NCBI RefSeq assembly: GCF_000017545.1
Contig: NC_009718.1
Span: 310,001 to 374,000, forward strand
DNA length: 64,000 nt
Origin: Fervidobacterium nodosum Rt17-B1
Lineage (GTDB): Bacteria > Thermotogota > Thermotogae > Thermotogales > Fervidobacteriaceae
Direction of reading: 5' to 3'
The notes under the pieces: model-generated
What the model was told of the DNA's origin: nothing
Database searches by the model: none
The model's input: only the letters and a program-made list of their open reading frames with translations
Part shown: positions 1 to 64,000 of the stretch, in pieces
How positions within the stretch are numbered: the first letter of the stretch is position 1
Layout: the number at the start of each line of letters is the position of its first letter
Program-made: the position numbers and the translations under genes

Positions 1-1120
1 CTGTCTTTGTAGTTTTTCTTAAAAGATTTGATAAGTATTTTTCTCTGTAAAACTTTGCCATTCCCACGTAATCAGCATCGTAACCTACAAGGAAATTAAG
101 TTCCAATCTTGCATCAAAATTGTTCATCTTATTTTGTGCAACTTGTATCCCAGCTCCACTTCTACTCGTTGGTTGAAGGTATTTTTGCCTGTATATGAAC
201 TTTGCCGTTGCCCAATTGTAATTGCTGAGTATTCCGCTGGGGTATGCAACTATCGCAGAGTACTCTTTTCCAGAAGTAACAACACCGAAAATGGCATTGT
301 TCTTGGTACCGTGAGAAATTCCAAATACTGGTGTAAGTACATTTGGCTCTTCTCTCAAAAAATCGTTAGGTCTTCTTGAACGAAGGTCGTTAACAGAAGT
401 AAGATTCTCGATACCATAGTCCTTACCGTATGTTCTTTTTTCAAACCAGTTTAAATAGTGCGCTGGTTTTGAAAACCTAATTAACGCACCCGGTCCATCT
501 GGAACAAAGATATAACCTTCTATTTCGTTTGATACAACGCTTCCAATAAATGGTGCGAACATTACAGAAGCAAGGGTAAAACTTCCTTTCTCTTTAATTG
601 ATGATTTCTTTAAAGAAAATACAACTTTCTCATCTTTGAGTTCGACAGTAACATCGAGTGATATACCAATTGGTTTGAAATAGAATGTATAAGTAAATCC
701 GTTTTGTATTTTTGAAAATCTCTTATCTACTTGCCCGTCTGCACTTCCCATAACGTTCGATATACCACGTTCGTCGAAGTATTCAATCATAACAAGTGAT
801 TTGGCTATAAATTTCCAAACATCGTTCATCTCATTGAATGCCTCTGAGTCTTCTAATACATCTCCCCATACGTATCCATTTCTTTTATCTACAATTCTTA
901 CTGATGAAGTGGAAATATTTATCCATAATTCTAATATGTTATTCTCAGCTATTTTTGTGTAACCTTCGGTTGTGAATTTAGAAGCAACTGCAACAGGTTT
1001 ATCAGGTCTTGTGAATCTATTTGACAAAAATTCATTGCCAACTGTCTGTGGTAAAAATATTACAGGTAAGATCATCAATATTAAAATTAAAGTTTTAATT
1101 TTATCGGATATTCCTAACAC
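1..1120 (-). CDS. DUF5696 domain-containing protein, C-terminus cut off by window edge
   Basis: The frame stays open from a GTG at 1120 to the window edge, about 373 codons, and AGGAGGTG lies 7 bases before the GTG. The first 25 residues form a secretion signal or anchor (KTLILILMILPVIFL). The rest reads as an extracellular beta-rich and then barrel-like protein, with stretches such as FVPDGPGALIRF. I recognise the pattern of the DUF5696 family, which often accompanies sugar ABC transporters; its biochemical role is unknown to me. The start overlaps the end of the upstream NHL/Yip1 gene by 20 bases, so the two are probably translationally coupled. It is likely a cell-surface part of the glycan system encoded up to 10929. 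The family call comes from memory of the family and is moderately sure. Confidence 0.7.
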   Translation of the reverse strand, partial: MLGISDKIKTLILILMILPVIFLPQTVGNEFLSNRFTRPDKPVAVASKFTTEGYTKIAENNILELWINISTSSVRIVDKRNGYVWGDVLEDSEAFNEMNDVWKFIAKSLVMIEYFDERGISNVMGSADGQVDKRFSKIQNGFTYTFYFKPIGISLDVTVELKDEKVVFSLKKSSIKEKGSFTLASVMFAPFIGSVVSNEIEGYIFVPDGPGALIRFSKPAHYLNWFEKRTYGKDYGIENLTSVNDLRSRRPNDFLREEPNVLTPVFGISHGTKNNAIFGVVTSGKEYSAIVAYPSGILSNYNWATAKFIYRQKYLQPTSRSGAGIQVAQNKMNNFDARLELNFLVGYDADYVGMAKFYREKYLSNLLRKTTKT

Positions 1121-3110
1121 GGTACAACACCTCCTGGACAATGCTAAATGCGGTTTCTACTAGTTGATCCCAAAGCATGTAAACGATAGAATAAACGAGT
1201 ATTATCACGAAAACCCAACCTAATGTAAATAAAATACTTTTCACCGTGTTCTTAATATCATAGTCGTGTGTTTCTTTTACTCCGGTAAATAACATCACAG
1301 CACTCCATGAGATTAAAAACATCGATGCAAAATCGATTAAAAACTTTTCGTTATATGTAAGCACATATGTACTCAATATTACTAATGGTTGGAATAATAT
1401 ATACGGTGCAAAAGAATATGCAGTAAAAACGTATATATCTCTCAACGTTCCTTTGCCGTCGTTTATAGAGCTGACAAGCCAGTTGGATATAATCCACAAA
1501 AATAAAATAGACGATGATGTTAGTAAAACAAATCCAACGTTTCTATCGCTTGTATTGAGATTAAATATAAAACTTCGGCCAAAATAATCTACTAAGATAA
1601 CTAAGAGGAACATTAAGTAAATAATTGAAGCGGAAAGAACAGAGCCATGCTTTTTCTTTTGCAAATAATAGAAAGTATCCAAAGGATGCCTAAGAATATT
1701 TTTTATATAAAGTACGTCCGATAGCAACTTATTTTTTACATGGAACTTTATTTTAATCTTCCCATACCTTGATAATAAATCAATAATTGTAAAAATTAAT
1801 ATGATGATTACAAGTAAAGACAAAATAATTCCCATATTCTTCTGCAAAAAATTATTTCTCATTTCCCAAAAAGCATCTGAGTAATCTCTTCTCGCGAAAG
1901 CTTCCTTGAAATGCAGTGCAGCTTTATCGTACCGAGCTGATTGGAAATATGCTTTGCCAAGTCCATAGTGTGCTATTTTGGAATAACCGTCGTAAGTCAT
2001 CACTTTTTCCCACAATCTCTTACTCTCTATGTATTTTCCCTGTTCGTAAAGATTTAATGCTTGATGGAGTATGTTGGCGTATTCCGTAGGGACAATAACA
2101 TGTACTAAACCTCTCTCTTTATCTAAAACGTACAACTTGCCCATTTCGTCGATTTCAATAGCAGAGGCAACGGAAAATAATCCAGACCTCTCCGTTGATA
2201 TTGCTCGACCACCAAATGAAAAAATCAAATTTCCTTCAGAATCATATTCGTATATTAGACCCGTTTCGGTAAGCGCGTAAATTCTTCCATCTTTGTCAAC
2301 AGCTATATCTACAAAATTATCTTCGTCAACCATTCTTCTTTCTTTTGATGCGGATAATATGTTCAATCCTATAGTATTATGCTTTTTAATAGCGTTTCCA
2401 TACTCCTTTTGAGTTACCGTGTATATTAATCCCTTATCGTCAATAGTTATATTTGTGTAAGGTTTAGGAATCCTATGAAGAAATTTTTCTTTCTGTTCTC
2501 TTGTGTAAAACAAATCTATAAATTTATCAAGAAGCGTTACACCAACTAAATTGCTTCCGAAGTATCCAAGGAACTCTCCATCTTTATCAAGTTGTATGAT
2601 ACCCTCAAATGTTCCTTCACTAACTATGTACAAATTTCCTCTTTTATTTACGACAAGTTTTTTTGGTTTGTAATTTGCAGTTTCTCCAAAAATAGGGTTT
2701 GTTGGTCTGCCAATGCGTTTTACCTCTTCACCTCTTAAATTGAAAATAACAACTTCAGAACTTCCAGGATCGGCTACATAAATGTATTCATCTGTTACAA
2801 AAACACCAGTTGGTTGCCAAAGTTTAAAATCACCAATACTAGTTGCTTCTCCAGTTTCCATATCGTAAACAACAATTCTAGCATTCCCAGAATCGGCTAT
2901 GTACATCTTAGAACCTTTGATAAATAAATCTTCTGGATAGTACAAATTGTAATCTCTAAAAAGTACCTCGCTTACTATGTAAGCATCCTGTGTTACCTTC
3001 CAAATATTGTTTCCAGCGACCGTGTATGTTAAGAAAGTACTGTCGACAGAAAACAAGAGAATATTTAGTAATAGAAAAAACACAATTAATGAATTTTTGA
3101 TACGCTTCAC
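1101..3110 (-). CDS. NHL-repeat / TPR / Yip1-type membrane protein
   Basis: The protein has 669 residues. The start is GTG 3110, chosen because GGGGAGGA lies 6 bases upstream; a longer open frame has no site. Order of parts: signal peptide (about residues 2-22), a beta-propeller-like region of NHL repeats (about 40-340, with repeated units of the form DKDGRIYAL and DEMGKLYVLD), a short TPR pair (about 350-420, LYEQGKYIESKRLWEKV), a membrane helix near 435-455, and a C-terminal bundle of about five membrane segments resembling Yip1. An outside propeller on a membrane bundle suggests a surface scaffold or sensor. It sits between the permease genes and the DUF5696 gene of the same operon. No catalytic residues are visible, and the function is inferred only from context. 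Confidence 0.75.
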   Translation of the reverse strand: MKRIKNSLIVFFLLLNILLFSVDSTFLTYTVAGNNIWKVTQDAYIVSEVLFRDYNLYYPEDLFIKGSKMYIADSGNARIVVYDMETGEATSIGDFKLWQPTGVFVTDEYIYVADPGSSEVVIFNLRGEEVKRIGRPTNPIFGETANYKPKKLVVNKRGNLYIVSEGTFEGIIQLDKDGEFLGYFGSNLVGVTLLDKFIDLFYTREQKEKFLHRIPKPYTNITIDDKGLIYTVTQKEYGNAIKKHNTIGLNILSASKERRMVDEDNFVDIAVDKDGRIYALTETGLIYEYDSEGNLIFSFGGRAISTERSGLFSVASAIEIDEMGKLYVLDKERGLVHVIVPTEYANILHQALNLYEQGKYIESKRLWEKVMTYDGYSKIAHYGLGKAYFQSARYDKAALHFKEAFARRDYSDAFWEMRNNFLQKNMGIILSLLVIIILIFTIIDLLSRYGKIKIKFHVKNKLLSDVLYIKNILRHPLDTFYYLQKKKHGSVLSASIIYLMFLLVILVDYFGRSFIFNLNTSDRNVGFVLLTSSSILFLWIISNWLVSSINDGKGTLRDIYVFTAYSFAPYILFQPLVILSTYVLTYNEKFLIDFASMFLISWSAVMLFTGVKETHDYDIKNTVKSILFTLGWVFVIILVYSIVYMLWDQLVETAFSIVQEVLYRVRNIR

Positions 3111-3166
3111 ATTTATTCCTCCCCTAATTGACAGCAAAATCTCTTTATTTGATTTTTTCTGATTTC

Positions 3167-4039
3167 TTACTTTAGTCCACTGTAAGCCATTGTGTTCATA
3201 ACCCTTGATTGCATAATTATGAATAAAAGCAAATTTGGCACAAACATTATCAGCCCTGCAGCAGCCGCTATACCTTGACCAGCTATTGTATTACCTGTTG
3301 TTTGTGTGAGATTTGACACATAGAAGGCGAATGTTCTTAAATTTTCGTTATTTATATAGTAAGTTGAAGCTTCTGCACTATTCCAAGCGACTTGGAATGC
3401 TAATATTCCAACAGTTGATATAGCAGGTTTTAAAAGAGGAATAATGATATTAAATATTATTTGAAAATCGTTTGCCCCGTCAACAAGTGCGGCATCTATA
3501 AGTGCATCTGGTATTTGGTCCATGAATTGTTTGATAAGGAAGACACCTATTGGCATCGCAAGTAAGGATAAAATATTGATTATAAACGTGTCAATCAACC
3601 CAAGCGATTGAACCATATAATACCTCGGGATTATAACAGCTATAGGTACGAACATGAGCGCTAAATTATTGATTGTGAATATTAAACTTTTTGCTTTAAA
3701 TTGCTTTTTAGATAATGCGTAACCAGCGAAAACAGATATTATTATTGTAAACAACACCGTGAAAAACGCTGTTAAAATACTGTTCATCAAGTATCTGCTA
3801 ATAGGTATAGTTGAGCCTCTTGTAAGCGAAAAGAGGTCATAAAAATTAGCTAAAGTTGGTTTTCTCACAAAAAATCTTGGTGGATAAAGGAACAATTCGT
3901 CTAATGGTTTAAATGCTTGAGAAAAAATGAATATAATTGGAAGCATCATAAATACCGCAATAGGGGTTAATATAAAGTAGAATTTTAACTGACTTTTATG
4001 GAAGTATTTTGGATTTGTTTTGGTTGTAAATTTTGCCAT
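3167..4039 (-). CDS. Carbohydrate ABC transporter permease, MalG type
   Basis: Inner-membrane permease of a binding-protein-dependent sugar importer, 290 residues with six predicted helices. The EAA loop that docks the ATPase is near residue 190 ([22 protein letters not shown]). ATG 4039 is preferred because GAGGTGGTGA stands just upstream; an upstream TTG at 4084 has no good site and would overlap the previous gene. It pairs with the MalF-type permease at 4071. No ATPase gene lies in this operon, so a shared MsiK-type ATPase encoded elsewhere probably energises it (inference). Confidence 0.92.
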
Positions 4040-4070
4040 TTTTAAGTCACCACCTCTTTCTGTAAAATAA

Positions 4071-4961
4071 TTATCTTTCGCCAAACAAGCGCCAGGCTAT
4101 ACGTGAGAAAAACCAGATTATCAGTAGTAATACAACTGACAATGCCGCAGCGTATCCCATTTCGTACCGTAAGAATCCATAATCTTCAATGTGATTCACG
4201 ATAAGTTGTCCAGCGTACTGTGGTGTTGGGTTCGAACCCGAGAGTGCGACACCTATGCCCGCAGAAGTGAATGTATTTACTATGGACATAACCGCACCGA
4301 ACAACATCTGTGGTTTCATAGCAGGTATAGTTACATAAATTATCTCTTGTAATCTATTTTTTATTCCATCTATGTACGCAGCTTCATAGAGTTGTTCATC
4401 GATATTCAATATACCTGCAAGCATTGCAAGAAATCCAACCCCCATACTACTCCACAAAGATACCAAGATCATTATATCCATAAGATGTTGAGGTGATTGT
4501 AGCCATTGAATAGGCTTATCTATTATTCCAAGGTTCAACAATAAAGCATTAAGATATCCTTGCTGGTCACCATTGAATAAAACTCGCCAGACAACTGCCA
4601 TTGTTACGCCAGCTGTAAGTGATGGAGAGTACAAAATCAAAGCGAATATAGTCCTTGGCACTTTTGTCAACTGAGCAACTAACCAAGCAAGTATGAAAGA
4701 AAGTATATACCCGCCTACTCCAACGATAAGGGCGTATTTAATAGTGTTTGGCAAAACCTTTTGCATGAAGATATCATCGCGTGTTATTAGTGTAATGTAA
4801 TTTTGTATCCCGATCCATCGCGGTTTTTCTATCGCATTGAAATATGTAAAAGACAAGAAAATTGCAATAATAACTGGTAAAACAATAAATATCGTGAAGA
4901 GAGTTAGATATGGTGATAGTAATAACCAGTGATTTGAGCGTCTTTTTGTATTATTTTTCAT
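4071..4961 (-). CDS. Carbohydrate ABC transporter permease, MalF type
   Basis: Second permease subunit of the sugar importer, 296 residues with six membrane segments. The EAA-type loop [20 protein letters not shown] is near residue 200. I take ATG 4961 as the start, with GGGGTGG upstream; the open frame extends to a GTG at 4970 that would overlap this site. The start overlaps the end of the 998-residue binding protein by 11 bases, a sign of translational coupling. With the MalG-type partner it should form the channel, and either of the two binding proteins upstream could deliver substrate. The substrate cannot be read from the sequence; the adjacent GH30 enzyme suggests beta-linked gluco- or xylo-oligosaccharides. 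Confidence 0.92.
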
Positions 4962-7947
4962 AAGTACCACCCCAAAGTAATCTTTGATTTTCTAAGTATT
5001 CATTAGCTGCTTCACCAAGGTTTTTTACTAAGAACTCATCAATATTTGTGTACATTTTATACGTTTTTACTGGTTTGCCATTGACTATATATCCGAACTC
5101 TGTAAGTTTTCTTTCGAGTTCCCTGTTTATTGTGATGACAGATCTGTCGATGGAAGAACGTAATGGATAACCTTCAATCACAACCCTATTCCAAATGTTG
5201 CTTATTTCACGTTCTGTCATATATCCACCGGGATGTCTTTGAACTTCTCTTATCCATCTCCATTGCTCAAGTATCACTTTCTTTTCTTCCTCAGAAAAGA
5301 AATCTAATTCTTTAAATGCCTGAATATTTGAAGTATTCCAAAGGTACGTTGGACCGTATCTATTTACTAAAGCTCTCGCAAATTTTATCTGTGTTTCTTT
5401 AGAAAGCCACCATTTTAAGAACAGCCATGCCTTTTCTTTTTTATCAGAATTTGCAAATATAACATCTGCTCTGTCACCGGCAACTTGGTATCTCAGAACT
5501 TTACCATCAGGTGTTTTAACCCCTGGTGAAGGTGCGATAGCCCACAGTCCATAAATTTCGTCAGCTGCATTGGAAAGAGTTACATACAAACCAAAATCAC
5601 CGATACCTATCGGAATTCTTCCATACCTAAACGAGTTATAAAAACTTGCAACTTGTTCTGGTATACCATAGATAGAGAATAATTCTGTCATAAGTTCAAA
5701 AGCTTTAACAGAATTTTCTTCATTTATCGCTGTTTTTAAACCATCTTCTGTGTAAAGTCTTGCGTTATTTTGGAAGAAAAATGGAGCAGTTGTGTTGAAA
5801 TATTTTGTCGTTTGCTCAGCCATCGGTATGAAGAAGTTCATACCTCTTCTTTGAAGCTCGGGAAGAATTTTCTTAACATCATCCCAAGTATCTGGTATAG
5901 GTATACCTAAAATATTCATTATGTCCTTTCTGTAGAATAAGACGTAGAAATTTTGAGTTTCGGTTATGCCATAAATCTTGTCATCTATAACCATTGGAAG
6001 GAGTGTTTCCATATTTATGTTCTTTGAAACGAATTCATAAAAATCTGGGAAATTTGAAATAGGGTAAAGAGCATTTCTAATTGCAAGTTCAAATGGTATC
6101 CAATTGCTTATACTCATTGCTACATCAGGTGTATTACCTGCTGAGCTTGCTAAAATCAACTTCTGCTCGTTTGGCATAATTGAAAGAACGACATTTATAC
6201 CTGTCTTCCTTGTAAAGTCTGTGTCTATTAAATATTGGAGTGTTTCAACATACTGAACAGGTCTATTAATCCAAACTTTTAAACTTCTCGGATCAACCTT
6301 CTCGTAAACAGAGTAAGCTTCATTTTTGTTAAACAAGGAAAGCCACAATTTGTATATTTCTTCATAGGCTGCGACTAAGAACGAGTTGACTGGCTTTATA
6401 TAGTTTTTTAAATCCCCTTGAAATACAAACATTTTATCTATACCCATGGGTTGTTCTTTCAATCTCATTGAAAGTTCGGACAATCTTTGGGCTATTGAAG
6501 ACGAACCTTCGCTGATTTCATCTATAAAGAATGGTAACCTTTCAGGTTTTTCAATAATTTTATCTATAAGCTCTGCTGAAACGATCATATCCGAAACGTA
6601 TGGAACACCTTTTTCACCAACGATAGAAATGATTCTATTGTACTCTTTTCTCAAGTTCTTAGAAATTTCTTGTAAATCGGACAAGACATTTGGCAGGTAC
6701 TTTTGTATATCCCAGGTCCTATTTGGGTCAAGGTTATTTCCAACGAGTTTTCTTAAGTCTAGTCCTATCCTTTGTAGTTTTTTTATAGTATCTTGCAGGT
6801 AAACTATGGTTTGTTCAAAAAGTCCGGTCGTTACTTCGAGAGTTATAAGGTGTGGACCTTTATCAAGGTAAACAAAGTAAGGATTACCTTTGGAATCTAA
6901 TAAAACTTTATCCACCCATTTGTATCCTGTGTACTCAAAAGCGTAATTATCAAATTCTTTAAATGGTACTTCTCCATCAACGTATATTCTCCTAAAAACA
7001 GGTACTCCACGATTTAAAGATTGTTGGTATCTAAAGGCTATTTTGTAAAGCCCTGGTGTTTGTATATCAACGTACCAGTGAACTTCTTGACCAGACTGTT
7101 TATATGTGTTCTGGTCAATTACATTTATTTTCCTTTTGAGAGGCTCGTATGGCGTTACATCCGATGTTTGTGTGTTGATAATTGATACGAGGAAATCTGA
7201 CTTTCCAAAAATTCTTTCCGCTTCTATTGCAATTGGAATTGAATTTGCTGAATTATCAGGTTTATTGAAAGATTTTAAATACTCACTGTAAGATTGGATA
7301 TTCTCAATTTTATCAACTTTTACAAAGTACAAATTGGATATATATATGTCTTGTTTGAGGTTTTTTATTTTAATAGTATTATTGCCATATTTTAGGTTAA
7401 ATATTAAAGGTTTACTTGATATTCTTTTAGCATCTTTGAAAAACGATAGCGTTTCTTGGTTTGGCATAAATTGTTCTGGAGTAATTTCATTTCCGTATCT
7501 ATCGTACAACTTTTGTGAGAAATCGTAGTATAAGAATGTATCCAGAAAAACTTGGTAAATTTTGGAATTGTCTTCAGAATTATTTATTGAAACTTCTAAA
7601 GAACCGTTAGTTGTTACAGGGTTAAGGGACCTGATCGATGCGATAATGTAATAATTTCCTTCCTCTGGAATATCCAATTCTAAAGTTTTTTCTTCACCAT
7701 TTTTAATAGAAATAGATACTGGAAAATTAAACGAGTTAGATATAATTTTGCCATATCTCATCTGATTAAACAAATTCTTGTTATGCTTTGAAAGAGTAAC
7801 GTAGTCAAAAGTTTTTTGACTAATTAAAAATCTTTCTATAGAACTTTTGTACTTGCTGTACTCGGAACTTCCAAAAAGGTATAAAATAAATGAAATAGCA
7901 ATAAAAATAATAAATATAGCGAAGAACAAAATCAGAACTTTTTTCAC
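4951..7947 (-). CDS. Large membrane-anchored extracellular binding protein (family 1 fused to carbohydrate-binding-like domains)
   Basis: The protein has 998 residues, about twice the normal size of a family 1 solute-binding protein. GTG 7947 has GGAGGT 8 bases upstream. An uncleaved-looking N-terminal membrane helix spans residues 4-25 and no lipobox is visible. Residues about 60-210 and 235-375 look like beta-sandwich carbohydrate-binding modules ([33 protein letters not shown]). A helical segment follows (about 380-540). A complete solute-binding domain runs from about 560 to 910 ([40 protein letters not shown]). It lies between the ordinary binding protein (8037) and the permeases. The domain reading is by eye. 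It may capture polymeric or branched glycan at the surface before handing it to the permeases. Confidence 0.82.
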
Positions 7948-7980
7948 TCTCTGTACCTCCTATTTATGAAATTTAATATT

Positions 7981-8004
7981 GGCTGCTGGCGAACGCCAGC
8001 AACC
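7981..8004 (-). other. Intercistronic RNA hairpin in the sugar operon
   Basis: The minus-strand RNA reads GGTTGCTGGC-GTTC-GCCAGCAGCC, a 10-bp stem with one T-G wobble and a tetraloop. It follows the binding-protein stop at 8037 and precedes the large binding-protein gene. No U-tract follows, so it is unlikely to be a strong intrinsic terminator. A 3' protective hairpin that raises binding-protein mRNA over the downstream genes is a common arrangement in sugar ABC operons (inference). Confidence 0.7.
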
Positions 8005-8036
8005 AACAAATTAAAACAAAAAGGATACTGAAAGCG

Positions 8037-9431
8037 TTATTTTCCTTCAACTTGCTTTCTGATGTTTGGGAAATTCTTTTCAACCTCTGCAAGTTTCTTT
8101 GAAAAATCGGCCCAAGCGTTTTTAATTATGCTATTTGCTTTTTCTTGTGTTTCTGCGGCAACGGCTTGTGGTTGTACCTCACCTTTTCTGATTCTTTCAT
8201 TAACAGGGAATATAACATCCCAAGTTGCCTGATCCCAACCAGGTACTACCTTCCACATATCAACTCTGACGGTTTTATCAAGATTTGAAAGCATCCATTT
8301 CACACCATTTGGTATTTTTAGGCTTTCAAAGTATTTAATAACATCCGGATGTTTCGTTACAGGAATAAACCAATCAATGAGTCTTCCGTTTTCTTCGCCG
8401 TTTGCTACATCTATCTTAAGTCTTGTTATTACACCTCGTGGGTCATATGTTAAGAACTTTAGGAAAGTAAATGCTTCTTTTGGATATTTTGTCGTTGATG
8501 TCATAAATGCATAATTGATTTGAATAGGTTGTCTTACACCAATCTTTGGATCGCTTGGCATTGGATAATAATCGAGATTCCACGGTAACGTTCTAACCCA
8601 ACTCCAGTCCCATGTTCCATGGAAACCAGTTAAAACTTTCGATTCTCTAAAAGCGTCTGCATCTTTTCCGAATTTTTTCTGATAGTCATCGAGTTGACCT
8701 TTATTTCTAAGCTCTTCATTCTTTAAATCATCTGAAACAAGTCCTGGAATTGATTTCAGTTCTTTTTGTAAGTTTATCGCTGGTATCCATCCACCATTGA
8801 CAAGGTCAAATTCCCATTTTGAAGGGTTAAAACTCCAGTATGTTGTATTTTTGTTCAATACAGCTGCCATAACAGTATCAAAATCCCAAAGGTGATTTAT
8901 ACCGGAATATTCCTTAGTCGTTGCTCTTCTTAGATATTGTTTGAATAAATCTGTTGACCATCCGTATGGTGGAACTGGAAGATTCAGTTTTTTCATGAGA
9001 TCCAAATTCACTACAATTCCTTGGAAGTGTAATCTTTCACCGATAGCGTATGTCTTTCCATTGTACTTGAAAGCTTCTTTTATACTTGATGGAACGTACT
9101 TATTATAGTCTGCGTCATCTTTTAGAAATTCATCAAGTGGGTAAACCCAACCTTGTGAAACTGGATACGGTAAAGCTTCCCAAGATTGTGCAACAACATC
9201 TGGAAGTGGTTTTTTTGCTGCGACTAACGATGTAAGGAAACTATTCACATCTGGCTCGTTTGCAACGATATTTATTTCTATATCTGGATAAAGTTTCGTA
9301 AATTCAGAGGCTATCTTCTTGTACTTTTCAACATCCCAATTCCAAACTGCAACCGTTAGTGTAACTTTTGCAAAGATACTTGTTACAAGTAAAAATACCA
9401 ACATCATTAACACTAAATTTTGTTTTTTCAT
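8037..9431 (-). CDS. Extracellular sugar-binding protein of ABC transporter (family 1)
   Basis: The protein has 464 residues from ATG 9431, with GGGAGGG close upstream. A Sec signal peptide (KKQNLVLMMLVFLLVTSIFA) ends in Ala at residue 21 with no lipobox Cys. The mature part shows the family 1 pattern: TVAVWNWDVEKYKKIASEF at the front, a tryptophan-rich sugar cleft (WDWSWVRTLPW, VPGWDQATWDV) and the helical segment YAFMTSTTKYPKEAFTFLKF. It lies directly after the GH30 gene and before the large binding protein. It would bind an oligosaccharide in the periplasm-like space under the toga; the sugar is not identifiable by eye. Confidence 0.9.
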   Translation of the reverse strand: MKKQNLVLMMLVFLLVTSIFAKVTLTVAVWNWDVEKYKKIASEFTKLYPDIEINIVANEPDVNSFLTSLVAAKKPLPDVVAQSWEALPYPVSQGWVYPLDEFLKDDADYNKYVPSSIKEAFKYNGKTYAIGERLHFQGIVVNLDLMKKLNLPVPPYGWSTDLFKQYLRRATTKEYSGINHLWDFDTVMAAVLNKNTTYWSFNPSKWEFDLVNGGWIPAINLQKELKSIPGLVSDDLKNEELRNKGQLDDYQKKFGKDADAFRESKVLTGFHGTWDWSWVRTLPWNLDYYPMPSDPKIGVRQPIQINYAFMTSTTKYPKEAFTFLKFLTYDPRGVITRLKIDVANGEENGRLIDWFIPVTKHPDVIKYFESLKIPNGVKWMLSNLDKTVRVDMWKVVPGWDQATWDVIFPVNERIRKGEVQPQAVAAETQEKANSIIKNAWADFSKKLAEVEKNFPNIRKQVEGK

Positions 9432-9474
9432 ACCTTTCCCTCCCTTGGAAGTTTGCAAGAAGTTTTAGAAAACT

Positions 9475-10929
9475 TCAATCCCACACAAAAGTTACCGCAG
9501 CGTACCCCGGAATTATATATTCGAATTCTCTCCCTCCCTCCTCGACTATGATTTTTTTGTTTGTATTCGTTCGGTTCGAGACTATGAGAACTTTTGTTCC
9601 ATTTGGATTTTCAAAAGCCACTGTTTCTAAATTACTATATGTGTATGAATCTATTCGATAAGCGCCTGGAAGAACAAATTTACTTATATGGCCTAACGTA
9701 TAATAATCCAAATTATACTTTACCTCTCCCGTTTCTTGATTAATCTCTATAAGTCCTCTGCAAGTGCTATTTGATAATATCGTTGGTCCTCTCTTCTCAT
9801 CTAATGCTATATTCCACCATACAACGGTTTTAGACCAATTTCTTGGGATTCTGATAACATGCATCATCTGATCCATAAATGCATTAAAGAAAGCAGGTAC
9901 CCAATCACCACCTGAACCTTCTGTAAACCATATATCTTTATCAGGGAACATTTCCTTTATTTGGCTCATCGCTTCGTGTTTCCCGCCATAAAAATGCCAC
10001 GCTGAGCCTGCAACGTATTTTGAAGCTTTTGGGTGAGACAAAACATACGATGCGTATATGGTATTATCCCAATTGTGGTCGTAAGTCAGTATCTTCGTCT
10101 TTATCCCTTCTTTTTCAAACGCAGGTCCAAGGTATTCACCTATGAAATCCGCTTGCTCTTCCCATGTCATTTTCATTCCTGGATATTCTTTTGGAACATA
10201 TAAAGGTTCATTTTGCGGTGTGATTGCGTAAATTGGAATCCCTTCTTTTTCGTATGCTTTTGTGAACTTTACAAAATATTGCGCATAGACGCTATAATAT
10301 TGTCTTAGGAGAGATCCACCAATCATGCTTCCCGTTGTCTTCATCCAACCAGGTGCACTCCAAGGAGAAGCCATTATTTTCAACTCTGGATTTATTTTCA
10401 TAGCAAGTTTCAAAAGAGGTATTATGTACTGCTTATCGTGTTTGATAGAGAAATATTTAAGTTCTGGGTCTTCTTTTACACCTTCTGGCAAATCATCATA
10501 GCTGTATAGCTTAGTTGTGTAATCAGTTGCACCCATTGGCTGCCTAAGAAACGAAATTCCTATCCCTTCATTTCTGCCGAACAATTTTTTCATTACCTCT
10601 ATACGTTTTTCCTCTGATAATTTATGGAAAATTAGCCATGCTGATGCATCGGTGAGAGATGCTCCGAATCCATCCATTTGCTGGTATTTTTTATTCGAAT
10701 CAACTGCAATCCTTAGTGTTTCACGGAAATCTGAAACAACAGGATTATTAATATCGACTTCGGATAACATGAATTTTTGGTCAACAGTAGTAAGCCATAG
10801 CTTGACATTATTCATTGTCTTTGCCATCTCCTTTTGATTTGTTTTTTGTGTAACATTAGATGATAAGTTTACTAAGATAAACAAAAGCGATAGTAGAATT
10901 ATTATTTTTAAACTTTTTTCGGTTTTCAA
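9475..10929 (-). CDS. GH30 family glycosidase (glucosylceramidase-like)
   Basis: Retaining beta-glycosidase of family GH30, 484 residues. TTG 10929 is chosen as start because GAGGTG lies 5 bases upstream; a GTG three codons earlier falls inside that site. An N-terminal signal or anchor (IIILLSLLFILVNLSS) predicts export. The TIM barrel carries the acid/base Glu in ITPQNEP (about residue 241) and the nucleophile Glu in WFTEGSGG (about 337), plus the GFGASLTDASAW and SPWSAPGWMKT motifs of the family. A short beta-sandwich closes the C-terminus. As first gene of the sugar operon it probably trims beta-glucosidic or similar linkages outside the cell and feeds the transporter genes that follow. 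Exact specificity is unknown. Confidence 0.93.
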   Translation of the reverse strand: MKTEKSLKIIILLSLLFILVNLSSNVTQKTNQKEMAKTMNNVKLWLTTVDQKFMLSEVDINNPVVSDFRETLRIAVDSNKKYQQMDGFGASLTDASAWLIFHKLSEEKRIEVMKKLFGRNEGIGISFLRQPMGATDYTTKLYSYDDLPEGVKEDPELKYFSIKHDKQYIIPLLKLAMKINPELKIMASPWSAPGWMKTTGSMIGGSLLRQYYSVYAQYFVKFTKAYEKEGIPIYAITPQNEPLYVPKEYPGMKMTWEEQADFIGEYLGPAFEKEGIKTKILTYDHNWDNTIYASYVLSHPKASKYVAGSAWHFYGGKHEAMSQIKEMFPDKDIWFTEGSGGDWVPAFFNAFMDQMMHVIRIPRNWSKTVVWWNIALDEKRGPTILSNSTCRGLIEINQETGEVKYNLDYYTLGHISKFVLPGAYRIDSYTYSNLETVAFENPNGTKVLIVSNRTNTNKKIIVEEGGREFEYIIPGYAAVTFVWD

Positions 10930-10963
10930 ATGTTTCACCTCGTTTCATGAAAAAGCTGAATTT

Positions 10964-10972
10964 ATTTTATCA
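10964..10972 (-). promoter_or_regulatory. Probable promoter (extended -10) of the GH30 operon
   Basis: The minus strand reads TGATAAAAT, an extended -10 box, about 35 bases before the GH30 start and after the terminator of the upstream unit. The -35 region is weak. GTTTC and GAAAC half sites flank an 18-base block just upstream (10983-11003) and could be an operator; this is only a suggestion. Confidence 0.45.
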
Positions 10973-11030
10973 ATGTAACTTGTTTCACAAAAAGTGCCGA
11001 AACTTATTTTTCCTGGTAAATAATTAAGAA

Positions 11031-11060
11031 AAACAAAAAAACCCCCAAAGTTATGGGGGA
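11031..11060 (-). terminator. Rho-independent terminator after the ftsA-like unit
   Basis: On the minus strand CCCCCA and TGGGGG pair around a 6-base loop and are followed directly by seven T. It ends the transcript running from 18012 down through the permease remnant and separates it from the GH30 operon. Confidence 0.88.
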
Positions 11061-11111
11061 TAGATAGTATTTACATAATATTTGAAATAAAACTAATTTA
11101 ATAATATCTTG

Positions 11112-11561
11112 TTAGCCTTTCAAACCGGTGCCAACCAAAGATTTTACAAAAAGGTCTTGTAATAAGAAAAATAACAGCAGAGTTGGGAACAATGCAACCA
11201 TAGTTGCTGCCATTATTACACCCCAGTTGTTTGAAGACTCTGCATTGATAATCATGTTAATAGCAACTTGGACGGTTTTCATATCGTCTCTCATCGCAAC
11301 TATCATCGGCCAGAGGTACATATTCCAAGCGTATGTAAAATTTATTATTGCAGCACCGCCAATGATAGGTCTTGAAAGTGGAAGAACTATTTTTAATAGA
11401 TATTGAATTGGCGTAGCACCGTCGATTAGTGCTGCATCTTCGTAATCTTTTGGTATAGTTTTAAAATGTTGCTGGAAGAGGAATACATTTGTTGCACTAG
11501 CTGTAAAAGGAATAATCATAGCTTGGTATGTGTTTACCCATCCAAAAGCTATTATTTTGTT
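11112..11561 (-). pseudogene. Remnant of a MalG-type sugar permease, C-terminal half only
   Basis: The open frame begins just after a TGA at 11562-11564, without a start codon at its true N-terminus. It reads AFGWVNTYQAMIIPFTASA and then a normal MalG-type C-terminal half: EAA loop YEDAALIDGATPIQYLLKIV near the middle, a last helix, and the usual ending VKSLVGTGLKG. About the first 130 residues of a permease are missing. The piece starts only 16 bases after the ftsA-like stop, so a deletion has joined it there. An internal ATG at 11519 would give 135 residues without a site, so translation is doubtful. It is not a duplicate of the MalG at 3167, since the sequences differ clearly. Confidence 0.85.
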
Positions 11562-11577
11562 TCACTTAAGTTTCTTA

Positions 11578-13674
11578 TCAAGCGTCTTGTTCTTTTATTT
11601 CTTCGAACTCGAAAATTATCTCGTCTCCATTTTCGAGAGGTTCAGTAAAAGCTGTACGTTCGCCGTTTTTCAATAGCTTATAACTTTTTATTCTTCTAAA
11701 ATCAATATCAAATAATCTCAGGATATCTGCAACTATGAATCCTTGGTTTTCTGGTATTTGTGTCCTTATTTTATCTCCATCCTTGATTTCATACTCAGGA
11801 GATACAAGTTGGTCATTAACCCATACGAGAACACCATCTTTTGTTAGTACGCGTTGTTCACCATTTATATTTATAACGATACTTATTTTTTCCATTTCAG
11901 GTAATTCTCTTATCTTTGGATAGTTTACAATTAATGCGTACTGAAGTTCTTCACCTGGGAGGACTGTATTTTCATCTGATAATTCAATTTCACCTTTAAA
12001 TATTTTTACCTCACCTGCGTTAATTTCTTTATAAGTATTGTTAACTGAGTATTCGATTTTCACAAGGTCGCTACTTAGAAATTCTCTTATTTCTTTAACC
12101 TTTATCTTTTCATATTTAATAACATCACCATCTTTTAATTCAACGTTTGAAGTGGTACTAAAACCATTCAAAGTAACTCTTGGGAAATATTCAAGTACTT
12201 CGTCTGTTTCAAGAGATTTCAGTCTTATTGGTTTTACAAAATCGTACAACGTTGCTTTTGCATCTTCTCCATCTATAGCTTCTCCTACTTCTATAGAATC
12301 ACCATGCCTAACGTTATCTCTGAGTGTTGCTTCTAAGCCATTGATTTTCACTTGGGCTGATATTGGCATTTGACCTTTGACTACTACAGTTTCATCGTTA
12401 ACTTCTATTACTATTGATTTACCCGGTCTTCCTAAGAGTTTTCTCATATCCATTCCATACTGTACAAGTACTTCCCATACAGTGTAATTGCCTTTGAACC
12501 CAATGAGTTGTATCGGATCTCCATTCACATTTACAGATTCAAAGACAGCACCTTTTTTGTGGAGGGCTGTATAACCAATTCCTAAAGGAGTTATAAATTC
12601 GCTACCTTGAACGATACCTGTTTTGTCTATGAAATCTAAATTTTTTGAATCTTTGAGAGAGACTACATCTTCATCCATCTCTAAATTTTTTGCTAAGTAC
12701 GTTGCGAATATCGGTACTTTCGCACCGCCACCAACTATCATCACAGCTTGTGGTTTGTCACCGTTTAATTCTATGATTTCTTCAGCTACTTTTTTGGTAA
12801 TTTTATCAACAACGTCTGAAATTGCATCTAACACTTCTTCTCGCCTTAATTCCTTTTCTTTATCAAGTATATTTTTAACTCGAATTATCTCTTGCTTTTC
12901 TAAGCTTCTCTTTACAAATTCTGCTGTTTGAAAATCAAGTAAAAATTTTTTTGTTATGGCTTCTGTTATTTCATCGCCAGCTAAAGGCACCATCCCATAC
13001 GCAATTATCGTGCCATCTTTAGATATAGCAATATCGCTCGTACCAGCACCGACGTCAACGAGTGCTATATTCAAAATTCTCAAATCTTCTGGAACGGTTA
13101 TATTTACAGCAGCGATAGGTTCAAGAGTCAAGTGAGTAATCGTTAACCCAACTTTCTTTACAACTGAAAGCATCGCTTCAACAACGTGACTTGGGAGGTA
13201 AGTGGCTACAACTTTAACGTAAATATCTTTACCTTTTAAACCTTCTAATTTTTTAAACCACATTCCATCGAGTTCGTATCGGATTACAGAGTAACCTACA
13301 CAATACATATTTGGCTCAATATTTTCCGTGGCTTTTGCTACAGCATCTAATTCCAATCTTGTGAGCATGTCTTTTGTTATTTCAATTGGTTCTTCTGAAG
13401 TAATAGAGCTTTCGCCAATGTAAGTTTTAAGGAATCTTCCAGCAAGAGCTACAGCTACTTTATCTAATTTGATATTATTTCTATTTTCAAGTTCTCTTTT
13501 TACGAAAGCGGCAACTTTTGCGACTTTTTCAACGTCGTGTATTTGCCCATCTAACATTGCGCGGTGTTCATGTTCCTTGATAATAACATCATGGACTACC
13601 ATTTTTTCATCTTCATCAAAACCAACAAGTAACCCTGCGATTTTTCTTGTTCCAATATCTAATGCAAATACCAT
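11578..13674 (-). CDS. FtsA/PilM-like actin-fold ATPase with long C-terminal extension
   Basis: The protein has 698 residues from ATG 13674 (GGAGGTG 6 bases upstream), whereas classical FtsA has about 420. The actin-like core covers residues 1-390: phosphate loop ALDIGTRKIAGLLV, an SHS2/1C region about 80-160, second phosphate loop LVDVGAGTSDIAI (about 208) and adenosine motif MIVGGGAKVP (about 305). From about 390 to 698 come several small beta-rich repeats that look like beta-grasp or SLBB units (VKGQMPISAQVKINGLEA, VTLNGFSTTSNVELKDGD). I see no C-terminal amphipathic membrane helix. It lies 24 bases after mutS2. A role in division or envelope assembly is inferred from the fold, and it need not be the cell's main FtsA. 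Confidence 0.82.
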   Translation of the reverse strand: MVFALDIGTRKIAGLLVGFDEDEKMVVHDVIIKEHEHRAMLDGQIHDVEKVAKVAAFVKRELENRNNIKLDKVAVALAGRFLKTYIGESSITSEEPIEITKDMLTRLELDAVAKATENIEPNMYCVGYSVIRYELDGMWFKKLEGLKGKDIYVKVVATYLPSHVVEAMLSVVKKVGLTITHLTLEPIAAVNITVPEDLRILNIALVDVGAGTSDIAISKDGTIIAYGMVPLAGDEITEAITKKFLLDFQTAEFVKRSLEKQEIIRVKNILDKEKELRREEVLDAISDVVDKITKKVAEEIIELNGDKPQAVMIVGGGAKVPIFATYLAKNLEMDEDVVSLKDSKNLDFIDKTGIVQGSEFITPLGIGYTALHKKGAVFESVNVNGDPIQLIGFKGNYTVWEVLVQYGMDMRKLLGRPGKSIVIEVNDETVVVKGQMPISAQVKINGLEATLRDNVRHGDSIEVGEAIDGEDAKATLYDFVKPIRLKSLETDEVLEYFPRVTLNGFSTTSNVELKDGDVIKYEKIKVKEIREFLSSDLVKIEYSVNNTYKEINAGEVKIFKGEIELSDENTVLPGEELQYALIVNYPKIRELPEMEKISIVININGEQRVLTKDGVLVWVNDQLVSPEYEIKDGDKIRTQIPENQGFIVADILRLFDIDFRRIKSYKLLKNGERTAFTEPLENGDEIIFEFEEIKEQDA

Positions 13675-13698
13675 TGACTGCACCTCCATAAATATATA

Positions 13699-16110
13699 TT
13701 AAACTTCAATAACTGTTGCTCCAACTCCACCTTCATCAGGTCTGCCAAAACGGTAATTTTTAACTCTTTTATCATGTCTTAAATAATTCCAAATTCCAGT
13801 TGCAAGTTTACCTGTTCCCTTTCCATGGATAATGTAACCGATTGAAAAATCTGATAATAATAATTGGTCTATAAATTCATCTATTATTTCCAGTGCCTCT
13901 TCTACAGTTAATCCCCTTACGTCAACCTCGTTTTTTGTTAAATTTGAAGTATAAACCTTTGTTGGAATGCGTGAAACATTTACAATTTTTTCTTTTTCTT
14001 CATCAATATGCTTTTTTAAATCTTTTGAGTCGCTACCCGAGGTGACTTTAACGAGTTTTTCAGGTTTTACTTCTATTTTCAATCCATTGAAATCAACGAC
14101 AAAATTCCTAGATTTCATTTCAATTACTTTTCCAATTGCAGTTCCATCGATAAGTCTAACGTAATCACCTACTGAAATTTGTTTTTCCTCATCTGTGACT
14201 TTTGTTTCATAGATAACCTTTTCTACTTTCCCCTGAATTTCTTCTAAATGTTTTACTTCGTTTTCAATTTCTTTGAGACGTTTTTTTATTAATTCTTCAC
14301 TCTCTGTTTTTTTACTTTGCAGAGATATCTGCAAATCCTTTTTTGCTTTTTGAATATCTTTATAAACTTCTCGAAGTTCTTTATCAAACTCTTCTATCCT
14401 TTTTATTTTCAAAAGCTTGTATTTTTCCTCAAAGTCTTTCTTTTGCCTATTGTATTCTCTTAGTGTATTTTCGAGTTCTCTTCGTTTTGTTTCAAGTTCG
14501 CTGATATGCTTGTTCAAGTTTTTTATTAATTCTTCTATCTTTATATGTTCTTCGTCAAGATGCTTTTGTGCACGCTCCAATATTGCATCTGGTAAACCGT
14601 ACTTTTTGGCTATCTCAAAAGCATGTGATGCTCCAGGAATGTTCATTAATATTCTGTACGTTGGGGAAAGTGTTTCAGGATCAAATTCCATAGAAGCGCT
14701 TATAAGCTTATCGTGAGACATTGAAAAGAGCTTTATGGGTGTTAGATGTGTTGTAACTATGAATTTTATTCTTCTTTCAATTAATTCTTCGATAATGCCA
14801 AGGGCAATGGCACTTCCTTCGTATGGATCTGTTCCCGAACCAAGCTCATCGATTAGAACTATCGAATTTTCATCAGCTAATTTTAAAAGTTGTACAATAT
14901 TATGCAAATGACCTGAAAAAGTACTTAGATTTTCGAGTATGTTCTGGCTATCGCCTATATCTACATACACATCAAAATCTGGAATCCTAGAACTTTCGCC
15001 TGCAAGAACGGGGAAGCCACTACGTGCCAAAATTATGAAAAGTGCTACAGTTTTTAGAGAAACGGTTTTTCCACCTGTGTTGGGTCCTGTTATTACGATT
15101 CCAAATTTGTCAGATGGGAGTTCTATGTCTATTGGAACAATCTTATCTTCTGGTATAAGAGGATGCCTTGCTCTTGATAATTTGAGATAATTCCCATCTG
15201 GGATAATAATAGAAGCATTCTTTTCTATAACGTATCTTACCCTTGCGTAAAGTGAATCTATACGCTTTAACAATTCAATGTCACCTTTTATAGTTGACAG
15301 TCTGTCAAAAATTTTATTGGTAATTTCCCGTAATATCCTTGCTATTTCTTTTCCTTCTTCTTCAGCAAGAACTTTCAGTTTATCGTTCAGTGGTATAAAT
15401 TCTTCTGGTTCTAAGTATACCGTTAGTCCAGATGATGACATACCATGGACGATACCTTTAATTTTTCCACGTTCATTTGCTTTGACAGGAAATACGTACC
15501 TATCGTTTCTTATCGTGTATGTTACTTCTTGTAAAATGTTTTGGTGATGGGTTATAAATCTTTCTGCTTTATGCCTTAATTCTTTGGTTACTTCGGCATA
15601 TTCATTTCGAATCTTCTTTAACAACACGGAAGCGTCATCTTTTATGTTGCCATTTTCATCTATAGTTTTCTTTATGGAATTAATTATTTCATCATATGTT
15701 CCTAATCCAAGTATAAGATTTACTATACCACTTTGAAATAATGAGGGCTTTTGTTCCTTGAACATCGCTTTTAGTGATTTTATTCCTTCAAAGAATCTTA
15801 GAAGACTCAGAAATTCTAAACCCTCGGCGATTATTCCATTCTCTATTTTTCGCAGTATACTTCTGATGTCTAAAAATGCATCGGAAGTAGGATAACCAAT
15901 CACGCGGACTATATCGCACAATTCTGAGAGATATTGGAGTTCTTGTGCGGGGTTTATACTGTACGGATTAAGATTTTCAAGATACTCCTTTCCAAGCGAA
16001 GAATAGCAATACTGTTTATAGCCATCGAGTACGAGATTGTAGTCTATTTTATTCTTAATATATTCCAAATAATTGATTTTGTCTTCTAAATTTTTTTCAA
16101 TTGATAACAT
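13699..16110 (-). CDS. mutS2: Endonuclease MutS2 with Smr domain
   Basis: MutS2 homologue of 803 residues, start ATG 16110 with GGAGGT upstream. Domains in order: N-terminal core and clamp helices (1-310), ATPase domain with Walker A GPNTGGKT (about 340) and Walker B VLIDELGSGTDP (about 415), a long coiled coil (about 510-650), a KOW-like segment (about 655-700, VGDYVRLIDGTAIGKVIEM), and a C-terminal Smr nuclease domain (VDVRGLTVEEAL, IIHGKGTGKL). Family members act on branched DNA or on collided ribosomes. Length and motif order are normal. It sits between the VWA-like gene and the ftsA-like gene in the same direction. Confidence 0.96.
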   Translation of the reverse strand: MLSIEKNLEDKINYLEYIKNKIDYNLVLDGYKQYCYSSLGKEYLENLNPYSINPAQELQYLSELCDIVRVIGYPTSDAFLDIRSILRKIENGIIAEGLEFLSLLRFFEGIKSLKAMFKEQKPSLFQSGIVNLILGLGTYDEIINSIKKTIDENGNIKDDASVLLKKIRNEYAEVTKELRHKAERFITHHQNILQEVTYTIRNDRYVFPVKANERGKIKGIVHGMSSSGLTVYLEPEEFIPLNDKLKVLAEEEGKEIARILREITNKIFDRLSTIKGDIELLKRIDSLYARVRYVIEKNASIIIPDGNYLKLSRARHPLIPEDKIVPIDIELPSDKFGIVITGPNTGGKTVSLKTVALFIILARSGFPVLAGESSRIPDFDVYVDIGDSQNILENLSTFSGHLHNIVQLLKLADENSIVLIDELGSGTDPYEGSAIALGIIEELIERRIKFIVTTHLTPIKLFSMSHDKLISASMEFDPETLSPTYRILMNIPGASHAFEIAKKYGLPDAILERAQKHLDEEHIKIEELIKNLNKHISELETKRRELENTLREYNRQKKDFEEKYKLLKIKRIEEFDKELREVYKDIQKAKKDLQISLQSKKTESEELIKKRLKEIENEVKHLEEIQGKVEKVIYETKVTDEEKQISVGDYVRLIDGTAIGKVIEMKSRNFVVDFNGLKIEVKPEKLVKVTSGSDSKDLKKHIDEEKEKIVNVSRIPTKVYTSNLTKNEVDVRGLTVEEALEIIDEFIDQLLLSDFSIGYIIHGKGTGKLATGIWNYLRHDKRVKNYRFGRPDEGGVGATVIEV

Positions 16111-16164
16111 TTCTATACCTCCGGACATTTTGAACTTTAAAAATTTTAATAATCGTAAATTACA

Positions 16165-17337
16165 TCAACTTAGAACGTAGACATTGCCGTATATTTTTTT
16201 AGTATCGATGTAAAATTCTGGATTGTGCTTTTTACTAAGTACAAAAAGAACTCTTCTATCGACTTTTGGAAGGTCAACATAACCATCTGTGAATATTATT
16301 ATACCTTCACTTCTGAAATCTTTTTGGGCTATATCTACAGCGGGTTGTAAGTCAGTTTCACCACCGCCGTAAACTTCGAAATTCTTCCATTCTCCTCTCT
16401 TGTATTTTCCAACGAATGTAACTGACTTATCTACTTGGATAACATTTAATTCGACACCCAATCGGGCTAAACTCTCTATTTCTGACATAAAAGCATTTAG
16501 CTCTTCTTCTATTATACTTCCACTTGTGTCAATTATTACAGTTAGTTTGGGGTCGTAGATATACCTCCATCCAGGTTGATCATCGTATCTTCTATTAGGT
16601 CTCAGAGGTGTAGAATATTTATCTCCTTTTTGTGATAGTCCAGCGAATCTTCTAATTGCCACTTCCCAATTTATAACAGGTTTAGATATAAATATTTCAA
16701 TATCTTGCCTTAAACCAGATGGAAGTTCTTTTCCAAAAAGATTAAAAGCTTTGCCAACCTTCTGCTGGACTAGTTCAACAATCATGTCAGTTGGTATATC
16801 ACTTTCTATCTCATGATTTTGTGGCAACTTTTCTGCAATTGCTTCTATATCGTAATTTCCCTTCTTTAAAAATTCCTCTATTATGTAGTCATGATACTCT
16901 TCAGCGGTTCTATTCAACATATTAGCTGGTGGACCAACAAATATAACGTCGTTATCTGCGCCATGTCCTTCTTCTATCAAAACATTTAGAGGAACACTAA
17001 GTGCATCAAGTTGCGGAATAAATTGGTTAATAGCAGCATCTTGAGCAAGGTTCCATATAGCTTTATCTCGTTTATCTTTTGGTTTTATCAAGTAATGCCT
17101 ATTTATGAAATGCATCAATTCGTGTAATATCAACCCTTCAAAAAATATTTCAGATTTAATTTTTACACTCACAGGATTGTATAAAAATAAAAAATCCCCA
17201 TTTCTTGTAATAGTAAGCTTTATGTTTTTTACATTTGCTTCTTTGAATTTACTTCCCATGAGAATATACGCATAAAATGAGTTAATTTTTATTAAATTGG
17301 CCAAAACATTATCTAATTTTTTTTCAATATCTGACAT
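16165..17337 (-). CDS. DUF2201-type protein: metallopeptidase-like domain plus VWA-like domain
   Basis: The protein has 390 residues. ATG 17337 is preferred; an upstream TTG at 17370 has no clear site. The N-terminal half holds LILHELMHFINRHYL, an HExxH zinc-binding motif of the putative metallopeptidase domain, near residue 86. The C-terminal half holds a VWA-like domain with a MIDAS-type motif IIDTSGSI (about residue 270), GGGETDL and FTDGYVD. These proteins usually neighbour a MoxR AAA ATPase, which is absent here; the next genes are mutS2 and a small secreted protein. The function is unknown. Confidence 0.82.
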   Translation of the reverse strand: MSDIEKKLDNVLANLIKINSFYAYILMGSKFKEANVKNIKLTITRNGDFLFLYNPVSVKIKSEIFFEGLILHELMHFINRHYLIKPKDKRDKAIWNLAQDAAINQFIPQLDALSVPLNVLIEEGHGADNDVIFVGPPANMLNRTAEEYHDYIIEEFLKKGNYDIEAIAEKLPQNHEIESDIPTDMIVELVQQKVGKAFNLFGKELPSGLRQDIEIFISKPVINWEVAIRRFAGLSQKGDKYSTPLRPNRRYDDQPGWRYIYDPKLTVIIDTSGSIIEEELNAFMSEIESLARLGVELNVIQVDKSVTFVGKYKRGEWKNFEVYGGGETDLQPAVDIAQKDFRSEGIIIFTDGYVDLPKVDRRVLFVLSKKHNPEFYIDTKKIYGNVYVLS

Positions 17338-17376
17338 AATCTTACATCTCACATCACTTTCAAATTTCAATATTTT

Positions 17377-18012
17377 TTAAAAGATAATTTTAAATTTTGC
17401 CTCAAAGTAAGGTGTATCATTACTTGTAATAAACATACTTCTGTAAGAGAGCCATCTAACCAAAAAGTTATATCCAATTCCTATTGAAAATTCTTCTTTT
17501 ATATAGGTTATTTTAAAATCAATTTGTGTTCTAAACAGTTCATCGGTCTTTGGTGTTGGAATATTTAAATTAAATGCTGGATCGTACCAGAAGTAAATCG
17601 ATGAGTAATACCCTCCAATTTCAAATTTTATGTTCAAATCCTTTAAGTAAATGGAAGGAACAACTCCAAAATACAGTCTTCCAACCTCGGAAGCTTCATT
17701 TGGAGTTGCAGGCTTAGTAGTAAGAAATACAGGAAACTTCATCTGAAAACTGTCGATATTAAGGTAAGGCATAATATTTAATTGAAAGCTGTTAGACATA
17801 ATATCGAAGCCACCGGAAAAACTTATCATAAAATGTTCATCGTTATAAATTGGAAATTTTAAACCAATCTCACTGTAGGGGAATCCCAATGTATATTCTA
17901 AATTACTTTGATTTTCGGTTATTCCGATACCATCTTTGGTATTGATGAAAAATTCAATAGGTATCGCGATTATAACAATAAGCAAGAAAGATAGTGTAAA
18001 TATCTTTTTCAT
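17377..18012 (-). CDS. Hypothetical secreted protein, beta-barrel-like
   Basis: The protein has 211 residues from ATG 18012, with GGAGGGGG upstream. A signal peptide (FTLSFLLIVIIAIPIEF) leads into alternating polar and aromatic strands such as FMISFSGGFDIM and FSIGIGYNFLVRW, and the C-terminus is FEAKFKIIF. The pattern of a terminal aromatic strand resembles a small outer-membrane barrel, here perhaps of the toga. No family is recognised. It is the first gene of the unit leading into the VWA-like gene and mutS2. Confidence 0.65.
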   Translation of the reverse strand: MKKIFTLSFLLIVIIAIPIEFFINTKDGIGITENQSNLEYTLGFPYSEIGLKFPIYNDEHFMISFSGGFDIMSNSFQLNIMPYLNIDSFQMKFPVFLTTKPATPNEASEVGRLYFGVVPSIYLKDLNIKFEIGGYYSSIYFWYDPAFNLNIPTPKTDELFRTQIDFKITYIKEEFSIGIGYNFLVRWLSYRSMFITSNDTPYFEAKFKIIF

Positions 18013-18062
18013 ATGCCCCCTCCTTAAATCTTAAATATTAAAATACTACGTTTTGCAAATTA

Positions 18063-18071
18063 ATTATACCA
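18063..18071 (-). promoter_or_regulatory. Extended -10 promoter for the 18012-11112 unit
   Basis: The minus strand reads TGGTATAAT about 50 bases before ATG 18012. The -35 region is poor, as usual with extended -10 promoters. The same TGTGGTATAATT string recurs at 33043-33054 and 54049-54060. Confidence 0.65.
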
Positions 18072-18116
18072 CATCAAATGTGAAAACCTAAAAAATTATT
18101 TCGATGAAAATGATGT

Positions 18117-18141
18117 AAAAAAGCCTCGGATAATCCGAGGC
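18117..18141 (-). terminator. Terminator after uppP
   Basis: GCCTCGGA and TCCGAGGC form an 8-bp stem with a 3-base loop. On the minus strand six T follow. It lies about 30 bases after the uppP stop. Confidence 0.93.
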
Positions 18142-18171
18142 TAATTTCTTAAAATACACAATTTTATATTT

Positions 18172-18918
18172 TCACTTCATAAAAAAACTTACAATTGCAG
18201 GAATTAAAAGATATATGGAGAAGTATTTCAAATGAGCAGAAATGGTGACAAATCTAACAAGTATGAGCGCAACCAATCCAGATATAAAGGCACCGGCAAA
18301 CCCAGATAGTGTAGCAGTTGTAAGATCTACATTTTTCAATTCAAGCAACCCAGCGGCTAAAGTTATTGGAAGACTGAGTAAAAACGAGTATTTGAACGCA
18401 TCCACCCTTGTCATTCCTATCAATAAAGCACCGATTAGTGTAAAACCACTTCTTGAGATACCTGGTAAAACGGCGATTGCTTGGAAAAGACCAACAATTA
18501 AAGCATCTAGATATGTTATGTCGTTCAGTGTTTTATTTCCAGAATATTTGTCAGAAAGCCACAAAGCTGCGGCAGTTACCAAAAAAAATACACCAATCAA
18601 TTTTTGTGAAGAAAAAGCAGCCTCTACCTTTGATTCAAAAAAAAGTCCAACAATCCCTGCAGGTATTGATGAAATAATTATTTTTAAGGCTAAATTCCAC
18701 ATATTTTTATCCGATCTCACAAGGCCGTATAAGATGTTCCAAATATCATTGAAAAGTAGTATAAATACAGCAAAAAAGGTTGCTATGTGAAAAAATGCAA
18801 ATAAGGCAAGGTCAGATGGAAAACTTATGATCTTTGAGAATAAAGCAAGGTGACCTGAGCTTGAGACTGGCAAAAATTCTGTTAATCCCTGAATAATTCC
18901 CAAAAAAAATTCTTTCAA
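18172..18918 (-). CDS. uppP: Undecaprenyl-diphosphatase
   Basis: UppP/BacA integral membrane phosphatase, 248 residues. It regenerates undecaprenyl phosphate for cell-wall synthesis. Both catalytic signatures are present: [14 protein letters not shown] at residues 11-24 and [13 protein letters not shown] near 155. About eight helices are predicted. The start is TTG 18918 with AAAGGAG upstream. It is the last gene of the minus-strand run from 26058 and is followed by a strong terminator. Confidence 0.96.
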
Positions 18919-18941
18919 TCGAATTCACTCCTTTTCAGAGA

Positions 18942-19403
18942 TCATTTGTAGATATCAAATAGCAAACCATTTATTTCCCCAACTTTTTGAGCAAGTTTAA
19001 TAGTGTCTTTCTCTGCTTCCATCAATAACGAGGATATTTGCATTAATCTTTCATCAATTTGCTCCGCTATTATGTGAAGCCTTGGTTGGGAAACATTAAA
19101 ATCGTACTTTCCTGCGATTTTGTATAGATTCTTTTCAACGTATTTTAGAATATTTTTAATGCGCTCTTTGTATTTTTTTAAATTGTCTTGGGTTGGTGAA
19201 CGTACAAAATCGTTACCAGCTTCAACGACTTCGTTTACTAATTCCTCGATAGTTTTTCTTATCACTTCAGCTTCAGCTTCTTCAAATATACCAAAGAAGC
19301 TTGATTCCGCTTTTCTATTAACAGCATCTTTTTTATTAGTTTTTTTACCCTTTATAGATGCACTCTTCAATTTGGGGTCATTTGAAGGTGGTTCAATTCG
19401 CAA
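18942..19403 (-). CDS. DUF327 (YaaR family) protein
   Basis: The protein has 153 residues, with TTG 19403 as start and AAGGG 9 bases upstream. A lysine-rich N-terminus is followed by a helical domain typical of DUF327: EELVNEVVEAGNDFVRSPT, LKKYKERIKNILKYVEKNLY and the end EINGLLFDIYK. The family's function is unknown to me. It sits between uppP and mrp with short spacers, so it is co-transcribed. Confidence 0.8.
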   Translation of the reverse strand: MRIEPPSNDPKLKSASIKGKKTNKKDAVNRKAESSFFGIFEEAEAEVIRKTIEELVNEVVEAGNDFVRSPTQDNLKKYKERIKNILKYVEKNLYKIAGKYDFNVSQPRLHIIAEQIDERLMQISSLLMEAEKDTIKLAQKVGEINGLLFDIYK

Positions 19404-19426
19404 TATTTCACACCCTTAAAATTTTA

Positions 19427-20227
19427 TCATTTTTCAACATTTTTTGCAACGTTTTCAGCTAATTCCCTAAACGATTTTTCAATTTCGCTACCCCGATAGT
19501 AAAGTGTTATAGGTTTACCTTCATCTAATAATTCAAGAGCCTTCGGATCCATTGGAATTCTTCCTAAAACTGGAATGTTATATTCTTCAGCAAGTTTATC
19601 CGCTCCACCTTTTCCAAATGGATATACAATTTCGTCTTTACATTTCATGTAAGACATGTTTTCTACTATGCCTAAAACTTTTTGATTCATTGAATGAACA
19701 AAAGCGATAGCTCTTCTCACATCATCAAGCGCAACCCTTTGAGGGGTTGTCACTACGATAATTCCATCGATGTTTCCAAGCGTTTGTAATAAGCTCAGCG
19801 CTTCATCACCTGTTCCGGGTGGAAGGTCGAAAATCATAAAGTCAAGTTGTCCCCAATTTGTATCACCCAAAAATTGTTTAATTGCAGAATGTTTAAGTGG
19901 TCCACGCCATATAATAGGCTTACCTTCTTCAACAAGCATTGAAATGGAAAGCGCCTTCAAATTTGGCAATATTTGGGCTGGAACAATTCTTTCATCTTCA
20001 TCGACACCTGGTATAGCATTGCCACCTAGCATTCTAACTATATCTGGACCGTGTATATCTAAATCAAGGATGCCAACGTTGTAACCACTTTCTGCCAAAG
20101 CGGTTGACAAATTCACAGATACGGTCGTTTTGCCAACACCGCCCTTACCGCTGAGTACTGCTATGAAATGTTTCACGTTTTCCTTCAGTGTACTTATCTT
20201 TTGATCTTCTGATAGCTTAAAATCCAT
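19427..20227 (-). CDS. mrp: Mrp/NBP35-type iron-sulfur carrier ATPase
   Basis: P-loop protein of 266 residues with the deviant Walker A SGKGGVGKTT near residue 29, the switch DLDIHGPDIVRMLG and FDLPPGTGDEAL. It is thought to carry and hand over Fe-S clusters. The N-terminal DUF59 domain of longer Mrp proteins is absent. The usual C-terminal CxxC is not complete: only Cys in MSYMKCKDEIVYPFG is seen, so cluster binding by the canonical pair is uncertain. ATG 20227 has a purine-rich GGAGAGGAAGG upstream. Confidence 0.9.
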   Translation of the reverse strand: MDFKLSEDQKISTLKENVKHFIAVLSGKGGVGKTTVSVNLSTALAESGYNVGILDLDIHGPDIVRMLGGNAIPGVDEDERIVPAQILPNLKALSISMLVEEGKPIIWRGPLKHSAIKQFLGDTNWGQLDFMIFDLPPGTGDEALSLLQTLGNIDGIIVVTTPQRVALDDVRRAIAFVHSMNQKVLGIVENMSYMKCKDEIVYPFGKGGADKLAEEYNIPVLGRIPMDPKALELLDEGKPITLYYRGSEIEKSFRELAENVAKNVEK

Positions 20228-20267
20228 AATCTTCCTTCCTCTCCTTTTTTACTTTACAAGATGAAAA

Positions 20268-21290
20268 TCACTTGTTTTGACTTTCCATTATCTCTTTGTA
20301 ATTTTCCACAAGATACTTCGCTGCATCTTCTGGTGGAACAGGGTTTATGTAAAATCCTGAACCCCACTCAAACCCTGCAACTCTTGTGAGCCTTGGAATA
20401 ATTTCAACGTGCCAGTGATAATAGAGCTTCCCTTCTTCACCAACAGGAGCTGTGTGAATTAGAAAATTGTATGGTGGATTATTGAGAACAACATGGATCC
20501 TATGCAAAACATCTTTCATAATCTGCGCAAATGCCTTTACTTCTTGTTCAGATATATTTCCAAAGTTATGCGAATGCCTTTTTGGCAGTACCCAGGTTTC
20601 AAATGGGAATCTTGCAGCGTATGGTTCAAAAGCTATAAAGTGTTCATTTTCTTCAATCACTCTTCTACCTTCAATTTTTTCTTGGTTTATCATATCACAA
20701 AATACACATCTTTCTTTGTATGAATAATAATCTTTTGCACCATCGAGTTCCTCTTGGACGGTTTTTGGCACTATTGGAGTTGCAATTATCTGGCTGTGTG
20801 GATGTGCAAGTGAGGCTCCTCCATCTTTACCGTGATTTCTAAATATAAGTATATACTTAACTCTTTCATCTTGCGCCATAGCTCTGAATCTTGTTAGGTA
20901 AGCCCAGATAACTTCCTCTGTTTGTTTGTAATCGTACAGTGCGAAAGTTGAATTATGGTCAGGTGTTTCGACTATTACCTCATGATAGCCAAATCCTGTC
21001 ATCGCATCGTACATTCCGTGACCGTATCTATCCACTGGTAATTCAGAGTCAACAGCTGGAAATTTGTTAGACACTACCCTAACCCACCAACCCGGGGTGT
21101 TTGGTTGGGTCTCTGGTGGCCTGAACGCAAGGATTTCAGGCGGAGTTGTGTGTTCATTACCATAGTCAAAAGGACAGAACCCAACTTTTGTCTCTTCGGG
21201 TTGAACTTGAAAATCATGAGGACGCTTTGCACGTTCCGTGGAGATAATTACCCACCTTTTTACAACAGGGTCTTTTCTATATTCAGGCAT
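20268..21290 (-). CDS. galT: Galactose-1-phosphate uridylyltransferase
   Basis: Leloir-pathway enzyme that swaps UMP between UDP-glucose and galactose-1-phosphate, 340 residues. The HIT-type active site ASLAHPHSQ is near residue 155. Zn-site cysteines appear in FCPFD and CVFCDM, and the second-domain signature is HWHVEIIPRL. ATG 21290 has GGGAGG upstream. It lies directly after glgA, so galactose entry and glycogen synthesis are linked in this operon. Confidence 0.96.
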   Translation of the reverse strand: MPEYRKDPVVKRWVIISTERAKRPHDFQVQPEETKVGFCPFDYGNEHTTPPEILAFRPPETQPNTPGWWVRVVSNKFPAVDSELPVDRYGHGMYDAMTGFGYHEVIVETPDHNSTFALYDYKQTEEVIWAYLTRFRAMAQDERVKYILIFRNHGKDGGASLAHPHSQIIATPIVPKTVQEELDGAKDYYSYKERCVFCDMINQEKIEGRRVIEENEHFIAFEPYAARFPFETWVLPKRHSHNFGNISEQEVKAFAQIMKDVLHRIHVVLNNPPYNFLIHTAPVGEEGKLYYHWHVEIIPRLTRVAGFEWGSGFYINPVPPEDAAKYLVENYKEIMESQNK

Positions 21291-21326
21291 GAAAAATCCT
21301 CCCTTTATATTTTGTTTCTATCTATT

Positions 21327-22784
21327 TTATCTTTGTACCTTGGATTTAGCTCTTTGATAAAGTTTTACGTATTCTTTCGCCGATTTATCCCAACTTAAAT
21401 CCATTGTCATTGCGTTCTTTATCAAAGTGTTCCAATCTTCTTTACTATTGTAGAAGTAAATTGCCCTTGCCATAGCTTTAAGTAAGTGCGCGGGATCAAA
21501 TCCTTCAAATCCAAAACCGTTTCCTTCTTTTGTTTCTGGATTGTATTCTTTGACAGTGTCAGCTAAGCCTCCAGTGTATCTGACAATAGGGATGGTACCA
21601 TACCTGAGACTGTACATTTGACCCAATCCACATGGCTCGTATCTTGAAGGCATTAAGAACATATCACAGCCAGCGTATATTTTTTGCGCAAGCACAATAT
21701 CAAACTTAAGATTTATGGAATATTTTTCTGGATACTTTTCTCCAAGTTTTTTGAACATATTTTCATATTTTTCTTCACCTGTACCTAATAGTACAAATTG
21801 GATATCAAATAGTGAAACATAATCCATTATTTCAGCCATTATATCAAGACCTTTTTGGTCAACAAGTCTATTTATCATTCCAAACATTGGAACGTCTCTT
21901 TCAGGTAATCCAAGTTCTTTTTGTAGGAGTTTTTTGTTTTCTTTCTTTTTCTCGATGGTATTTAAATCATAGTTTACGTAAATCTTATTATCTGTAAGTG
22001 GATTAAACTCTTCGTAATCTATGCCATTTAATATTCCATACAAGTCTGAAGACCTTGCCCTTAAAACCCCTTCCAATTTTTCACCATATTCTTTTTGCTG
22101 GATTTCCTTCGCGTAAGTTGGGCTTACAGTGTTTATAATATCCGAGAAGATAATTCCACCCTTTAAAAAGTTTATTTTACCGTAAAACTCTATACCATCT
22201 ATATTGTACAGATAATCAGGCAATCCCGCAAATCTTAAATATTCCGGTTCAAATATCCCCTGGTATCCAAGATTATGAATTGTTAATACAGTAGCTATTT
22301 TCGATAGTAAAGGATCATCTCTGAATACAGTCTTTAAATAAACAGGTATCAAAGCAGTTTGCCAATCGTTTACGTGGACAATATCATATTCAAAATTCAG
22401 CTTTCTTATAGCTTCTATTACACTATATGAAAAAAATATAGCTTGTTCTGCGAGATCTGGACCAGCATAAACTTCATCCGCGTTGAAATAATATTCATTG
22501 TTAATAAGAAAAACGTTAACTTCTTTTGTGCCGGGTAACATTGTTTTATAAATTTCGAACTTTTCTTCTGTTCTCAACATTGATGCGTCTACTTTTTCTG
22601 TGATTTTTTCAATTGCCCATCCATATTTTTCAGCATTTTGTTTAACTTTTTTATGGTATGGCATATAGATATCGACGTTTATATTCTGTCTTTCCAAGTA
22701 CTTAGGCAAAGCACCAACAACATCCGCCAAACCGCCAACTTTTGCAAATGGGTACACTTCATAAGATACCATTGCTATTCTCAT
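21327..22784 (-). CDS. glgA: Glycogen synthase (ADP-glucose type, GT5)
   Basis: GT5 glycosyltransferase of 485 residues that extends alpha-1,4-glucan. The substrate loop KVGGLADVVGALPKYL is at about residues 15-30. The C-terminal Rossmann half has the retaining GT motif SRYEPCGLGQMYSLRYG (about 375-391) and GGLADTV. ATG 22784 is chosen with GGGAGGTG 6 bases upstream; an overlapping GTG at 22793 lies within that site. Length is normal. Confidence 0.96.
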   Translation of the reverse strand: MRIAMVSYEVYPFAKVGGLADVVGALPKYLERQNINVDIYMPYHKKVKQNAEKYGWAIEKITEKVDASMLRTEEKFEIYKTMLPGTKEVNVFLINNEYYFNADEVYAGPDLAEQAIFFSYSVIEAIRKLNFEYDIVHVNDWQTALIPVYLKTVFRDDPLLSKIATVLTIHNLGYQGIFEPEYLRFAGLPDYLYNIDGIEFYGKINFLKGGIIFSDIINTVSPTYAKEIQQKEYGEKLEGVLRARSSDLYGILNGIDYEEFNPLTDNKIYVNYDLNTIEKKKENKKLLQKELGLPERDVPMFGMINRLVDQKGLDIMAEIMDYVSLFDIQFVLLGTGEEKYENMFKKLGEKYPEKYSINLKFDIVLAQKIYAGCDMFLMPSRYEPCGLGQMYSLRYGTIPIVRYTGGLADTVKEYNPETKEGNGFGFEGFDPAHLLKAMARAIYFYNSKEDWNTLIKNAMTMDLSWDKSAKEYVKLYQRAKSKVQR

Positions 22785-22828
22785 TTGTTTCACCTCCCAA
22801 TGATTTTTAATTTAAAAAAATTATAAAG

Positions 22829-23455
22829 TCAAAATCTGGAAGATTCTACCGGTTCATCATGTGTAAATACTATATAATCGCATTTTTTTCTAATTTTATT
22901 GACGAATCTCGAGCAATCGTCGTTTCTTAATAATCTAATTATATCATAAAATTCCACGCGGTTCATAACTATATCGCCGGTATAAAAAACTCTTCCCATA
23001 TTTTCCGTATCTATGAGAAACGAGCAATGTTCTTTTGAATGCCAGGGTGTATGAAAAACTCTGATTTTATCAAAAAGAATATCCCCTGCATTTATCTCAA
23101 TGACTTTTTTCCATGAATCCATTATTTCTCTATACAATTTACTTTTAATAAGGCCAAATTTATCATATGGTTTATTCTTATAGGCAGGATGTATGTATAT
23201 AGTGGCGTTCGGAAAGATTTTGGTTGCGTATGCGTGGTCTAGATGGAGATGAGTCAGTAAAATATCGGTGATATCTTCTAATTTGATATTTCTGTTTTCC
23301 AAAGCTTCTTCTAAAGTATGAAACGATGTGTAATCTCCTGGGTCAATTAAGATTAATCTATTTTCGTTTTTTAAAAGACAAGCTGTTGAGTACGCGATCT
23401 CTACAGATTTTGGAACACGAATACTACCACCTATATTTAGTAATTCGAACTGCAT
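22829..23455 (-). CDS. MBL-fold metallo-hydrolase
   Basis: The protein has 208 residues with the metallo-beta-lactamase metal motif LTHLHLDHA near residue 68, a further His in FHTPWHSKEH, the bridging Asp in FYTGDI and a final His in FTHDEP. All expected ligands are present, so it should be an active binuclear metal hydrolase. The substrate is unknown. It lies between the MATE exporter and glgA on the same strand, with 40-base spacers. Confidence 0.88.
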   Translation of the reverse strand: MQFELLNIGGSIRVPKSVEIAYSTACLLKNENRLILIDPGDYTSFHTLEEALENRNIKLEDITDILLTHLHLDHAYATKIFPNATIYIHPAYKNKPYDKFGLIKSKLYREIMDSWKKVIEINAGDILFDKIRVFHTPWHSKEHCSFLIDTENMGRVFYTGDIVMNRVEFYDIIRLLRNDDCSRFVNKIRKKCDYIVFTHDEPVESSRF

Positions 23456-23498
23456 TTAATCACCCCACACTTTAATTTGCTTTATATATTATATCATA

Positions 23499-24866
23499 CT
23501 ACACCACCCTTTTTTTCGTCCACGGATATTTCATGAAAAAGTACAAAACAAGAAACATCTCAAACAATTCAGCCATCATGAAAGAAAGCCAAAAGTTAAT
23601 CGCGCTTAATTTAAGTATACTTACAGTAATGAAAAGATATGGGATCATAATAGCCCATCTACTTAAAAAGCTTGATATGAAGGTAAAAATCGTTAGCCCC
23701 GCGCCGAAAAAACCACTTGATAATAGCCAACTCACTGTTGTGAAAAGTAATGTTGGAACTACAATTAAAGAGCCTTGACTTCCAATTCTAATTACATTCA
23801 TATCATTTGTGAAAAATAAATAGATATTACTTCTGAGTGTAATTAACACAACAACAGCTATGGATATTATCAATAAACCGTACAATAACGAAACAAACAC
23901 AATATTTTTTGCCTCTTTTTCATCATCTTTACCTAAGAAAAAACCAACAAGTGTACTAGTTGCCATTGATAAACCAAAGATAGGTATATTTGAAAAACCA
24001 ATTATTCTTTCAAGGATACCGATTGTGCTTATATATTCTGAACCGAATCCAGAGGCAAATTTTATCAAAAACGCGTAAGAAAGCGTTCTAAGTAACATCT
24101 CTCCTCCAGTGGGAAGACCTATTGTCATTAGTTTTGCATCTATTTTCCAATCTAAAACAAACAAACCTTTAAGGGATATCTTAACGTCCTTAACCCCTCT
24201 AAATAAAAAGAATAAACCTAATCCAAGGGATATAAAAGTAGAAACAACTGTTGCCCATGCGGCACCAGAAATTCCCAAATTGAAACCTCGGATATTGATA
24301 AAAGGAACCCTATCAAACATGAAAATCGGATCTAAAAAGATATTTACAATAGAACCGGTAACCATATTAACCATAGCAAGATGCGCGCTACCGATGTTTC
24401 TAAGGGCGGTAAATGTGGAATAAGTCATAAAAAACGCAAACATAAAGAAAACTCTTATGTATCCATAATCAATTGCTGCCTTTACAACTTCGGTGTCTTT
24501 CGTATAAAAATTCATCAACGGTTTTAATACAACCAAAAGTATTGCAGAGGCTAAAACAGCGACGAAACCTTTGAATATAAGAGTTTGCTCGATTATCTTA
24601 CTTGTTAGCTTCTTGTCTCCTTTTCCGTAAGATTGTGAAATCATAGAGACGGAGGATGTCCCTATTATTTCGTTGAGTATCTCGACTATCCAAAAAATTG
24701 TCGAAAATAAAGTAACACCGGCTATCGCCTTAGACGATAGCCTACCTATCCAAAATAAATCCACTATATCGTACATCGATTGCATAACACTACCAACAAT
24801 CGATGGAAGGGCTAATTTAAACAACTGTCTGGAATTATCAAGGAATTTCGATTTATCAAAATTCGT
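23499..24866 (-). CDS. MATE family exporter, probably initiated at ACG
   Basis: Twelve-helix multidrug or metabolite antiporter of the MATE family. The first helix is LFKLALPSIVGSVMQSMYDIVDLFWIG. The first usable conventional codon is a TTG at 24824, which has no Shine-Dalgarno site and would begin inside the family's usual N-terminal lead. In the same frame the sequence continues upstream through NFDKSKFLDNSRQ to an ACG at 24866, and GGAGGT lies exactly 6 bases before it. I therefore extend the gene to 24866 (455 residues). Either ACG is used as a weak start, or an ATG has mutated. It follows the MFS gene by 22 bases. Confidence 0.78.
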   Translation of the reverse strand, partial: TNFDKSKFLDNSRQLFKLALPSIVGSVMQSMYDIVDLFWIGRLSSKAIAGVTLFSTIFWIVEILNEIIGTSSVSMISQSYGKGDKKLTSKIIEQTLIFKGFVAVLASAILLVVLKPLMNFYTKDTEVVKAAIDYGYIRVFFMFAFFMTYSTFTALRNIGSAHLAMVNMVTGSIVNIFLDPIFMFDRVPFINIRGFNLGISGAAWATVVSTFISLGLGLFFLFRGVKDVKISLKGLFVLDWKIDAKLMTIGLPTGGEMLLRTLSYAFLIKFASGFGSEYISTIGILERIIGFSNIPIFGLSMATSTLVGFFLGKDDEKEAKNIVFVSLLYGLLIISIAVVVLITLRSNIYLFFTNDMNVIRIGSQGSLIVVPTLLFTTVSWLLSSGFFGAGLTIFTFISSFLSRWAIMIPYLFITVSILKLSAINFWLSFMMAELFEMFLVLYFFMKYPWTKKRVV

Positions 24867-24888
24867 AAAAGCACCTCCAAATTCTGTA

Positions 24889-26058
24889 TTATACGGAATT
24901 TTTAATATGCTTGTACATCTTTATCATAACATAAGCGTTTGCAAAGTAGAAAATGGAACTTATTACGAATATAAGTGTATAACCATTTTTAAAAGCAGTT
25001 AGAAGTGAAAACATCTCAGCAGACAGAGCACGTGATACATTATTAACGAAATTATTAGCGCCGTTTATAGTTGCAATCTTATCACGCCTAACATTTGAAT
25101 AAACGAGTGCGCTTAGCAAAGGACTAACCATGTTCATAACTGCGAATCTAACTATATAGACACTTGTAAATGTTATCGGTTCTCTCACAAAACTTAAAGA
25201 GACTATAAGTATAGGTACAACTACGTAAGAAAAGATAAGTATATTCATATCGCCGAACCTCTTACCAAGTTTGTGAGAAAACACTGCCCCAAGGCTTGTT
25301 GCCAATTGCGCCAAAGCTAAAATTATACCTATAACGGAAGCACTCATTTTGAATAAATCGTAAAATATGACATTTCCAAAACTAACGAACAATCCAGCCC
25401 CGAAACCAACACTTATCGTTGATAGCATATAGTAGAAAACTACTTTAGATTTTTTAGGAGAAAATACAGATATAAATTCTTGAAAGTCAATAACATTGGA
25501 ATTTTTAAGATTTACTTCATTTTGAATCCTCAATTTTCTTAAAGGAATTATAGCAAAAATTCTTGAAAGGCTTGCAGTGATAAGAACCCATTTTGCTGGA
25601 AACATATCGCCAAGTACTCCACCCAAAACATTTCCTATAACTCCGGTAAACATTCCAACTCCGAAATTTAAACCAAAAAATTTTGCCCTATTGTCACTAT
25701 CAGTTTTAAGAACTAAGAGAGTCGATAAAATTATGGAAGTAGCTGAAGTGAACCCACCAAAAAAGAACGAAGTGATAATCAGTTGAAAATAAGATTTGGT
25801 GATTACACGGTATACGCCAAAAAATATACCTAACAATTGCGAAAATATTATCAGTTTTTTCTTATCGAACTTATCAGCAAAAAAGCCAAATACCAATCCA
25901 AAAAATGCCGCTCCCCACAAACTATTAGAAGTTATTTTTCCAACAATACTTGTTGGAACTCCGCTTTGTCTTAAAACTAAATTAAATAGTGTTCCGTATA
26001 TCCCCTGAGCAAGTCCATCGATAAAGGTGAATAAAGTTATAAGCAAAGGTTGAGACAT
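24889..26058 (-). CDS. MFS transporter
   Basis: Major facilitator protein of 389 residues with about 11-12 helices. The loop between helices 2 and 3 reads GLVFGFFADKFDKKKLI, a form of the MFS signature. The start is ATG 26058 with GGAAGATGG upstream. It is the first gene of the long minus-strand run down to uppP and is divergent from the Clp ATPase gene. The substrate is unknown. Pairing with a MATE exporter suggests a drug or metabolite efflux pair (inference). Confidence 0.85.
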   Translation of the reverse strand: MSQPLLITLFTFIDGLAQGIYGTLFNLVLRQSGVPTSIVGKITSNSLWGAAFFGLVFGFFADKFDKKKLIIFSQLLGIFFGVYRVITKSYFQLIITSFFFGGFTSATSIILSTLLVLKTDSDNRAKFFGLNFGVGMFTGVIGNVLGGVLGDMFPAKWVLITASLSRIFAIIPLRKLRIQNEVNLKNSNVIDFQEFISVFSPKKSKVVFYYMLSTISVGFGAGLFVSFGNVIFYDLFKMSASVIGIILALAQLATSLGAVFSHKLGKRFGDMNILIFSYVVVPILIVSLSFVREPITFTSVYIVRFAVMNMVSPLLSALVYSNVRRDKIATINGANNFVNNVSRALSAEMFSLLTAFKNGYTLIFVISSIFYFANAYVMIKMYKHIKNSV

Positions 26059-26116
26059 TTATACACCATCTTCCTTTTTTACCTATTTTGTTCGTATTTC
26101 AAACTATTCTAATTCA

Positions 26117-26144
26117 ATTGTACCATTAGGCCAGAAAACTTCAA
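26117..26144 (-). promoter_or_regulatory. Promoter of the MFS-MATE-glgA-uppP unit
   Basis: On the minus strand TTGAAG, a 16-base spacer and TACAAT preceded by TGG. It lies about 60 bases before ATG 26058. Confidence 0.6.
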
Positions 26145-26191
26145 CAACTAAACAAAAAACCAACTTATTCAAAGTAACACAAAATTAAAAA

Positions 26192-26218
26192 ATATCACTC
26201 TTGACATATAAGTGATAA
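26192..26218 (+). promoter_or_regulatory. CIRCE-like inverted repeat (possible HrcA operator)
   Basis: ATATCACTC, exactly 9 bases, then AAGTGATAA. Each arm matches the classical CIRCE arms (TTAGCACTC / GAGTGCTAA) at 7 of 9 positions, and the central G/C change is symmetric, so the palindrome TATCACT/AGTGATA is kept. The 9-base gap is the TTGACATAT of the -35 region. The position over the promoter of a Clp ATPase gene fits heat-shock repression. The matching is by eye; HrcA itself is not in the window. Confidence 0.55.
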
Positions 26219-26229
26219 TATGGTAAAAT
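26201..26229 (+). promoter_or_regulatory. Promoter of the Clp ATPase gene
   Basis: TTGACA, 17-base spacer, TAAAAT with a TGG extension. It is a near-consensus vegetative promoter about 48 bases before ATG 26277. Confidence 0.8.
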
Positions 26230-26276
26230 TCAAAACGAAAGGAAAAAGAAAAAAATAGAAAAAAGGAGATGATTTT

Positions 26277-28502
26277 ATGGTATTTAACATGGAGGACTTC
26301 ACGGAAAATGCTCAAGAGATACTCCAGTCTGTTAACGACGTCTTAAATCGTTACAGACAAAACCAGTTGGCGCCTGAGCATATTTTGTTAACTATGCTTG
26401 AAAACACTAAAACCGCAGCTGTAGATATTCTTACTTTCCTCAATGTTGATACGGATGCGTTGAGAAGAGATGTTGAAAGGATTATTTCTTCAAAAGGTGG
26501 TTATTACTATTCTGGCAGCGGTGGTACAAACCAAATTTACATAACCCCAGATACAACAAAAGTTATTAACGAGGCAAAACGCGAAGCGAAAAGAATGGGA
26601 GATGAAAAGGTTGGTACAGACCACTTACTTTTAGCAATGGCTATTGTACCAGAGACAACAACTTATAGGTTATTGAGTAAATACGGGGTAACACAAGATG
26701 CGCTTTACAGTGCTATAAAACAATTAAGAATGCAAAGGACTTATTCTGAAGAAGAAAACATCGACATTCTTGCAAAGTTTACTGAAAACCTCACCGAAAT
26801 GGCAAAAAACGGACAACTCATGCCTGTAGTTGGCCGTGAAAATGAAATCAACAGGATGATTGAGATACTTGGACGCAAGATTAAGAACAACCCCGTTCTG
26901 ATAGGTGACCCAGGCGTTGGTAAAACAGCGATTGTTGAAGGGCTTGCGCAAAGGATTGTTAATAAGGACGTGCCAGAATTCTTGAAGAATAAAACAATAC
27001 TTAAATTAGACCTTGCAAGATTGGTTGCTGGTACGAAATTCAGAGGGGAATTCGAGGAAAGACTAAAAAAACTTATAGACGTACTTAAGAAGAGAACAGA
27101 CGTTATACTCTTTATCGACGAATTACACACAGTTGTTGGTGCTGGTGCCGCTGAGGGTGCACTTGATGCAGGTAACATTCTAAAACCAGAGCTTGCCCGT
27201 GGAACGTTAAGGGTTATCGGTGCGACTACAGTTGAAGAATACAGGAAACATATTGAAAAAGACAAAGCGTTAGCAAGAAGATTCCAAGTAATCTTTGTCC
27301 CAGAACCAAGTATAGAAGAAACCATCGAAATCTTGAAAGGTTTGAAGGCCAAATTTGAAGAATTCCACAACGTCTCTATAAGTGATAAGGCAATTGAGTT
27401 TGCGGCGAAGATGTCCGCAAGGTATATCACCGACAGATTTTTGCCAGACAAAGCAGTTGATCTTGTAGACGAAGCTGCGGCAAGAGCAAAAATTGATGGA
27501 AAGAAAGAAATAGTTGAAGAAGATATCGCAAGTGTTATTGAAAGATGGACGGGTATCCCCGTCGGTAAAATAATGGGTGATGAAAAGGAAAAGATAAAGA
27601 ACCTTGAAAAGATAATACATGAAAAGTTTGTTGACCAAGAAGAAGCAGTGAAGATTGTTTCGAATGCAATCAAAATGTCCCGTGCAGGTATTAGAAATCC
27701 AAAAAGACCACTTGGTGTGTTCTTGTTCCTCGGACCAACCGGAGTTGGTAAGACAGAGCTTGCTAAGAGATTAGCGGATGTACTATTTGGTAGTGAAAAA
27801 GCGCTTATAAGAATCGATATGAGCGAATATATGGAAAAGCATTCAGTAGCCAGACTTATAGGTGCACCTCCGGGATACGTTGGTTATGAAGAAGGTGGTC
27901 AATTAACAGAGCAAGTTAGAAGAAGACCTTACAGTGTAGTGCTCTTTGACGAAATTGAAAAGGCGCACCCAGAAGTGTTCAATGTACTCTTACAGTTATT
28001 TGATGATGGAAGACTTACAGATGGTAAAGGGACGACAGTTGACTTTAGGAATACCATAATCATAATGACAAGTAACATTGGTTCAGATGTTATAATGCAA
28101 GACATTGAAGAGGGTTTCGAAGACTTGATACCAAGACATATAGAAGAAGAAATGAGGAAATACTTCCGCCCAGAGCTTATAAACAGAATAGATGCGGCTG
28201 TAGTCTTTAAGCCTCTTAAGAAAGAACACATCAAGGAGATAATCGAAATATACACAAAGGAATTAAACGAAAGACTCATCGATTCAGATAAAGATATAAA
28301 GGTTGTTCTTGATGAGAGTATGAGAGAATACCTTGCAACTGAGGGGTACGTTCCGTCAATGGGAGCAAGGCCTTTGAGAAGATTATTTGAGAATACTGTA
28401 GAATTTAAGCTTGCAGAACTCATAATTGATGAAAAAGTAAAAGAAGGCCAAACTGTAAAGTTTATTTGGGAAGAAGGAATATTAAAGTGGGAAATTTTAT
28501 AA
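26277..28502 (+). CDS. Clp/HSP100 AAA+ ATPase, ClpA/ClpC type
   Basis: Double AAA+ unfoldase of 741 residues. Clp N-domain repeats cover residues 1-145. AAA-1 has Walker A GDPGVGKT (211-218) and Walker [12 protein letters not shown]-2 has Walker A GPTGVGKT (487-494) and Walker [11 protein letters not shown]. The linker between the two (about 405-440) is short, so the ClpB coiled-coil M domain is missing, which argues for a protease-partner ATPase. The ClpP-docking loop would lie near [13 protein letters not shown]; a GF pair is there, but I cannot confirm an IGF-type loop. ATG 26277 has AAGGAG upstream. The gene is monocistronic and divergent from the MFS unit. Confidence 0.9.
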
Positions 28503-28531
28503 AAGAATCTTTTAAAGATACAATTTAATAC

Positions 28532-28559
28532 TTGACACAGTCTAACAAAGGGTTATAAT
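28532..28559 (+). promoter_or_regulatory. Promoter of the TPP riboswitch-thiB transcript
   Basis: TTGACA, 16-base spacer, TATAAT. Transcription would start about 10 bases before the aptamer. Confidence 0.85.
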
Positions 28560-28576
28560 AGGATTGAATTTAATAA

Positions 28577-28675
28577 TGCCTGGAGGGGAGCTCCAAAATG
28601 CGGGGCTGAGAGGAAGGAGTCAATCCTTCGACCCTTCGAACCTGATCCGGGTAATACCGGCGGAGGGACCAGGTG
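28577..28675 (+). ncRNA. TPP riboswitch (THI element) aptamer
   Basis: The conserved THI pieces appear in order: a closing stem CCTGG (28579) with CCAGG (28669), CTGAGA at 28606, then the 3' core with GACCCTT, GAACCTGATC, GGGTAAT and CGGAGGGA. The spacing is normal for a bacterial TPP aptamer. Its 3' strand CGGAGGGAC (28661-28669) is exactly complementary to the left arm of the terminator at 28715-28723, which gives a simple antiterminator. With TPP bound, that strand is held in the aptamer and the terminator forms. Confidence 0.97.
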
Positions 28676-28712
28676 ACTCAAAAATTTGAGTTCTGGAATA
28701 AGCAATTAAAAA

Positions 28713-28751
28713 TCGTCCCTCCGAAAAAATGCGGAGGGACGATTTATTTTT
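28713..28751 (+). terminator. Riboswitch-controlled terminator before thiB
   Basis: TCGTCCCTCCG pairs with CGGAGGGACGA, an 11-bp perfect stem, followed by TTTATTTTT. The T-run ends right where the thiB Shine-Dalgarno GGAGGTGGGAGG begins. The right arm repeats the aptamer 3' strand word for word. Confidence 0.95.
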
Positions 28752-28763
28752 GGAGGTGGGAGG

Positions 28764-29741
28764 ATGAAAAAGTTCTTGGTTATTTCTCTACTTTTAGTTG
28801 TTTCTTTAGTGATTATTGCTGCAGAGCTTGTTATTTACACGTCCGATAGCTTTGCTGGAGGTATAGGAAAAGTTATAGCGCCGAAGTTCGAAAAGGTCTA
28901 CAAATGCAAAGTTAAAATGATAAGTTTTGGTTCGATGGGAGATGTCTTAGCAAGAATTATCGCCGAAAAAAATTCACCTAAAGCTGATGTAGTGATAGGC
29001 TTAAATCCTCAACAGTTACAAAAGGCCATTAAGGAAGGTGTTCTTGAGAAATATAGACCAGTTAACTCAAAAAATATTGTTTATAAGTCTTTAGTTACAG
29101 ATTATGGTACTGTTTACGATTACGGTGCACTTGCCATGATTTACAACGTAGAAAAGATTAAAAACCCACCACGTTCCTTTAAAGATTTACTCAAGCCTGA
29201 ATATAAAGGTAAGATAGTACTTATCGATCCAAGAACATCAAGTACTGGCTTAACTTTTCTTATGTGGACTATCGCTGCATTCGGCGAAGATGATGCTATG
29301 GAATATTGGAAACAATTAAAAAATAATGTTTTAATGTTTACAAGTGGTTGGAGTGCAGCGTTTAAGATGATTGAAACAGGGGAAGCAGATATAATAGTAA
29401 GCTATGCCACAGATGGTGCTTACAGCATGTACAAGTACGGTTCAATAAAGTATATGCCCGTTATATTCGAAGAAGGAGCATACGTGCTTGAAGAGTATGC
29501 CTCAATTGTAAAGGGTGCAAAGAATCTCGCACTTGCAAGGACATTTTTAGAGTTTATACTAACACCAGATTTTCAAAAAGAAGTGCCTCTTAATCAATGG
29601 ATGATGCCGGTTATAAATGTCGAGCTTCCCGAAGTTTTCAAATATGTACCAACATTTAAGAAAATTCTCAAAGTCAAGCCAGATGTCAACGACAGGATAG
29701 ATGAAGTACTCAAAAAATGGGAAAAGGCTGTGATTGGCTAG
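28764..29741 (+). CDS. thiB: Thiamine ABC transporter substrate-binding protein
   Basis: The protein has 325 residues from ATG 28764 behind a strong GGAGGTGGGAGG. Signal peptide KKFLVISLLLVVSLVIIAA. The mature protein follows the ThiB/TbpA pattern: LVIYTSDSFAGGIGKVIAP at the front, ADVVIGLNPQQLQKA, a pocket segment DYGALAMIYN, DPRTSSTGLTFLMWTIAAFG and SYATDGAYSMYKY. Binding of thiamine or its phosphate is supported by the TPP riboswitch upstream. No permease or ATPase gene follows; the transcript ends at a terminator after thiB, so the other subunits are encoded elsewhere. Confidence 0.94.
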   Translation: MKKFLVISLLLVVSLVIIAAELVIYTSDSFAGGIGKVIAPKFEKVYKCKVKMISFGSMGDVLARIIAEKNSPKADVVIGLNPQQLQKAIKEGVLEKYRPVNSKNIVYKSLVTDYGTVYDYGALAMIYNVEKIKNPPRSFKDLLKPEYKGKIVLIDPRTSSTGLTFLMWTIAAFGEDDAMEYWKQLKNNVLMFTSGWSAAFKMIETGEADIIVSYATDGAYSMYKYGSIKYMPVIFEEGAYVLEEYASIVKGAKNLALARTFLEFILTPDFQKEVPLNQWMMPVINVELPEVFKYVPTFKKILKVKPDVNDRIDEVLKKWEKAVIG

Positions 29742-29770
29742 AAGATGAATAAGTTTAGGTAATCATAATT

Positions 29771-29807
29771 AATGGGCTGCCTTTTGAATATCGCAGCCCA
29801 TTTTTAT
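29771..29807 (+). terminator. Terminator after thiB
   Basis: AATGGGCTGC and GCAGCCCATT form a 10-bp stem followed by TTTTA. Confidence 0.92.
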
Positions 29808-29891
29808 TTAGTTTTATAAAATGATGAACAAACTTTAGATAGGTAAGGTCTAAAATAATAGGATTATAAAAATCGAAAGGAGGATTAAAAT

Positions 29892-30602
29892 TTGAGAAAG
29901 TTAATCGTTATAATTGTTATATTATTAACATTTCTTAGTACTTTTTCTCAATTTTTAAAGGTGGGATTTTTGCTAGGCTCACCTTACGCGTTTTGGAAAG
30001 GTGAAAAGTTTGGTGGTATAGATTACGATATTCTTAAAAAGGTTGTCTCCGATATGGATTATCAGCTTGAAATATACATTCTCCCATTTACCGCTTTAAA
30101 ACCTGAGATTTTGAATGTTCTTAATTTGGATATCGTGGCTGGTGGAATACATATGACCGAAGAACGCAAAAAAACATTTTCTTTTTCCATTCCGTATATT
30201 CAATCTGGACTCGCTATTGTTTTAAGAAATGGGTTGCAATGGAATGGCGATGTTGAAAAGATAACATTTGCTGTTAAAGAAAGTGCAACTGGTCAAAAAG
30301 TAATCCAGGATTGGCTGAAAGAGGGCAAAAAGGTTAAATACAAAACTTTTGTTTCGAACGAAGAAATACTTGCCAATTTGTTGACCAAAAAAATCGATGC
30401 GGCTTTTTTTGATTACGTTAATGCTCTGTACCTTTCAAGAATTTATGGATTTAGTATTTATAAAGATTTAATATACAAAATTGACATTGGCTATGTAATA
30501 CTCAACAAATCTATCGAAAAAGAGTTTGACGAAAAACTAAAGAAAATTTTGGATACGTATGTAAAACAAGTTATAACAAGTTACGTTGGAACATGGAAAT
30601 AA
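29892..30602 (+). CDS. Family 3 solute-binding protein (amino-acid type)
   Basis: The protein has 236 residues from TTG 29892, with AAAGGAGGA upstream. Signal peptide LIVIIVILLTFLSTFSQ. The domain follows the SBP_bac_3 pattern: FGGIDYDILKKVVSDM (ligand loop), DIVAGGIHMTEERKKTFSFSIPY and a hinge segment with FAVKESATGQKV. The usual Arg contact after the first strand is not obvious. It probably binds an amino acid or a similar small polar ligand. No permease lies next to it, so it is an orphan binding protein flanked by two terminators. Confidence 0.85.
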   Translation: MRKLIVIIVILLTFLSTFSQFLKVGFLLGSPYAFWKGEKFGGIDYDILKKVVSDMDYQLEIYILPFTALKPEILNVLNLDIVAGGIHMTEERKKTFSFSIPYIQSGLAIVLRNGLQWNGDVEKITFAVKESATGQKVIQDWLKEGKKVKYKTFVSNEEILANLLTKKIDAAFFDYVNALYLSRIYGFSIYKDLIYKIDIGYVILNKSIEKEFDEKLKKILDTYVKQVITSYVGTWK

Positions 30603-30620
30603 TTTAAATAATTCGAATAA

Positions 30621-30659
30621 AAAGCGGTGGTCTTAAAATTAACCACCGCTTTTATTTTT
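30621..30659. terminator. Bidirectional terminator between convergent genes
   Basis: AAAGCGGTGGT and ACCACCGCTTT form an 11-bp stem. T-runs follow on the plus strand, and the preceding A-run gives T on the minus strand. It serves the family-3 binding protein and the SDR reductase. Confidence 0.92.
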
Positions 30660-30669
30660 AATTTTTTTG

Positions 30670-31389
30670 TTAGATTATCAACCCACCATCAACGCCAATT
30701 ACTTGTCCCGTTACAAATGACGATTCATCAGAAGCAAGGAACAAATAAACGTAAGCGACTTCTATTGGTTCACCAAGTCTTTTCAGAGCAGCTTTTTCTG
30801 CCATAGCTGTTAATATTTTTTCAGGAACTTTTTCTGTCATCGGTGTTTTGATAAAACCTGGAGCGACCGCGTTAACTCTAATTTGTGCACCTTTTCTTGC
30901 GAATTCTTTTGCCCATGTCTTTGTCATACCTATTACACCGGCTTTTGTTGCCGAATAATTTGTTTGTCCTATGTTTCCATATACACCGACAACTGACGAA
31001 GTATTGATAATACTTCCCTTTCCAGCTTCCAACATGTATGGTACAACGGCTTGCGTCATATTGAATACACCTTTCAAGTTTACGTTAATTACCTTATCCC
31101 AATCTTCTTCTGTCATATTTTGAATGAGCGCGTCTCTTGTTATACCTGCGTTGTTGATAAGTACATCTATTTTTCCAAATTTTTCGACAACATCTTTTAC
31201 AACTTCCGCTATTCTTGCCCTGTCGGTGACGTCGAGTTTGTAAAAGTGTATATTTGGATTATCGTAAGTTGCTTCACCAACATCGCAAGCTATTACAATT
31301 GCGCCTTCTTTTGCGAATAATTCTGCTGCTGTGCGACCTATACCACTACCTGCTCCCGTGATTATACAAACTTTTCCTGCTAGTCTCAT
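30670..31389 (-). CDS. SDR reductase: 3-oxoacyl-ACP or acetoacetyl-CoA reductase (FabG/PhaB type)
   Basis: Short-chain dehydrogenase of 239 residues. NAD(P) motif TGAGSGIG at about residues 11-18, NNAG near 83, catalytic Ser in NTSSVVG and YSATKAG (Tyr and Lys) near 150. The start is ATG 31389 with GGGGGAAAG upstream. It follows the thiolase gene by 26 bases on the same strand, so acetoacetyl-CoA made or used by the thiolase is a likely substrate. A fatty-acid FabG role cannot be excluded; no other fab gene is nearby. Confidence 0.9.
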   Translation of the reverse strand: MRLAGKVCIITGAGSGIGRTAAELFAKEGAIVIACDVGEATYDNPNIHFYKLDVTDRARIAEVVKDVVEKFGKIDVLINNAGITRDALIQNMTEEDWDKVINVNLKGVFNMTQAVVPYMLEAGKGSIINTSSVVGVYGNIGQTNYSATKAGVIGMTKTWAKEFARKGAQIRVNAVAPGFIKTPMTEKVPEKILTAMAEKAALKRLGEPIEVAYVYLFLASDESSFVTGQVIGVDGGLII

Positions 31390-31415
31390 AAATCTTTCCC
31401 CCTTCATTTAAAAAT

Positions 31416-32618
31416 TTACTCGATATTTTCAACTATAACCGCTGTGCCCATTCCTCCACCGATACACAACGTTGCAAGACCGTATTTTAGATGTCTCTTC
31501 TTCATTTCGTAAAGCAGTGTAACAATTATTCTATTTCCACTTGCACCAATTGGATGTCCTAATGCTATACCACCACCGTTAACGTTCGTTCTTTCCAAAA
31601 TCCATTCTTTCGAAACACCGAATAACTTTTCCCAACCTTTTATTACTGCCAAACTCTGCGCGGCGAATGCTTCATTAAGTTCTATAAGTTCGATATCTTG
31701 GAATGAAAGACCAGCTTTTTTAAGAACCTTTTCAGTTGCTGGTACTGGACCTATTCCCATTCTCATTGGATCAACACCTGCTTGCGCCCAAGCAACGACT
31801 CTACCAAGAGGTTTTCCACCTTTCGTTTCAACATAGCGTTCACTGGCAAGTACGATAGCACTTCCACCATCGTTAATACCACTCGCATTTCCAGCTGTAA
31901 TAGTGCCATCAGGTTTGAACGCAGGTTTTAATTTTGCAAGTGATTCCAAAGTAACATCAAATCTTGGGTGTTCGTCTGTGTCGAAAATCTTTACACCCTT
32001 TTTATCTGGTATCTCAACTGGCACAATCTCATCTTTAAATTTTCCGTTTTCTATAGCCGCTTTTGCTTTCATTTGACTGTTATATGCAAACTCATCCTGC
32101 TCTTGTCTTGAAATCCCAAATTCCTCTGCCAGCTTTTCGGCGGTTAATCCCATATGGACTTTGTTAAATACATCGGTTAAACCATCTAAAATCATATGGT
32201 CTTGTAATTCTTGTGTACCAAATTTTAATCCAAACCTTGATTTGTAGCTCAGTAAGAAAGGAGCTTGTGACATACTTTCTATACCGCCAGCTAAAACAAC
32301 ATCTGCTTCACCAAGTTCGATATCTGTTGCGCCTATCATAGCTGCTTTCATACCACTACCACACAACATATTAACGGTGTAACCAGGTTTTTCAGCTGGT
32401 ACACCTGCATAAATTGAAACCTGCCTACCTGGTCCCATGCCTTGGCCTGCTGTCAAAATACAACCAACGATTGTTTCATCTACTTCTTCCGGAGAAACAT
32501 TTGCTTGATTCAAAGCCGCTTTCGCTGCTATAGTTCCAAGTTGTGTTGCAGGAATATCTTTTAATGAACCACCATAAGTACCTATCGCTGTCCTTTTTGC
32601 ACCAAGAATGTAAACCAC
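31416..32618 (-). CDS. Acetyl-CoA C-acetyltransferase (thiolase)
   Basis: Thiolase of 400 residues. It catalyses the reversible condensation of two acetyl-CoA. Acyl-accepting Cys in [10 protein letters not shown] near residue 88, His in GHPIGASG near 350, and general-base Cys in LCIGGGMG near 380. GTG 32618 is preferred because GGAGGT lies 9 bases upstream; two other GTG codons at 32624 and 32627 sit too close to the site. It is co-transcribed with the SDR reductase. Confidence 0.95.
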
Positions 32619-32644
32619 AACCACCACACCTCCTTATTTTATCA

Positions 32645-32675
32645 GTGAATCAATAAAACAATATAAATGAATCAC
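32645..32675 (-). promoter_or_regulatory. Paired GTGAnTCA half sites in the thiolase leader
   Basis: GTGAATCA (32645-32652) and TGAATCAC (32668-32675) face each other across 15 bases, between the promoter and the thiolase start. They could be an operator for a fatty-acid or butyrate-type regulator. No regulator gene is adjacent, so this is a weak suggestion. Confidence 0.3.
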
Positions 32676-32697
32676 CTTTCAGGTTAGCTATATATAT

Positions 32698-32727
32698 ATT
32701 AAACCATTTTTAGTATATCGATGTCAA
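32698..32727 (-). promoter_or_regulatory. Promoter of thiolase-SDR operon
   Basis: On the minus strand TTGACA, an 18-base spacer and TTTAAT, about 80 bases before the thiolase start. Confidence 0.6.
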
Positions 32728-32751
32728 AAATAGTATGAGCTAAAGAGATAA

Positions 32752-33103
32752 AACATAGACTCATTAGAAGGAGTTTTAAGATATTAAAGGGAATTTTCAT
32801 ATTCTTTTGGGTGTATATCTAAAAAATGGAAACAGGAAAATTTATTGATTAAACAAAAAAATTGGGGTATAATTTTAAATGTTCAGTTTTTAGATGTAAA
32901 TTTAACCATTTATAAAAGTTTATTTAGCAACATAGACTCATTAGAAGGAGTTTTAAGATATTAAAGGGAATTTTCATATTCTTTTGGGTGTATATCTAAA
33001 AAATGGAAACAGGAAAATTTATTGATTAAACAAAAATTGTGGTATAATTTTAAATGTTCAGTTTTTAGATGTAAATTTAACCATTTATAAAAGTTTATTT
33101 AGC
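32752..33103. repeat. Tandem duplication of a 177-bp AT-rich unit
   Basis: Two adjacent copies, 32752-32928 and 32929-33103, are nearly identical. The second is 2 bases shorter in an A-run and has one G to T change beside it (GGGGTATAAT versus GTGGTATAAT). Each copy ends in AAAAGTTTATTTAGC and carries a plus-strand -10 box. In copy 1 TTGATT precedes TATAAT by 17 bases. In copy 2 the spacer is 15, but an extended TGG is created. No convincing gene is seen in the unit. From 33104 to 33164 there is only AT-rich sequence. This accounts for most of the gap between the thiolase and the IS element. Confidence 0.93.
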
Positions 33104-33164
33104 ATATTTTTCTCGTTGTTAATATTTTTGTAGATATTGAGATTATAAAATTTTTAAATCTAAA

Positions 33165-34223
33165 GATAGTGTTAACTTGTAGTGATGAAAGAGTGTAATT
33201 GTGAAAGAATGCGATTGATATTGCCATTGTGCGTTTTCCAAAGATTCTTCACTACACAAAATCCTTGAATATATTTCGCTAAGTTCTTCGTATTCTTCAG
33301 CCCTCGCTTGAGTCGGAAAAAGTCTTTCAACAATGAAAACTTAGATTCACATTGATTGTTTTTACCGAGCGGTACCACTACGTGATTGATATTTCTGAAC
33401 AACAGCTTTACTGCACTTTCATATGCACCAAGTCCATCAGTAATAAGTTCAATGTTTCTAGGTTTTGAATTACCAAAGAACTTCTCGAGCAATACTTTGA
33501 CTTGTCCCATATCACGATACTTTGAGACATGCCAACAAAGAATTAAGTTAGTTTCGTGATCAACTAATAGCCAAACATAGTACTTTTGTTCTTTGAACAC
33601 AAGAACAGTTTCATCAGCATGAACTGAGAAAACATTTTCGATGGTAAATGTTGGAAAAAGTACAGAGAATAAAGTACACAATTTAATAACCCATTTGTAT
33701 ATGGTGACATGAGATACTTTGATATTAAGAGAATGAGCAAGAGAGCGATAAGACATATTGTGTTTCATATACAAAACAAAAGCCTTTAAGACGAAAAAGA
33801 TAGGGAAGCGGAAATATTTAAATTTCTCAGGAATAAGGGTGACTGGTTCGGGGAGGTTAAAAGGTACTCTATCTTTGGTACGACAAGCTCTACAACGGAA
33901 GACAACGAAAGAGCGACGGACTTTGTAAATTTGCATAGATTTACCACAAGAAGTGCATTTGGGATAAGGGAAAGGGAAGTTTTTGCGTTTTTGAGAATGG
34001 GAGAGTTTGAAAGAATGATGGCAGAGTTTGCAAAGGAATTGTTGGTTACCGTATTTGTCATGACCGTTTTTGTATAAGCTGGTGGAACCGCATTTTGGAC
34101 AAGAGAGCGTTGAGTTGTTCATATCGGGATACCTCCTTTGTCGAGAGTTGGTTGGGGGGTGTCCCCTCTTTATAAGGATAATGCGGTTTTTGGAAAGTTT
34201 CAATACTTTTAGTTAACATTATC
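33165..34223 (-). mobile_element. IS6-like insertion sequence, copy 1 (1059 bp)
   Basis: Ends are GATAGTGTTAAC on the left and, read inward from the right, GATAATGTTAAC. The inverted repeat continues imperfectly into AGT and TGAAA blocks. The ends were set by comparison with copy 2 at 54086, whose borders are fixed by a target duplication. The transposase stop codon lies inside the left terminal repeat. The right terminal repeat carries TTGAAA, which with TATCCT 17 bases further in forms a transposase promoter. The eight flanking bases (AATCTAAA left, GTTCTGAC right) do not match, so one flank has been lost or rearranged. Confidence 0.87.
33172..34122 (-). CDS. IS6-like DDE transposase, copy 1
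   Basis: The protein has 316 residues from ATG 34122, with AAAGGAGG upstream; the longer open frame has no site. N-terminal zinc-ribbon CPKCGS..C..C and a second CxxC pair (PKCTSCGK, CRACR) are followed by a helix-turn-helix (SYRSLAHSLNIKVSHVTIYKW). The DDE catalytic core has HADETVLVF, ITDGLGAYE and NNQCESKFSLLK. The DET around the first Asp and the WHVSKYRD block resemble the IS6 family. No frameshift is seen, so it could be active. Copy 2 at 54093 is clearly related but diverged. Confidence 0.92.
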   Translation of the reverse strand: MNNSTLSCPKCGSTSLYKNGHDKYGNQQFLCKLCHHSFKLSHSQKRKNFPFPYPKCTSCGKSMQIYKVRRSFVVFRCRACRTKDRVPFNLPEPVTLIPEKFKYFRFPIFFVLKAFVLYMKHNMSYRSLAHSLNIKVSHVTIYKWVIKLCTLFSVLFPTFTIENVFSVHADETVLVFKEQKYYVWLLVDHETNLILCWHVSKYRDMGQVKVLLEKFFGNSKPRNIELITDGLGAYESAVKLLFRNINHVVVPLGKNNQCESKFSLLKDFFRLKRGLKNTKNLAKYIQGFCVVKNLWKTHNGNINRILSQLHSFITTS

Positions 34224-34269
34224 GTTCTGACGCTGGAGGGTTCTTATACTGAAGTGAATAATCTGCCAA
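34224..34269 (-). pseudogene. First 15 codons of a gene interrupted by IS copy 1
   Basis: AGGAGGG and a 6-base gap lead to a TTG at 34269, followed by LADYSLQYKNPPASE, where the IS end begins and a stop follows at once. It lies 46 bases after the polyprenyl synthase stop on the same strand. The continuation is not recognisable on the other side of the IS (33104-33164). The ribosome-binding site is partly inside a CCTAAA/TTTAGG hairpin. The original gene is not recognised. Confidence 0.5.
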
Positions 34270-34315
34270 AATTATCCCTCCTAAATTTTTTAGGCTAATT
34301 ACAATAGTTAGAAAA

Positions 34316-35341
34316 TTACAATGGAATACTTTTAATCTTAGAAATCAGTTGTCTTAATGAGCTTTTTGACTCTTCGTTCATAGTAAGTTGTTCTGTGTAT
34401 TTAAGACTTGCTTCAATCAATGTATTTATTTTATCTTGTAAAACGGATACTGAATTTGTTTTTCTAATGAGTTCGTAAAGTTTCTCTATATCTGATTCGT
34501 TTTTTGGATTTTTAGAGATTAAATTTAAAAATATTTTTTTGTCATTTTCATCTAAGAGTTCGTAAGTTAATTTAATTACTGAGGTGAATTTCCCTTCGTG
34601 TAAGTCATTTAAAGTTTTTGCGTCCCCTCCAAAAATGCCTATTATATCATCTCTGTATTGGAATGCAATTCCCGCATTTTTCCCAACAATTAATATCTTT
34701 TCTTCTTCTTTTTCTATATTATTTTCAGAAAGATAGTATCCAAATAACATAGGATAAACGAAAGTATAATAAGCGGTTTTTAACTCGCTTATCTTTTCTG
34801 GAATATCTTCGTTTACGATTTTATCATCTATTCTGCCAGCGTATAAAATGTCCAGTAATTGTCCAAAGCCTGTGTTAACATAGCACTTAGAGAAATTTTT
34901 TACGATTTTTTTCAATGTACTTTCGCTTACTTTCAATTCAGATAGTATTCCAAATATGTAAAAAGCAACTATATCACCGACAACTATTGCTAAGTCGGTT
35001 CCTAACTTGCTTGAGTTGTATGATTTTTCATATGTTTTGTGCAAAGTTGGTTTCCCTCTTCTCAAATCAGCGTTATCGATTATATCATCGTGGACCAAAA
35101 GGAATGAATGCATAATTTCAATTGCCGCGGCAAATGTAATGGCATCGTCCATATTTTTCCCTTTGTATCCGTTGTAAGAGAGTAACAAAAGAAGTGGCCT
35201 TACTCTCTTTCCAGGTCTTAGAGTGAATTCATTGAAGTTTTCTATTAACTCTTTTAAGTTTTCTGGTGCAATTTTTTTAAGTTCTTCGCAAAGAGTTTCT
35301 ATCTTTTCATCGATTTTTTGAATATAATGATTCAATTCCAT
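34316..35341 (-). CDS. Polyprenyl diphosphate synthase (trans type)
   Basis: Prenyltransferase of 341 residues that chains isopentenyl diphosphate units. The first Asp-rich motif is in LLVHDDIIDNADLRRGKPT near residue 85 and the second is RDDIIG near 230 (RDD in place of the usual DDxxD). Product length cannot be read with certainty. The start is ATG 35341 with GGAGAGTG upstream. It stands alone between a terminator and IS copy 1, whose insertion broke the next gene. Confidence 0.92.
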   Translation of the reverse strand: MELNHYIQKIDEKIETLCEELKKIAPENLKELIENFNEFTLRPGKRVRPLLLLLSYNGYKGKNMDDAITFAAAIEIMHSFLLVHDDIIDNADLRRGKPTLHKTYEKSYNSSKLGTDLAIVVGDIVAFYIFGILSELKVSESTLKKIVKNFSKCYVNTGFGQLLDILYAGRIDDKIVNEDIPEKISELKTAYYTFVYPMLFGYYLSENNIEKEEEKILIVGKNAGIAFQYRDDIIGIFGGDAKTLNDLHEGKFTSVIKLTYELLDENDKKIFLNLISKNPKNESDIEKLYELIRKTNSVSVLQDKINTLIEASLKYTEQLTMNEESKSSLRQLISKIKSIPL

Positions 35342-35399
35342 ATCATTTAAACACTCTCCATTTGGTATTTTTTAACAATTTCTTTGATGTTCTTTTTTA

Positions 35400-35428
35400 A
35401 TTATATCACCTTATGAAGAAATTGCAAA
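35400..35428 (-). promoter_or_regulatory. Promoter of the polyprenyl synthase gene
   Basis: On the minus strand TTTGCA, 17-base spacer and TATAAT with a TGA extension, about 60 bases before ATG 35341. Confidence 0.7.
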
Positions 35429-35483
35429 GGAAACTCAAATCATAAAGAAGCTTACGAATTATAAATTCCAATTTGTGTTAACA

Positions 35484-35522
35484 AAAACAAACAGGCAATG
35501 GGTAACAGAAGCCATTGCCTGT
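35484..35522 (-). terminator. Terminator after the SpoIIE phosphatase gene
   Basis: ACAGGCAATGG and CCATTGCCTGT form an 11-bp stem. The minus-strand tail is TTGTTTTTG. The plus-strand side also has five T, so it may work both ways. Confidence 0.9.
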
Positions 35523-35551
35523 TTTTAGAGTTTATTTAAACCGATTTTGAA

Positions 35552-36691
35552 TTAGAAATATTCTATATTTACTATTTTTCCTTTCTTTTCTAATATCTGT
35601 GCCAAGTCATGTATTAATCTGAATTTGAGTGATATGTCATGTGAAAATAGAGGATTTTGGTGAGCAGGATTTATAGCGCGCCCAACCAAGAAAGTTATAA
35701 CATCGGATTCTTCGAACATATCTATTAATTTTTGAGCTCCAACTCCCAATTGAGTTTCTTGAGATTCGTAATATCTGAAAACTTGAGAAAGAGTTATTAT
35801 GCCTTCCGTTACAAGGTCTATTCCTTCCATATATCCTATTGGTGGTGAAATTTCAGAGATACTCGAAAAATCTATTTCTACTTTCCTTCCAAGAACTTTT
35901 TCAACAATTTGGCTTGTTGTTCCGCCACAGATAACTTTCTTACCTTCTGATTCAATTAATCTTTTTACAACAATCTCGTCTAACTCCTTCCTTTCTGGTG
36001 GACCAATCATTATTGTCAAATTCCTTCTCTCTCTGATTTTAATTACGCAAACTGTTGCATCATCACCTTTCGTTCCAGTATCAAGAGCTTCTGCGAGTCT
36101 TACAAGGTGTAAAGCAATGCTTTGCGGATCAACTTTGTGCTTTATCAAGTTAATCAATTCGAATTTTACATTCTCTAATCCGAACCCAAAAGGAAATCTT
36201 TTCGTTCCCATTCCAGCTTGAGTAATTCCATCGGTCATTAAAAATATGAAATCACCCGGCTGGACGCTAAATTGTGAACAATACACTTTTCTATTTTCTA
36301 TCTCAATATGTTTTTTAGTAAGCTCTACCATCTCGTTTCCTCTGTATACCAAGACAACAGGAAAATCGTATTCGTATATGTCACATTCACCTGTTTCATG
36401 GTCAACATGGCAAGTTGCTAATGTTGCATAACTTATTCCACGTACTTTACACGTTGGAAGCGTCGAGATAATGGATTTGAAAACTTCTGAAATATGGACA
36501 TTTTTAAATACCATAGTTGTTGCCATCGAAGCGGTGAGTGTGGATAGTATGCTTGCCTTTATGCCACTTCCGAGACCATCTGAAACACTAACAACTGTCT
36601 TTTTTTCGTCTCTTTTTATCTTTATCGTATCACCACAAACTTCTTCGCCTGCTTTGTTTTTTTGCGCATAATGTATCTCACACGTCAGCAT
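35552..36691 (-). CDS. SpoIIE-type PP2C serine phosphatase
   Basis: The protein has 379 residues. The N-terminal PP2C-like domain (1-225) has metal-site motifs SDGLGSGIKAS (about 36), MTDGITQAG (about 150) and GDDATVCVI (about 215). Residues 225-379 are a separate alpha/beta domain with PPERKELDEIVVKRLIESEG. The start is ATG 36691, overlapping the HydS-like gene by 14 bases, so the two are coupled. As in Thermotoga and clostridia (from memory), a SpoIIE phosphatase beside a sensory hydrogenase suggests that redox or H2 state is passed to a phosphoprotein switch. The partner is not visible here. Confidence 0.9.
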   Translation of the reverse strand: MLTCEIHYAQKNKAGEEVCGDTIKIKRDEKKTVVSVSDGLGSGIKASILSTLTASMATTMVFKNVHISEVFKSIISTLPTCKVRGISYATLATCHVDHETGECDIYEYDFPVVLVYRGNEMVELTKKHIEIENRKVYCSQFSVQPGDFIFLMTDGITQAGMGTKRFPFGFGLENVKFELINLIKHKVDPQSIALHLVRLAEALDTGTKGDDATVCVIKIRERRNLTIMIGPPERKELDEIVVKRLIESEGKKVICGGTTSQIVEKVLGRKVEIDFSSISEISPPIGYMEGIDLVTEGIITLSQVFRYYESQETQLGVGAQKLIDMFEESDVITFLVGRAINPAHQNPLFSHDISLKFRLIHDLAQILEKKGKIVNIEYF

Positions 36692-38330
36692 TTTCTTCCC
36701 CCATGTACTTTTTAAATTCTAAAAAGTGGGCTTTTGTCTCAGCTATAGACTCACCGAGAATGCTTGCAATGTCTTGCGCGAGTTTCATTTGATTATTTAA
36801 AACTTCTTCTATCTTTTCTATCGTCTTACTTTTTAATTCATTCATTCGTTCTTTTTGGATTATTAACTCAGTTATGTCGACAAGTAATATAACGTTTCCA
36901 CTATCTTCTGGTAAACTGAACGCTTTTGGATAGAAATAAAACTTTTTCCCATTTATATAAATCTCGTGGATTCTGTTTGGATCGTTGAATATTCTTTCGC
37001 AAATCTCAATGAGTCTTTCCTTTTCGTAATTTACAAATAACTTCTTAGCTGATTCGTTGATGTAAAGTAAATCGTTATCTTTGAATATCAATATACCATT
37101 GGGTGATTCATCGACAACTTTGTTGGAAACTGATGAAACTTTTTCAATAAGGTAAGCAAAACACATATCTTTTTCTGCCTTACCAAGATAAACAGCTTTT
37201 GCTTTCTCAACACAAGTGTCGTATCCACAACCGCTACAATTTAGTTCCTTCTCTGGAGAATCTTTTTCCATAGACTTCAGAATATTTTCTATCTTTTCTT
37301 TACTGATTTCTACCTTTTTAGATTTATTTATAAATTGTTTTTTTAAACTAAAATTATACTCCTTTAAATCTATATACTTAGGCTGAATAGATGTATTGTT
37401 AATTTGTTTGATTACACTATTTAATTTGAAGCGTTTTTCAAGAATATTAACATTTCTATCGGTTGCTGGACCATTTAGACATCCACCGTGACAAGCAGAC
37501 ATTTCTATAATTACTTTTTCATTTATATTTTCATTGAAGTGTTCAAGAAAATCGATAATGTTGTTTACGCCTTCTAAAATCAAATGATTATAAGTATTTT
37601 GTTGAGCTGAAAATAATATTCCACCGGATGTTGGATAAAAACGTGTTCTTTTTGGATAAGGGAAATCTGGTAACCTTTCTTTGCAATCATCAACAATTAT
37701 TTCTCTTTTTTTTATAAATTTTTCAAGTTCTTCAAATGTTAGAACAACGTCGTAATAATTTTCAAGTTCTTCTTTTTTTGCTATACACGGTCCGACAAAA
37801 AGCTTTGGAAGGTCGCCAAAAAGTTGGTTTAAAAACTGAGAATGTGCAATTGCAGGTGATACAATCGGCATCATGTACGGTATCAAATGCGGATAGTGTT
37901 TTTCTATTAGATTTACAATTACCGGGCAAGATGTTGTAATCAACGAGTGATTAGAATTTTCGTATATTCTAATATATTCTTCCGTAACAAACTCTGCACC
38001 GACAGCTGTTTCGGAGATGTAAACGGCGCCCAGTGACTTTAGAATAGATAAAATCTTTAATGGAGCATCCTCATTTCCATAAAATGACGGTGCGATAGAA
38101 ACAATGAAAGGTTTATTTATTAAAGATTCAAATTTTGTTATATCATCACGGTAATTTTTTGCGTTCTGTGGACATACATTAACACATGTTCCACACAAAA
38201 TACATTCATCTTCTATGACGAAAGATACATCATTTTGAAAACTTATCGCTTTTACAGGACAATTTCTAAGACATTTGTAACAGTATTTACAATTGGCACG
38301 ATTTGAAATAATATATAGACTTTCCTTCAC
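36678..38330 (-). CDS. HydS-like sensory FeFe-hydrogenase protein with PAS domain
   Basis: The protein has 550 residues from GTG 38330, whose G is shared with the stop TAG of the upstream gene. Order: two 4Fe-4S ferredoxin motifs (CKYCYKCLRNCP, CILCGTCVNVCP), a hydrogenase large-subunit-like domain with degenerate H-cluster loops (TTSCPVIVN, FVGPCIAKKEE, EMSACHGGCLNGP), an extra Fe-S motif CSGCGYDTCVEKAK..C (about 370-395), a PAS domain (about 400-500, ESPNGILIFKDNDLLYIN) and a C-terminal coiled coil. Loop 1 has a single Cys where catalytic enzymes have two. It is likely a sensor of H2 or redox state and not an enzyme of bulk H2 production. Confidence 0.9.
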   Translation of the reverse strand: MKESLYIISNRANCKYCYKCLRNCPVKAISFQNDVSFVIEDECILCGTCVNVCPQNAKNYRDDITKFESLINKPFIVSIAPSFYGNEDAPLKILSILKSLGAVYISETAVGAEFVTEEYIRIYENSNHSLITTSCPVIVNLIEKHYPHLIPYMMPIVSPAIAHSQFLNQLFGDLPKLFVGPCIAKKEELENYYDVVLTFEELEKFIKKREIIVDDCKERLPDFPYPKRTRFYPTSGGILFSAQQNTYNHLILEGVNNIIDFLEHFNENINEKVIIEMSACHGGCLNGPATDRNVNILEKRFKLNSVIKQINNTSIQPKYIDLKEYNFSLKKQFINKSKKVEISKEKIENILKSMEKDSPEKELNCSGCGYDTCVEKAKAVYLGKAEKDMCFAYLIEKVSSVSNKVVDESPNGILIFKDNDLLYINESAKKLFVNYEKERLIEICERIFNDPNRIHEIYINGKKFYFYPKAFSLPEDSGNVILLVDITELIIQKERMNELKSKTIEKIEEVLNNQMKLAQDIASILGESIAETKAHFLEFKKYMGEENADV

Positions 38331-38620
38331 TATTTATCACCTTCGTTTATGAATTTATTTCTTAGATATTCATATACAACTTCTATGTTTTCACAATTAA
38401 TATTTGATAATAGTTTATCATCAATTAGTATATTTACCCCATTTACACACATCCCGAGGCATAGTGAACCCTTGAGTTCAACTGAGTTTTCTAATTTATT
38501 TTTTTCGATAAATTCTTTGAGTCTTTCTGCTATTGAGTACGAACCTTTTAAATGGCATGAACTACCAAAACATATACTAACTACGAATTTTTCGTTTTTT
38601 AAATCTTTTTCACTTTCCAT
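38330..38620 (-). CDS. Thioredoxin-like 2Fe-2S protein (NuoE-like)
   Basis: The protein has 96 residues from ATG 38620, with GGAGATGGGAG upstream. It has four cysteines in the pattern of the thioredoxin-like ferredoxin family: CFGSSCHLKG (two) and CLGMCVNG (two). It probably carries one 2Fe-2S cluster and passes electrons to or from the HydS-like sensor, to which it is coupled by a TAGTG overlap. Confidence 0.9.
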   Translation of the reverse strand: MESEKDLKNEKFVVSICFGSSCHLKGSYSIAERLKEFIEKNKLENSVELKGSLCLGMCVNGVNILIDDKLLSNINCENIEVVYEYLRNKFINEGDK

Positions 38621-38702
38621 ATGCTCTCCCATCTCCAAAAATTTTTGATTTGTTTCGTTAATTATTTCACGATAATTCCAGTTCTATGATAATACCTTGG
38701 AT

Positions 38703-38737
38703 AAAAAAAGTCAAGTGCCCCAAATCGGGGCACTTGT
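38703..38737 (-). terminator. Terminator after hpf
   Basis: CAAGTGCCCC and GGGGCACTTG form a 10-bp stem. On the minus strand it is followed by GACTTTTTTT. It ends the long run that begins at recJ. Confidence 0.93.
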
Positions 38738-38772
38738 GATTTATAGAAATTTATTTTTATTTTTTAGCGTTT

Positions 38773-39327
38773 TTAGTCTTGGAACTCTATTAATCCGTAC
38801 TTACCATTTTTCCTGTATAATAGATTGATTTCACCTGTATCTACGTTTCTAAAAACAAAGAAAGCGTGATTCATAACATCCATTTGGGCAAGTGCTTCTT
38901 CAAGAGAGATATTTGCTAAAAATACTCTTTTTACTGTGTCTATCTTTTCTTCTTCCTCTTCTGAGAGGTCTCTTGGTGTTAGTTCTTCAGCAATTACTTC
39001 AATTGCACTTTTTACATTTGATTTGTGGTGAGATTTGTAATATTCTCTTTCTTTTTTTACCGATTTTTCAAAACTGTCCGATGCACTGTCAATAACACCG
39101 TAAATATCATTTGCCTTCTCTTGAACAACAATATCTTTTCCGTTAAAATGTGTTTTAAGTAAGAGAGTATAATATGGACCATCTTTGTCAAAACGCGCTT
39201 CGATGTTGATGTTTGCTTTGTCTTTAAAAGAGCTGAGCACTCTCTTTACTTTTTCTAACTTTTCTTCAAGATAAGAAACAACAGCATCTGAAAGTTCGAT
39301 ACCTTTGGAAAAAGTCTTAATCTCCAT
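38773..39327 (-). CDS. hpf: Ribosome hibernation promoting factor, long form
   Basis: The protein has 184 residues. The N-terminal RaiA-like domain (1-100) begins IKTFSKGIELSDAVVSYLEEKL. A linker follows, then the C-terminal dimerisation domain (about 125-184) with VKRVFLANISLEEALAQMD and NVDTGEINLLYRKNGKYGLIE. The long form alone makes 100S ribosome dimers. ATG 39327 has GGAGGTG upstream. It is last in the run containing the ATP synthase genes. Confidence 0.95.
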   Translation of the reverse strand: MEIKTFSKGIELSDAVVSYLEEKLEKVKRVLSSFKDKANINIEARFDKDGPYYTLLLKTHFNGKDIVVQEKANDIYGVIDSASDSFEKSVKKEREYYKSHHKSNVKSAIEVIAEELTPRDLSEEEEEKIDTVKRVFLANISLEEALAQMDVMNHAFFVFRNVDTGEINLLYRKNGKYGLIEFQD

Positions 39328-39331
39328 ATAA

Positions 39332-39814
39332 TCACCTCCGAGCGATTTCCTCGTTTAGCTCCGTCACAAGCTCCATTGTGTAGAAAGACAAAGTGATAAG
39401 GAAATAACTTACTACTTTTGATATCACTAATTTCTCATCCGATAAAACAAATTTTTTCGCTGTCAAAATAAGAGAAATCAAAAGAGCTGTCGAAATCAAA
39501 AATAGAAATGGTATGAAATAACCAATAAAGGTAAAAATGAGCATAAATATCATGTAAAGGTTTGATAATGCACGAAGTTTTTCATCATCGACGTTAAACC
39601 ATTTGCTTATTACTATGGTAAGTCCTATTATTCCAATGAAGAATGCAGTGTTTGCAATGCCTATGAATACCTTGACGGCAACGTGATCTATAAAGAAAAA
39701 TGCGTTTGAAATTATAGACATGATAAACCCAATCGAAAACAACAAAGAAGAGAATATTATGAAATCCTTTGAAGATTTTTCTTCGACGATACTGTTTAAG
39801 TAGTCTTTTATCAT
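39332..39814 (-). CDS. Hypothetical membrane protein
   Basis: The protein has 160 residues with about four or five membrane helices (FIIFSSLLFSIGFIMSIISNA, VFIGIANTAFFIGIIGLTIV, LIFTFIGYFIPFLFLISTAL). ATG 39814 has GGGGAGG 7 bases upstream. No family is recognised. It lies 4 bases before hpf and 25 bases after the first degV gene, so it is in the same transcript. Confidence 0.7.
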   Translation of the reverse strand: MIKDYLNSIVEEKSSKDFIIFSSLLFSIGFIMSIISNAFFFIDHVAVKVFIGIANTAFFIGIIGLTIVISKWFNVDDEKLRALSNLYMIFMLIFTFIGYFIPFLFLISTALLISLILTAKKFVLSDEKLVISKVVSYFLITLSFYTMELVTELNEEIARR

Positions 39815-39839
39815 CACCGAACCTCCCCATATAGTAATT

Positions 39840-40673
39840 TTATATATTAAAATTTTCCCCAATTACAAATCCAAATACTTCAGGGCCAACGTGAGCGGCA
39901 ATAGCAGGACCTATCCTGGCTATTGAATGGACGTGGAAGCCATCCAAAAGCTTATCAAAATATGGTTTCATTGTACTAACACCTAAACCTCCAATTACAA
40001 TAGGATTGTTTATATTTCGAGCAAAATTTTGAGCAATTTCTCTCATCTTTGAAACACAGCCATCTAATGTACGTGATGTGTCAATAGAAAATGTGTAACC
40101 TTCTTCGTCAGTAGATAAAATAGGTTTGATTTTCAATAATCTCCCAATTAATGCCTTGGCTTTACCGATTCTACCACCACGTTCTAAGTACTCGAGTGAT
40201 GAGACAGTGAAAACTAAAAGGCTTTTTCTCACAAACTCATCTACTAATTCCTGAGTAACTTTTATACCATTTTCAACTGCATTTATAACTCTGTAGAGAA
40301 TATAAGTTGTTTTAACACTTCCACTCTTTGAATCAAATACGTGAATATTTTTTAAATTCTCGTTTTTTACTATAGAGCTTATAGTATCGTAGGTACCACT
40401 TAATTTTGATGAGATTGTTACAACATAAACGTCATCGTACTCTTTTGAATACTTTAAAAGTTTTTCACGCATTTCTTCGGTTTTAGGTTGAGATGTAGCG
40501 ATTTTTGCACCAGAAAGACAATGTTTATAAAATTCTTCATCAGTTATAGTAATTTTGTCTATATATTCTTTATCGTTTACATATACTCTTAGTGGAAATT
40601 TGTCTGTTGGAACATCAAATTTTAAATCATTTTGAAAGTCAGCAGAACTGTCGAAAATGTAAATGTTATTCAT
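39840..40673 (-). CDS. DegV family fatty-acid-binding protein (second of tandem pair)
   Basis: The protein has 277 residues. It shows the DegV pattern: an N-terminal IYIFDSSADF, a pocket Ser/Thr loop ATSQPKTEEM, the strand SSKLSGTYDTI and a C-terminal HVHSIARIGPAIAAHVGPEVFGFVI. The family binds fatty acids and feeds fatty-acid kinases. ATG 40673 has AAGGGGG upstream and overlaps the end of the first degV gene by 8 bases. It is a diverged paralogue of its neighbour. Confidence 0.9.
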   Translation of the reverse strand: MNNIYIFDSSADFQNDLKFDVPTDKFPLRVYVNDKEYIDKITITDEEFYKHCLSGAKIATSQPKTEEMREKLLKYSKEYDDVYVVTISSKLSGTYDTISSIVKNENLKNIHVFDSKSGSVKTTYILYRVINAVENGIKVTQELVDEFVRKSLLVFTVSSLEYLERGGRIGKAKALIGRLLKIKPILSTDEEGYTFSIDTSRTLDGCVSKMREIAQNFARNINNPIVIGGLGVSTMKPYFDKLLDGFHVHSIARIGPAIAAHVGPEVFGFVIGENFNI

Positions 40674-41523
40674 AATTAACCCCCTTGGCAATTAAAATAC
40701 CAAAACCGTGTAAACCAACGTGTACCATAATCGCAGGTCCGATTTCTAAAAACACAGGTTTTATATTAAAGTGATTAGAGATTTCATACACATATTGCTT
40801 GTAATCATCTGAACCAACAGCAGCATAAAGTACATAATTTTCTTGTCCTTCAGATTTATTCTTTTCAATAAAACTTTCAAATTTATTTATCATTAAATCA
40901 GTCAATTTTTTTGTACTCAGTGATTTACCGACTAATTCAACTTCGCCCGTACGTGCCACTGTTAGTATTGGTTTTATGTGTATCATTTGTCCTATAATTG
41001 AACTAATTTTTCCAATTCTTCCGCTTTTATTGAGTCGCTTTAAATCAAAGACCGAAATTAAGAACAAAGAATCATCTCTATAAGATATTATATCATTTTC
41101 TTCCAATATTTTACCATTCAAAATATCTGTAATCATTCGTTCAAAAATGTAAGTATTTTGAATACTAACCGTTTTCGAGTCGAAAACAATAATATTTTCG
41201 TATTTGCTCGCTATTGTGTTGAATAAATTATAAGTTCCACTCAAAAGCGAAGAAACTGATAGAACATAAACATACTGGTATTTGTTTGATAATTTTTCGA
41301 AAGTTTCTTCTACTTTGGTTATCAATGGAAGAGATGTTTCTAACTTTTTTTCTTCTTTAAGTGCTTCTATTATCTTTTCTGATACTTCTTCACTGTCTTC
41401 GTATTCTTTATCATCAATATACACTCTGACGGGTATTGTAATCACTTCTACTTTATCTTCAATCTTCTTTAAGAATTCTTTTCTTAATTTTGTTGTACTG
41501 TCGACAACAACGGCATATTTCAA
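40666..41523 (-). CDS. DegV family fatty-acid-binding protein (first of tandem pair)
   Basis: The protein has 285 residues from TTG 41523, with GGAGGTG upstream. Motifs: YAVVVDSTTKL, ETSLPLITKVEE, SVSSLLSGTYNLF and FLEIGPAIMVHVGLHGFGILI. It overlaps the next gene and follows atpC by about 50 bases. The two differ enough to suggest an old duplication and perhaps different lipid preference. Confidence 0.9.
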   Translation of the reverse strand: MKYAVVVDSTTKLRKEFLKKIEDKVEVITIPVRVYIDDKEYEDSEEVSEKIIEALKEEKKLETSLPLITKVEETFEKLSNKYQYVYVLSVSSLLSGTYNLFNTIASKYENIIVFDSKTVSIQNTYIFERMITDILNGKILEENDIISYRDDSLFLISVFDLKRLNKSGRIGKISSIIGQMIHIKPILTVARTGEVELVGKSLSTKKLTDLMINKFESFIEKNKSEGQENYVLYAAVGSDDYKQYVYEISNHFNIKPVFLEIGPAIMVHVGLHGFGILIAKGVNYE

Positions 41524-41571
41524 ATTAAATTACACCTCCAAAGCTTTTATCTCAATTTTCCAAGCAGAACT

Positions 41572-41880
41572 TTAATCTGCTTTACCGCTGCTTATACCAT
41601 CACCAAGATACTTGTGTGGATCAAATTCTTCAGGCTTCCCGACTTCTTCAGTAAGTATAGTAACGTTGCTATTTCCATCACAATGGATGAAACCATCTAC
41701 TACCCTATATTTTTCTTCTCCATCTTCTGTTTTTATTCTAACGTCTGTTACAGCCAATTTAGCAATTAATGGAGCCCTTTTATCAAGAACACCCATTTCC
41801 CCCTCAACTGTTTTGAAAACAAGAATTTTTGCGTTACTAAATTCCATAATTTTGTATGGTGTCACAATTTTTATTTTCAT
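41572..41880 (-). CDS. atpC: ATP synthase F1 epsilon subunit, short form
   Basis: The protein has 102 residues. The N-terminal beta-sandwich is complete (IKIVTPYKIMEF, EGEMGVLDKRAPLIAKL, VVDGFIHCDGNSNVTIL). After about residue 85 there is only a short tail. The C-terminal two-helix hairpin of ordinary epsilon (about 130-140 residues), which inhibits ATP hydrolysis, is missing. The stop is followed by a normal spacer and no frameshifted remainder is visible, so the short form looks natural; I recall short forms in other Thermotogota. ATG 41880 has AGGAGTG upstream. Confidence 0.93.
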   Translation of the reverse strand: MKIKIVTPYKIMEFSNAKILVFKTVEGEMGVLDKRAPLIAKLAVTDVRIKTEDGEEKYRVVDGFIHCDGNSNVTILTEEVGKPEEFDPHKYLGDGISSGKAD

Positions 41881-41933
41881 AAAGCAACACTCCTATCTTT
41901 TGTATTTCATCTTTCATCATAATAACAAGGAAC

Positions 41934-41955
41934 CGGCAGCCAACAATGACTGCCG
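41934..41955 (-). other. Intercistronic hairpin between atpD and atpC
   Basis: CGGCAG and CTGCCG form a 6-bp stem with a 10-base loop in the minus-strand RNA. No T-run follows. It may stabilise the atpD message or lower atpC expression. Confidence 0.55.
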
Positions 41956-41968
41956 AATATTTAATGCT

Positions 41969-43438
<1,470 letters not shown>

Positions 43439-44263
43439 TTAATCTTCTTTGAGTGCGTCTGCTCCAGTTACTATTTCTATGAGTTCTTGAGTAATAGACG
43501 CTTGTCTCGCTTTGTTATATTCTATCGTTAGAAGTCTAACAACTTCTTCTGCATTTTCTGTCGCATTTCTCATTGCGTTTTGCCTTGCGTATAGCTCACT
43601 TATCTTAGTCTCAAATGCTAAAGAGAACAATACTGATGCAGCGTAGAATTCTATAAGCTTAATTTGAAATTCATCTTCAAGTGGTTCAAATTCGTACCTA
43701 TCACCTTTTTTTTCATTCTCCTGAGTAAATGGAACAAGTTGAAAAACATCAGGAATTTGTGCAAGCTTACTTCTAAACTTTCCGTAAATTACCTTTACTT
43801 TTGAGACATTATTTAAAACTAAATCACTAATTAGCGTTTGTGCGAATTCAAATGTTGGTACCTCGTAAGCATGCTCGTATATACGTTGAATTTTTTCATG
43901 CTTCTTAAATATAGGAGCAAGTTTTGTACCAACTACGTATATGTAGTCAAAGTTTTCTTTTTTATCCAAGCTTAAAGCTTTCTTAGCAATTTCCGATGGG
44001 AAAGAACCACAAAGTCCCATATCTGTACCAATTACAACAAGTGCACTTTTACCTTCGCCATTAATGAATGGATGCTTAACATCAAAATGAACTTTCTCAA
44101 CTATGTTTTTTGTTTCGTTGAGAAACTCACGAGCCATCTTCAACCTTTTTTCAACTTTTTTTATTTGAGCGGTTGAAACCATTTCCATTGCTTTTGTTAT
44201 TTTCTTTAAAGATTGCGTGGCATTTATGCGTCTTTTGATTTGTAATAGTTTACCACGACTCAT
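43439..44263 (-). CDS. atpG: ATP synthase F1 gamma subunit
   Basis: Central stalk subunit of 274 residues. The N-terminal helix (LLQIKRRINATQSLKKITKAMEMV) and C-terminal helix (ELYARQNAMRNATENA) that fill the alpha3beta3 core are both present. ATG 44263 has GGGAAGTG upstream. It starts 7 bases after atpA. Confidence 0.97.
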   Translation of the reverse strand: MSRGKLLQIKRRINATQSLKKITKAMEMVSTAQIKKVEKRLKMAREFLNETKNIVEKVHFDVKHPFINGEGKSALVVIGTDMGLCGSFPSEIAKKALSLDKKENFDYIYVVGTKLAPIFKKHEKIQRIYEHAYEVPTFEFAQTLISDLVLNNVSKVKVIYGKFRSKLAQIPDVFQLVPFTQENEKKGDRYEFEPLEDEFQIKLIEFYAASVLFSLAFETKISELYARQNAMRNATENAEEVVRLLTIEYNKARQASITQELIEIVTGADALKED

Positions 44264-44269
44264 TATTTA

Positions 44270-45793
44270 TCACTTCCCATAGAGTTTAACAAATTCTTCT
44301 TTGAACTCCTTTATTACTGCGTGTAATTTTGTTTCGTTTTCTTTTGAAAGTTGTTTTGTTGTTCGTATTTCATCTAAAAGACTGGAATATTTTTCTTTTA
44401 CAAATTTCAATAGCCCTTCTTCAAAAGCCTTAACTGCATTGATTGGTAAATCATCAAGGTATCCATTTATACCAGCAAATAGTACTACTACTTGATCTTC
44501 TACTTCCATAGGACTGTACTGTGGTTGTTTCATTAATTCCATTAGTCTTTGTCCACGTGTAATTTGTGCTTGCGTGGCTGGATCAAGTTCAGTTGCAAAT
44601 TGTGCGAACGTTTCGAGTTCTTGGAATTGTGCTAAGTCGAGTTTTAAAGAACCAGCAACTTGTTTCATTGCTTTTATTTGTGCTGCACCACCGACACGTG
44701 AGACAGAGAGACCGATATTAACTGCTGGACGTTGACCAGCGTAGAATAAACCTGGTTCAAGATATATTTGCCCATCGGTAATAGAAATAACATTTGTAGG
44801 AATATATGCAGATATATCGTTTGCTTGCGTTTCTATAATTGGCAGAGCGGTTAACGAACCCCCACCGTATTTTTCATTTAATCGGGCTGCCCTTTCAAGA
44901 AGTCTAGAGTGTAGGTAAAAGACATCGCCAGGGTAAGCTTCCCTTCCCGGTGGTCTTCTAAGGAGCAGAGAAATTTGTCTATATGCGACCGCATGTTTGG
45001 AGAGGTCATCGTATACAACTAATGCATCTTTTCCGTTGAACATGAAATACTCGCCCATGGCACATCCAGCATATGGAGCTATGTATTGTAATGTTGCTGG
45101 ATCAGATGACGCGGCAACAACAACAGTAGTGTATTCCATTGCGCCAGTTTGTCTAAGTTTTTCAACGATTCTTGCTACGGCGGATGCCTTCTGACCGATT
45201 GCAACATAAATACAATAGACACCCTTACCTTTTTGGTTTATTATAGTGTCGATAGCTATAGCTGTTTTACCTGTCTGTCTGTCACCTATAATTAACTCTC
45301 TTTGTCCTCGTCCAATTGGAATAAGTGAATCAACAACCTTTAAACCAGTTTGTAGAGGAGTATCTACAGGTTTTCTGAAAATAACACCAGGTGCTTTGAA
45401 TTCTATAGGTCTTGTTTCTTTATATTCTACTGGTCCAAGTCCATCTAAAGGTTCACCAAGAGGATTAACAACGCGGCCGAGTAAACCTTCGCCAACTGGA
45501 ACTTCCATTATTCTGTTTAAACGTCTAACCGTGTGTCCTTCTTTTATATCTTTATAATCACCGAGTATAATTATACCGACGTTGTCTTCTTCTAAGTTAA
45601 ATGCAAGTCCTTTCGTGCCTGTCTCGACGAATTCAACCATTTCATTCGCCATTACATTGTTTAAACCGTATACCCTTGCTATACCATCACCAACTTGTAT
45701 AACCTTTCCTGTATCTTCCAGTCTTATTTCTTCTTTGTAATCAGATATTTTTGTTTCTAAAACTCTTACGATTTCTCCAGGGTTTAATCTCAA
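44270..45793 (-). CDS. atpA: ATP synthase F1 alpha subunit
   Basis: Non-catalytic nucleotide-binding subunit of 507 residues. P-loop GDRQTGKT near 169, the sequence [16 protein letters not shown] and the arginine finger region [19 protein letters not shown] 45793 is the start with GAGGGGTGA upstream. It lies 4 bases after atpH. Confidence 0.98.
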
Positions 45794-45797
45794 GGTA

Positions 45798-46343
45798 TCA
45801 CCCCTCTCTATTTAGAATGTTCCTTGCGATATTTTGAAGTCTTCCCTTAACTGTTACATCAAGTGTCTTACCGGCGAACTCCACAACAACACCAGCTATT
45901 AAACTATCATCCACCGTTACATTAAATACTGGTTTTCTGTTTGTGTATTTTTCAACAAATTTTGAAAGAATTTCTTCTTCCTCTTTTGAAAGTTCCATGG
46001 CCGAGGTAACATTAACTGGTATAAGTCCTTTATCTTCAAGAATAGTATAGTCAAAGAAAGAAATTATTTGATTAATATACTTTAGTCTTTTATTTACGAT
46101 GAGTAAGTTAATAAACTTACGAAAAATTTCGTCGTATTCGATTTTCAACTCTTTCATGATATTCAAAACAAATTGAACACGATTTTCAGGTTTAATCGCT
46201 TGGTTGTTTAGATATACTGATGCTAAGTTATAAATATCTCCAAGAATGTTTAGGAGTTCTTTGTAAGTCTCAGTTTTTCCGTTGGTTTTAGATATGTTGT
46301 ACAAAGCCAACGCATATTTGCTCGCAATTGCCGAGTACATCAT
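45798..46343 (-). CDS. atpH: ATP synthase F1 delta subunit
   Basis: Peripheral stalk subunit of 181 residues, with the helical N-domain ([15 protein letters not shown]) and the C-terminal signature [23 protein letters not shown] 46343 or the adjacent ATG 46340 overlaps the atpF stop. No functional oddity is seen. Confidence 0.96.
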
Positions 46344-46825
46344 TTTTCATACTCCTTTATAACCTTAGCAAGATATTCTCTCTTTGCTTTTTCATCAAGT
46401 GTGCCTTTGAGCACTTTCATTGCAAGATTAATAGCAAGTTCCGTAGCAATTGTCTGTACTTGCGCGAGCGCTTCTTGTTTTTGCTTTTCGATTTCTAAGT
46501 AAGCGTTTTGTAAAATTTTCTCAGCTTCTTTTTGGGCTTTTTGTTTGGCTTCTTCAACTATCTTTTCAGATTCTGAGTTTGCAGAAGCGATTATTTGTTC
46601 AGCTCTTATACGAGCATTTTTTAGCTCTTCTTCGGCATTTTTCTTTATTTCTTCAGCTTGCTTCCTAAGTTTTTCAGCTTCTACAATTTCTCCTTCAATT
46701 TTCTCTTTCCTCTTTTCCATCATTCCCAGGAAAGGCTTATAAAGAAGCTTATTAAGAATCCATAGTAAAAATAGAAAATTTAATAATTGTACTACAGCAG
46801 TTAAGTTAATTTCAAAAAAGTCCAT
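46340..46825 (-). CDS. atpF: ATP synthase F0 b subunit
   Basis: The protein has 161 residues, with one N-terminal membrane helix (LTAVVQLLNFLFLLWILNKLL) and then a long charged coiled coil rich in Glu, Lys and Ala to the end. Only one b gene is present, so the stalk is a homodimer. ATG 46825 has GAGGCGAGG upstream. Confidence 0.97.
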   Translation of the reverse strand: MDFFEINLTAVVQLLNFLFLLWILNKLLYKPFLGMMEKRKEKIEGEIVEAEKLRKQAEEIKKNAEEELKNARIRAEQIIASANSESEKIVEEAKQKAQKEAEKILQNAYLEIEKQKQEALAQVQTIATELAINLAMKVLKGTLDEKAKREYLAKVIKEYEK

Positions 46826-46835
46826 ATACCTCGCC

Positions 46836-47099
46836 TCACAAAGCGAATAGTATCAAAAAGGTAATAAGCAATGAGTAAATACCTGTTGTTTCAGCGATAG
46901 CGTCTGCAAGCAACATCCTTGTAACAATAACGTTTGTAAGTTCTGGTTGCCTTGCGATAGCATCCATTGCGTGTCCACCAACGTGACCTTCACCTACACC
47001 AGGACCAATTGCACCAAGTCCCATACAAAGTCCTGCTCCAATAGCTTTACCAGCAGTGATAATAGCATCCGCAATAATCTTTACACTTTCTTGATCCAT
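46836..47099 (-). CDS. atpE: ATP synthase F0 c subunit, two-carboxylate Na+-type
   Basis: Rotor-ring subunit of 87 residues, two helices joined by the RQPE loop (50-53). Helix 2 has the ion-binding Glu70 followed by Thr71 and Tyr75 (AIAETTGIYSL), matching the Na+-binding E-S/T...Y set of Propionigenium. In helix 1 the position of the Na+-ligand Gln is Glu37 (GPGVGEGHVGG). Glu in both helices is the pattern I know from the Fusobacterium two-carboxylate c ring. Na+ coupling is therefore likely, though not proved by sequence. GGAGGTA lies before ATG 47099. Confidence 0.96.
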   Translation of the reverse strand: MDQESVKIIADAIITAGKAIGAGLCMGLGAIGPGVGEGHVGGHAMDAIARQPELTNVIVTRMLLADAIAETTGIYSLLITFLILFAL

Positions 47100-47155
47100 C
47101 GTAAATACCTCCCTCTTTAAGTGTAATTGTTAAGTGTAATTATAATGTTTTAAAT

Positions 47156-48043
47156 TTAAGATACTTGAGAAGATATATATGCAACAGTCAACGTTGAGAA
47201 AACAAACGCTTGAATCAGTCCCGAGAATATTCCAAAGTATCCCCATAAAAATGGTGGTAGGAATAAGTATTTTACAAAGTAGCTTAGTGTTAAAACAAGT
47301 ATTCCCCCACCTGTTATATTTCCAAACAAACGTAAAGAATGTGAAACCGGTTTTGCAAGTTCTCCAATTATGTTCATTGGTAAAAGAAATGGTACTGGTT
47401 CAAGAAAACCTTTGAACCACTCTTTTATACCTTTTGACTTTATTCCAAAATATTGGCTAATTACAAATACCATTACAGCGTATGTTAGATTTGTATTAAG
47501 ATCTGATGTTGGAGGGATCCAAGTGTCACTAAATAAGACGAATTTAACATTTCTTATTACTTCTCCACCATCTGTAATTGTTTTGGATACATCGACTGAG
47601 ATACCTGGTATAAAACCACCTATCAAGTTCGAAACGGCTATGTATATAAAAAGTGTTGTAGCAATTTTAAAAGTTATATTTGCGTACTTTTCATCAGGAA
47701 TACTACTCTGTACAATATCGTAAATAAATTCCATTATCGACTCAGCAAATGATTGCTTCTTTGTAGGAACAATGGAATAGTCCTTGTTAACTTGCTTTGC
47801 GAACCAAATGATAATTCCGATAATTACAAATGACATGAAAATTGTCATAGGATTTATTCTTTGATACCATGCATCCGTTGAAGGACCTACAATCCATCTA
47901 TTTGCAACGTTTTTAAGGGCATCACCTGGAGTAGGCGGAAGTCCACCCAATTTTATGTTAAGCATTCCAACAGTTACATATACAACCAAAAAAATCAGCA
48001 ATTGAACTTTAGCTTTTGTGCTCATTTTCCTTTTTTTTGTCAA
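47156..48043 (-). CDS. atpB: ATP synthase F0 a subunit
   Basis: Membrane stator subunit of 295 residues. The essential Arg is in SHSLRLFGN near residue 240. Five or six helices are predicted, and an unusual insert of about 45 residues (ISVDVSKTITDGGEVIRNVK) lies between two of them. TTG 48043 is preferred, with GGAGGTG upstream; an internal ATG at 48025 has no site. It is separated from the preceding atpI stop by only 2 bases. Confidence 0.94.
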   Translation of the reverse strand: MTKKRKMSTKAKVQLLIFLVVYVTVGMLNIKLGGLPPTPGDALKNVANRWIVGPSTDAWYQRINPMTIFMSFVIIGIIIWFAKQVNKDYSIVPTKKQSFAESIMEFIYDIVQSSIPDEKYANITFKIATTLFIYIAVSNLIGGFIPGISVDVSKTITDGGEVIRNVKFVLFSDTWIPPTSDLNTNLTYAVMVFVISQYFGIKSKGIKEWFKGFLEPVPFLLPMNIIGELAKPVSHSLRLFGNITGGGILVLTLSYFVKYLFLPPFLWGYFGIFSGLIQAFVFSTLTVAYISSQVS

Positions 48044-48045
48044 TT

Positions 48046-48570
48046 TTACCACCTCCAAGAGAACAAATAGATAACCATTTTTAAATTAATCATTCCTATG
48101 AAAGTACCTATTATTCCCCACATAGGCTCTTTTGTTATAAGAGTGGATAAAAGAAAGAGCGAAGCATAAAATATGTATCTTAAACCATACATTTTTGGAA
48201 TTTTAAATGAACCTAAAGTTATTATATCATAATTCTCGTAACTTTTTGCAATAAACAAAAGTCCGAGCAATGAACCTATAGTCCCAAAGAAAAGCCCAAT
48301 TATTGCGCTCCAAAGACCAAATATTATGAATAATGTTAACTCAACTATTATAAAAGGTATAGAATACTTTATTATGTTTTTTAATATTCCCTTTAATGTT
48401 TTACGTAAATTTTCATCAAATTTTATATCTGTGATGAGATAATTTGTTTCAATATTATTGTTATTATTTTCGTTTACTTCATTATCATTATCCTGAGCCA
48501 ATTTTAGTAATTCTTGATAAGCTTTTGACTTTTTGACTCTTAGTGGTACTTTTTCATTACTTTTCATCAT
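48046..48570 (-). CDS. atpI: ATP synthase subunit I-like membrane protein
   Basis: About 174 residues from ATG 48570; the exact start is uncertain since several Met codons lie in a Lys/Asn-rich N-terminus. Four membrane helices (YSIPFIIVELTLFIIFGLW, IIGLFFGTIGSLLGLLFIA, YIFYASLFLLSTLI, GIIGTFIGMINLKMVIYLF) fit the AtpI/ATP-synt_I family that helps c-ring assembly. It overlaps atpZ by 14 bases. Confidence 0.78.
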   Translation of the reverse strand: MMKSNEKVPLRVKKSKAYQELLKLAQDNDNEVNENNNNNIETNYLITDIKFDENLRKTLKGILKNIIKYSIPFIIVELTLFIIFGLWSAIIGLFFGTIGSLLGLLFIAKSYENYDIITLGSFKIPKMYGLRYIFYASLFLLSTLITKEPMWGIIGTFIGMINLKMVIYLFSWRW

Positions 48571-48847
48571 TTTTTGATTTTTGTTCTCTTTGTTCTTCTT
48601 TTTCATATTTTTCAACTTCTTTCAGTATATACTTTATACCATTGTAGATACCTGAAGCTAAACCTAAGAATACAAATATTATCAGAAAAATTTTACCCGT
48701 ACCAAACATATTATCTAAGAACATCCCTATTATAATACTAACTAATATGTTCGCGATAATCGTAAATCCAAAGCCTGTGACTATATTCATTTTTGATATT
48801 TCTTTTCCTATGTTAACACCCACGTCGTTACTTTTTTTCTTTGTCAT
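48557..48847 (-). CDS. atpZ: AtpZ/AtpI small membrane protein
   Basis: The protein has 96 residues with two membrane helices (GFTIIANILVSIIIGMFLDNMFG, IFLIIFVFLGLASGIYNGIKYI) and a charged C-terminus. It resembles the AtpZ family, first gene of many Na+ F-ATPase operons and linked to Mg2+ or assembly functions. ATG 48847 has AGGTGAG upstream. Confidence 0.82.
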   Translation of the reverse strand: MTKKKSNDVGVNIGKEISKMNIVTGFGFTIIANILVSIIIGMFLDNMFGTGKIFLIIFVFLGLASGIYNGIKYILKEVEKYEKEEQREQKSKNDEK

Positions 48848-48873
48848 CAAACTCACCTAAACAAGTGTTTAAT

Positions 48874-49956
48874 TTAAATGATTATTATCTCCCTTGGTAG
48901 AGTTGATAATATTTCACATCCATTTTCCCTAACCACAACATCTTCTTCTATCCTTATTCCAAACTCTCCTTCGAGATATATTCCAGGTTCAACCGTCACA
49001 ATATGTCCATCCTCAAGAGGTTTTTCATTTCTATAACTTAGACTTGGATTTTCATGTACTTCTAAGCCTAGTCCGTGTCCTAAACCGTGACCAAAATATT
49101 CTCCATATCCACTTTCAGCAATATGATTTCTTGCGATTGAATCAACTTCTTTGCCTGTGATTCCAGCCTTTATCGAATCGAGTGCTTTTTGCTGAGCGTC
49201 GTATACTATTTTATGAACCTCTTTCACTTTATCTGAAGGTTCACCAATTGAAAATACCCTTGTCAAATCGCTGTTATATCCTTTATACCTTGCGCCCCAG
49301 TCAACGACAATTGCCTCTCCTTTTTCAATGACTTTTTCAGACGCTTTGCCATGTGGTAACGCGCCTCTATAGCCAGATGCGATTATAGTATCAAAAGCTC
49401 TATCATCTGCCCCAAATAATTTCATTTGATATTCCAAATATGCTGCGAGTTCGTATTCTTTCATACCAGGTTTTGCTATTTCAAGCATCTTTTTAAATGC
49501 TTCTTGGGCAATTTCAACCGCTACTTTTATTTTTTCAATTTCTTCTTCTGTTTTTCTTGAACGTACCTCAAGTAATAATGAAGAAACATCTTCAAATTCG
49601 ATTTTTAATTTTTCTCTCAAATCTTCAAAATAGCCAGCTGATATCCTGTCTTTTTCAATAGCAAGCTTTTGTAACTCCATGGAATTTATTAATTCAGCGA
49701 TTGTATCCAAAAACGTTTTAGGCGGGATATATTTAACTAATTCAAACGTACTTTCTTCTTTTACCTGTGTCCAATAGCGTGAATCGGTGACAATAAGATG
49801 TCTTTTTGGTGTGATAAGCAGTGCGGAAAAACTTCCAGTGAAACCTGAAAGATATCTTGTTGTAACAGTATTTGACGACTCAACATTCAAAACCAATATT
49901 GCATCAACATTCTTTTCGAAAATTTTTGCTTTGACCTCTTCTAAACGTGTGTTCAT
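48874..49956 (-). CDS. M24 metallopeptidase, Xaa-Pro aminopeptidase/dipeptidase type
   Basis: The protein has 360 residues. The creatinase-like N-domain covers 1-130. The pita-bread domain has all five metal ligands: Asp in VVDWGARYKG, Asp in SDLTRVF, His in GHGLGHGLGLEVHE, Glu in EPGIYL and Glu in RIEEDVVV. It cleaves peptides with proline in second position. ATG 49956 has GAAGGGGG upstream. It lies between tRNA-Arg and atpZ on the same strand. Confidence 0.95.
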   Translation of the reverse strand: MNTRLEEVKAKIFEKNVDAILVLNVESSNTVTTRYLSGFTGSFSALLITPKRHLIVTDSRYWTQVKEESTFELVKYIPPKTFLDTIAELINSMELQKLAIEKDRISAGYFEDLREKLKIEFEDVSSLLLEVRSRKTEEEIEKIKVAVEIAQEAFKKMLEIAKPGMKEYELAAYLEYQMKLFGADDRAFDTIIASGYRGALPHGKASEKVIEKGEAIVVDWGARYKGYNSDLTRVFSIGEPSDKVKEVHKIVYDAQQKALDSIKAGITGKEVDSIARNHIAESGYGEYFGHGLGHGLGLEVHENPSLSYRNEKPLEDGHIVTVEPGIYLEGEFGIRIEEDVVVRENGCEILSTLPREIIII

Positions 49957-50020
49957 TTAAATAACCCCCTTCAAAAGTCATTCAATTTTATGGTAAAAAA
50001 ATTATCGATATTTTTACACT

Positions 50021-50097
50021 TGGTGTGCTCGGCGGGACTTGAACCCGCAATCTTCGGATCCGGAGTCCGACGCTCTATCCAATTGAGCTACGAGCAC
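50021..50097 (-). tRNA. tRNA-Arg (anticodon CCG), CCA encoded
   Basis: The minus strand folds as a tRNA: acceptor GTGCTCG/CGAGCAC, D arm with AGCTCAATTGGATAGAGC, anticodon stem TCGGA/TCCGA around loop CTCCGGA (anticodon CCG), and T arm GCGGG-TTCAAGT-CCCGC. The discriminator is A and CCA is encoded. It decodes CGG. It lies in the spacer between ruvX and the peptidase gene and is probably cut from a long transcript. Confidence 0.98.
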
Positions 50098-50104
50098 TTA
50101 AAAA

Positions 50105-50785
50105 CTATTCTTTTGTAACAGTGAATGAATAAACAGGTATTTGATTAATTTGTGTATCTCTCAATTCTAAATCTAAATTAGACAATATCTGTCTAATTTC
50201 GTTGTTAATTATAATACATTCTGGTTTTTTTTCAATCTCGGAAAGTGACTTAGAAAAATCTTTAAAGACTCTATATACGAAAAAACCTTTTGAAAATAAC
50301 GTGTAGGCTGTATATGGATCTTCGGAGAACGCGATTCCAGATGAAATATTGAATTTATCATCGTATGGGACTTCTATTACAATTGCAAATTCTGCTTTTA
50401 TCTCTTGTGACTGCTTTATTTTTGTTATTTCGAGTTTTTTCACCCTTTGTGGATTATTGATATAGTCCAATAAAAGCTGCTCAGCACTGAAGCGGTCATC
50501 GTCTTTTTTTTGGTATGTTTTTGCCATCTGGGTTGTCAACCTTTCATCTATAAAAAGTACTTCTTTTCCCTGTTTCAAAAGTTTTATACCGAATTTTATA
50601 ACTTCAAATGTTTGCGTAGAATAATTTCCACTCATGGATAATGGTATACCTAAAATTATTTTTTTGAATGACGATATCTTTGTATGTATTTCCGAGGTTT
50701 TAATTGTTCCGCTCTCAGAAACAAAAACGTTTCCAATGGCATAGCCACACTTACTTTTTCCATAATCAATGGCTATAATACTCAT
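50105..50785 (-). CDS. RuvX/YqgF family RNase H-like protein with C-terminal extension
   Basis: The protein has 226 residues. The first 125 follow the YqgF/RuvX fold: IIAIDYGKSKCGYAIG (first Asp), LGIPLSMSG, VLFIDERLTT (Glu) and DDRFSAEQLLLDY (last Asp pair). The family handles Holliday junctions or 16S rRNA 5' end maturation. The extra 90 residues (EFAIVIEVPYDDKF onward) are not recognised. ATG 50785 overlaps the small upstream ORF by 20 bases. Confidence 0.85.
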   Translation of the reverse strand: MSIIAIDYGKSKCGYAIGNVFVSESGTIKTSEIHTKISSFKKIILGIPLSMSGNYSTQTFEVIKFGIKLLKQGKEVLFIDERLTTQMAKTYQKKDDDRFSAEQLLLDYINNPQRVKKLEITKIKQSQEIKAEFAIVIEVPYDDKFNISSGIAFSEDPYTAYTLFSKGFFVYRVFKDFSKSLSEIEKKPECIIINNEIRQILSNLDLELRDTQINQIPVYSFTVTKE

Positions 50786-50981
50786 CTATAATATTTCCTC
50801 CAAGTTTTTCGATATTTCCAATCTTGCTTTCGTTTTCAGTAACTTCATCTAGTGCTATAACCATCTTTGACGGATTTTTTGGATCGGGGAATAATTTTGC
50901 ATGTATTCCTTTTTTTCTTAGCTCAATGAGATTTTCAATAGGTTTTTCAGTCCTTAAAATATATTTTAAGTTCTGAGTCAT
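50766..50981 (-). CDS. Small conserved-looking protein between recJ and ruvX
   Basis: The protein has 71 residues from ATG 50981, with GGAGAGA upstream. It reads as a compact alpha/beta protein (LRTEKPIENLIELRKKGIHAKLF, PDPKNPSKMVIALDEV). It overlaps the recJ end by 35 bases and the ruvX start by 20 bases, so coupling in translation is likely. No family is recognised. Confidence 0.65.
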   Translation of the reverse strand: MTQNLKYILRTEKPIENLIELRKKGIHAKLFPDPKNPSKMVIALDEVTENESKIGNIEKLGGNIIDEYYSH

Positions 50982-53916
50982 GCATATATCTCTCCTCTAT
51001 CAGTCTGTATATTTCTTTCATAGATAAGGCCTCGAGTTGAAGAGTGTATCTTTCAAAATAAGGTAATTCAATTTCTCTTTCTTTAAGCCTTGTTATTTTT
51101 TCTGGAATAAAATCAACAGGTTTAACTATATTTTCAACTATTCCGCCGAGATCTTTGTAAATGCTCTTTACAACCCCCTTTGGTATATCGTAATTTGATA
51201 ATATAGCCTCAAAATCATCTTGTTTCATCGGAAGATATATATTTAATTCTTCAACTATCTTTTCCAAGTTTTCAAGCGTGGGGAATAATTTTTTCAATGA
51301 TTCGTATCTTTTATTCACGTCTTGTGTTGAATAATTTAACTGCAGCAGCACATTTCCATCTCCGCTCACTGCGTCAATTATTTCACTCAGAGTATAAGGG
51401 AAGTCAAAGAGTCTCACTTCGACCTTTCCAAATAAACCAGGTAATCCATCTGTATTCGTTGAAGAAATAAGCCTCTTTATTTTTCTTTTCTTTACAAGAT
51501 TGGATATAATTAGTCTTTGGAATGGGGCAAGCTGTGAAGAGTAAAAGACCGTATCTCGAGCGGACATCTTTTTTACGTAATTGTTGAAGAAAATTTCTAC
51601 AGAGTTATGCGTTGAAAATAGATAAACAAGTGAAGAAACAGTATTGTTGAGAGACTTTGGCTGATTTCTCTTATCTTCTATTGAGAATTCAGATTTACCT
51701 TCAACTTCATAAATTGGAAGATTGGTTTCGAAATTAAATATTGTTGTGTAAAATGCTTGCTTACCAAATTTATAAATTATCCTTTCAAATAGGTTTTCGT
51801 CAAAATTTCTCAAGAAATGAATTTCGTTTAAAACTACAAAATCAAAATCATCTAAGCTGGAAATGAACTTATCGGCATATACCGCATTCGTCACAATGTG
51901 CCTTCCATTACTTCTGTTAACAGAATTAAGTAGTACCAAGCCTTGTATGTTATGTCTCTGTAAACTTTCATAGATATGCATGGCCTCGATACTTGATGAA
52001 TTTATAATTAATACTCTTCCTTTTCTCATTAAATCGTACAAAAATGCATTCCTAAAGTGCATTTTAAATCTTATAACCGCTGGTCTTTGTATTTTGTATA
52101 AATTGCTTACTTTTTCAATTCTGGAGAATATATCATCTTCTATATGTTTTTGACTGTACTCTTCTTCTTTCTGTTGTTTCCAGTTCACGCTAAATGAATG
52201 CAAAAAGGCTCTATCCATAACATCATCATCACTTATATGATAAAATTTTAAATCCAAAACATTAAGCTGAGGACCAGCTTCTCCAGTCCTTAAGTTGCCA
52301 ACAACGTCCATTCGTATAAATTGTGGTTGAATACCATACATTTCATTTGGTGAGAATTTTAGTCCAAACCCTACACCTTCTATGCTATTGCTATTACCTT
52401 TTAGAGTTAATCGAATGTTGTAACCTGTTTCACCAAAGATTTTAAATCGTTCAACTGGGCTGTTTTGTATTAAAAATACTGGCTCAGGATTACCATGTCC
52501 GTATGGCTCTAATAATTCTATTGATTTTAATAAATCTTCATTTATTTCATCTACAGATATTTTTTCATCTACGGCAATTACTTCTTCTACTTTTATATCT
52601 TCTTCTCTTATTTTTTCGCGTATTGCTTTTATCAGCTCTGGAATTTTTTCTTCTTTCAAGCTGAAACCAAGTGCCATTGTGTGCCCACCAAAATCTTCAA
52701 ATATATCTCTAAATCTTTCAAGTAATTCTATTATGTTAACACCTTGAACACTCCTAGCAGAACCTCTTCCTACTCCATCTTCGATGGATATCACCATAAC
52801 AGGTTTGTTATACAAATGCACAAGTCTTGTGGCGACTATCCCTATAACACCAAGATGCCATCCATAACCGTAAGCAACAACTATTGGTAAACTATCAAGG
52901 TTATTTGATTCAATCATCTGTACAGCTTCGTTATATATTTTTGCTTCGATACCCTGCCTTGTTACATTATATCCTAACAAAATCTCTACAAGCTCAGTCG
53001 CACTTGCCTCATCTTTGGTGACTATCAGTTTAAATGCATCATCAGGAGAATCGAGCCTGCCAGCTGCATTAAGTTTTGGAGCGATTCTATAACCAATATC
53101 GCGCGTACTTATCGTGGCAATACCTATTTTTTGAATAAGTCGAACAATGCCGAGTTTAGCTGTATTGTTAAGCCTTTTTAGGCCTTCTCGAACAATGTAC
53201 CTATTTTCGTCTAAAAGTTCAACCATATCTGCAACTGTACCAAGGGCAACTAAATCTAACAATTCATCGGTTACAGATGGTGGGATATTCATTTTTTCTG
53301 CTAGTGCGGTAATAAGTTTGTAGGCGACTCCTACTCCTGCAAATTCCTTGAAAGGATATTCGTCGTCTGGTCTTTTTGGATTAACAATCGCATCGGCGTT
53401 AGGAAGGGTTTCTTTTGGTTGGTGATGATCTGTTATAACAATGTTTAGACCAAGTTCCTTAGCCTTATCAACGGCTTCAAAAGCGGTTATGCCACAATCT
53501 ACCGTTAAGATTGTTTTGAATCCCTTTAGAACAATCTCTTCGACAAATTGTGGTTGAATACCGTAACCATTATCCACACGCTTTGGAATGTAGTAATCTA
53601 CGTTCCATCCATTTTCTGAAAGAAAAGTGTAAAGTACAGCCGTACCAGTAATACCATCCACGTCATAATCGCCGTGGATTATAACTTTCTCGCCGTTGTC
53701 TCTTGCTCTTAACAATATTTCAACGGCTTTCTCCATGTCTTTTAATAAAAATGGAGAACGTAGTGTTTGACGCGTTGGATTAAGAAATCTTTTGGCATCT
53801 TCTTCTGTTTTTATACCACGCAGTACCAATAACTTTGCAACGAACTTATTTACACCCAGCCTTTCAGAGAGTTCTTGAACAAGGTGTTCATCTACCTGCC
53901 TTAATTCCCATCTCAT
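50947..53916 (-). CDS. recJ: Single-strand DNA exonuclease RecJ with long C-terminal extension
   Basis: The protein has 989 residues, against about 560-580 for ordinary RecJ. The nuclease core has HGDYDVDG (81-88), DHH at 163-165 in ITDHHQPKE, the DHHA1 part with GGHTMALGFSL near 400, and an OB-like domain to about 560. From about 570 to 989 there is an extra region with a helicase-like flavour: GRVLIINSSSIEAMHIYESLQ and FDFVVLNEIHFL (like a DExH Walker B). I see no Walker A, so the extension looks like a degenerate ATPase module. ATG 53916 has GAGGAG upstream. Confidence 0.92.
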   Translation of the reverse strand: MRWELRQVDEHLVQELSERLGVNKFVAKLLVLRGIKTEEDAKRFLNPTRQTLRSPFLLKDMEKAVEILLRARDNGEKVIIHGDYDVDGITGTAVLYTFLSENGWNVDYYIPKRVDNGYGIQPQFVEEIVLKGFKTILTVDCGITAFEAVDKAKELGLNIVITDHHQPKETLPNADAIVNPKRPDDEYPFKEFAGVGVAYKLITALAEKMNIPPSVTDELLDLVALGTVADMVELLDENRYIVREGLKRLNNTAKLGIVRLIQKIGIATISTRDIGYRIAPKLNAAGRLDSPDDAFKLIVTKDEASATELVEILLGYNVTRQGIEAKIYNEAVQMIESNNLDSLPIVVAYGYGWHLGVIGIVATRLVHLYNKPVMVISIEDGVGRGSARSVQGVNIIELLERFRDIFEDFGGHTMALGFSLKEEKIPELIKAIREKIREEDIKVEEVIAVDEKISVDEINEDLLKSIELLEPYGHGNPEPVFLIQNSPVERFKIFGETGYNIRLTLKGNSNSIEGVGFGLKFSPNEMYGIQPQFIRMDVVGNLRTGEAGPQLNVLDLKFYHISDDDVMDRAFLHSFSVNWKQQKEEEYSQKHIEDDIFSRIEKVSNLYKIQRPAVIRFKMHFRNAFLYDLMRKGRVLIINSSSIEAMHIYESLQRHNIQGLVLLNSVNRSNGRHIVTNAVYADKFISSLDDFDFVVLNEIHFLRNFDENLFERIIYKFGKQAFYTTIFNFETNLPIYEVEGKSEFSIEDKRNQPKSLNNTVSSLVYLFSTHNSVEIFFNNYVKKMSARDTVFYSSQLAPFQRLIISNLVKKRKIKRLISSTNTDGLPGLFGKVEVRLFDFPYTLSEIIDAVSGDGNVLLQLNYSTQDVNKRYESLKKLFPTLENLEKIVEELNIYLPMKQDDFEAILSNYDIPKGVVKSIYKDLGGIVENIVKPVDFIPEKITRLKEREIELPYFERYTLQLEALSMKEIYRLIEERYMHDSELKIYFKD

Positions 53917-54026
53917 CAGCTCCTCAACCTTTCTATTTTAAATTTTTCATTCTACAAGAAATTTTATCACGGATTTGAATTTTTTGGTTAAATTCTTATG
54001 TTAAATTTCAAAAACAAAGTATGTCA

Positions 54027-54059
54027 TTGTTCGCTTTACGAACAAGATTGTGGTATAAT
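54027..54059 (+). promoter_or_regulatory. Promoter with palindromic operator, ancestral promoter of the amidohydrolase gene
   Basis: Extended -10 TGGTATAAT (54051-54059). Upstream lies a perfect 7-bp palindrome TTGTTCG-CTTTA-CGAACAA (54027-54045) over the -35 and spacer. It reads toward the IS and, before the insertion, toward the amidohydrolase gene. Joining the two target-duplication copies restores a leader of roughly 25 bases to the GAGGAGGGG site. Confidence 0.65.
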
Positions 54060-54085
54060 TATACGTGAGTTCTGTATTTCATAAT

Positions 54086-55132
54086 GATGCTGTTAACTAG
54101 TAGTGATGATGGAAGCTAAAGCTGTAATCATCTCATTTTCGTTCTCATATAACTTGCATAGGTTCCTTACTACACAAAAACCATTTACATAGTACCGTAT
54201 GTTGCTAAATTTCTTGAAGCTCCTTTTCGCCCTAACAAACATCTTAAATAACGAAAATTTCGATTCACATTCGTTGTTTTTACCTAGTCTTACTTCTCTG
54301 TGCTCAACATTATCAAAATTTAGTTTCACTGCTATCTCGTACGCTTTTAGTCCATCAGTTATTAACTCTATTTGTGTGTTTTGTTTTCTTTGACTAAAGT
54401 ATTTATCTAACAATATCTTAACTTGTGACATATCACGATATCTTGATACATGCCAAGCTACTATTAAATTCGTACCATGCTCAACTAATAGCCACACATA
54501 GTACTTTTTGTCTCGAAATACAATAACTGTTTCATCACCATGAACTTTAAATACATTCTCAAACTCAAAAAGCGAAATAACAGAAGATAACTTGATAATC
54601 CATTTGTAAATAGCGACATGAGAGACATTGATATTCAAGCAAGCTTTAATAGCACGAAGAGAAAGGTTGTATTTGAAGTACAAGATGAAAGCTTTGAGAA
54701 TGATATAGATAGGGAAACGGAAGAATTTGAAAGGATGAAAGTTGAAAGGCACAGGCTGAGGAAGAGAAAGTGGAACAGAAGTTTTGAAGTTGCACTTTCT
54801 GCATCTGAAACGAACGAAATAACGGCGGATTTTGTAAATTTCCATGACATGGTTACAATGAACACAACGAGGGTAAGGGAAAGAAAAAAGTTTGTGTTTT
54901 TTGGTGAAAGAAAGTTTAAAATAACGCTTGCAATCTTTGCAAAAGAAGATTTGGTTTTTGAACTTATCATGACCGTTTTTGATGAAGTTAGAAGAGCCAC
55001 AATGAGGGCATTTGAGTTGGACATTAACCATATCGGGATACCTCCTTATTGAGAGTATATTGGGGGGTGTCCCCTATTTAAGAAGATAATATGGTTTTTG
55101 AAATTTATCAATACCTTTGGTTAACAAAATCT
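54086..55132 (-). mobile_element. IS6-like insertion sequence, copy 2 (1047 bp), with 8-bp target duplication
   Basis: Ends GATGCTGTTAAC (left) and, read inward from the right, GATTTTGTTAAC. The flanking octamer TTCATAAT is present at 54078-54085 and 55133-55140 as a perfect direct repeat, fixing the borders. The right terminal repeat supplies TTGATA, and TATCTT lies 17 bases further in. The leader keeps GGGGACACCCCCC and the GGAGGTATCCC site as in copy 1. The transposase stop lies in the left terminal repeat. An intact duplication suggests a simple insertion that is younger or less disturbed than copy 1. Confidence 0.95.
54093..55031 (-). CDS. IS6-like DDE transposase, copy 2
   Basis: The protein has 312 residues from ATG 55031, with AAGGAGG upstream. 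It keeps the zinc ribbon (CPHCGSS, CKDC), the second pair (CVHCNH, CRKC), the helix-turn-helix (SLRAIKACLNINVSHVAIYKW) and the DDE core (HGDETVIVF, ITDGLKAYE, NNECESKFSLFK). It is related to copy 1 over the full length but clearly diverged. The catalytic set is complete. Confidence 0.93.
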   Translation of the reverse strand: MVNVQLKCPHCGSSNFIKNGHDKFKNQIFFCKDCKRYFKLSFTKKHKLFSFPYPRCVHCNHVMEIYKIRRYFVRFRCRKCNFKTSVPLSLPQPVPFNFHPFKFFRFPIYIILKAFILYFKYNLSLRAIKACLNINVSHVAIYKWIIKLSSVISLFEFENVFKVHGDETVIVFRDKKYYVWLLVEHGTNLIVAWHVSRYRDMSQVKILLDKYFSQRKQNTQIELITDGLKAYEIAVKLNFDNVEHREVRLGKNNECESKFSLFKMFVRAKRSFKKFSNIRYYVNGFCVVRNLCKLYENENEMITALASIITTS

Positions 55133-55155
55133 TCATAATTCGAGGAGGGGTAATC

Positions 55156-56316
55156 GTGGGAAAGATGCTTTTAAGAGGTGGAACAGTTGTTACAGTTACA
55201 AATGGTACATTTGTTGGAGATGTATTAATTGAGGATGGAAAGATTAGTAAGGTTGGTAAAAGTATTAAGGTGAAAGCGGATAAAGTTTTAGATTTATCCG
55301 GGAAGTATGTTTTGCCCGGTTTTATCGATGCTCACTCACATATTGGATTGTACGAAGAGGCAGTTGGAGCCATGCAGGATGGTAATGAGATAGGAGAGCC
55401 TATTACTCCAGAAGTGCGAGCTATAGATGCTTTTAATCCTTATGATATTGCCATCAAAAGGGCACTAGATGGTGGGTTTACAACAGTTATGATTGTTCCG
55501 GGCAGTGCAAATGTCATTGGGGGGCAAGGGGCGATTATTAAGTTTAAATCTCACATCGTTGATTATTGTATAGTTAAATCACCAGCTGGACTAAAGATGG
55601 CAACAGGTGAAAATCCAAAGAGAGTTTACGGAGAACTTAAAAAACTTCCATCAACAAGACTTGGAATTGCTGCTTTGATGAGATCGTATTTTATGAAAGT
55701 ACAAGATTATATTGAGAAAAAGAAAAAAGCAATTGAAAAAGACGGAGTTTTTCTAGATAGAGACCCTAAACTTGAAGTCGGGGAACTTGTTCTTAAAGGT
55801 GTTATCCCTGCAAGAATACATGCTCACAGAGCTCAGGATATTGTAACAGCAGTTAGGATAGCCAAAGAATTTAACTTTAAACTTGTCATTGAACATGGTA
55901 CTGAAGCGTACAAGGTTGCCGATTATTTGGCTGAAAATAATATACCTGTTGTGGTTGGACCATTTGGTTTTAGAACAAAGATAGAACTCAAAGACCAGAC
56001 GTACGAAAATGTAAAAATACTTAATGAAAAAGGAGTTTTGACAGCTATAATGGTTGACCATCCTGTGGTTCATCTCGAGTACGCAAATATGCATGCTGCA
56101 CTTGCCATGAAATATGGTGCGAATAAAGATGATATTCTCAAAATGCTCACAATTAACCCTGCAAAAATTCTTGGAATAGATGATAAAGTTGGTTCCATCG
56201 AGGTAGGTAAGGATGCGGACATAGTTATTTGGGATAACGACCCATTCCTTCCACAGGCAAAGGTTGAAAAGGTGTTTATCGAAGGTAAAGAGATAGAATG
56301 GTGGGGAGAAAAATAA
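55156..56316 (+). CDS. Amidohydrolase (imidazolonepropionase-like)
   Basis: Metal-dependent hydrolase of 386 residues. GTG 55156 has GAGGAGGGG 5 bases upstream. Motifs: PGFIDAHSHIGLYE (HxH), RIHAHRAQDI (His), VIEHGTEAYK (His), MVDHPV (Asp), and the C-terminal composite sandwich VGSIEVGKDADIVIWDNDP. It probably acts on a cyclic amide or peptide-like substrate; the exact reaction is not readable. IS copy 2 lies 15 bases upstream of the gene's ribosome site and separates it from its promoter. Confidence 0.92.
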   Translation: MGKMLLRGGTVVTVTNGTFVGDVLIEDGKISKVGKSIKVKADKVLDLSGKYVLPGFIDAHSHIGLYEEAVGAMQDGNEIGEPITPEVRAIDAFNPYDIAIKRALDGGFTTVMIVPGSANVIGGQGAIIKFKSHIVDYCIVKSPAGLKMATGENPKRVYGELKKLPSTRLGIAALMRSYFMKVQDYIEKKKKAIEKDGVFLDRDPKLEVGELVLKGVIPARIHAHRAQDIVTAVRIAKEFNFKLVIEHGTEAYKVADYLAENNIPVVVGPFGFRTKIELKDQTYENVKILNEKGVLTAIMVDHPVVHLEYANMHAALAMKYGANKDDILKMLTINPAKILGIDDKVGSIEVGKDADIVIWDNDPFLPQAKVEKVFIEGKEIEWWGEK

Positions 56317-56326
56317 ACCGATACTT

Positions 56327-56367
56327 CGAAAAAAAACAAAAGCCGAGCTTAAAGCTCGGCTTTTTAA
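56327..56367. terminator. Bidirectional terminator between amidohydrolase and flavodiiron genes
   Basis: AGCCGAGC and GCTCGGCT form an 8-bp stem with loop TTAAA. Five T follow on the plus strand, and an A-rich run precedes it, giving T on the minus strand. Confidence 0.92.
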
Positions 56368-56385
56368 TTGAAACCGAACTGAATA

Positions 56386-57576
56386 TTATTTTTTTACCGC
56401 TTTTGCCATTTCTACAGCTAATTTTCTCAGTCTTTCAAAATCTTCTTCTTTAGGTGAAAACTGCACTTCTACAGGTTCTCCAACCATTTCCCATTTATTC
56501 TTTTGAATGTATTCCACGATACCTTTAACTCCTCCACCACTCCATCCATATGTTCCGAAAACGCCGAAAACGCGATTTGGAAGTCCTTTGTGGGAAAGAT
56601 TTATAATTAAATTTTCCATTGGTGGGAATATCCAATTGTTATACGTGCACGTGCCGAGAATAATACCTTTAAATCTCCAAATTTCGTTGATTATAAATGA
56701 TTCATGCGTTGTTGATGTGTTCATGACTCTTATATTCTTCACACCTTCTTCAGCAAGTACCCTTGCTATATAATCTGCCATCTTTTCCGTATTGCCATAC
56801 ATTGTACCGTAAGCTATGACAACACCTTCTTCATATTCGTATTTACTCCATCTATCGTAAGCTGATATGATATGTCCGGGATTGGTTCTCCAAACGGGAC
56901 CGTGTGTCGAGCATACGATTTTAATCTCTAAAGAACTAAGCTTTTGAAGAGCCTTTTGAACCATTGGGCCGAATTTTCCCACTATGTTTGAATAGTACCT
57001 TCTGATTTCGTTTTCGAAATAATTTACGTCAACTTCGTCATCAAATATTCCACCGTCTAAAGATCCAAAGCCACCAAAGGCATCACCGGCGAAAAGTATT
57101 TTGTTATTTACTTCGTAAGTCATCATTGTTTCAGGCCAATGTACCATCGGCGTCATGTAAAATTTTAACGTTTTGTTTCCAAGATTAATTTCGTCTCCCT
57201 CTTTTACTTCATAAAAATTACCTTCTAAATGGTACATGGCTTTTATGAATTCGAACGTTTTTTTGTTACCCACAATTTTTACATTTGGAAATGCGTGGAC
57301 AATAGAAGAAATTGCACCGGAATGGTCTGGTTCCATATGGTTAATAATTAGATAATCAAGAGATTTGCCATCTAATATTTGGTTTATCTTTTCGATGTAC
57401 TCTTTCATTTTATTGACTTTTACAGTATCGATAAGCGCAGTTTTTTCATCTACTATTAGATAGGAGTTGTACGAAACACCCTTTGTGAGTGGCCAAATGT
57501 TTTCAAATAGATGAGTATCTCTATCGTTTACTCCAACGTAGTAAACACCATCCACGATTTTTGCAACAATTTCCAT
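56386..57576 (-). CDS. Flavodiiron protein (FprA type A)
   Basis: The protein has 396 residues. The MBL-like diiron domain has HMEPDHSGAIS near residue 85, the bridging Asp in FAGDAFGGFG and His in STHGPVW. The C-terminal flavodoxin domain starts near 250 with the FMN loop YGTMYGNTEKMA. It reduces O2 (or NO) to water and protects the Fe-S and hydrogenase chemistry of an anaerobe. ATG 57576 has GGGAGGG upstream. It is monocistronic with its own promoter. Confidence 0.96.
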   Translation of the reverse strand: MEIVAKIVDGVYYVGVNDRDTHLFENIWPLTKGVSYNSYLIVDEKTALIDTVKVNKMKEYIEKINQILDGKSLDYLIINHMEPDHSGAISSIVHAFPNVKIVGNKKTFEFIKAMYHLEGNFYEVKEGDEINLGNKTLKFYMTPMVHWPETMMTYEVNNKILFAGDAFGGFGSLDGGIFDDEVDVNYFENEIRRYYSNIVGKFGPMVQKALQKLSSLEIKIVCSTHGPVWRTNPGHIISAYDRWSKYEYEEGVVIAYGTMYGNTEKMADYIARVLAEEGVKNIRVMNTSTTHESFIINEIWRFKGIILGTCTYNNWIFPPMENLIINLSHKGLPNRVFGVFGTYGWSGGGVKGIVEYIQKNKWEMVGEPVEVQFSPKEEDFERLRKLAVEMAKAVKK

Positions 57577-57626
57577 AATGATACCCTCCCTTTTTGATGT
57601 AAATAAACTATTTTACTTCATTTTTT

Positions 57627-57654
57627 ATTTTAACATTTTATAAAAATATATCAA
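57627..57654 (-). promoter_or_regulatory. Promoter of the flavodiiron gene
   Basis: On the minus strand TTGATA, a 16-base spacer and TAAAAT with a TGT extension, about 50 bases before ATG 57576. Confidence 0.65.
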
Positions 57655-57721
57655 GTATAATTTTGGTCAATTGAAAAGTATAAAGATATATTACATAAAT
57701 AATTATAACTCACTCTTAATG

Positions 57722-57756
57722 AAAAACAAAAATACGTGGGGATGATCCCACGTATT
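57722..57756 (-). terminator. Terminator after rlmD
   Basis: AATACGTGGG and CCCACGTATT form a 10-bp stem around GATGAT. The minus-strand tail is TTTGTTTTT. Confidence 0.9.
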
Positions 57757-57791
57757 CGTATTTTGGATTAAGATTAAAAATTACTGTACGA

Positions 57792-59132
57792 TTATCTTTC
57801 TTTTCTTTCCATCAAAACTACAGTCTCAACATGATAAGTTTGTGGGAACATATCAAACGGTTGTACTGCAATTATGTTATAGTCTTCTTTTAACAATGCT
57901 ATATCCCTTGCAAGTGTTGAAGAATCACAAGAAATGTAAGCTATTTTGTGAGGTTTAATACGTAATATTTCTTTACATACTTCTTTTCCCGCACCACTTC
58001 TTGGTGGGTCAAGAATAATTATATCTGCATTTCCTGTGTACGATTTCAAAAATTCTACAACGTCAGATTCTTCGTATCTTATGTTCCTTAAATTGTTTAT
58101 GTTTGCATTCGCTTTCCCCGCTTTAACAGATATATGCGAACTCTCAACGGCAACAACATTTCTTGAAAGCATTGCGAGCCGCATAGTGAACGTTCCTATA
58201 CCAGCGTAAAGGTCTAAAATATTTTCCGAACCTGTTAAATTTAGATTTTTGGTTACAAAATCTACCATCTTTACCGCAACATTGTAGTTGTTCTGAAAGA
58301 AAGCTGTCGGTGGAATTTGAAATTTTTCATAGTCCATTTCTACTTCAAGTACACCAGAACCATATAAAGTTTTATACGGTCCTCTGAGTACTATCTCATC
58401 TGATGAATTCATAACGTGGATAATTGAGTTAATTTGAGGAATTCTATTTAAAATTTGAGTGCGTATGAATTCTGCTTCTTCGAATCTTTCGGTTTTCGTT
58501 ACAAAAATTGCCATTGTTTGATTATTTGAATGAGAATATCTCATAACCAAGTGCTTTAGAGTTCCAGCACGACTTTTAGGATTGTATATCTTTACTTTGC
58601 TTATCTCAACTATTTCTGGTATTTCTTGCAGCGCTTTGTTAAACGAAGTTGGCGAAATTGGGCAATCATCTATATCGACTACCTTATTTGAATTTCTCAT
58701 TTTTAATCCAAGCTTGACTTTATTATTTTCATAAGTAAAAGTATATTCCATCTTGTTTCTATAGCCAAACTCGATATCGCTTTCAATTGTATCGCTAACT
58801 TTTCCATCAAATTTTGCAATTCTCTTGAGTTGGTCAACAACAACTTCCCTTTTTAATTCAAGTTGCTTTTTGTAGTCAATATCCATTATATGGCATCCAC
58901 CACAGACACCAAAATATTTACATTTAGGAACTCTTCTGTAATTAGCTCGTTCTAATATTTCCTCCACCTTTCCAAACGCAACATCGCTTTTTTCTTCTGT
59001 TATTTTGACATTTACCAACTCTCCCGGGTAAGCCCCTTCAACAAATATCAATTTCCCACCTGGCAATTTGCCTAGGCCGTAACCACCATAAGCCCATTTT
59101 TCTATATATATAGTATTGACATTTTCACTCAT
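57792..59132 (-). CDS. 23S rRNA (uracil-C5)-methyltransferase, RlmD/RumA family
   Basis: The protein has 446 residues. An N-terminal TRAM domain (1-60) is followed by the four 4Fe-4S cysteines (CKYFGVCGGC and the Cys in DDCPIS), the SAM site DLYAGIGTFTM near 300, LDPPRSGAGKEV, and the catalytic Cys in YISCDSSTLARD. It methylates U1939-type or similar positions of 23S rRNA. RlmD and RlmCD-type paralogues cannot be told apart here. ATG 59132 has GAGGTG upstream. Confidence 0.92.
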   Translation of the reverse strand: MSENVNTIYIEKWAYGGYGLGKLPGGKLIFVEGAYPGELVNVKITEEKSDVAFGKVEEILERANYRRVPKCKYFGVCGGCHIMDIDYKKQLELKREVVVDQLKRIAKFDGKVSDTIESDIEFGYRNKMEYTFTYENNKVKLGLKMRNSNKVVDIDDCPISPTSFNKALQEIPEIVEISKVKIYNPKSRAGTLKHLVMRYSHSNNQTMAIFVTKTERFEEAEFIRTQILNRIPQINSIIHVMNSSDEIVLRGPYKTLYGSGVLEVEMDYEKFQIPPTAFFQNNYNVAVKMVDFVTKNLNLTGSENILDLYAGIGTFTMRLAMLSRNVVAVESSHISVKAGKANANINNLRNIRYEESDVVEFLKSYTGNADIIILDPPRSGAGKEVCKEILRIKPHKIAYISCDSSTLARDIALLKEDYNIIAVQPFDMFPQTYHVETVVLMERKER

Positions 59133-59187
59133 AGATTTTTCACCTCATTTTTTTGATTTGTTCTATCAAATTAGTATATCTTTTAAA

Positions 59188-60309
59188 TCATTTTGTGTCA
59201 AATTTTTGGGTTATTCCAAAGTAGATAGAAGAAACTATAGCTATGGGGATAACAAGTATCAGCGAGAGCTTAACATTATTTCCGAATATCGAATTGTATC
59301 CTGAAGCAATGAAATCACCAATTGACCAAGCAAATCCCATGGCGACTGAAGATGCAAATGCCTTTCTGTGAGGCATTATCTTTTGAGCTTGGACAACATT
59401 AGCTGACATTAAGAGAAAGCCGCAGAAATCAAACATTATAAAAGAAACGAAGATTGCTATTAATGTTTTTGAAAAAACTAAGAAGAAAACTGAAAGTGCC
59501 ATTCCCGCAAAGGCTACTAAGTCTTGTTTTTTGACACCTATTTTTTCCATTAGTAAAACCCCTATATAGTTTGCAGGAACACCAGCTATCATGCCTGATG
59601 TTATTAACGTTCCGGATACGGTTATCGGAAATTTCAAGACATTTGTCACAAAAATAGGAGTGTACGTGTGCACGATCGACATTAGAAAACTTCTAATCGT
59701 AACTACCAATAGTATTGGAAGCAATATTGATGCCTCTTTTAAAGTTATCTTTTCATTCTTCTTGGAAGTTTTTTGCGGTAAGTTTATCCGAAGAATTATA
59801 AAAGCTATAATTACGAATGGAATAGATATAATCCAGAGTGTTTGCGTAGAATTGAATTTTGATACATAATACGAAATAAACACAGGTCCTAAGGCAGCAC
59901 CAAACGTCCCAGCTATAGAAAATATTGCCACCGTTTTACCTGTACCTTCACCAGCCATTGCCGCACCAAGTGGATGAAATGCCGAATTAGCTATTCTTAT
60001 AGCGAATATTGATATCAATGCTATCCAAAAATTCGTTGCAATACCAAGTATGGCAATACCAAGAGCTTCTAAAAAGTACATCGCTATCAAGTATTTTCTT
60101 GTTGAAGTGACTCTATCAAACCAGAATCCAAAAAAAATCTGTAATAAACTCGCTGTTGCTGAAGACAAGGTTAAAAAAGTTGTAAAAAGTTTTATTTCTA
60201 TACCAAATTTCTGAATCAAATATGGTCCTAATGGGTTGAAAAACGAAACTAAAAAATCCAATAGGAAATGTGATGCTATGGAAAGAAAAGAAAGTACAGA
60301 TATACTCAA
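59188..60309 (-). CDS. MFS transporter
   Basis: Major facilitator of 373 residues with about 11-12 helices. The MFS loop is FFGFWFDRVTSTRKYLIAM near residue 65. TTG 60309 is chosen because GAGGTG lies 6 bases upstream; an earlier GTG falls within that site. The pattern of the fosmidomycin-resistance type (FSIAGTFGAALGPVFISYYV) is suggestive. The substrate is unknown. Confidence 0.82.
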   Translation of the reverse strand: MSISVLSFLSIASHFLLDFLVSFFNPLGPYLIQKFGIEIKLFTTFLTLSSATASLLQIFFGFWFDRVTSTRKYLIAMYFLEALGIAILGIATNFWIALISIFAIRIANSAFHPLGAAMAGEGTGKTVAIFSIAGTFGAALGPVFISYYVSKFNSTQTLWIISIPFVIIAFIILRINLPQKTSKKNEKITLKEASILLPILLVVTIRSFLMSIVHTYTPIFVTNVLKFPITVSGTLITSGMIAGVPANYIGVLLMEKIGVKKQDLVAFAGMALSVFFLVFSKTLIAIFVSFIMFDFCGFLLMSANVVQAQKIMPHRKAFASSVAMGFAWSIGDFIASGYNSIFGNNVKLSLILVIPIAIVSSIYFGITQKFDTK

Positions 60310-60495
60310 GCAAATCACCTCTTCAAAAAAATATTTTTAGCTATTTTTTCCAGTCGATAGATTTTTATAACTTTCATTTAGTTCGATATACGAATTTTAA
60401 AAATTTTATCATATTTATTGTTTAAGTTCAACAGTTGGCATATTGTGAATTCTAATAATAAAGTGATAATATATATTCTCACAAAAGGGTAAATA

Positions 60496-60504
60496 TGATA
60501 AAAT
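60496..60504 (+). promoter_or_regulatory. Likely promoter of the GGDEF-like/valS/folC unit
   Basis: TGATAAAAT, an extended -10, 28 bases before ATG 60532. The -35 is weak. The divergent spacer to the MFS gene is about 220 bases and otherwise AT-rich. Confidence 0.5.
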
Positions 60505-60531
60505 AATAAAAAAAACAGGAGGTTGGAAGTT

Positions 60532-60942
60532 ATGCCAGAAATTTATAATCTTTTAAATGGAAAATGGATCGATACAATCACACGTTTGCCTAATAAAGAA
60601 TTTGCAGAAAAGGTATTTGAGGAAATCAAGAATTCTTCAGACACATTTTATGTTTTAAAACTAATTATAGATTTTCCTGCCTCAAATGAAAATGTAACAG
60701 CATTTGTTCTATCCAGGATTTCATCAGTCATCAAGCATAGTGTAAGAATTCCTAAAGATTTTGTATGTAAATTAGATGGAAATGATTTTTGCATAGTTGT
60801 TCATGGAATAACGGAAAGCGAAGTACAAAAAATTGCAATTAGAATAAAAGATTCACTTCATTATTTACTATTAACATATGGTAATGAAAAAATTCAAATT
60901 AATTGTCAGATAGAAATAGAGACTATTGGAGGTGGCATTTGA
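60532..60942 (+). CDS. Degenerate GGDEF-like domain protein
   Basis: The protein has 136 residues from ATG 60532, with CAGGAGG upstream. The entry ITRLPNKEFAEKVFEEI resembles the D-LTGLPNR opening of GGDEF domains. The active-site hairpin position reads CKLDGNDFCIVV, where RxGGDEF is expected, so diguanylate cyclase activity is unlikely. The C-terminal strand order fits the fold. Its TGA overlaps the valS ATG (TGATG), so the two are translated together. Confidence 0.6.
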   Translation: MPEIYNLLNGKWIDTITRLPNKEFAEKVFEEIKNSSDTFYVLKLIIDFPASNENVTAFVLSRISSVIKHSVRIPKDFVCKLDGNDFCIVVHGITESEVQKIAIRIKDSLHYLLLTYGNEKIQINCQIEIETIGGGI

Positions 60943-63545
60943 TGGAGATAGGTACGCGATACGACCCAAAAAATATCGAGATGAAATGGTACAAACATTG
61001 GCTTGAGAAGAAATATTTTACACCAAGAGGTGCTGGCCCAAAATATTCTATCGTTATTCCTCCACCAAATATAACTGGTAAAATTCACATGGGACATGCT
61101 TTGAATATTACGATTCAAGATATACTAAGTAGGTACAAGAGAATGAAGGGTTTTGATGTTTTGTGGCTTCCCGGTGAAGACCATGCTGGTATTGCTACGC
61201 AGACAGCTGTTGAAAGGTATTTGTCAACTCAGGGAAAAAGCCGAAGAGATTTTTCTCGAGATGAATTTTTAAATATAGTTTGGAATTGGGCAAATAAATA
61301 CAGACAAGAGATAAAAAATCAGATAATGTCAATAGGTGCTTCCGTTGACTGGACTCGTGAGAGATTCACATTAGATGAAGGGCTTTCAAAAGCGGTTCGA
61401 AAGGTCTTTGTTGACATGTACAAAAAAGGTTTGATTTATAAGGGTAAATACATTGTTAATTGGTGTCATAGATGTGGTACTGTTCTTTCCGATGAAGAGG
61501 TTGATTATCATGAGGAAGAAGGAGCGCTCTACCACATTAAGTACCCAATCAAGGGAGAAGATGATTACATAATTATCGCAACAACAAGACCTGAAACGAT
61601 GCTAGGCGATACAGCAGTTGCAGTTCATCCGTCGGATGAGAGGTACAGAAAGTACGTTGGAAAAATAGCGATTCTCCCGTTGGTTGGTAGAGAAATTCCA
61701 GTTATAGCTGATAATTATGTTGATCCGTCTTTTGGTACAGGCGCGTTAAAGGTTACCCCTGCACATGATACAAACGATTACCTAATTGGTCAAAGACATA
61801 ACTTGCCTTTTGTTGATATATTTGATGAAAATATTGTTATTAACGAAAACGGTGGGAAGTTTAAAGGAATGACCGCTGAACAAGCAAGAAAGGCTGTTGT
61901 TGAAGAATTAGAAGCACAAGGGTATTTAGTTAAGATTGAAAAAATGAAACACTCTGTTGGAAGATGTTATAGGTGCGATACCGTGGTCGAACCAAGGTTG
62001 ATGGACCAATGGTTTGTGAGTATGAAACCACTTGCGAAAAGGGCAATCGAAGCAGTTGAAAATGGAGAAGTAACTTTCATACCAGATAGATGGAAGAAGG
62101 TTTACTTAAATTGGATGTACGAAATAAGAGATTGGTGTATAAGCAGGCAATTGTGGTGGGGACATAGGATACCTGTTTGGCAATGTCAAGATTGTGGACA
62201 TTACAATGTGTCTGAAAATGAACCGGTGAAGTGTGAAAAATGTGGAAGTACAAATCTTAAGCAAGACGAAGATGTTTTGGATACTTGGTTTAGTTCAGCA
62301 CTGTGGCCATTCAGTACTATGGGGTGGCCAGAAAAGACTCCTGACCTTGAAAGGTATTATCCAACAGATGTTCTAGTCACAGGGTTTGATATAATATTCT
62401 TCTGGGTTGCCCGTATGATTATGATGGGTTATGAATTTATGGACGAAAAACCATTTAAAGAAGTATACATACACCAGCTTGTAAGAGATAAATACGGTAG
62501 GAAGATGAGTAAATCTCTCGGTAACGGAATTGATCCTTTAGAGGTTATAGATGAATATGGTGCCGATCCGATGAGATTTACACTCGCTATTCTAGCTGCG
62601 CAAGGTAGAGATTTGAAACTTGACGTAAGATTTTTTGATACATACAAGAAATTTGCAAATAAAATATGGAATGCTACAAGATTTGTGCTGATGAATCTTG
62701 AAGATTTTGAGAAAGTTGATATCAAACTTTCTAAGCTTAAATTATCTGATAAATGGATACTTTCAAGGCTGCAGAAAACTATTCAAAAAATTTCGGAAGC
62801 ACTTGACAGTTACGATTTCAACATCGCGGCAAATGAAATTTACAATTTCTTCTGGGATGAGTTGTGCGATTGGTACATCGAAGCCGTTAAAAACAGACTA
62901 AAGACAGAAGAAAGAAAAGTTGTACAAAACGTTTTAGTTTACGTTCTAGATATGAGCCTTAGGCTTCTCCACCCATTCATGCCATTCCTAACTGAGGAAC
63001 TTTGGACAAAGTTACCGACAAGTGGAGAATCGATAGTTGTTGCTCAATGGCCAGAAATTGAAGAAAACTTTATTGACGAAAATTCAGAGAAGAGATTTAT
63101 GCAATTAATGAATATTATCAGAGGAATTAGAAATATAAGAGCTGAAGTCAATGTACCTCAATCTACAAAGGTTAAAACATTTGTCAAAGGTACTTTAACG
63201 GATGAAGAGCAGGAATATATTAAATTCCTTGGCAATGTTGAGAGCATTGAGTTTGTTGAAAAAAGGCCAGAACTTAGCGCAACCGCTTACATTTCTTTGG
63301 AAAACGAAGTCTATGTTTCACTTGGAACATTAATCGACGTGAAATCAGAAGTTGAAAGGCTTAGGAAAAAAGTTGAAAAACTCAAAAGCGATATGGAAAA
63401 ATTTGCTAAGAAGCTCGAAGATGAGAATTTCTTGAAGAATGCACCAGAAGATATTGTTGAAGAAACCAAAGAAAAGCAAAGGCTATTCCAAGAACAAATT
63501 GCAAGAATTGAACAAATTATCTCGGATTTGGAGGCAAAAGCGTGA
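60942..63545 (+). CDS. valS: Valyl-tRNA synthetase
   Basis: Class I synthetase of 867 residues. The HIGH motif is PNITGKIHMGHALN near residue 40, the editing domain covers about 190-340 (TTRPETMLGDTAVAVHP), the KMSKS motif GRKMSKSLGNGIDP is near 520, and the C-terminal coiled coil (about 800-867) reaches into tRNA. A zinc-knuckle-like CxxC..CxxC (CQDCGH, CEKCGS) is inserted near 425-445. ATG 60942 has GGAGGTGG upstream. Confidence 0.98.
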   Translation: MEIGTRYDPKNIEMKWYKHWLEKKYFTPRGAGPKYSIVIPPPNITGKIHMGHALNITIQDILSRYKRMKGFDVLWLPGEDHAGIATQTAVERYLSTQGKSRRDFSRDEFLNIVWNWANKYRQEIKNQIMSIGASVDWTRERFTLDEGLSKAVRKVFVDMYKKGLIYKGKYIVNWCHRCGTVLSDEEVDYHEEEGALYHIKYPIKGEDDYIIIATTRPETMLGDTAVAVHPSDERYRKYVGKIAILPLVGREIPVIADNYVDPSFGTGALKVTPAHDTNDYLIGQRHNLPFVDIFDENIVINENGGKFKGMTAEQARKAVVEELEAQGYLVKIEKMKHSVGRCYRCDTVVEPRLMDQWFVSMKPLAKRAIEAVENGEVTFIPDRWKKVYLNWMYEIRDWCISRQLWWGHRIPVWQCQDCGHYNVSENEPVKCEKCGSTNLKQDEDVLDTWFSSALWPFSTMGWPEKTPDLERYYPTDVLVTGFDIIFFWVARMIMMGYEFMDEKPFKEVYIHQLVRDKYGRKMSKSLGNGIDPLEVIDEYGADPMRFTLAILAAQGRDLKLDVRFFDTYKKFANKIWNATRFVLMNLEDFEKVDIKLSKLKLSDKWILSRLQKTIQKISEALDSYDFNIAANEIYNFFWDELCDWYIEAVKNRLKTEERKVVQNVLVYVLDMSLRLLHPFMPFLTEELWTKLPTSGESIVVAQWPEIEENFIDENSEKRFMQLMNIIRGIRNIRAEVNVPQSTKVKTFVKGTLTDEEQEYIKFLGNVESIEFVEKRPELSATAYISLENEVYVSLGTLIDVKSEVERLRKKVEKLKSDMEKFAKKLEDENFLKNAPEDIVEETKEKQRLFQEQIARIEQIISDLEAKA

Positions 63546-64000
63546 GTGAGAATAAATTCATAGATATACTAAAATATCTTTATCAAACAAGGCCTTACAA
63601 TACAATGAAGTTAGGGCTTTTCAGAATAGAACAACTTCTCTCCAAGATGGGAAATCCCCATCTTGGAGTTAAATTTTTTCACGTAACAGGCTCAAATGGT
63701 AAGGGTAGCGTAACAACATTTCTTGAAAACTTAACGTATTACCATGGTCACAACGTTACGGGATTTTATTCACCACATCTTTCAACTATACTTGAAAGAT
63801 TTCATTGGAATACAAATTTGATAAATCAAGAAGAATTTGTCGATGCAGCGGAATACGTCAAAAAATATGCGGAAGAAATGGATAAAATTGGCGAAGAATT
63901 CTCACCAAGCTTTTTTGAATATATGACCGCTATGTATTTTCACTTAACAAAAGTTAAAAATGCAGAGTTTGGAAGTGTTGAAGTAGGACTTGGAGGTAGG
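63542..64000 (+). CDS. folC: Folylpolyglutamate/dihydrofolate synthase, cut off by window edge
   Basis: The frame runs open from GTG 63542 to the window end (153 codons). GGAGG lies 7 bases upstream, and the start overlaps the valS stop by 4 bases. The Mur-ligase P-loop VTGSNGKGSVTTF is near residue 45, and YSPHLSTILERF matches the FolC substrate-binding segment. It adds glutamate to folates. The C-terminal two thirds are outside the window. Confidence 0.93.
   Translation, partial: MSENKFIDILKYLYQTRPYNTMKLGLFRIEQLLSKMGNPHLGVKFFHVTGSNGKGSVTTFLENLTYYHGHNVTGFYSPHLSTILERFHWNTNLINQEEFVDAAEYVKKYAEEMDKIGEEFSPSFFEYMTAMYFHLTKVKNAEFGSVEVGLGGR

Follow-up and report, generated by a model that had tools for sequence, protein, structure and literature searches.

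A HydS-type sensor and phosphatase trio read as the upstream half of a split hydrogenase operon in Fervidobacterium nodosum

A 64,000-nt stretch of the Fervidobacterium nodosum Rt17-B1 genome (NC_009718.1, positions 310,001 to 374,000; hereafter the window) carries on its minus strand three adjoining genes, encoding a [2Fe-2S] thioredoxin-like protein, a HydS-type PAS sensor and a SpoIIE-type PP2C phosphatase, with no hydC-hydB-hydA genes directly after them on the same strand. Does such a trio form a sensing unit of its own, apart from a hydrogenase, and on what could its phosphatase act? Work on HydS proteins as putative H2 sensors goes back years, and to our knowledge their output is not known.

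The trio and its place in the hyd operon

The identity of the three genes, as proposed in a preliminary description of this DNA, was confirmed by Pfam matches (PF01257, PF02906 and PF07228, respectively), and so was their tight coupling: the 2Fe-2S gene and hydS overlap by 1 base (38330), and hydS and the phosphatase gene by 14 bases (36678-36691). The features of the locus, in window coordinates, are as follows.

38686..38714, minus strand: predicted sigma-70-type promoter (TTGACT-17 bp-TATCAT), just upstream of the operator; read from the sequence
38655..38672, minus strand: predicted Rex-type operator TCGTGAAATAATTAACGA before the trio; exact pattern scan
38330..38620, minus strand: gene of the thioredoxin-like [2Fe-2S] protein; ATG at 38620, 96 aa; PF01257, 5.2e-9
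36678..38330, minus strand: hydS, HydS-type sensory [FeFe]-hydrogenase gene; GTG start, 550 aa; PF02906, 7.7e-40
38160..38300, minus strand: two N-terminal [4Fe-4S] sites of HydS, residues 11-57; eight invariant Cys, Fer4 matches
37467..38111, minus strand: H-cluster domain of HydS, residues 74-288 (TSCP, GPCIAKK, SACHGGC); PF02906, four ligand Cys invariant
37161..37244, minus strand: C-terminal Cx2Cx4Cx16C [4Fe-4S] site of HydS, residues 363-390; PF04060, 3.1e-6
36861..37133, minus strand: PAS domain of HydS, about residues 400-490; weak PAS_8 match (0.0018), homologous stand-alone PAS proteins above the Pfam cut-off
36711..36833, minus strand: conserved C-terminal helix of HydS, about residues 500-540, QMxxAQEIAxLLGExxAETK type; alignment and motif counts
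35552..36691, minus strand: SpoIIE-type PP2C phosphatase gene; PF07228, 1.3e-20
36029..36691, minus strand: SpoIIE-type PP2C catalytic domain, residues 1-221; PF07228, invariant Asp, structure model
35552..36028, minus strand: Rossmann-like C-terminal domain of the phosphatase, residues 222-379; conserved, no Pfam family, model

The cluster cysteines of the 2Fe-2S protein (C17, C22, C54 and C58, in the numbering of the ATG form) are invariant in 10 aligned proteins. An in-frame TTG at 38638 provides an alternative start for this gene. HydS relatives are present in 35 of the 45 genomes of the order, a conservation that excludes chance as the source of the trio, which is a further member of the already known HydS/Hfs kind.

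The usual gene order in Thermotogales is (2Fe-2S)-hydS-pp2c-hydC-hydB-hydA-rex. Among 31 related Thermotogales loci, the trio is directly followed by hydCBA in 23, is separated from it by 5-6 genes in three and is detached in four, as it is in the window; the remaining one is a divergent cluster. Next after the window trio stands a gene that we take to be polyprenyl synthetase-like, and the same downstream neighbour occurs in the sister species (G019), whose phosphatase is 82% identical; different genes lie downstream in the relatives G020 and G021. The hydC-hydB-hydA-rex genes were located 113 kb from the trio in the same genome, which also has a second hydA and hydEFG (Rex, HydE, HydF and HydG all above the NCBIfam cut-off). 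The earlier statement that the trio occurs without hydABC thus holds for the window and fails for the genome, and a trio lacking its hydrogenase was rejected. On the sequence evidence, the trio is not a unit apart from hydABC but belongs to the Thermotogales hydrogenase operon as its upstream half, parted from hydCBA-rex by rearrangement.

As in Thermotogales hyd operons, a Rex-type operator is predicted at the promoter of the trio. The exact pattern precedes the trio in 25 of the 31 loci and is absent in 6; the strict TTGT + ACAA pattern misses the window site. Only two exact matches occur in the 1.95-Mb genome, one before the trio and the other before hydC. As the reversed pattern, used as a control, gave 4 matches in the same genome, this represents no enrichment in number, and the weight of the finding lies in the location of the sites: since the only exact matches stand before these two gene sets, both halves of the operon are probably still co-controlled. 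A Rex-type operator was also found before hydC in the split genomes G019, G020 and G021 and in the loci L056-L060, eight cases first examined after the operator pattern had been fixed.

Features of the sensor and the phosphatase

The H-cluster cysteines of HydS (C135, C182, C280 and C284) are invariant among 14 aligned HydS proteins. With all four ligands present, and HydE, HydF and HydG encoded in the genome, an H-cluster-deficient pseudo-hydrogenase was rejected. The loops of the H-cluster domain are changed, as first described: loop 1 reads TTSCP, with a single Cys and with Ser134 aligned at the position of CpI C299, and the small residues Gly180 and Ser278 align with M353 and M497 (comparison residues from PMC8163306 and PMC10055695). 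Absence of the loop-1 Cys is typical for sensory [FeFe]-hydrogenases (PMC10055695, PMC8163306), and its loss is therefore not peculiar to this locus. The H-cluster Cys, the changed loops and the N-terminal and C-terminal Fe-S sites are those of group C (M2f). The PAS domain of that group, also proposed earlier, is seen here through homologues: PAS_8 matches 7 of the 14 HydS relatives, stand-alone PAS homologues score up to 2.7e-12 and the L080 PAS protein aligns to HydS residues 410-541, whereas the window's own stretch, scanned alone, gave an E of 0.0018, under Pfam's cut-off. The motif of the C-terminal helix was found in all 18 PAS-only proteins and in 50 of 67 HydS-type proteins, of which the remaining 17 have recognisable variants.

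Thermotoga maritima TmHydS (group C/M2f) likewise has a changed C299 position, Gly at the M353 and Ser at the M497 position, a C-terminal cluster and a PAS domain, but carries Ala instead of Ser at the C299 position; its gene is reported to lie in one operon with a further hydrogenase gene (PMC10055695), whereas the operon is split here. TamHydS of Thermoanaerobacter mathranii (group D/M2e) has the C-terminal Cx2Cx4Cx16C cluster and lacks C299, and differs in having no PAS domain. The Cys spacing of the window's C-terminal cluster is the same as in TmHydS and TamHydS.

In the phosphatase, D21, D38, D154, D210 and D211 are invariant across 46 sequences, and the model of the catalytic domain (pLDDT 92.7) aligns to SpoIIE (5ucg) with a VIA Z of 23.4 (rmsd 2.8, 214 aligned). 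These intact catalytic Asp residues are consistent with the predicted PP2C output of the preliminary description. The catalytic fold and the Asp residues are shared with the SpoIIE, RsbU and RsbX phosphatases, from which the window protein differs by having no fused sensor and by a conserved C-terminal domain that Pfam does not see in them. This domain (motifs GPP, CGGTT and EG; pLDDT 91.9 when modelled alone) gave no common Pfam match among the 46 phosphatase members, no Foldseek match in the PDB at E <= 0.001 and nothing credible in a sequence search of the PDB. Structural alignment by VIA-align gave Z values of 9.4 (7bkb_H, rmsd 3.0, 122 aligned), 9.2 (6s6y_B of the FhcABCD complex, rmsd 2.8, 114 aligned) and 7.1 (complex I chains, e.g. 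8zp8_S1), and since the typical chance level is Z 7-8, little below the best of these, we assign the domain to no fold family. It probably confers substrate or partner specificity.

A proposed mechanism and its alternatives

The best explanation of the locus, which we consider reasonably probable as a whole, is a HydS signalling module of 2Fe-2S protein, H-cluster/PAS sensor and PP2C phosphatase, encoded in a split operon under Rex co-control, with the phosphatase acting in trans. NAD+-bound Rex would repress both operon halves, and high NADH would release them together. The input may be H2 at the H-cluster of HydS or the redox state of its Fe-S centres, the 2Fe-2S protein serving in the latter case as electron partner. 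Such an input would alter the PAS domain together with the conserved helix at the C-terminal end, which could hold or free the phosphatase in trans; once freed, the phosphatase would dephosphorylate a Ser/Thr phosphoprotein, thereby adjusting the expression of hydrogenase and fermentation genes. With its two halves apart, the operon offers a ready-made way of asking whether hydABC responds in trans to the sensor half.

A comparable arrangement is hfsABCD of Thermoanaerobacterium saccharolyticum, in which a PAS-containing [FeFe]-hydrogenase (HfsB) is followed by a serine phosphatase (HfsC) in one operon, proposed to regulate hydrogenase and fermentation (PMC5707799, PMC11837493). In PMC5707799, deleting either hfsA or hfsB raised adhE expression, NADH-ADH activity and the yield of ethanol; loss of hfsB also raised hydrogenase activity, and deletion of hfsC or hfsD did not raise ethanol. 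By analogy with these genetics, HydS would be expected to hold the phosphatase back until H2 lifts this restraint. In T. thermosaccharolyticum, overexpression of hfsD alone, without hfsC, gives high ethanol (PMC11837493), so that the phosphatase there is at most indirectly involved. The hfs operon differs from the window trio in that it includes the HfsD hydrogenase, where no hydrogenase gene follows the trio, and in its adhE target: no fused AdhE was found in the F. nodosum genome, and the adhE link therefore cannot carry over. In a Ruminococcus albus cluster, similarly, a hydrogenase and AdhE adjoin a PAS-bearing group C HydS and a putative Ser/Thr phosphatase, and this cluster (HydS, phosphatase and adhE) was 111-fold lower in co-culture (PMC6776011). 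Its adjoining hydrogenase is of another class, and AdhE is again absent in F. nodosum.

Other readings of the phosphatase must be weighed. SpoIIE and RsbU work by partner switching, and the window phosphatase might similarly act on a STAS anti-anti-sigma protein, whereupon an RsbW-like kinase would be titrated and a sigma factor freed, a route that we regard as possible but unlikely. SpoIIE and its related phosphatases are the nearest match to the catalytic domain, and the genome search for STAS and anti-sigma kinase genes suggested in the preliminary description recovered three intact STAS genes, a fourth interrupted by stops, and a single strong RsbW-like ATPase gene. However, none of these adjoins the trio, the genome has three further SpoIIE-type genes that could serve the STAS and RsbW-like proteins, and STAS or HATPase went unrecognised among the recurrent unlabelled neighbours (clusters in at least 3 loci) of 80 wider loci.

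We are similarly doubtful that the phosphatase is the counterpart of a dedicated Ser/Thr kinase and acts directly on metabolic enzymes or their regulators (AdhE, PFOR, hydrogenase). Of the 80 loci having this phosphatase, 13 carry an APH/RIO-like kinase gene and 12 carry AdhE, and in PMC5707799 hfsB deletion raised NADH-ADH and not NADH-ALDH activity, which its authors ascribe to possible post-transcriptional control. Yet neighbouring genes do not prove a substrate, this genome has no fused AdhE, and a search of it, run without a positive control, gave no homologue of this APH/RIO-like Firmicutes kinase at E <= 0.01.

It seems quite improbable that HydS is a low-activity working hydrogenase that feeds or draws electrons, with the phosphatase a mere operon neighbour. 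The full set of H-cluster ligands, the maturases in the genome and the slow H2 turnover by TmHydS and TamHydS (PMC8163306, PMC10055695) would fit such a role, whereas the loop changes are of the sensory type, the sensor-then-phosphatase order is kept across phyla and the tail helix is kept where the H-domain is missing. That the detached trio is a decaying remnant of a broken operon is very hard to credit, for although the gene order is broken and other genes lie downstream in G020 and G021, the frames are open, the catalytic residues invariant, the phosphatase and downstream neighbour shared with G019, and the promoter-like sequence and operator retained.

A wider hydrogenase-linked cassette

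The phosphatase with its C-terminal domain is accompanied by the 2Fe-2S gene and by a PAS protein that has the conserved helix at its end. All eight cyanobacterial genomes tested contain this cassette, mostly beside [NiFe] hox genes, and in none of the eight was an [FeFe]-hydrogenase domain or HydG found; the cassette in cyanobacteria thus does without an H-cluster. Because such cassettes occur without the [FeFe]-hydrogenase domain, the H-cluster domain appears to be an addition to a hydrogenase-linked phosphatase cassette of wider occurrence.

Taken further, and here we see the chances as evenly balanced, the real unit would be a cassette older and wider than [FeFe] sensing, composed of the 2Fe-2S protein, a PAS protein with the QM-AQEIA-LLGE-AETK helix and a PP2C phosphatase with its own C-terminal domain. 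The H-cluster domain would have been fused into the PAS protein in [FeFe] bacteria, while in cyanobacteria the cassette would stand in the hox operon without it, so that the whole would be a general system with exchangeable sensor heads, reporting the state of the hydrogenase or the redox state through dephosphorylation of proteins. Our literature search found no paper on the cassette and, among the papers listed, no phosphatase in cyanobacterial hox operons, nor is one named in the accessible parts of PMC3858816 and PMC13421787, which is no proof of its absence from print.

The phosphatase, its C-terminal domain and the common tail helix are pointers to a testable physical output of HydS. If the cassette works without an H-cluster in cyanobacteria, the label of H2 sensor would fit only one of its versions, and the regulation of the hox hydrogenase would gain a candidate regulator.

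The detached sensor-phosphatase trio

The three genes lie on the single 1.95-Mb contig of the genome, of which the window covers 310001-374000:

38330-38620, minus strand, [2Fe-2S] thioredoxin-like protein gene (PF01257, 5.2e-9)
36678-38330, minus strand, gene of HydS, a PAS-bearing sensory-type [FeFe]-hydrogenase (PF02906, 7.7e-40, plus Fer4 and FeS)
35552-36691, minus strand, PP2C phosphatase gene (PF07228, 1.3e-20)
38655-38672, upstream of the trio, putative Rex-type operator TCGTGAAATAATTAACGA (motif scan)

As the preliminary description had proposed, neighbouring genes share bases, 1 between the 2Fe-2S gene and hydS and 14 between hydS and the phosphatase gene. A homologous cluster occurs in Fervidobacterium sp. 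isolate UBA8200 (phosphatase identity 73%). Of the 45 genomes available for the order, 35 gave a HydS match at E <= 1e-30, and gene order was read in the loci of 31 other genomes (G007, G010 and G038 were left out). The trio runs directly into hydCBA in 23 of the 31, which agrees with the adjacency noted earlier for Thermotoga; this count includes a locus with one small intervening open frame (L060), one that ends at the contig end (L085) and four in which hydC is hidden in the frame list (L072, L076, L077 and L078). Some of the phosphatase frames in the 31 loci were confirmed separately. Five to six genes separate the trio from hydCBA in three further loci, hydCBA is absent within the locus in four (L055, L061, L062 and L063), and one (L080) is a divergent cluster; rex comes after hydA in most of the 31.

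The trio had been described as lacking hydABC, which holds for the window but not for the genome: at 230.6-235.65 kb, separated from the trio by 113 kb, there is a hydC-hydB-hydA-rex operon, and at 244-254 kb a second hydA with HydG, HydE and HydF genes (Rex, HydG, HydE and HydF were confirmed by NCBIfam, above cut-off). Of the four other genomes with a detached trio, G019, G020 and G021 carry hydB elsewhere, at 88-91% identity, and G029 has only a 52% relative. The gene after the trio, in the window and in the sister genome G019, is one we take to be prenyl-synthetase-like. A presumably transposase-like gene at 33172-34203, which shares the strand of the phosphatase gene and lies one gene downstream of it, may have been what broke the operon. 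We regard the trio as a detached member of the HydS/Hfs kind, which is an ordinary finding. A divergent second cluster, composed of group B hydA, 2Fe-2S, HydS without PAS and phosphatase genes, was observed at L080:5308-10378 (group B assigned by NCBIfam) and L063:13210-16914.

A putative Rex-type operator

The operator sits just after a promoter-like TTGACT-17-TATCAT. Its motif was suggested by a first scan; in a subsequent weighted scan, partly circular because the weights were set by hand from already viewed sequences, the best site scored at least 12 in 25/25 regions (24 trio, one own hydC), with shuffle p <= 0.023 in 24 and 0.053 in one. The pattern TYGTGAAANNNNTMACRW has exactly two genome matches, before hydC and before the trio; since the reversed pattern gives four, their weight lies in location, not number. 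In the window, one match was observed against 0.02 expected. The pattern was also present in previously unviewed cases, upstream of hydC in G019, G020 and G021 (3/3) and in L056-L060 (5/5). An exact match to it lies before the trio in 25 of the 31 loci, and none was found there in L072, L076, L077, L079, L080 and L085. Across 559,257 bases of context, 40 matches, sorted by hand, fell before the trio (31), before hydC (5) or elsewhere (4). Passages of published work describe a T. maritima Rex regulon of 12 operons, hydrogen production among them (PMC8836258), and an S. aureus Rex site TTGTGAAW4TTCACAA (PMC2883068). Before the trio or hydC in L064, L066-L069 and L171-L173, two Rex-type operators overlap, facing opposite ways and lying 14 bases apart.

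Sensor, phosphatase and the wider cassette

The N-terminal two-cluster ligand cysteines, the four H-cluster cysteines and the C-terminal Cx2Cx4Cx16C are invariant among 14 aligned HydS proteins. Loop 1 reads TTSCP, with Ser134 at the proton-relay Cys position, confirming the altered H-cluster loops with one loop 1 cysteine noted previously; loops 2 and 3 are GPCIAKK and SACHGGC. These changes are of like kind to those in passages of PMC8163306 and PMC10055695, where sensory forms are marked by the lack of Cys299 and TmHydS has Gly and Ser at two Met positions. The PAS domain reported in HydS is supported through homologues, being clear in stand-alone relatives of this part (up to 2.7e-12) and found in 7 of 14 HydS relatives (E <= 0.1), but in the window's own HydS it is weak and falls below cut-off (PAS_8, E 0.0018). 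In relative G035, hydS is broken into two frames (L079:7267-8831), with phosphatase and hydCBA intact.

Phosphatase residues D21, D38, D154, D210 and D211 are invariant among 46 sequences, and the model (pLDDT 92.7) matches SpoIIE 5ucg (Z 23.4, rmsd 2.8, 214 aligned); SpoIIE-type phosphatases are described, in a passage of PMC5468089, as switched by regulatory domains. A separate domain, residues 222-379, carries the conserved motifs GPP, CGGTT, EG and INPAHQNP, and no Pfam family common to the 46 relatives was found over it. Modelled alone (pLDDT 91.9) it is alpha/beta, and we read the predicted strand order as Rossmann-like. Foldseek gave no PDB match at E <= 0.001, and the best VIA-align hits (7bkb_H, Z 9.4; 6s6y_B, Z 9.2; complex I chains, Z 7.1) lie too near chance level for a family to be named.

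When the phosphatase alignment was run against 84,980 species genomes, at least 583 relatives were obtained, of which the best 80 loci were used. By tblastn, a HydS-type sensor lies just upstream in 65 of these 80, a PAS-only protein in 13 and no sensor in 2, where the phosphatase is at the contig start; the 2Fe-2S gene is present in 70. A HydA-like or HoxH gene shares the stretch in 63 of the 80 (31 of 38 stretches >15 kb), counts in which the cyanobacterial HydA label derives from HoxU and many stretches end at contig ends. In many Firmicutes loci (L102, L146, L154, L160, L166 and others), hydS is preceded by a tandem pair of 2Fe-2S genes; several of these loci follow a gene for AdhE or for an APH/RIO-like kinase.

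The helix that ends HydS is likewise found at the end of the PAS-only proteins (18/18 carry the strict motif, as do 50/67 HydS-type proteins, the 17 misses being recognisable variants); in L080, PAS is a separate gene and HydS retains only the helix. Among 12 of the 13 PAS-only genomes (L125 left out; completeness not stated), neither PF02906 nor HydG was matched in 8/8 cyanobacterial genomes, six of whose loci carry hoxH, and the non-cyanobacterial genomes have PF02906 in 4/4 and HydG in 3/4. A wider search placed the C-terminal domain in 112 of 292 genomes of the cyanobacterial phylum. Ten further, putatively cyanobacterial stretches (genomes of 2.9-6.3 Mb) show hoxE/F/U/Y/H, then 2Fe-2S, PAS and phosphatase in six; neither PAS nor 2Fe-2S was detected in L218, L219 and L221 (hoxW next in two) or on the short contig L212. 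Ten other stretches of the phylum (L222-L231; nine genomes measuring 1.7-2.1 Mb, plus the 3.3-Mb G069) all have the HydS form, with group-B-type hydA also in the nine small genomes; the larger, hox-bearing genomes have the PAS-only form. What deserves following is the evidence, drawn from comparison across phyla, that the cassette occurs in hox operons with no H-cluster.

A possible HydS brake and candidate targets

The trio's described homologue is the hfs operon of Thermoanaerobacterium saccharolyticum, for which passages of PMC5707799 and PMC11837493 report more ethanol and adhE expression upon loss of hfsA or hfsB, higher hydrogenase activity upon loss of hfsB, no ethanol rise upon loss of hfsC or hfsD, and, in T. 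thermosaccharolyticum, high ethanol from hfsD overexpression alone. From these genetics we infer that HydS without H2 would restrain the phosphatase, and that H2, or HydS loss, would set it free, its action then raising hydrogenase and fermentation gene expression. The coupling is more likely conformational, via PAS and helix, than an electron relay. In R. albus co-culture, a HydS-phosphatase-AdhE-hydrogenase cluster was 111-fold lower, according to a passage of PMC6776011.

As neighbours that may point to targets, AdhE and APH/RIO-like kinase genes occur on 12 and 13 of the 80 best stretches, respectively. The window's own genome gave no fused Fe-ADH frame >410 aa and, in a search without positive control, no APH/RIO-like kinase. 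The STAS and anti-sigma kinase genes suggested for a search are present (three STAS genes that are intact and a fourth that has stops, along with one strong RsbW-like gene), but elsewhere than the trio. The apparently broken STAS-domain gene, with two in-frame stops, is at 513651-513893 of the contig, and another PAS and SpoIIE phosphatase, in one protein, is encoded at 222.58-223.64 kb (L047:2580-3638), ~7 kb from rex-hydABC.
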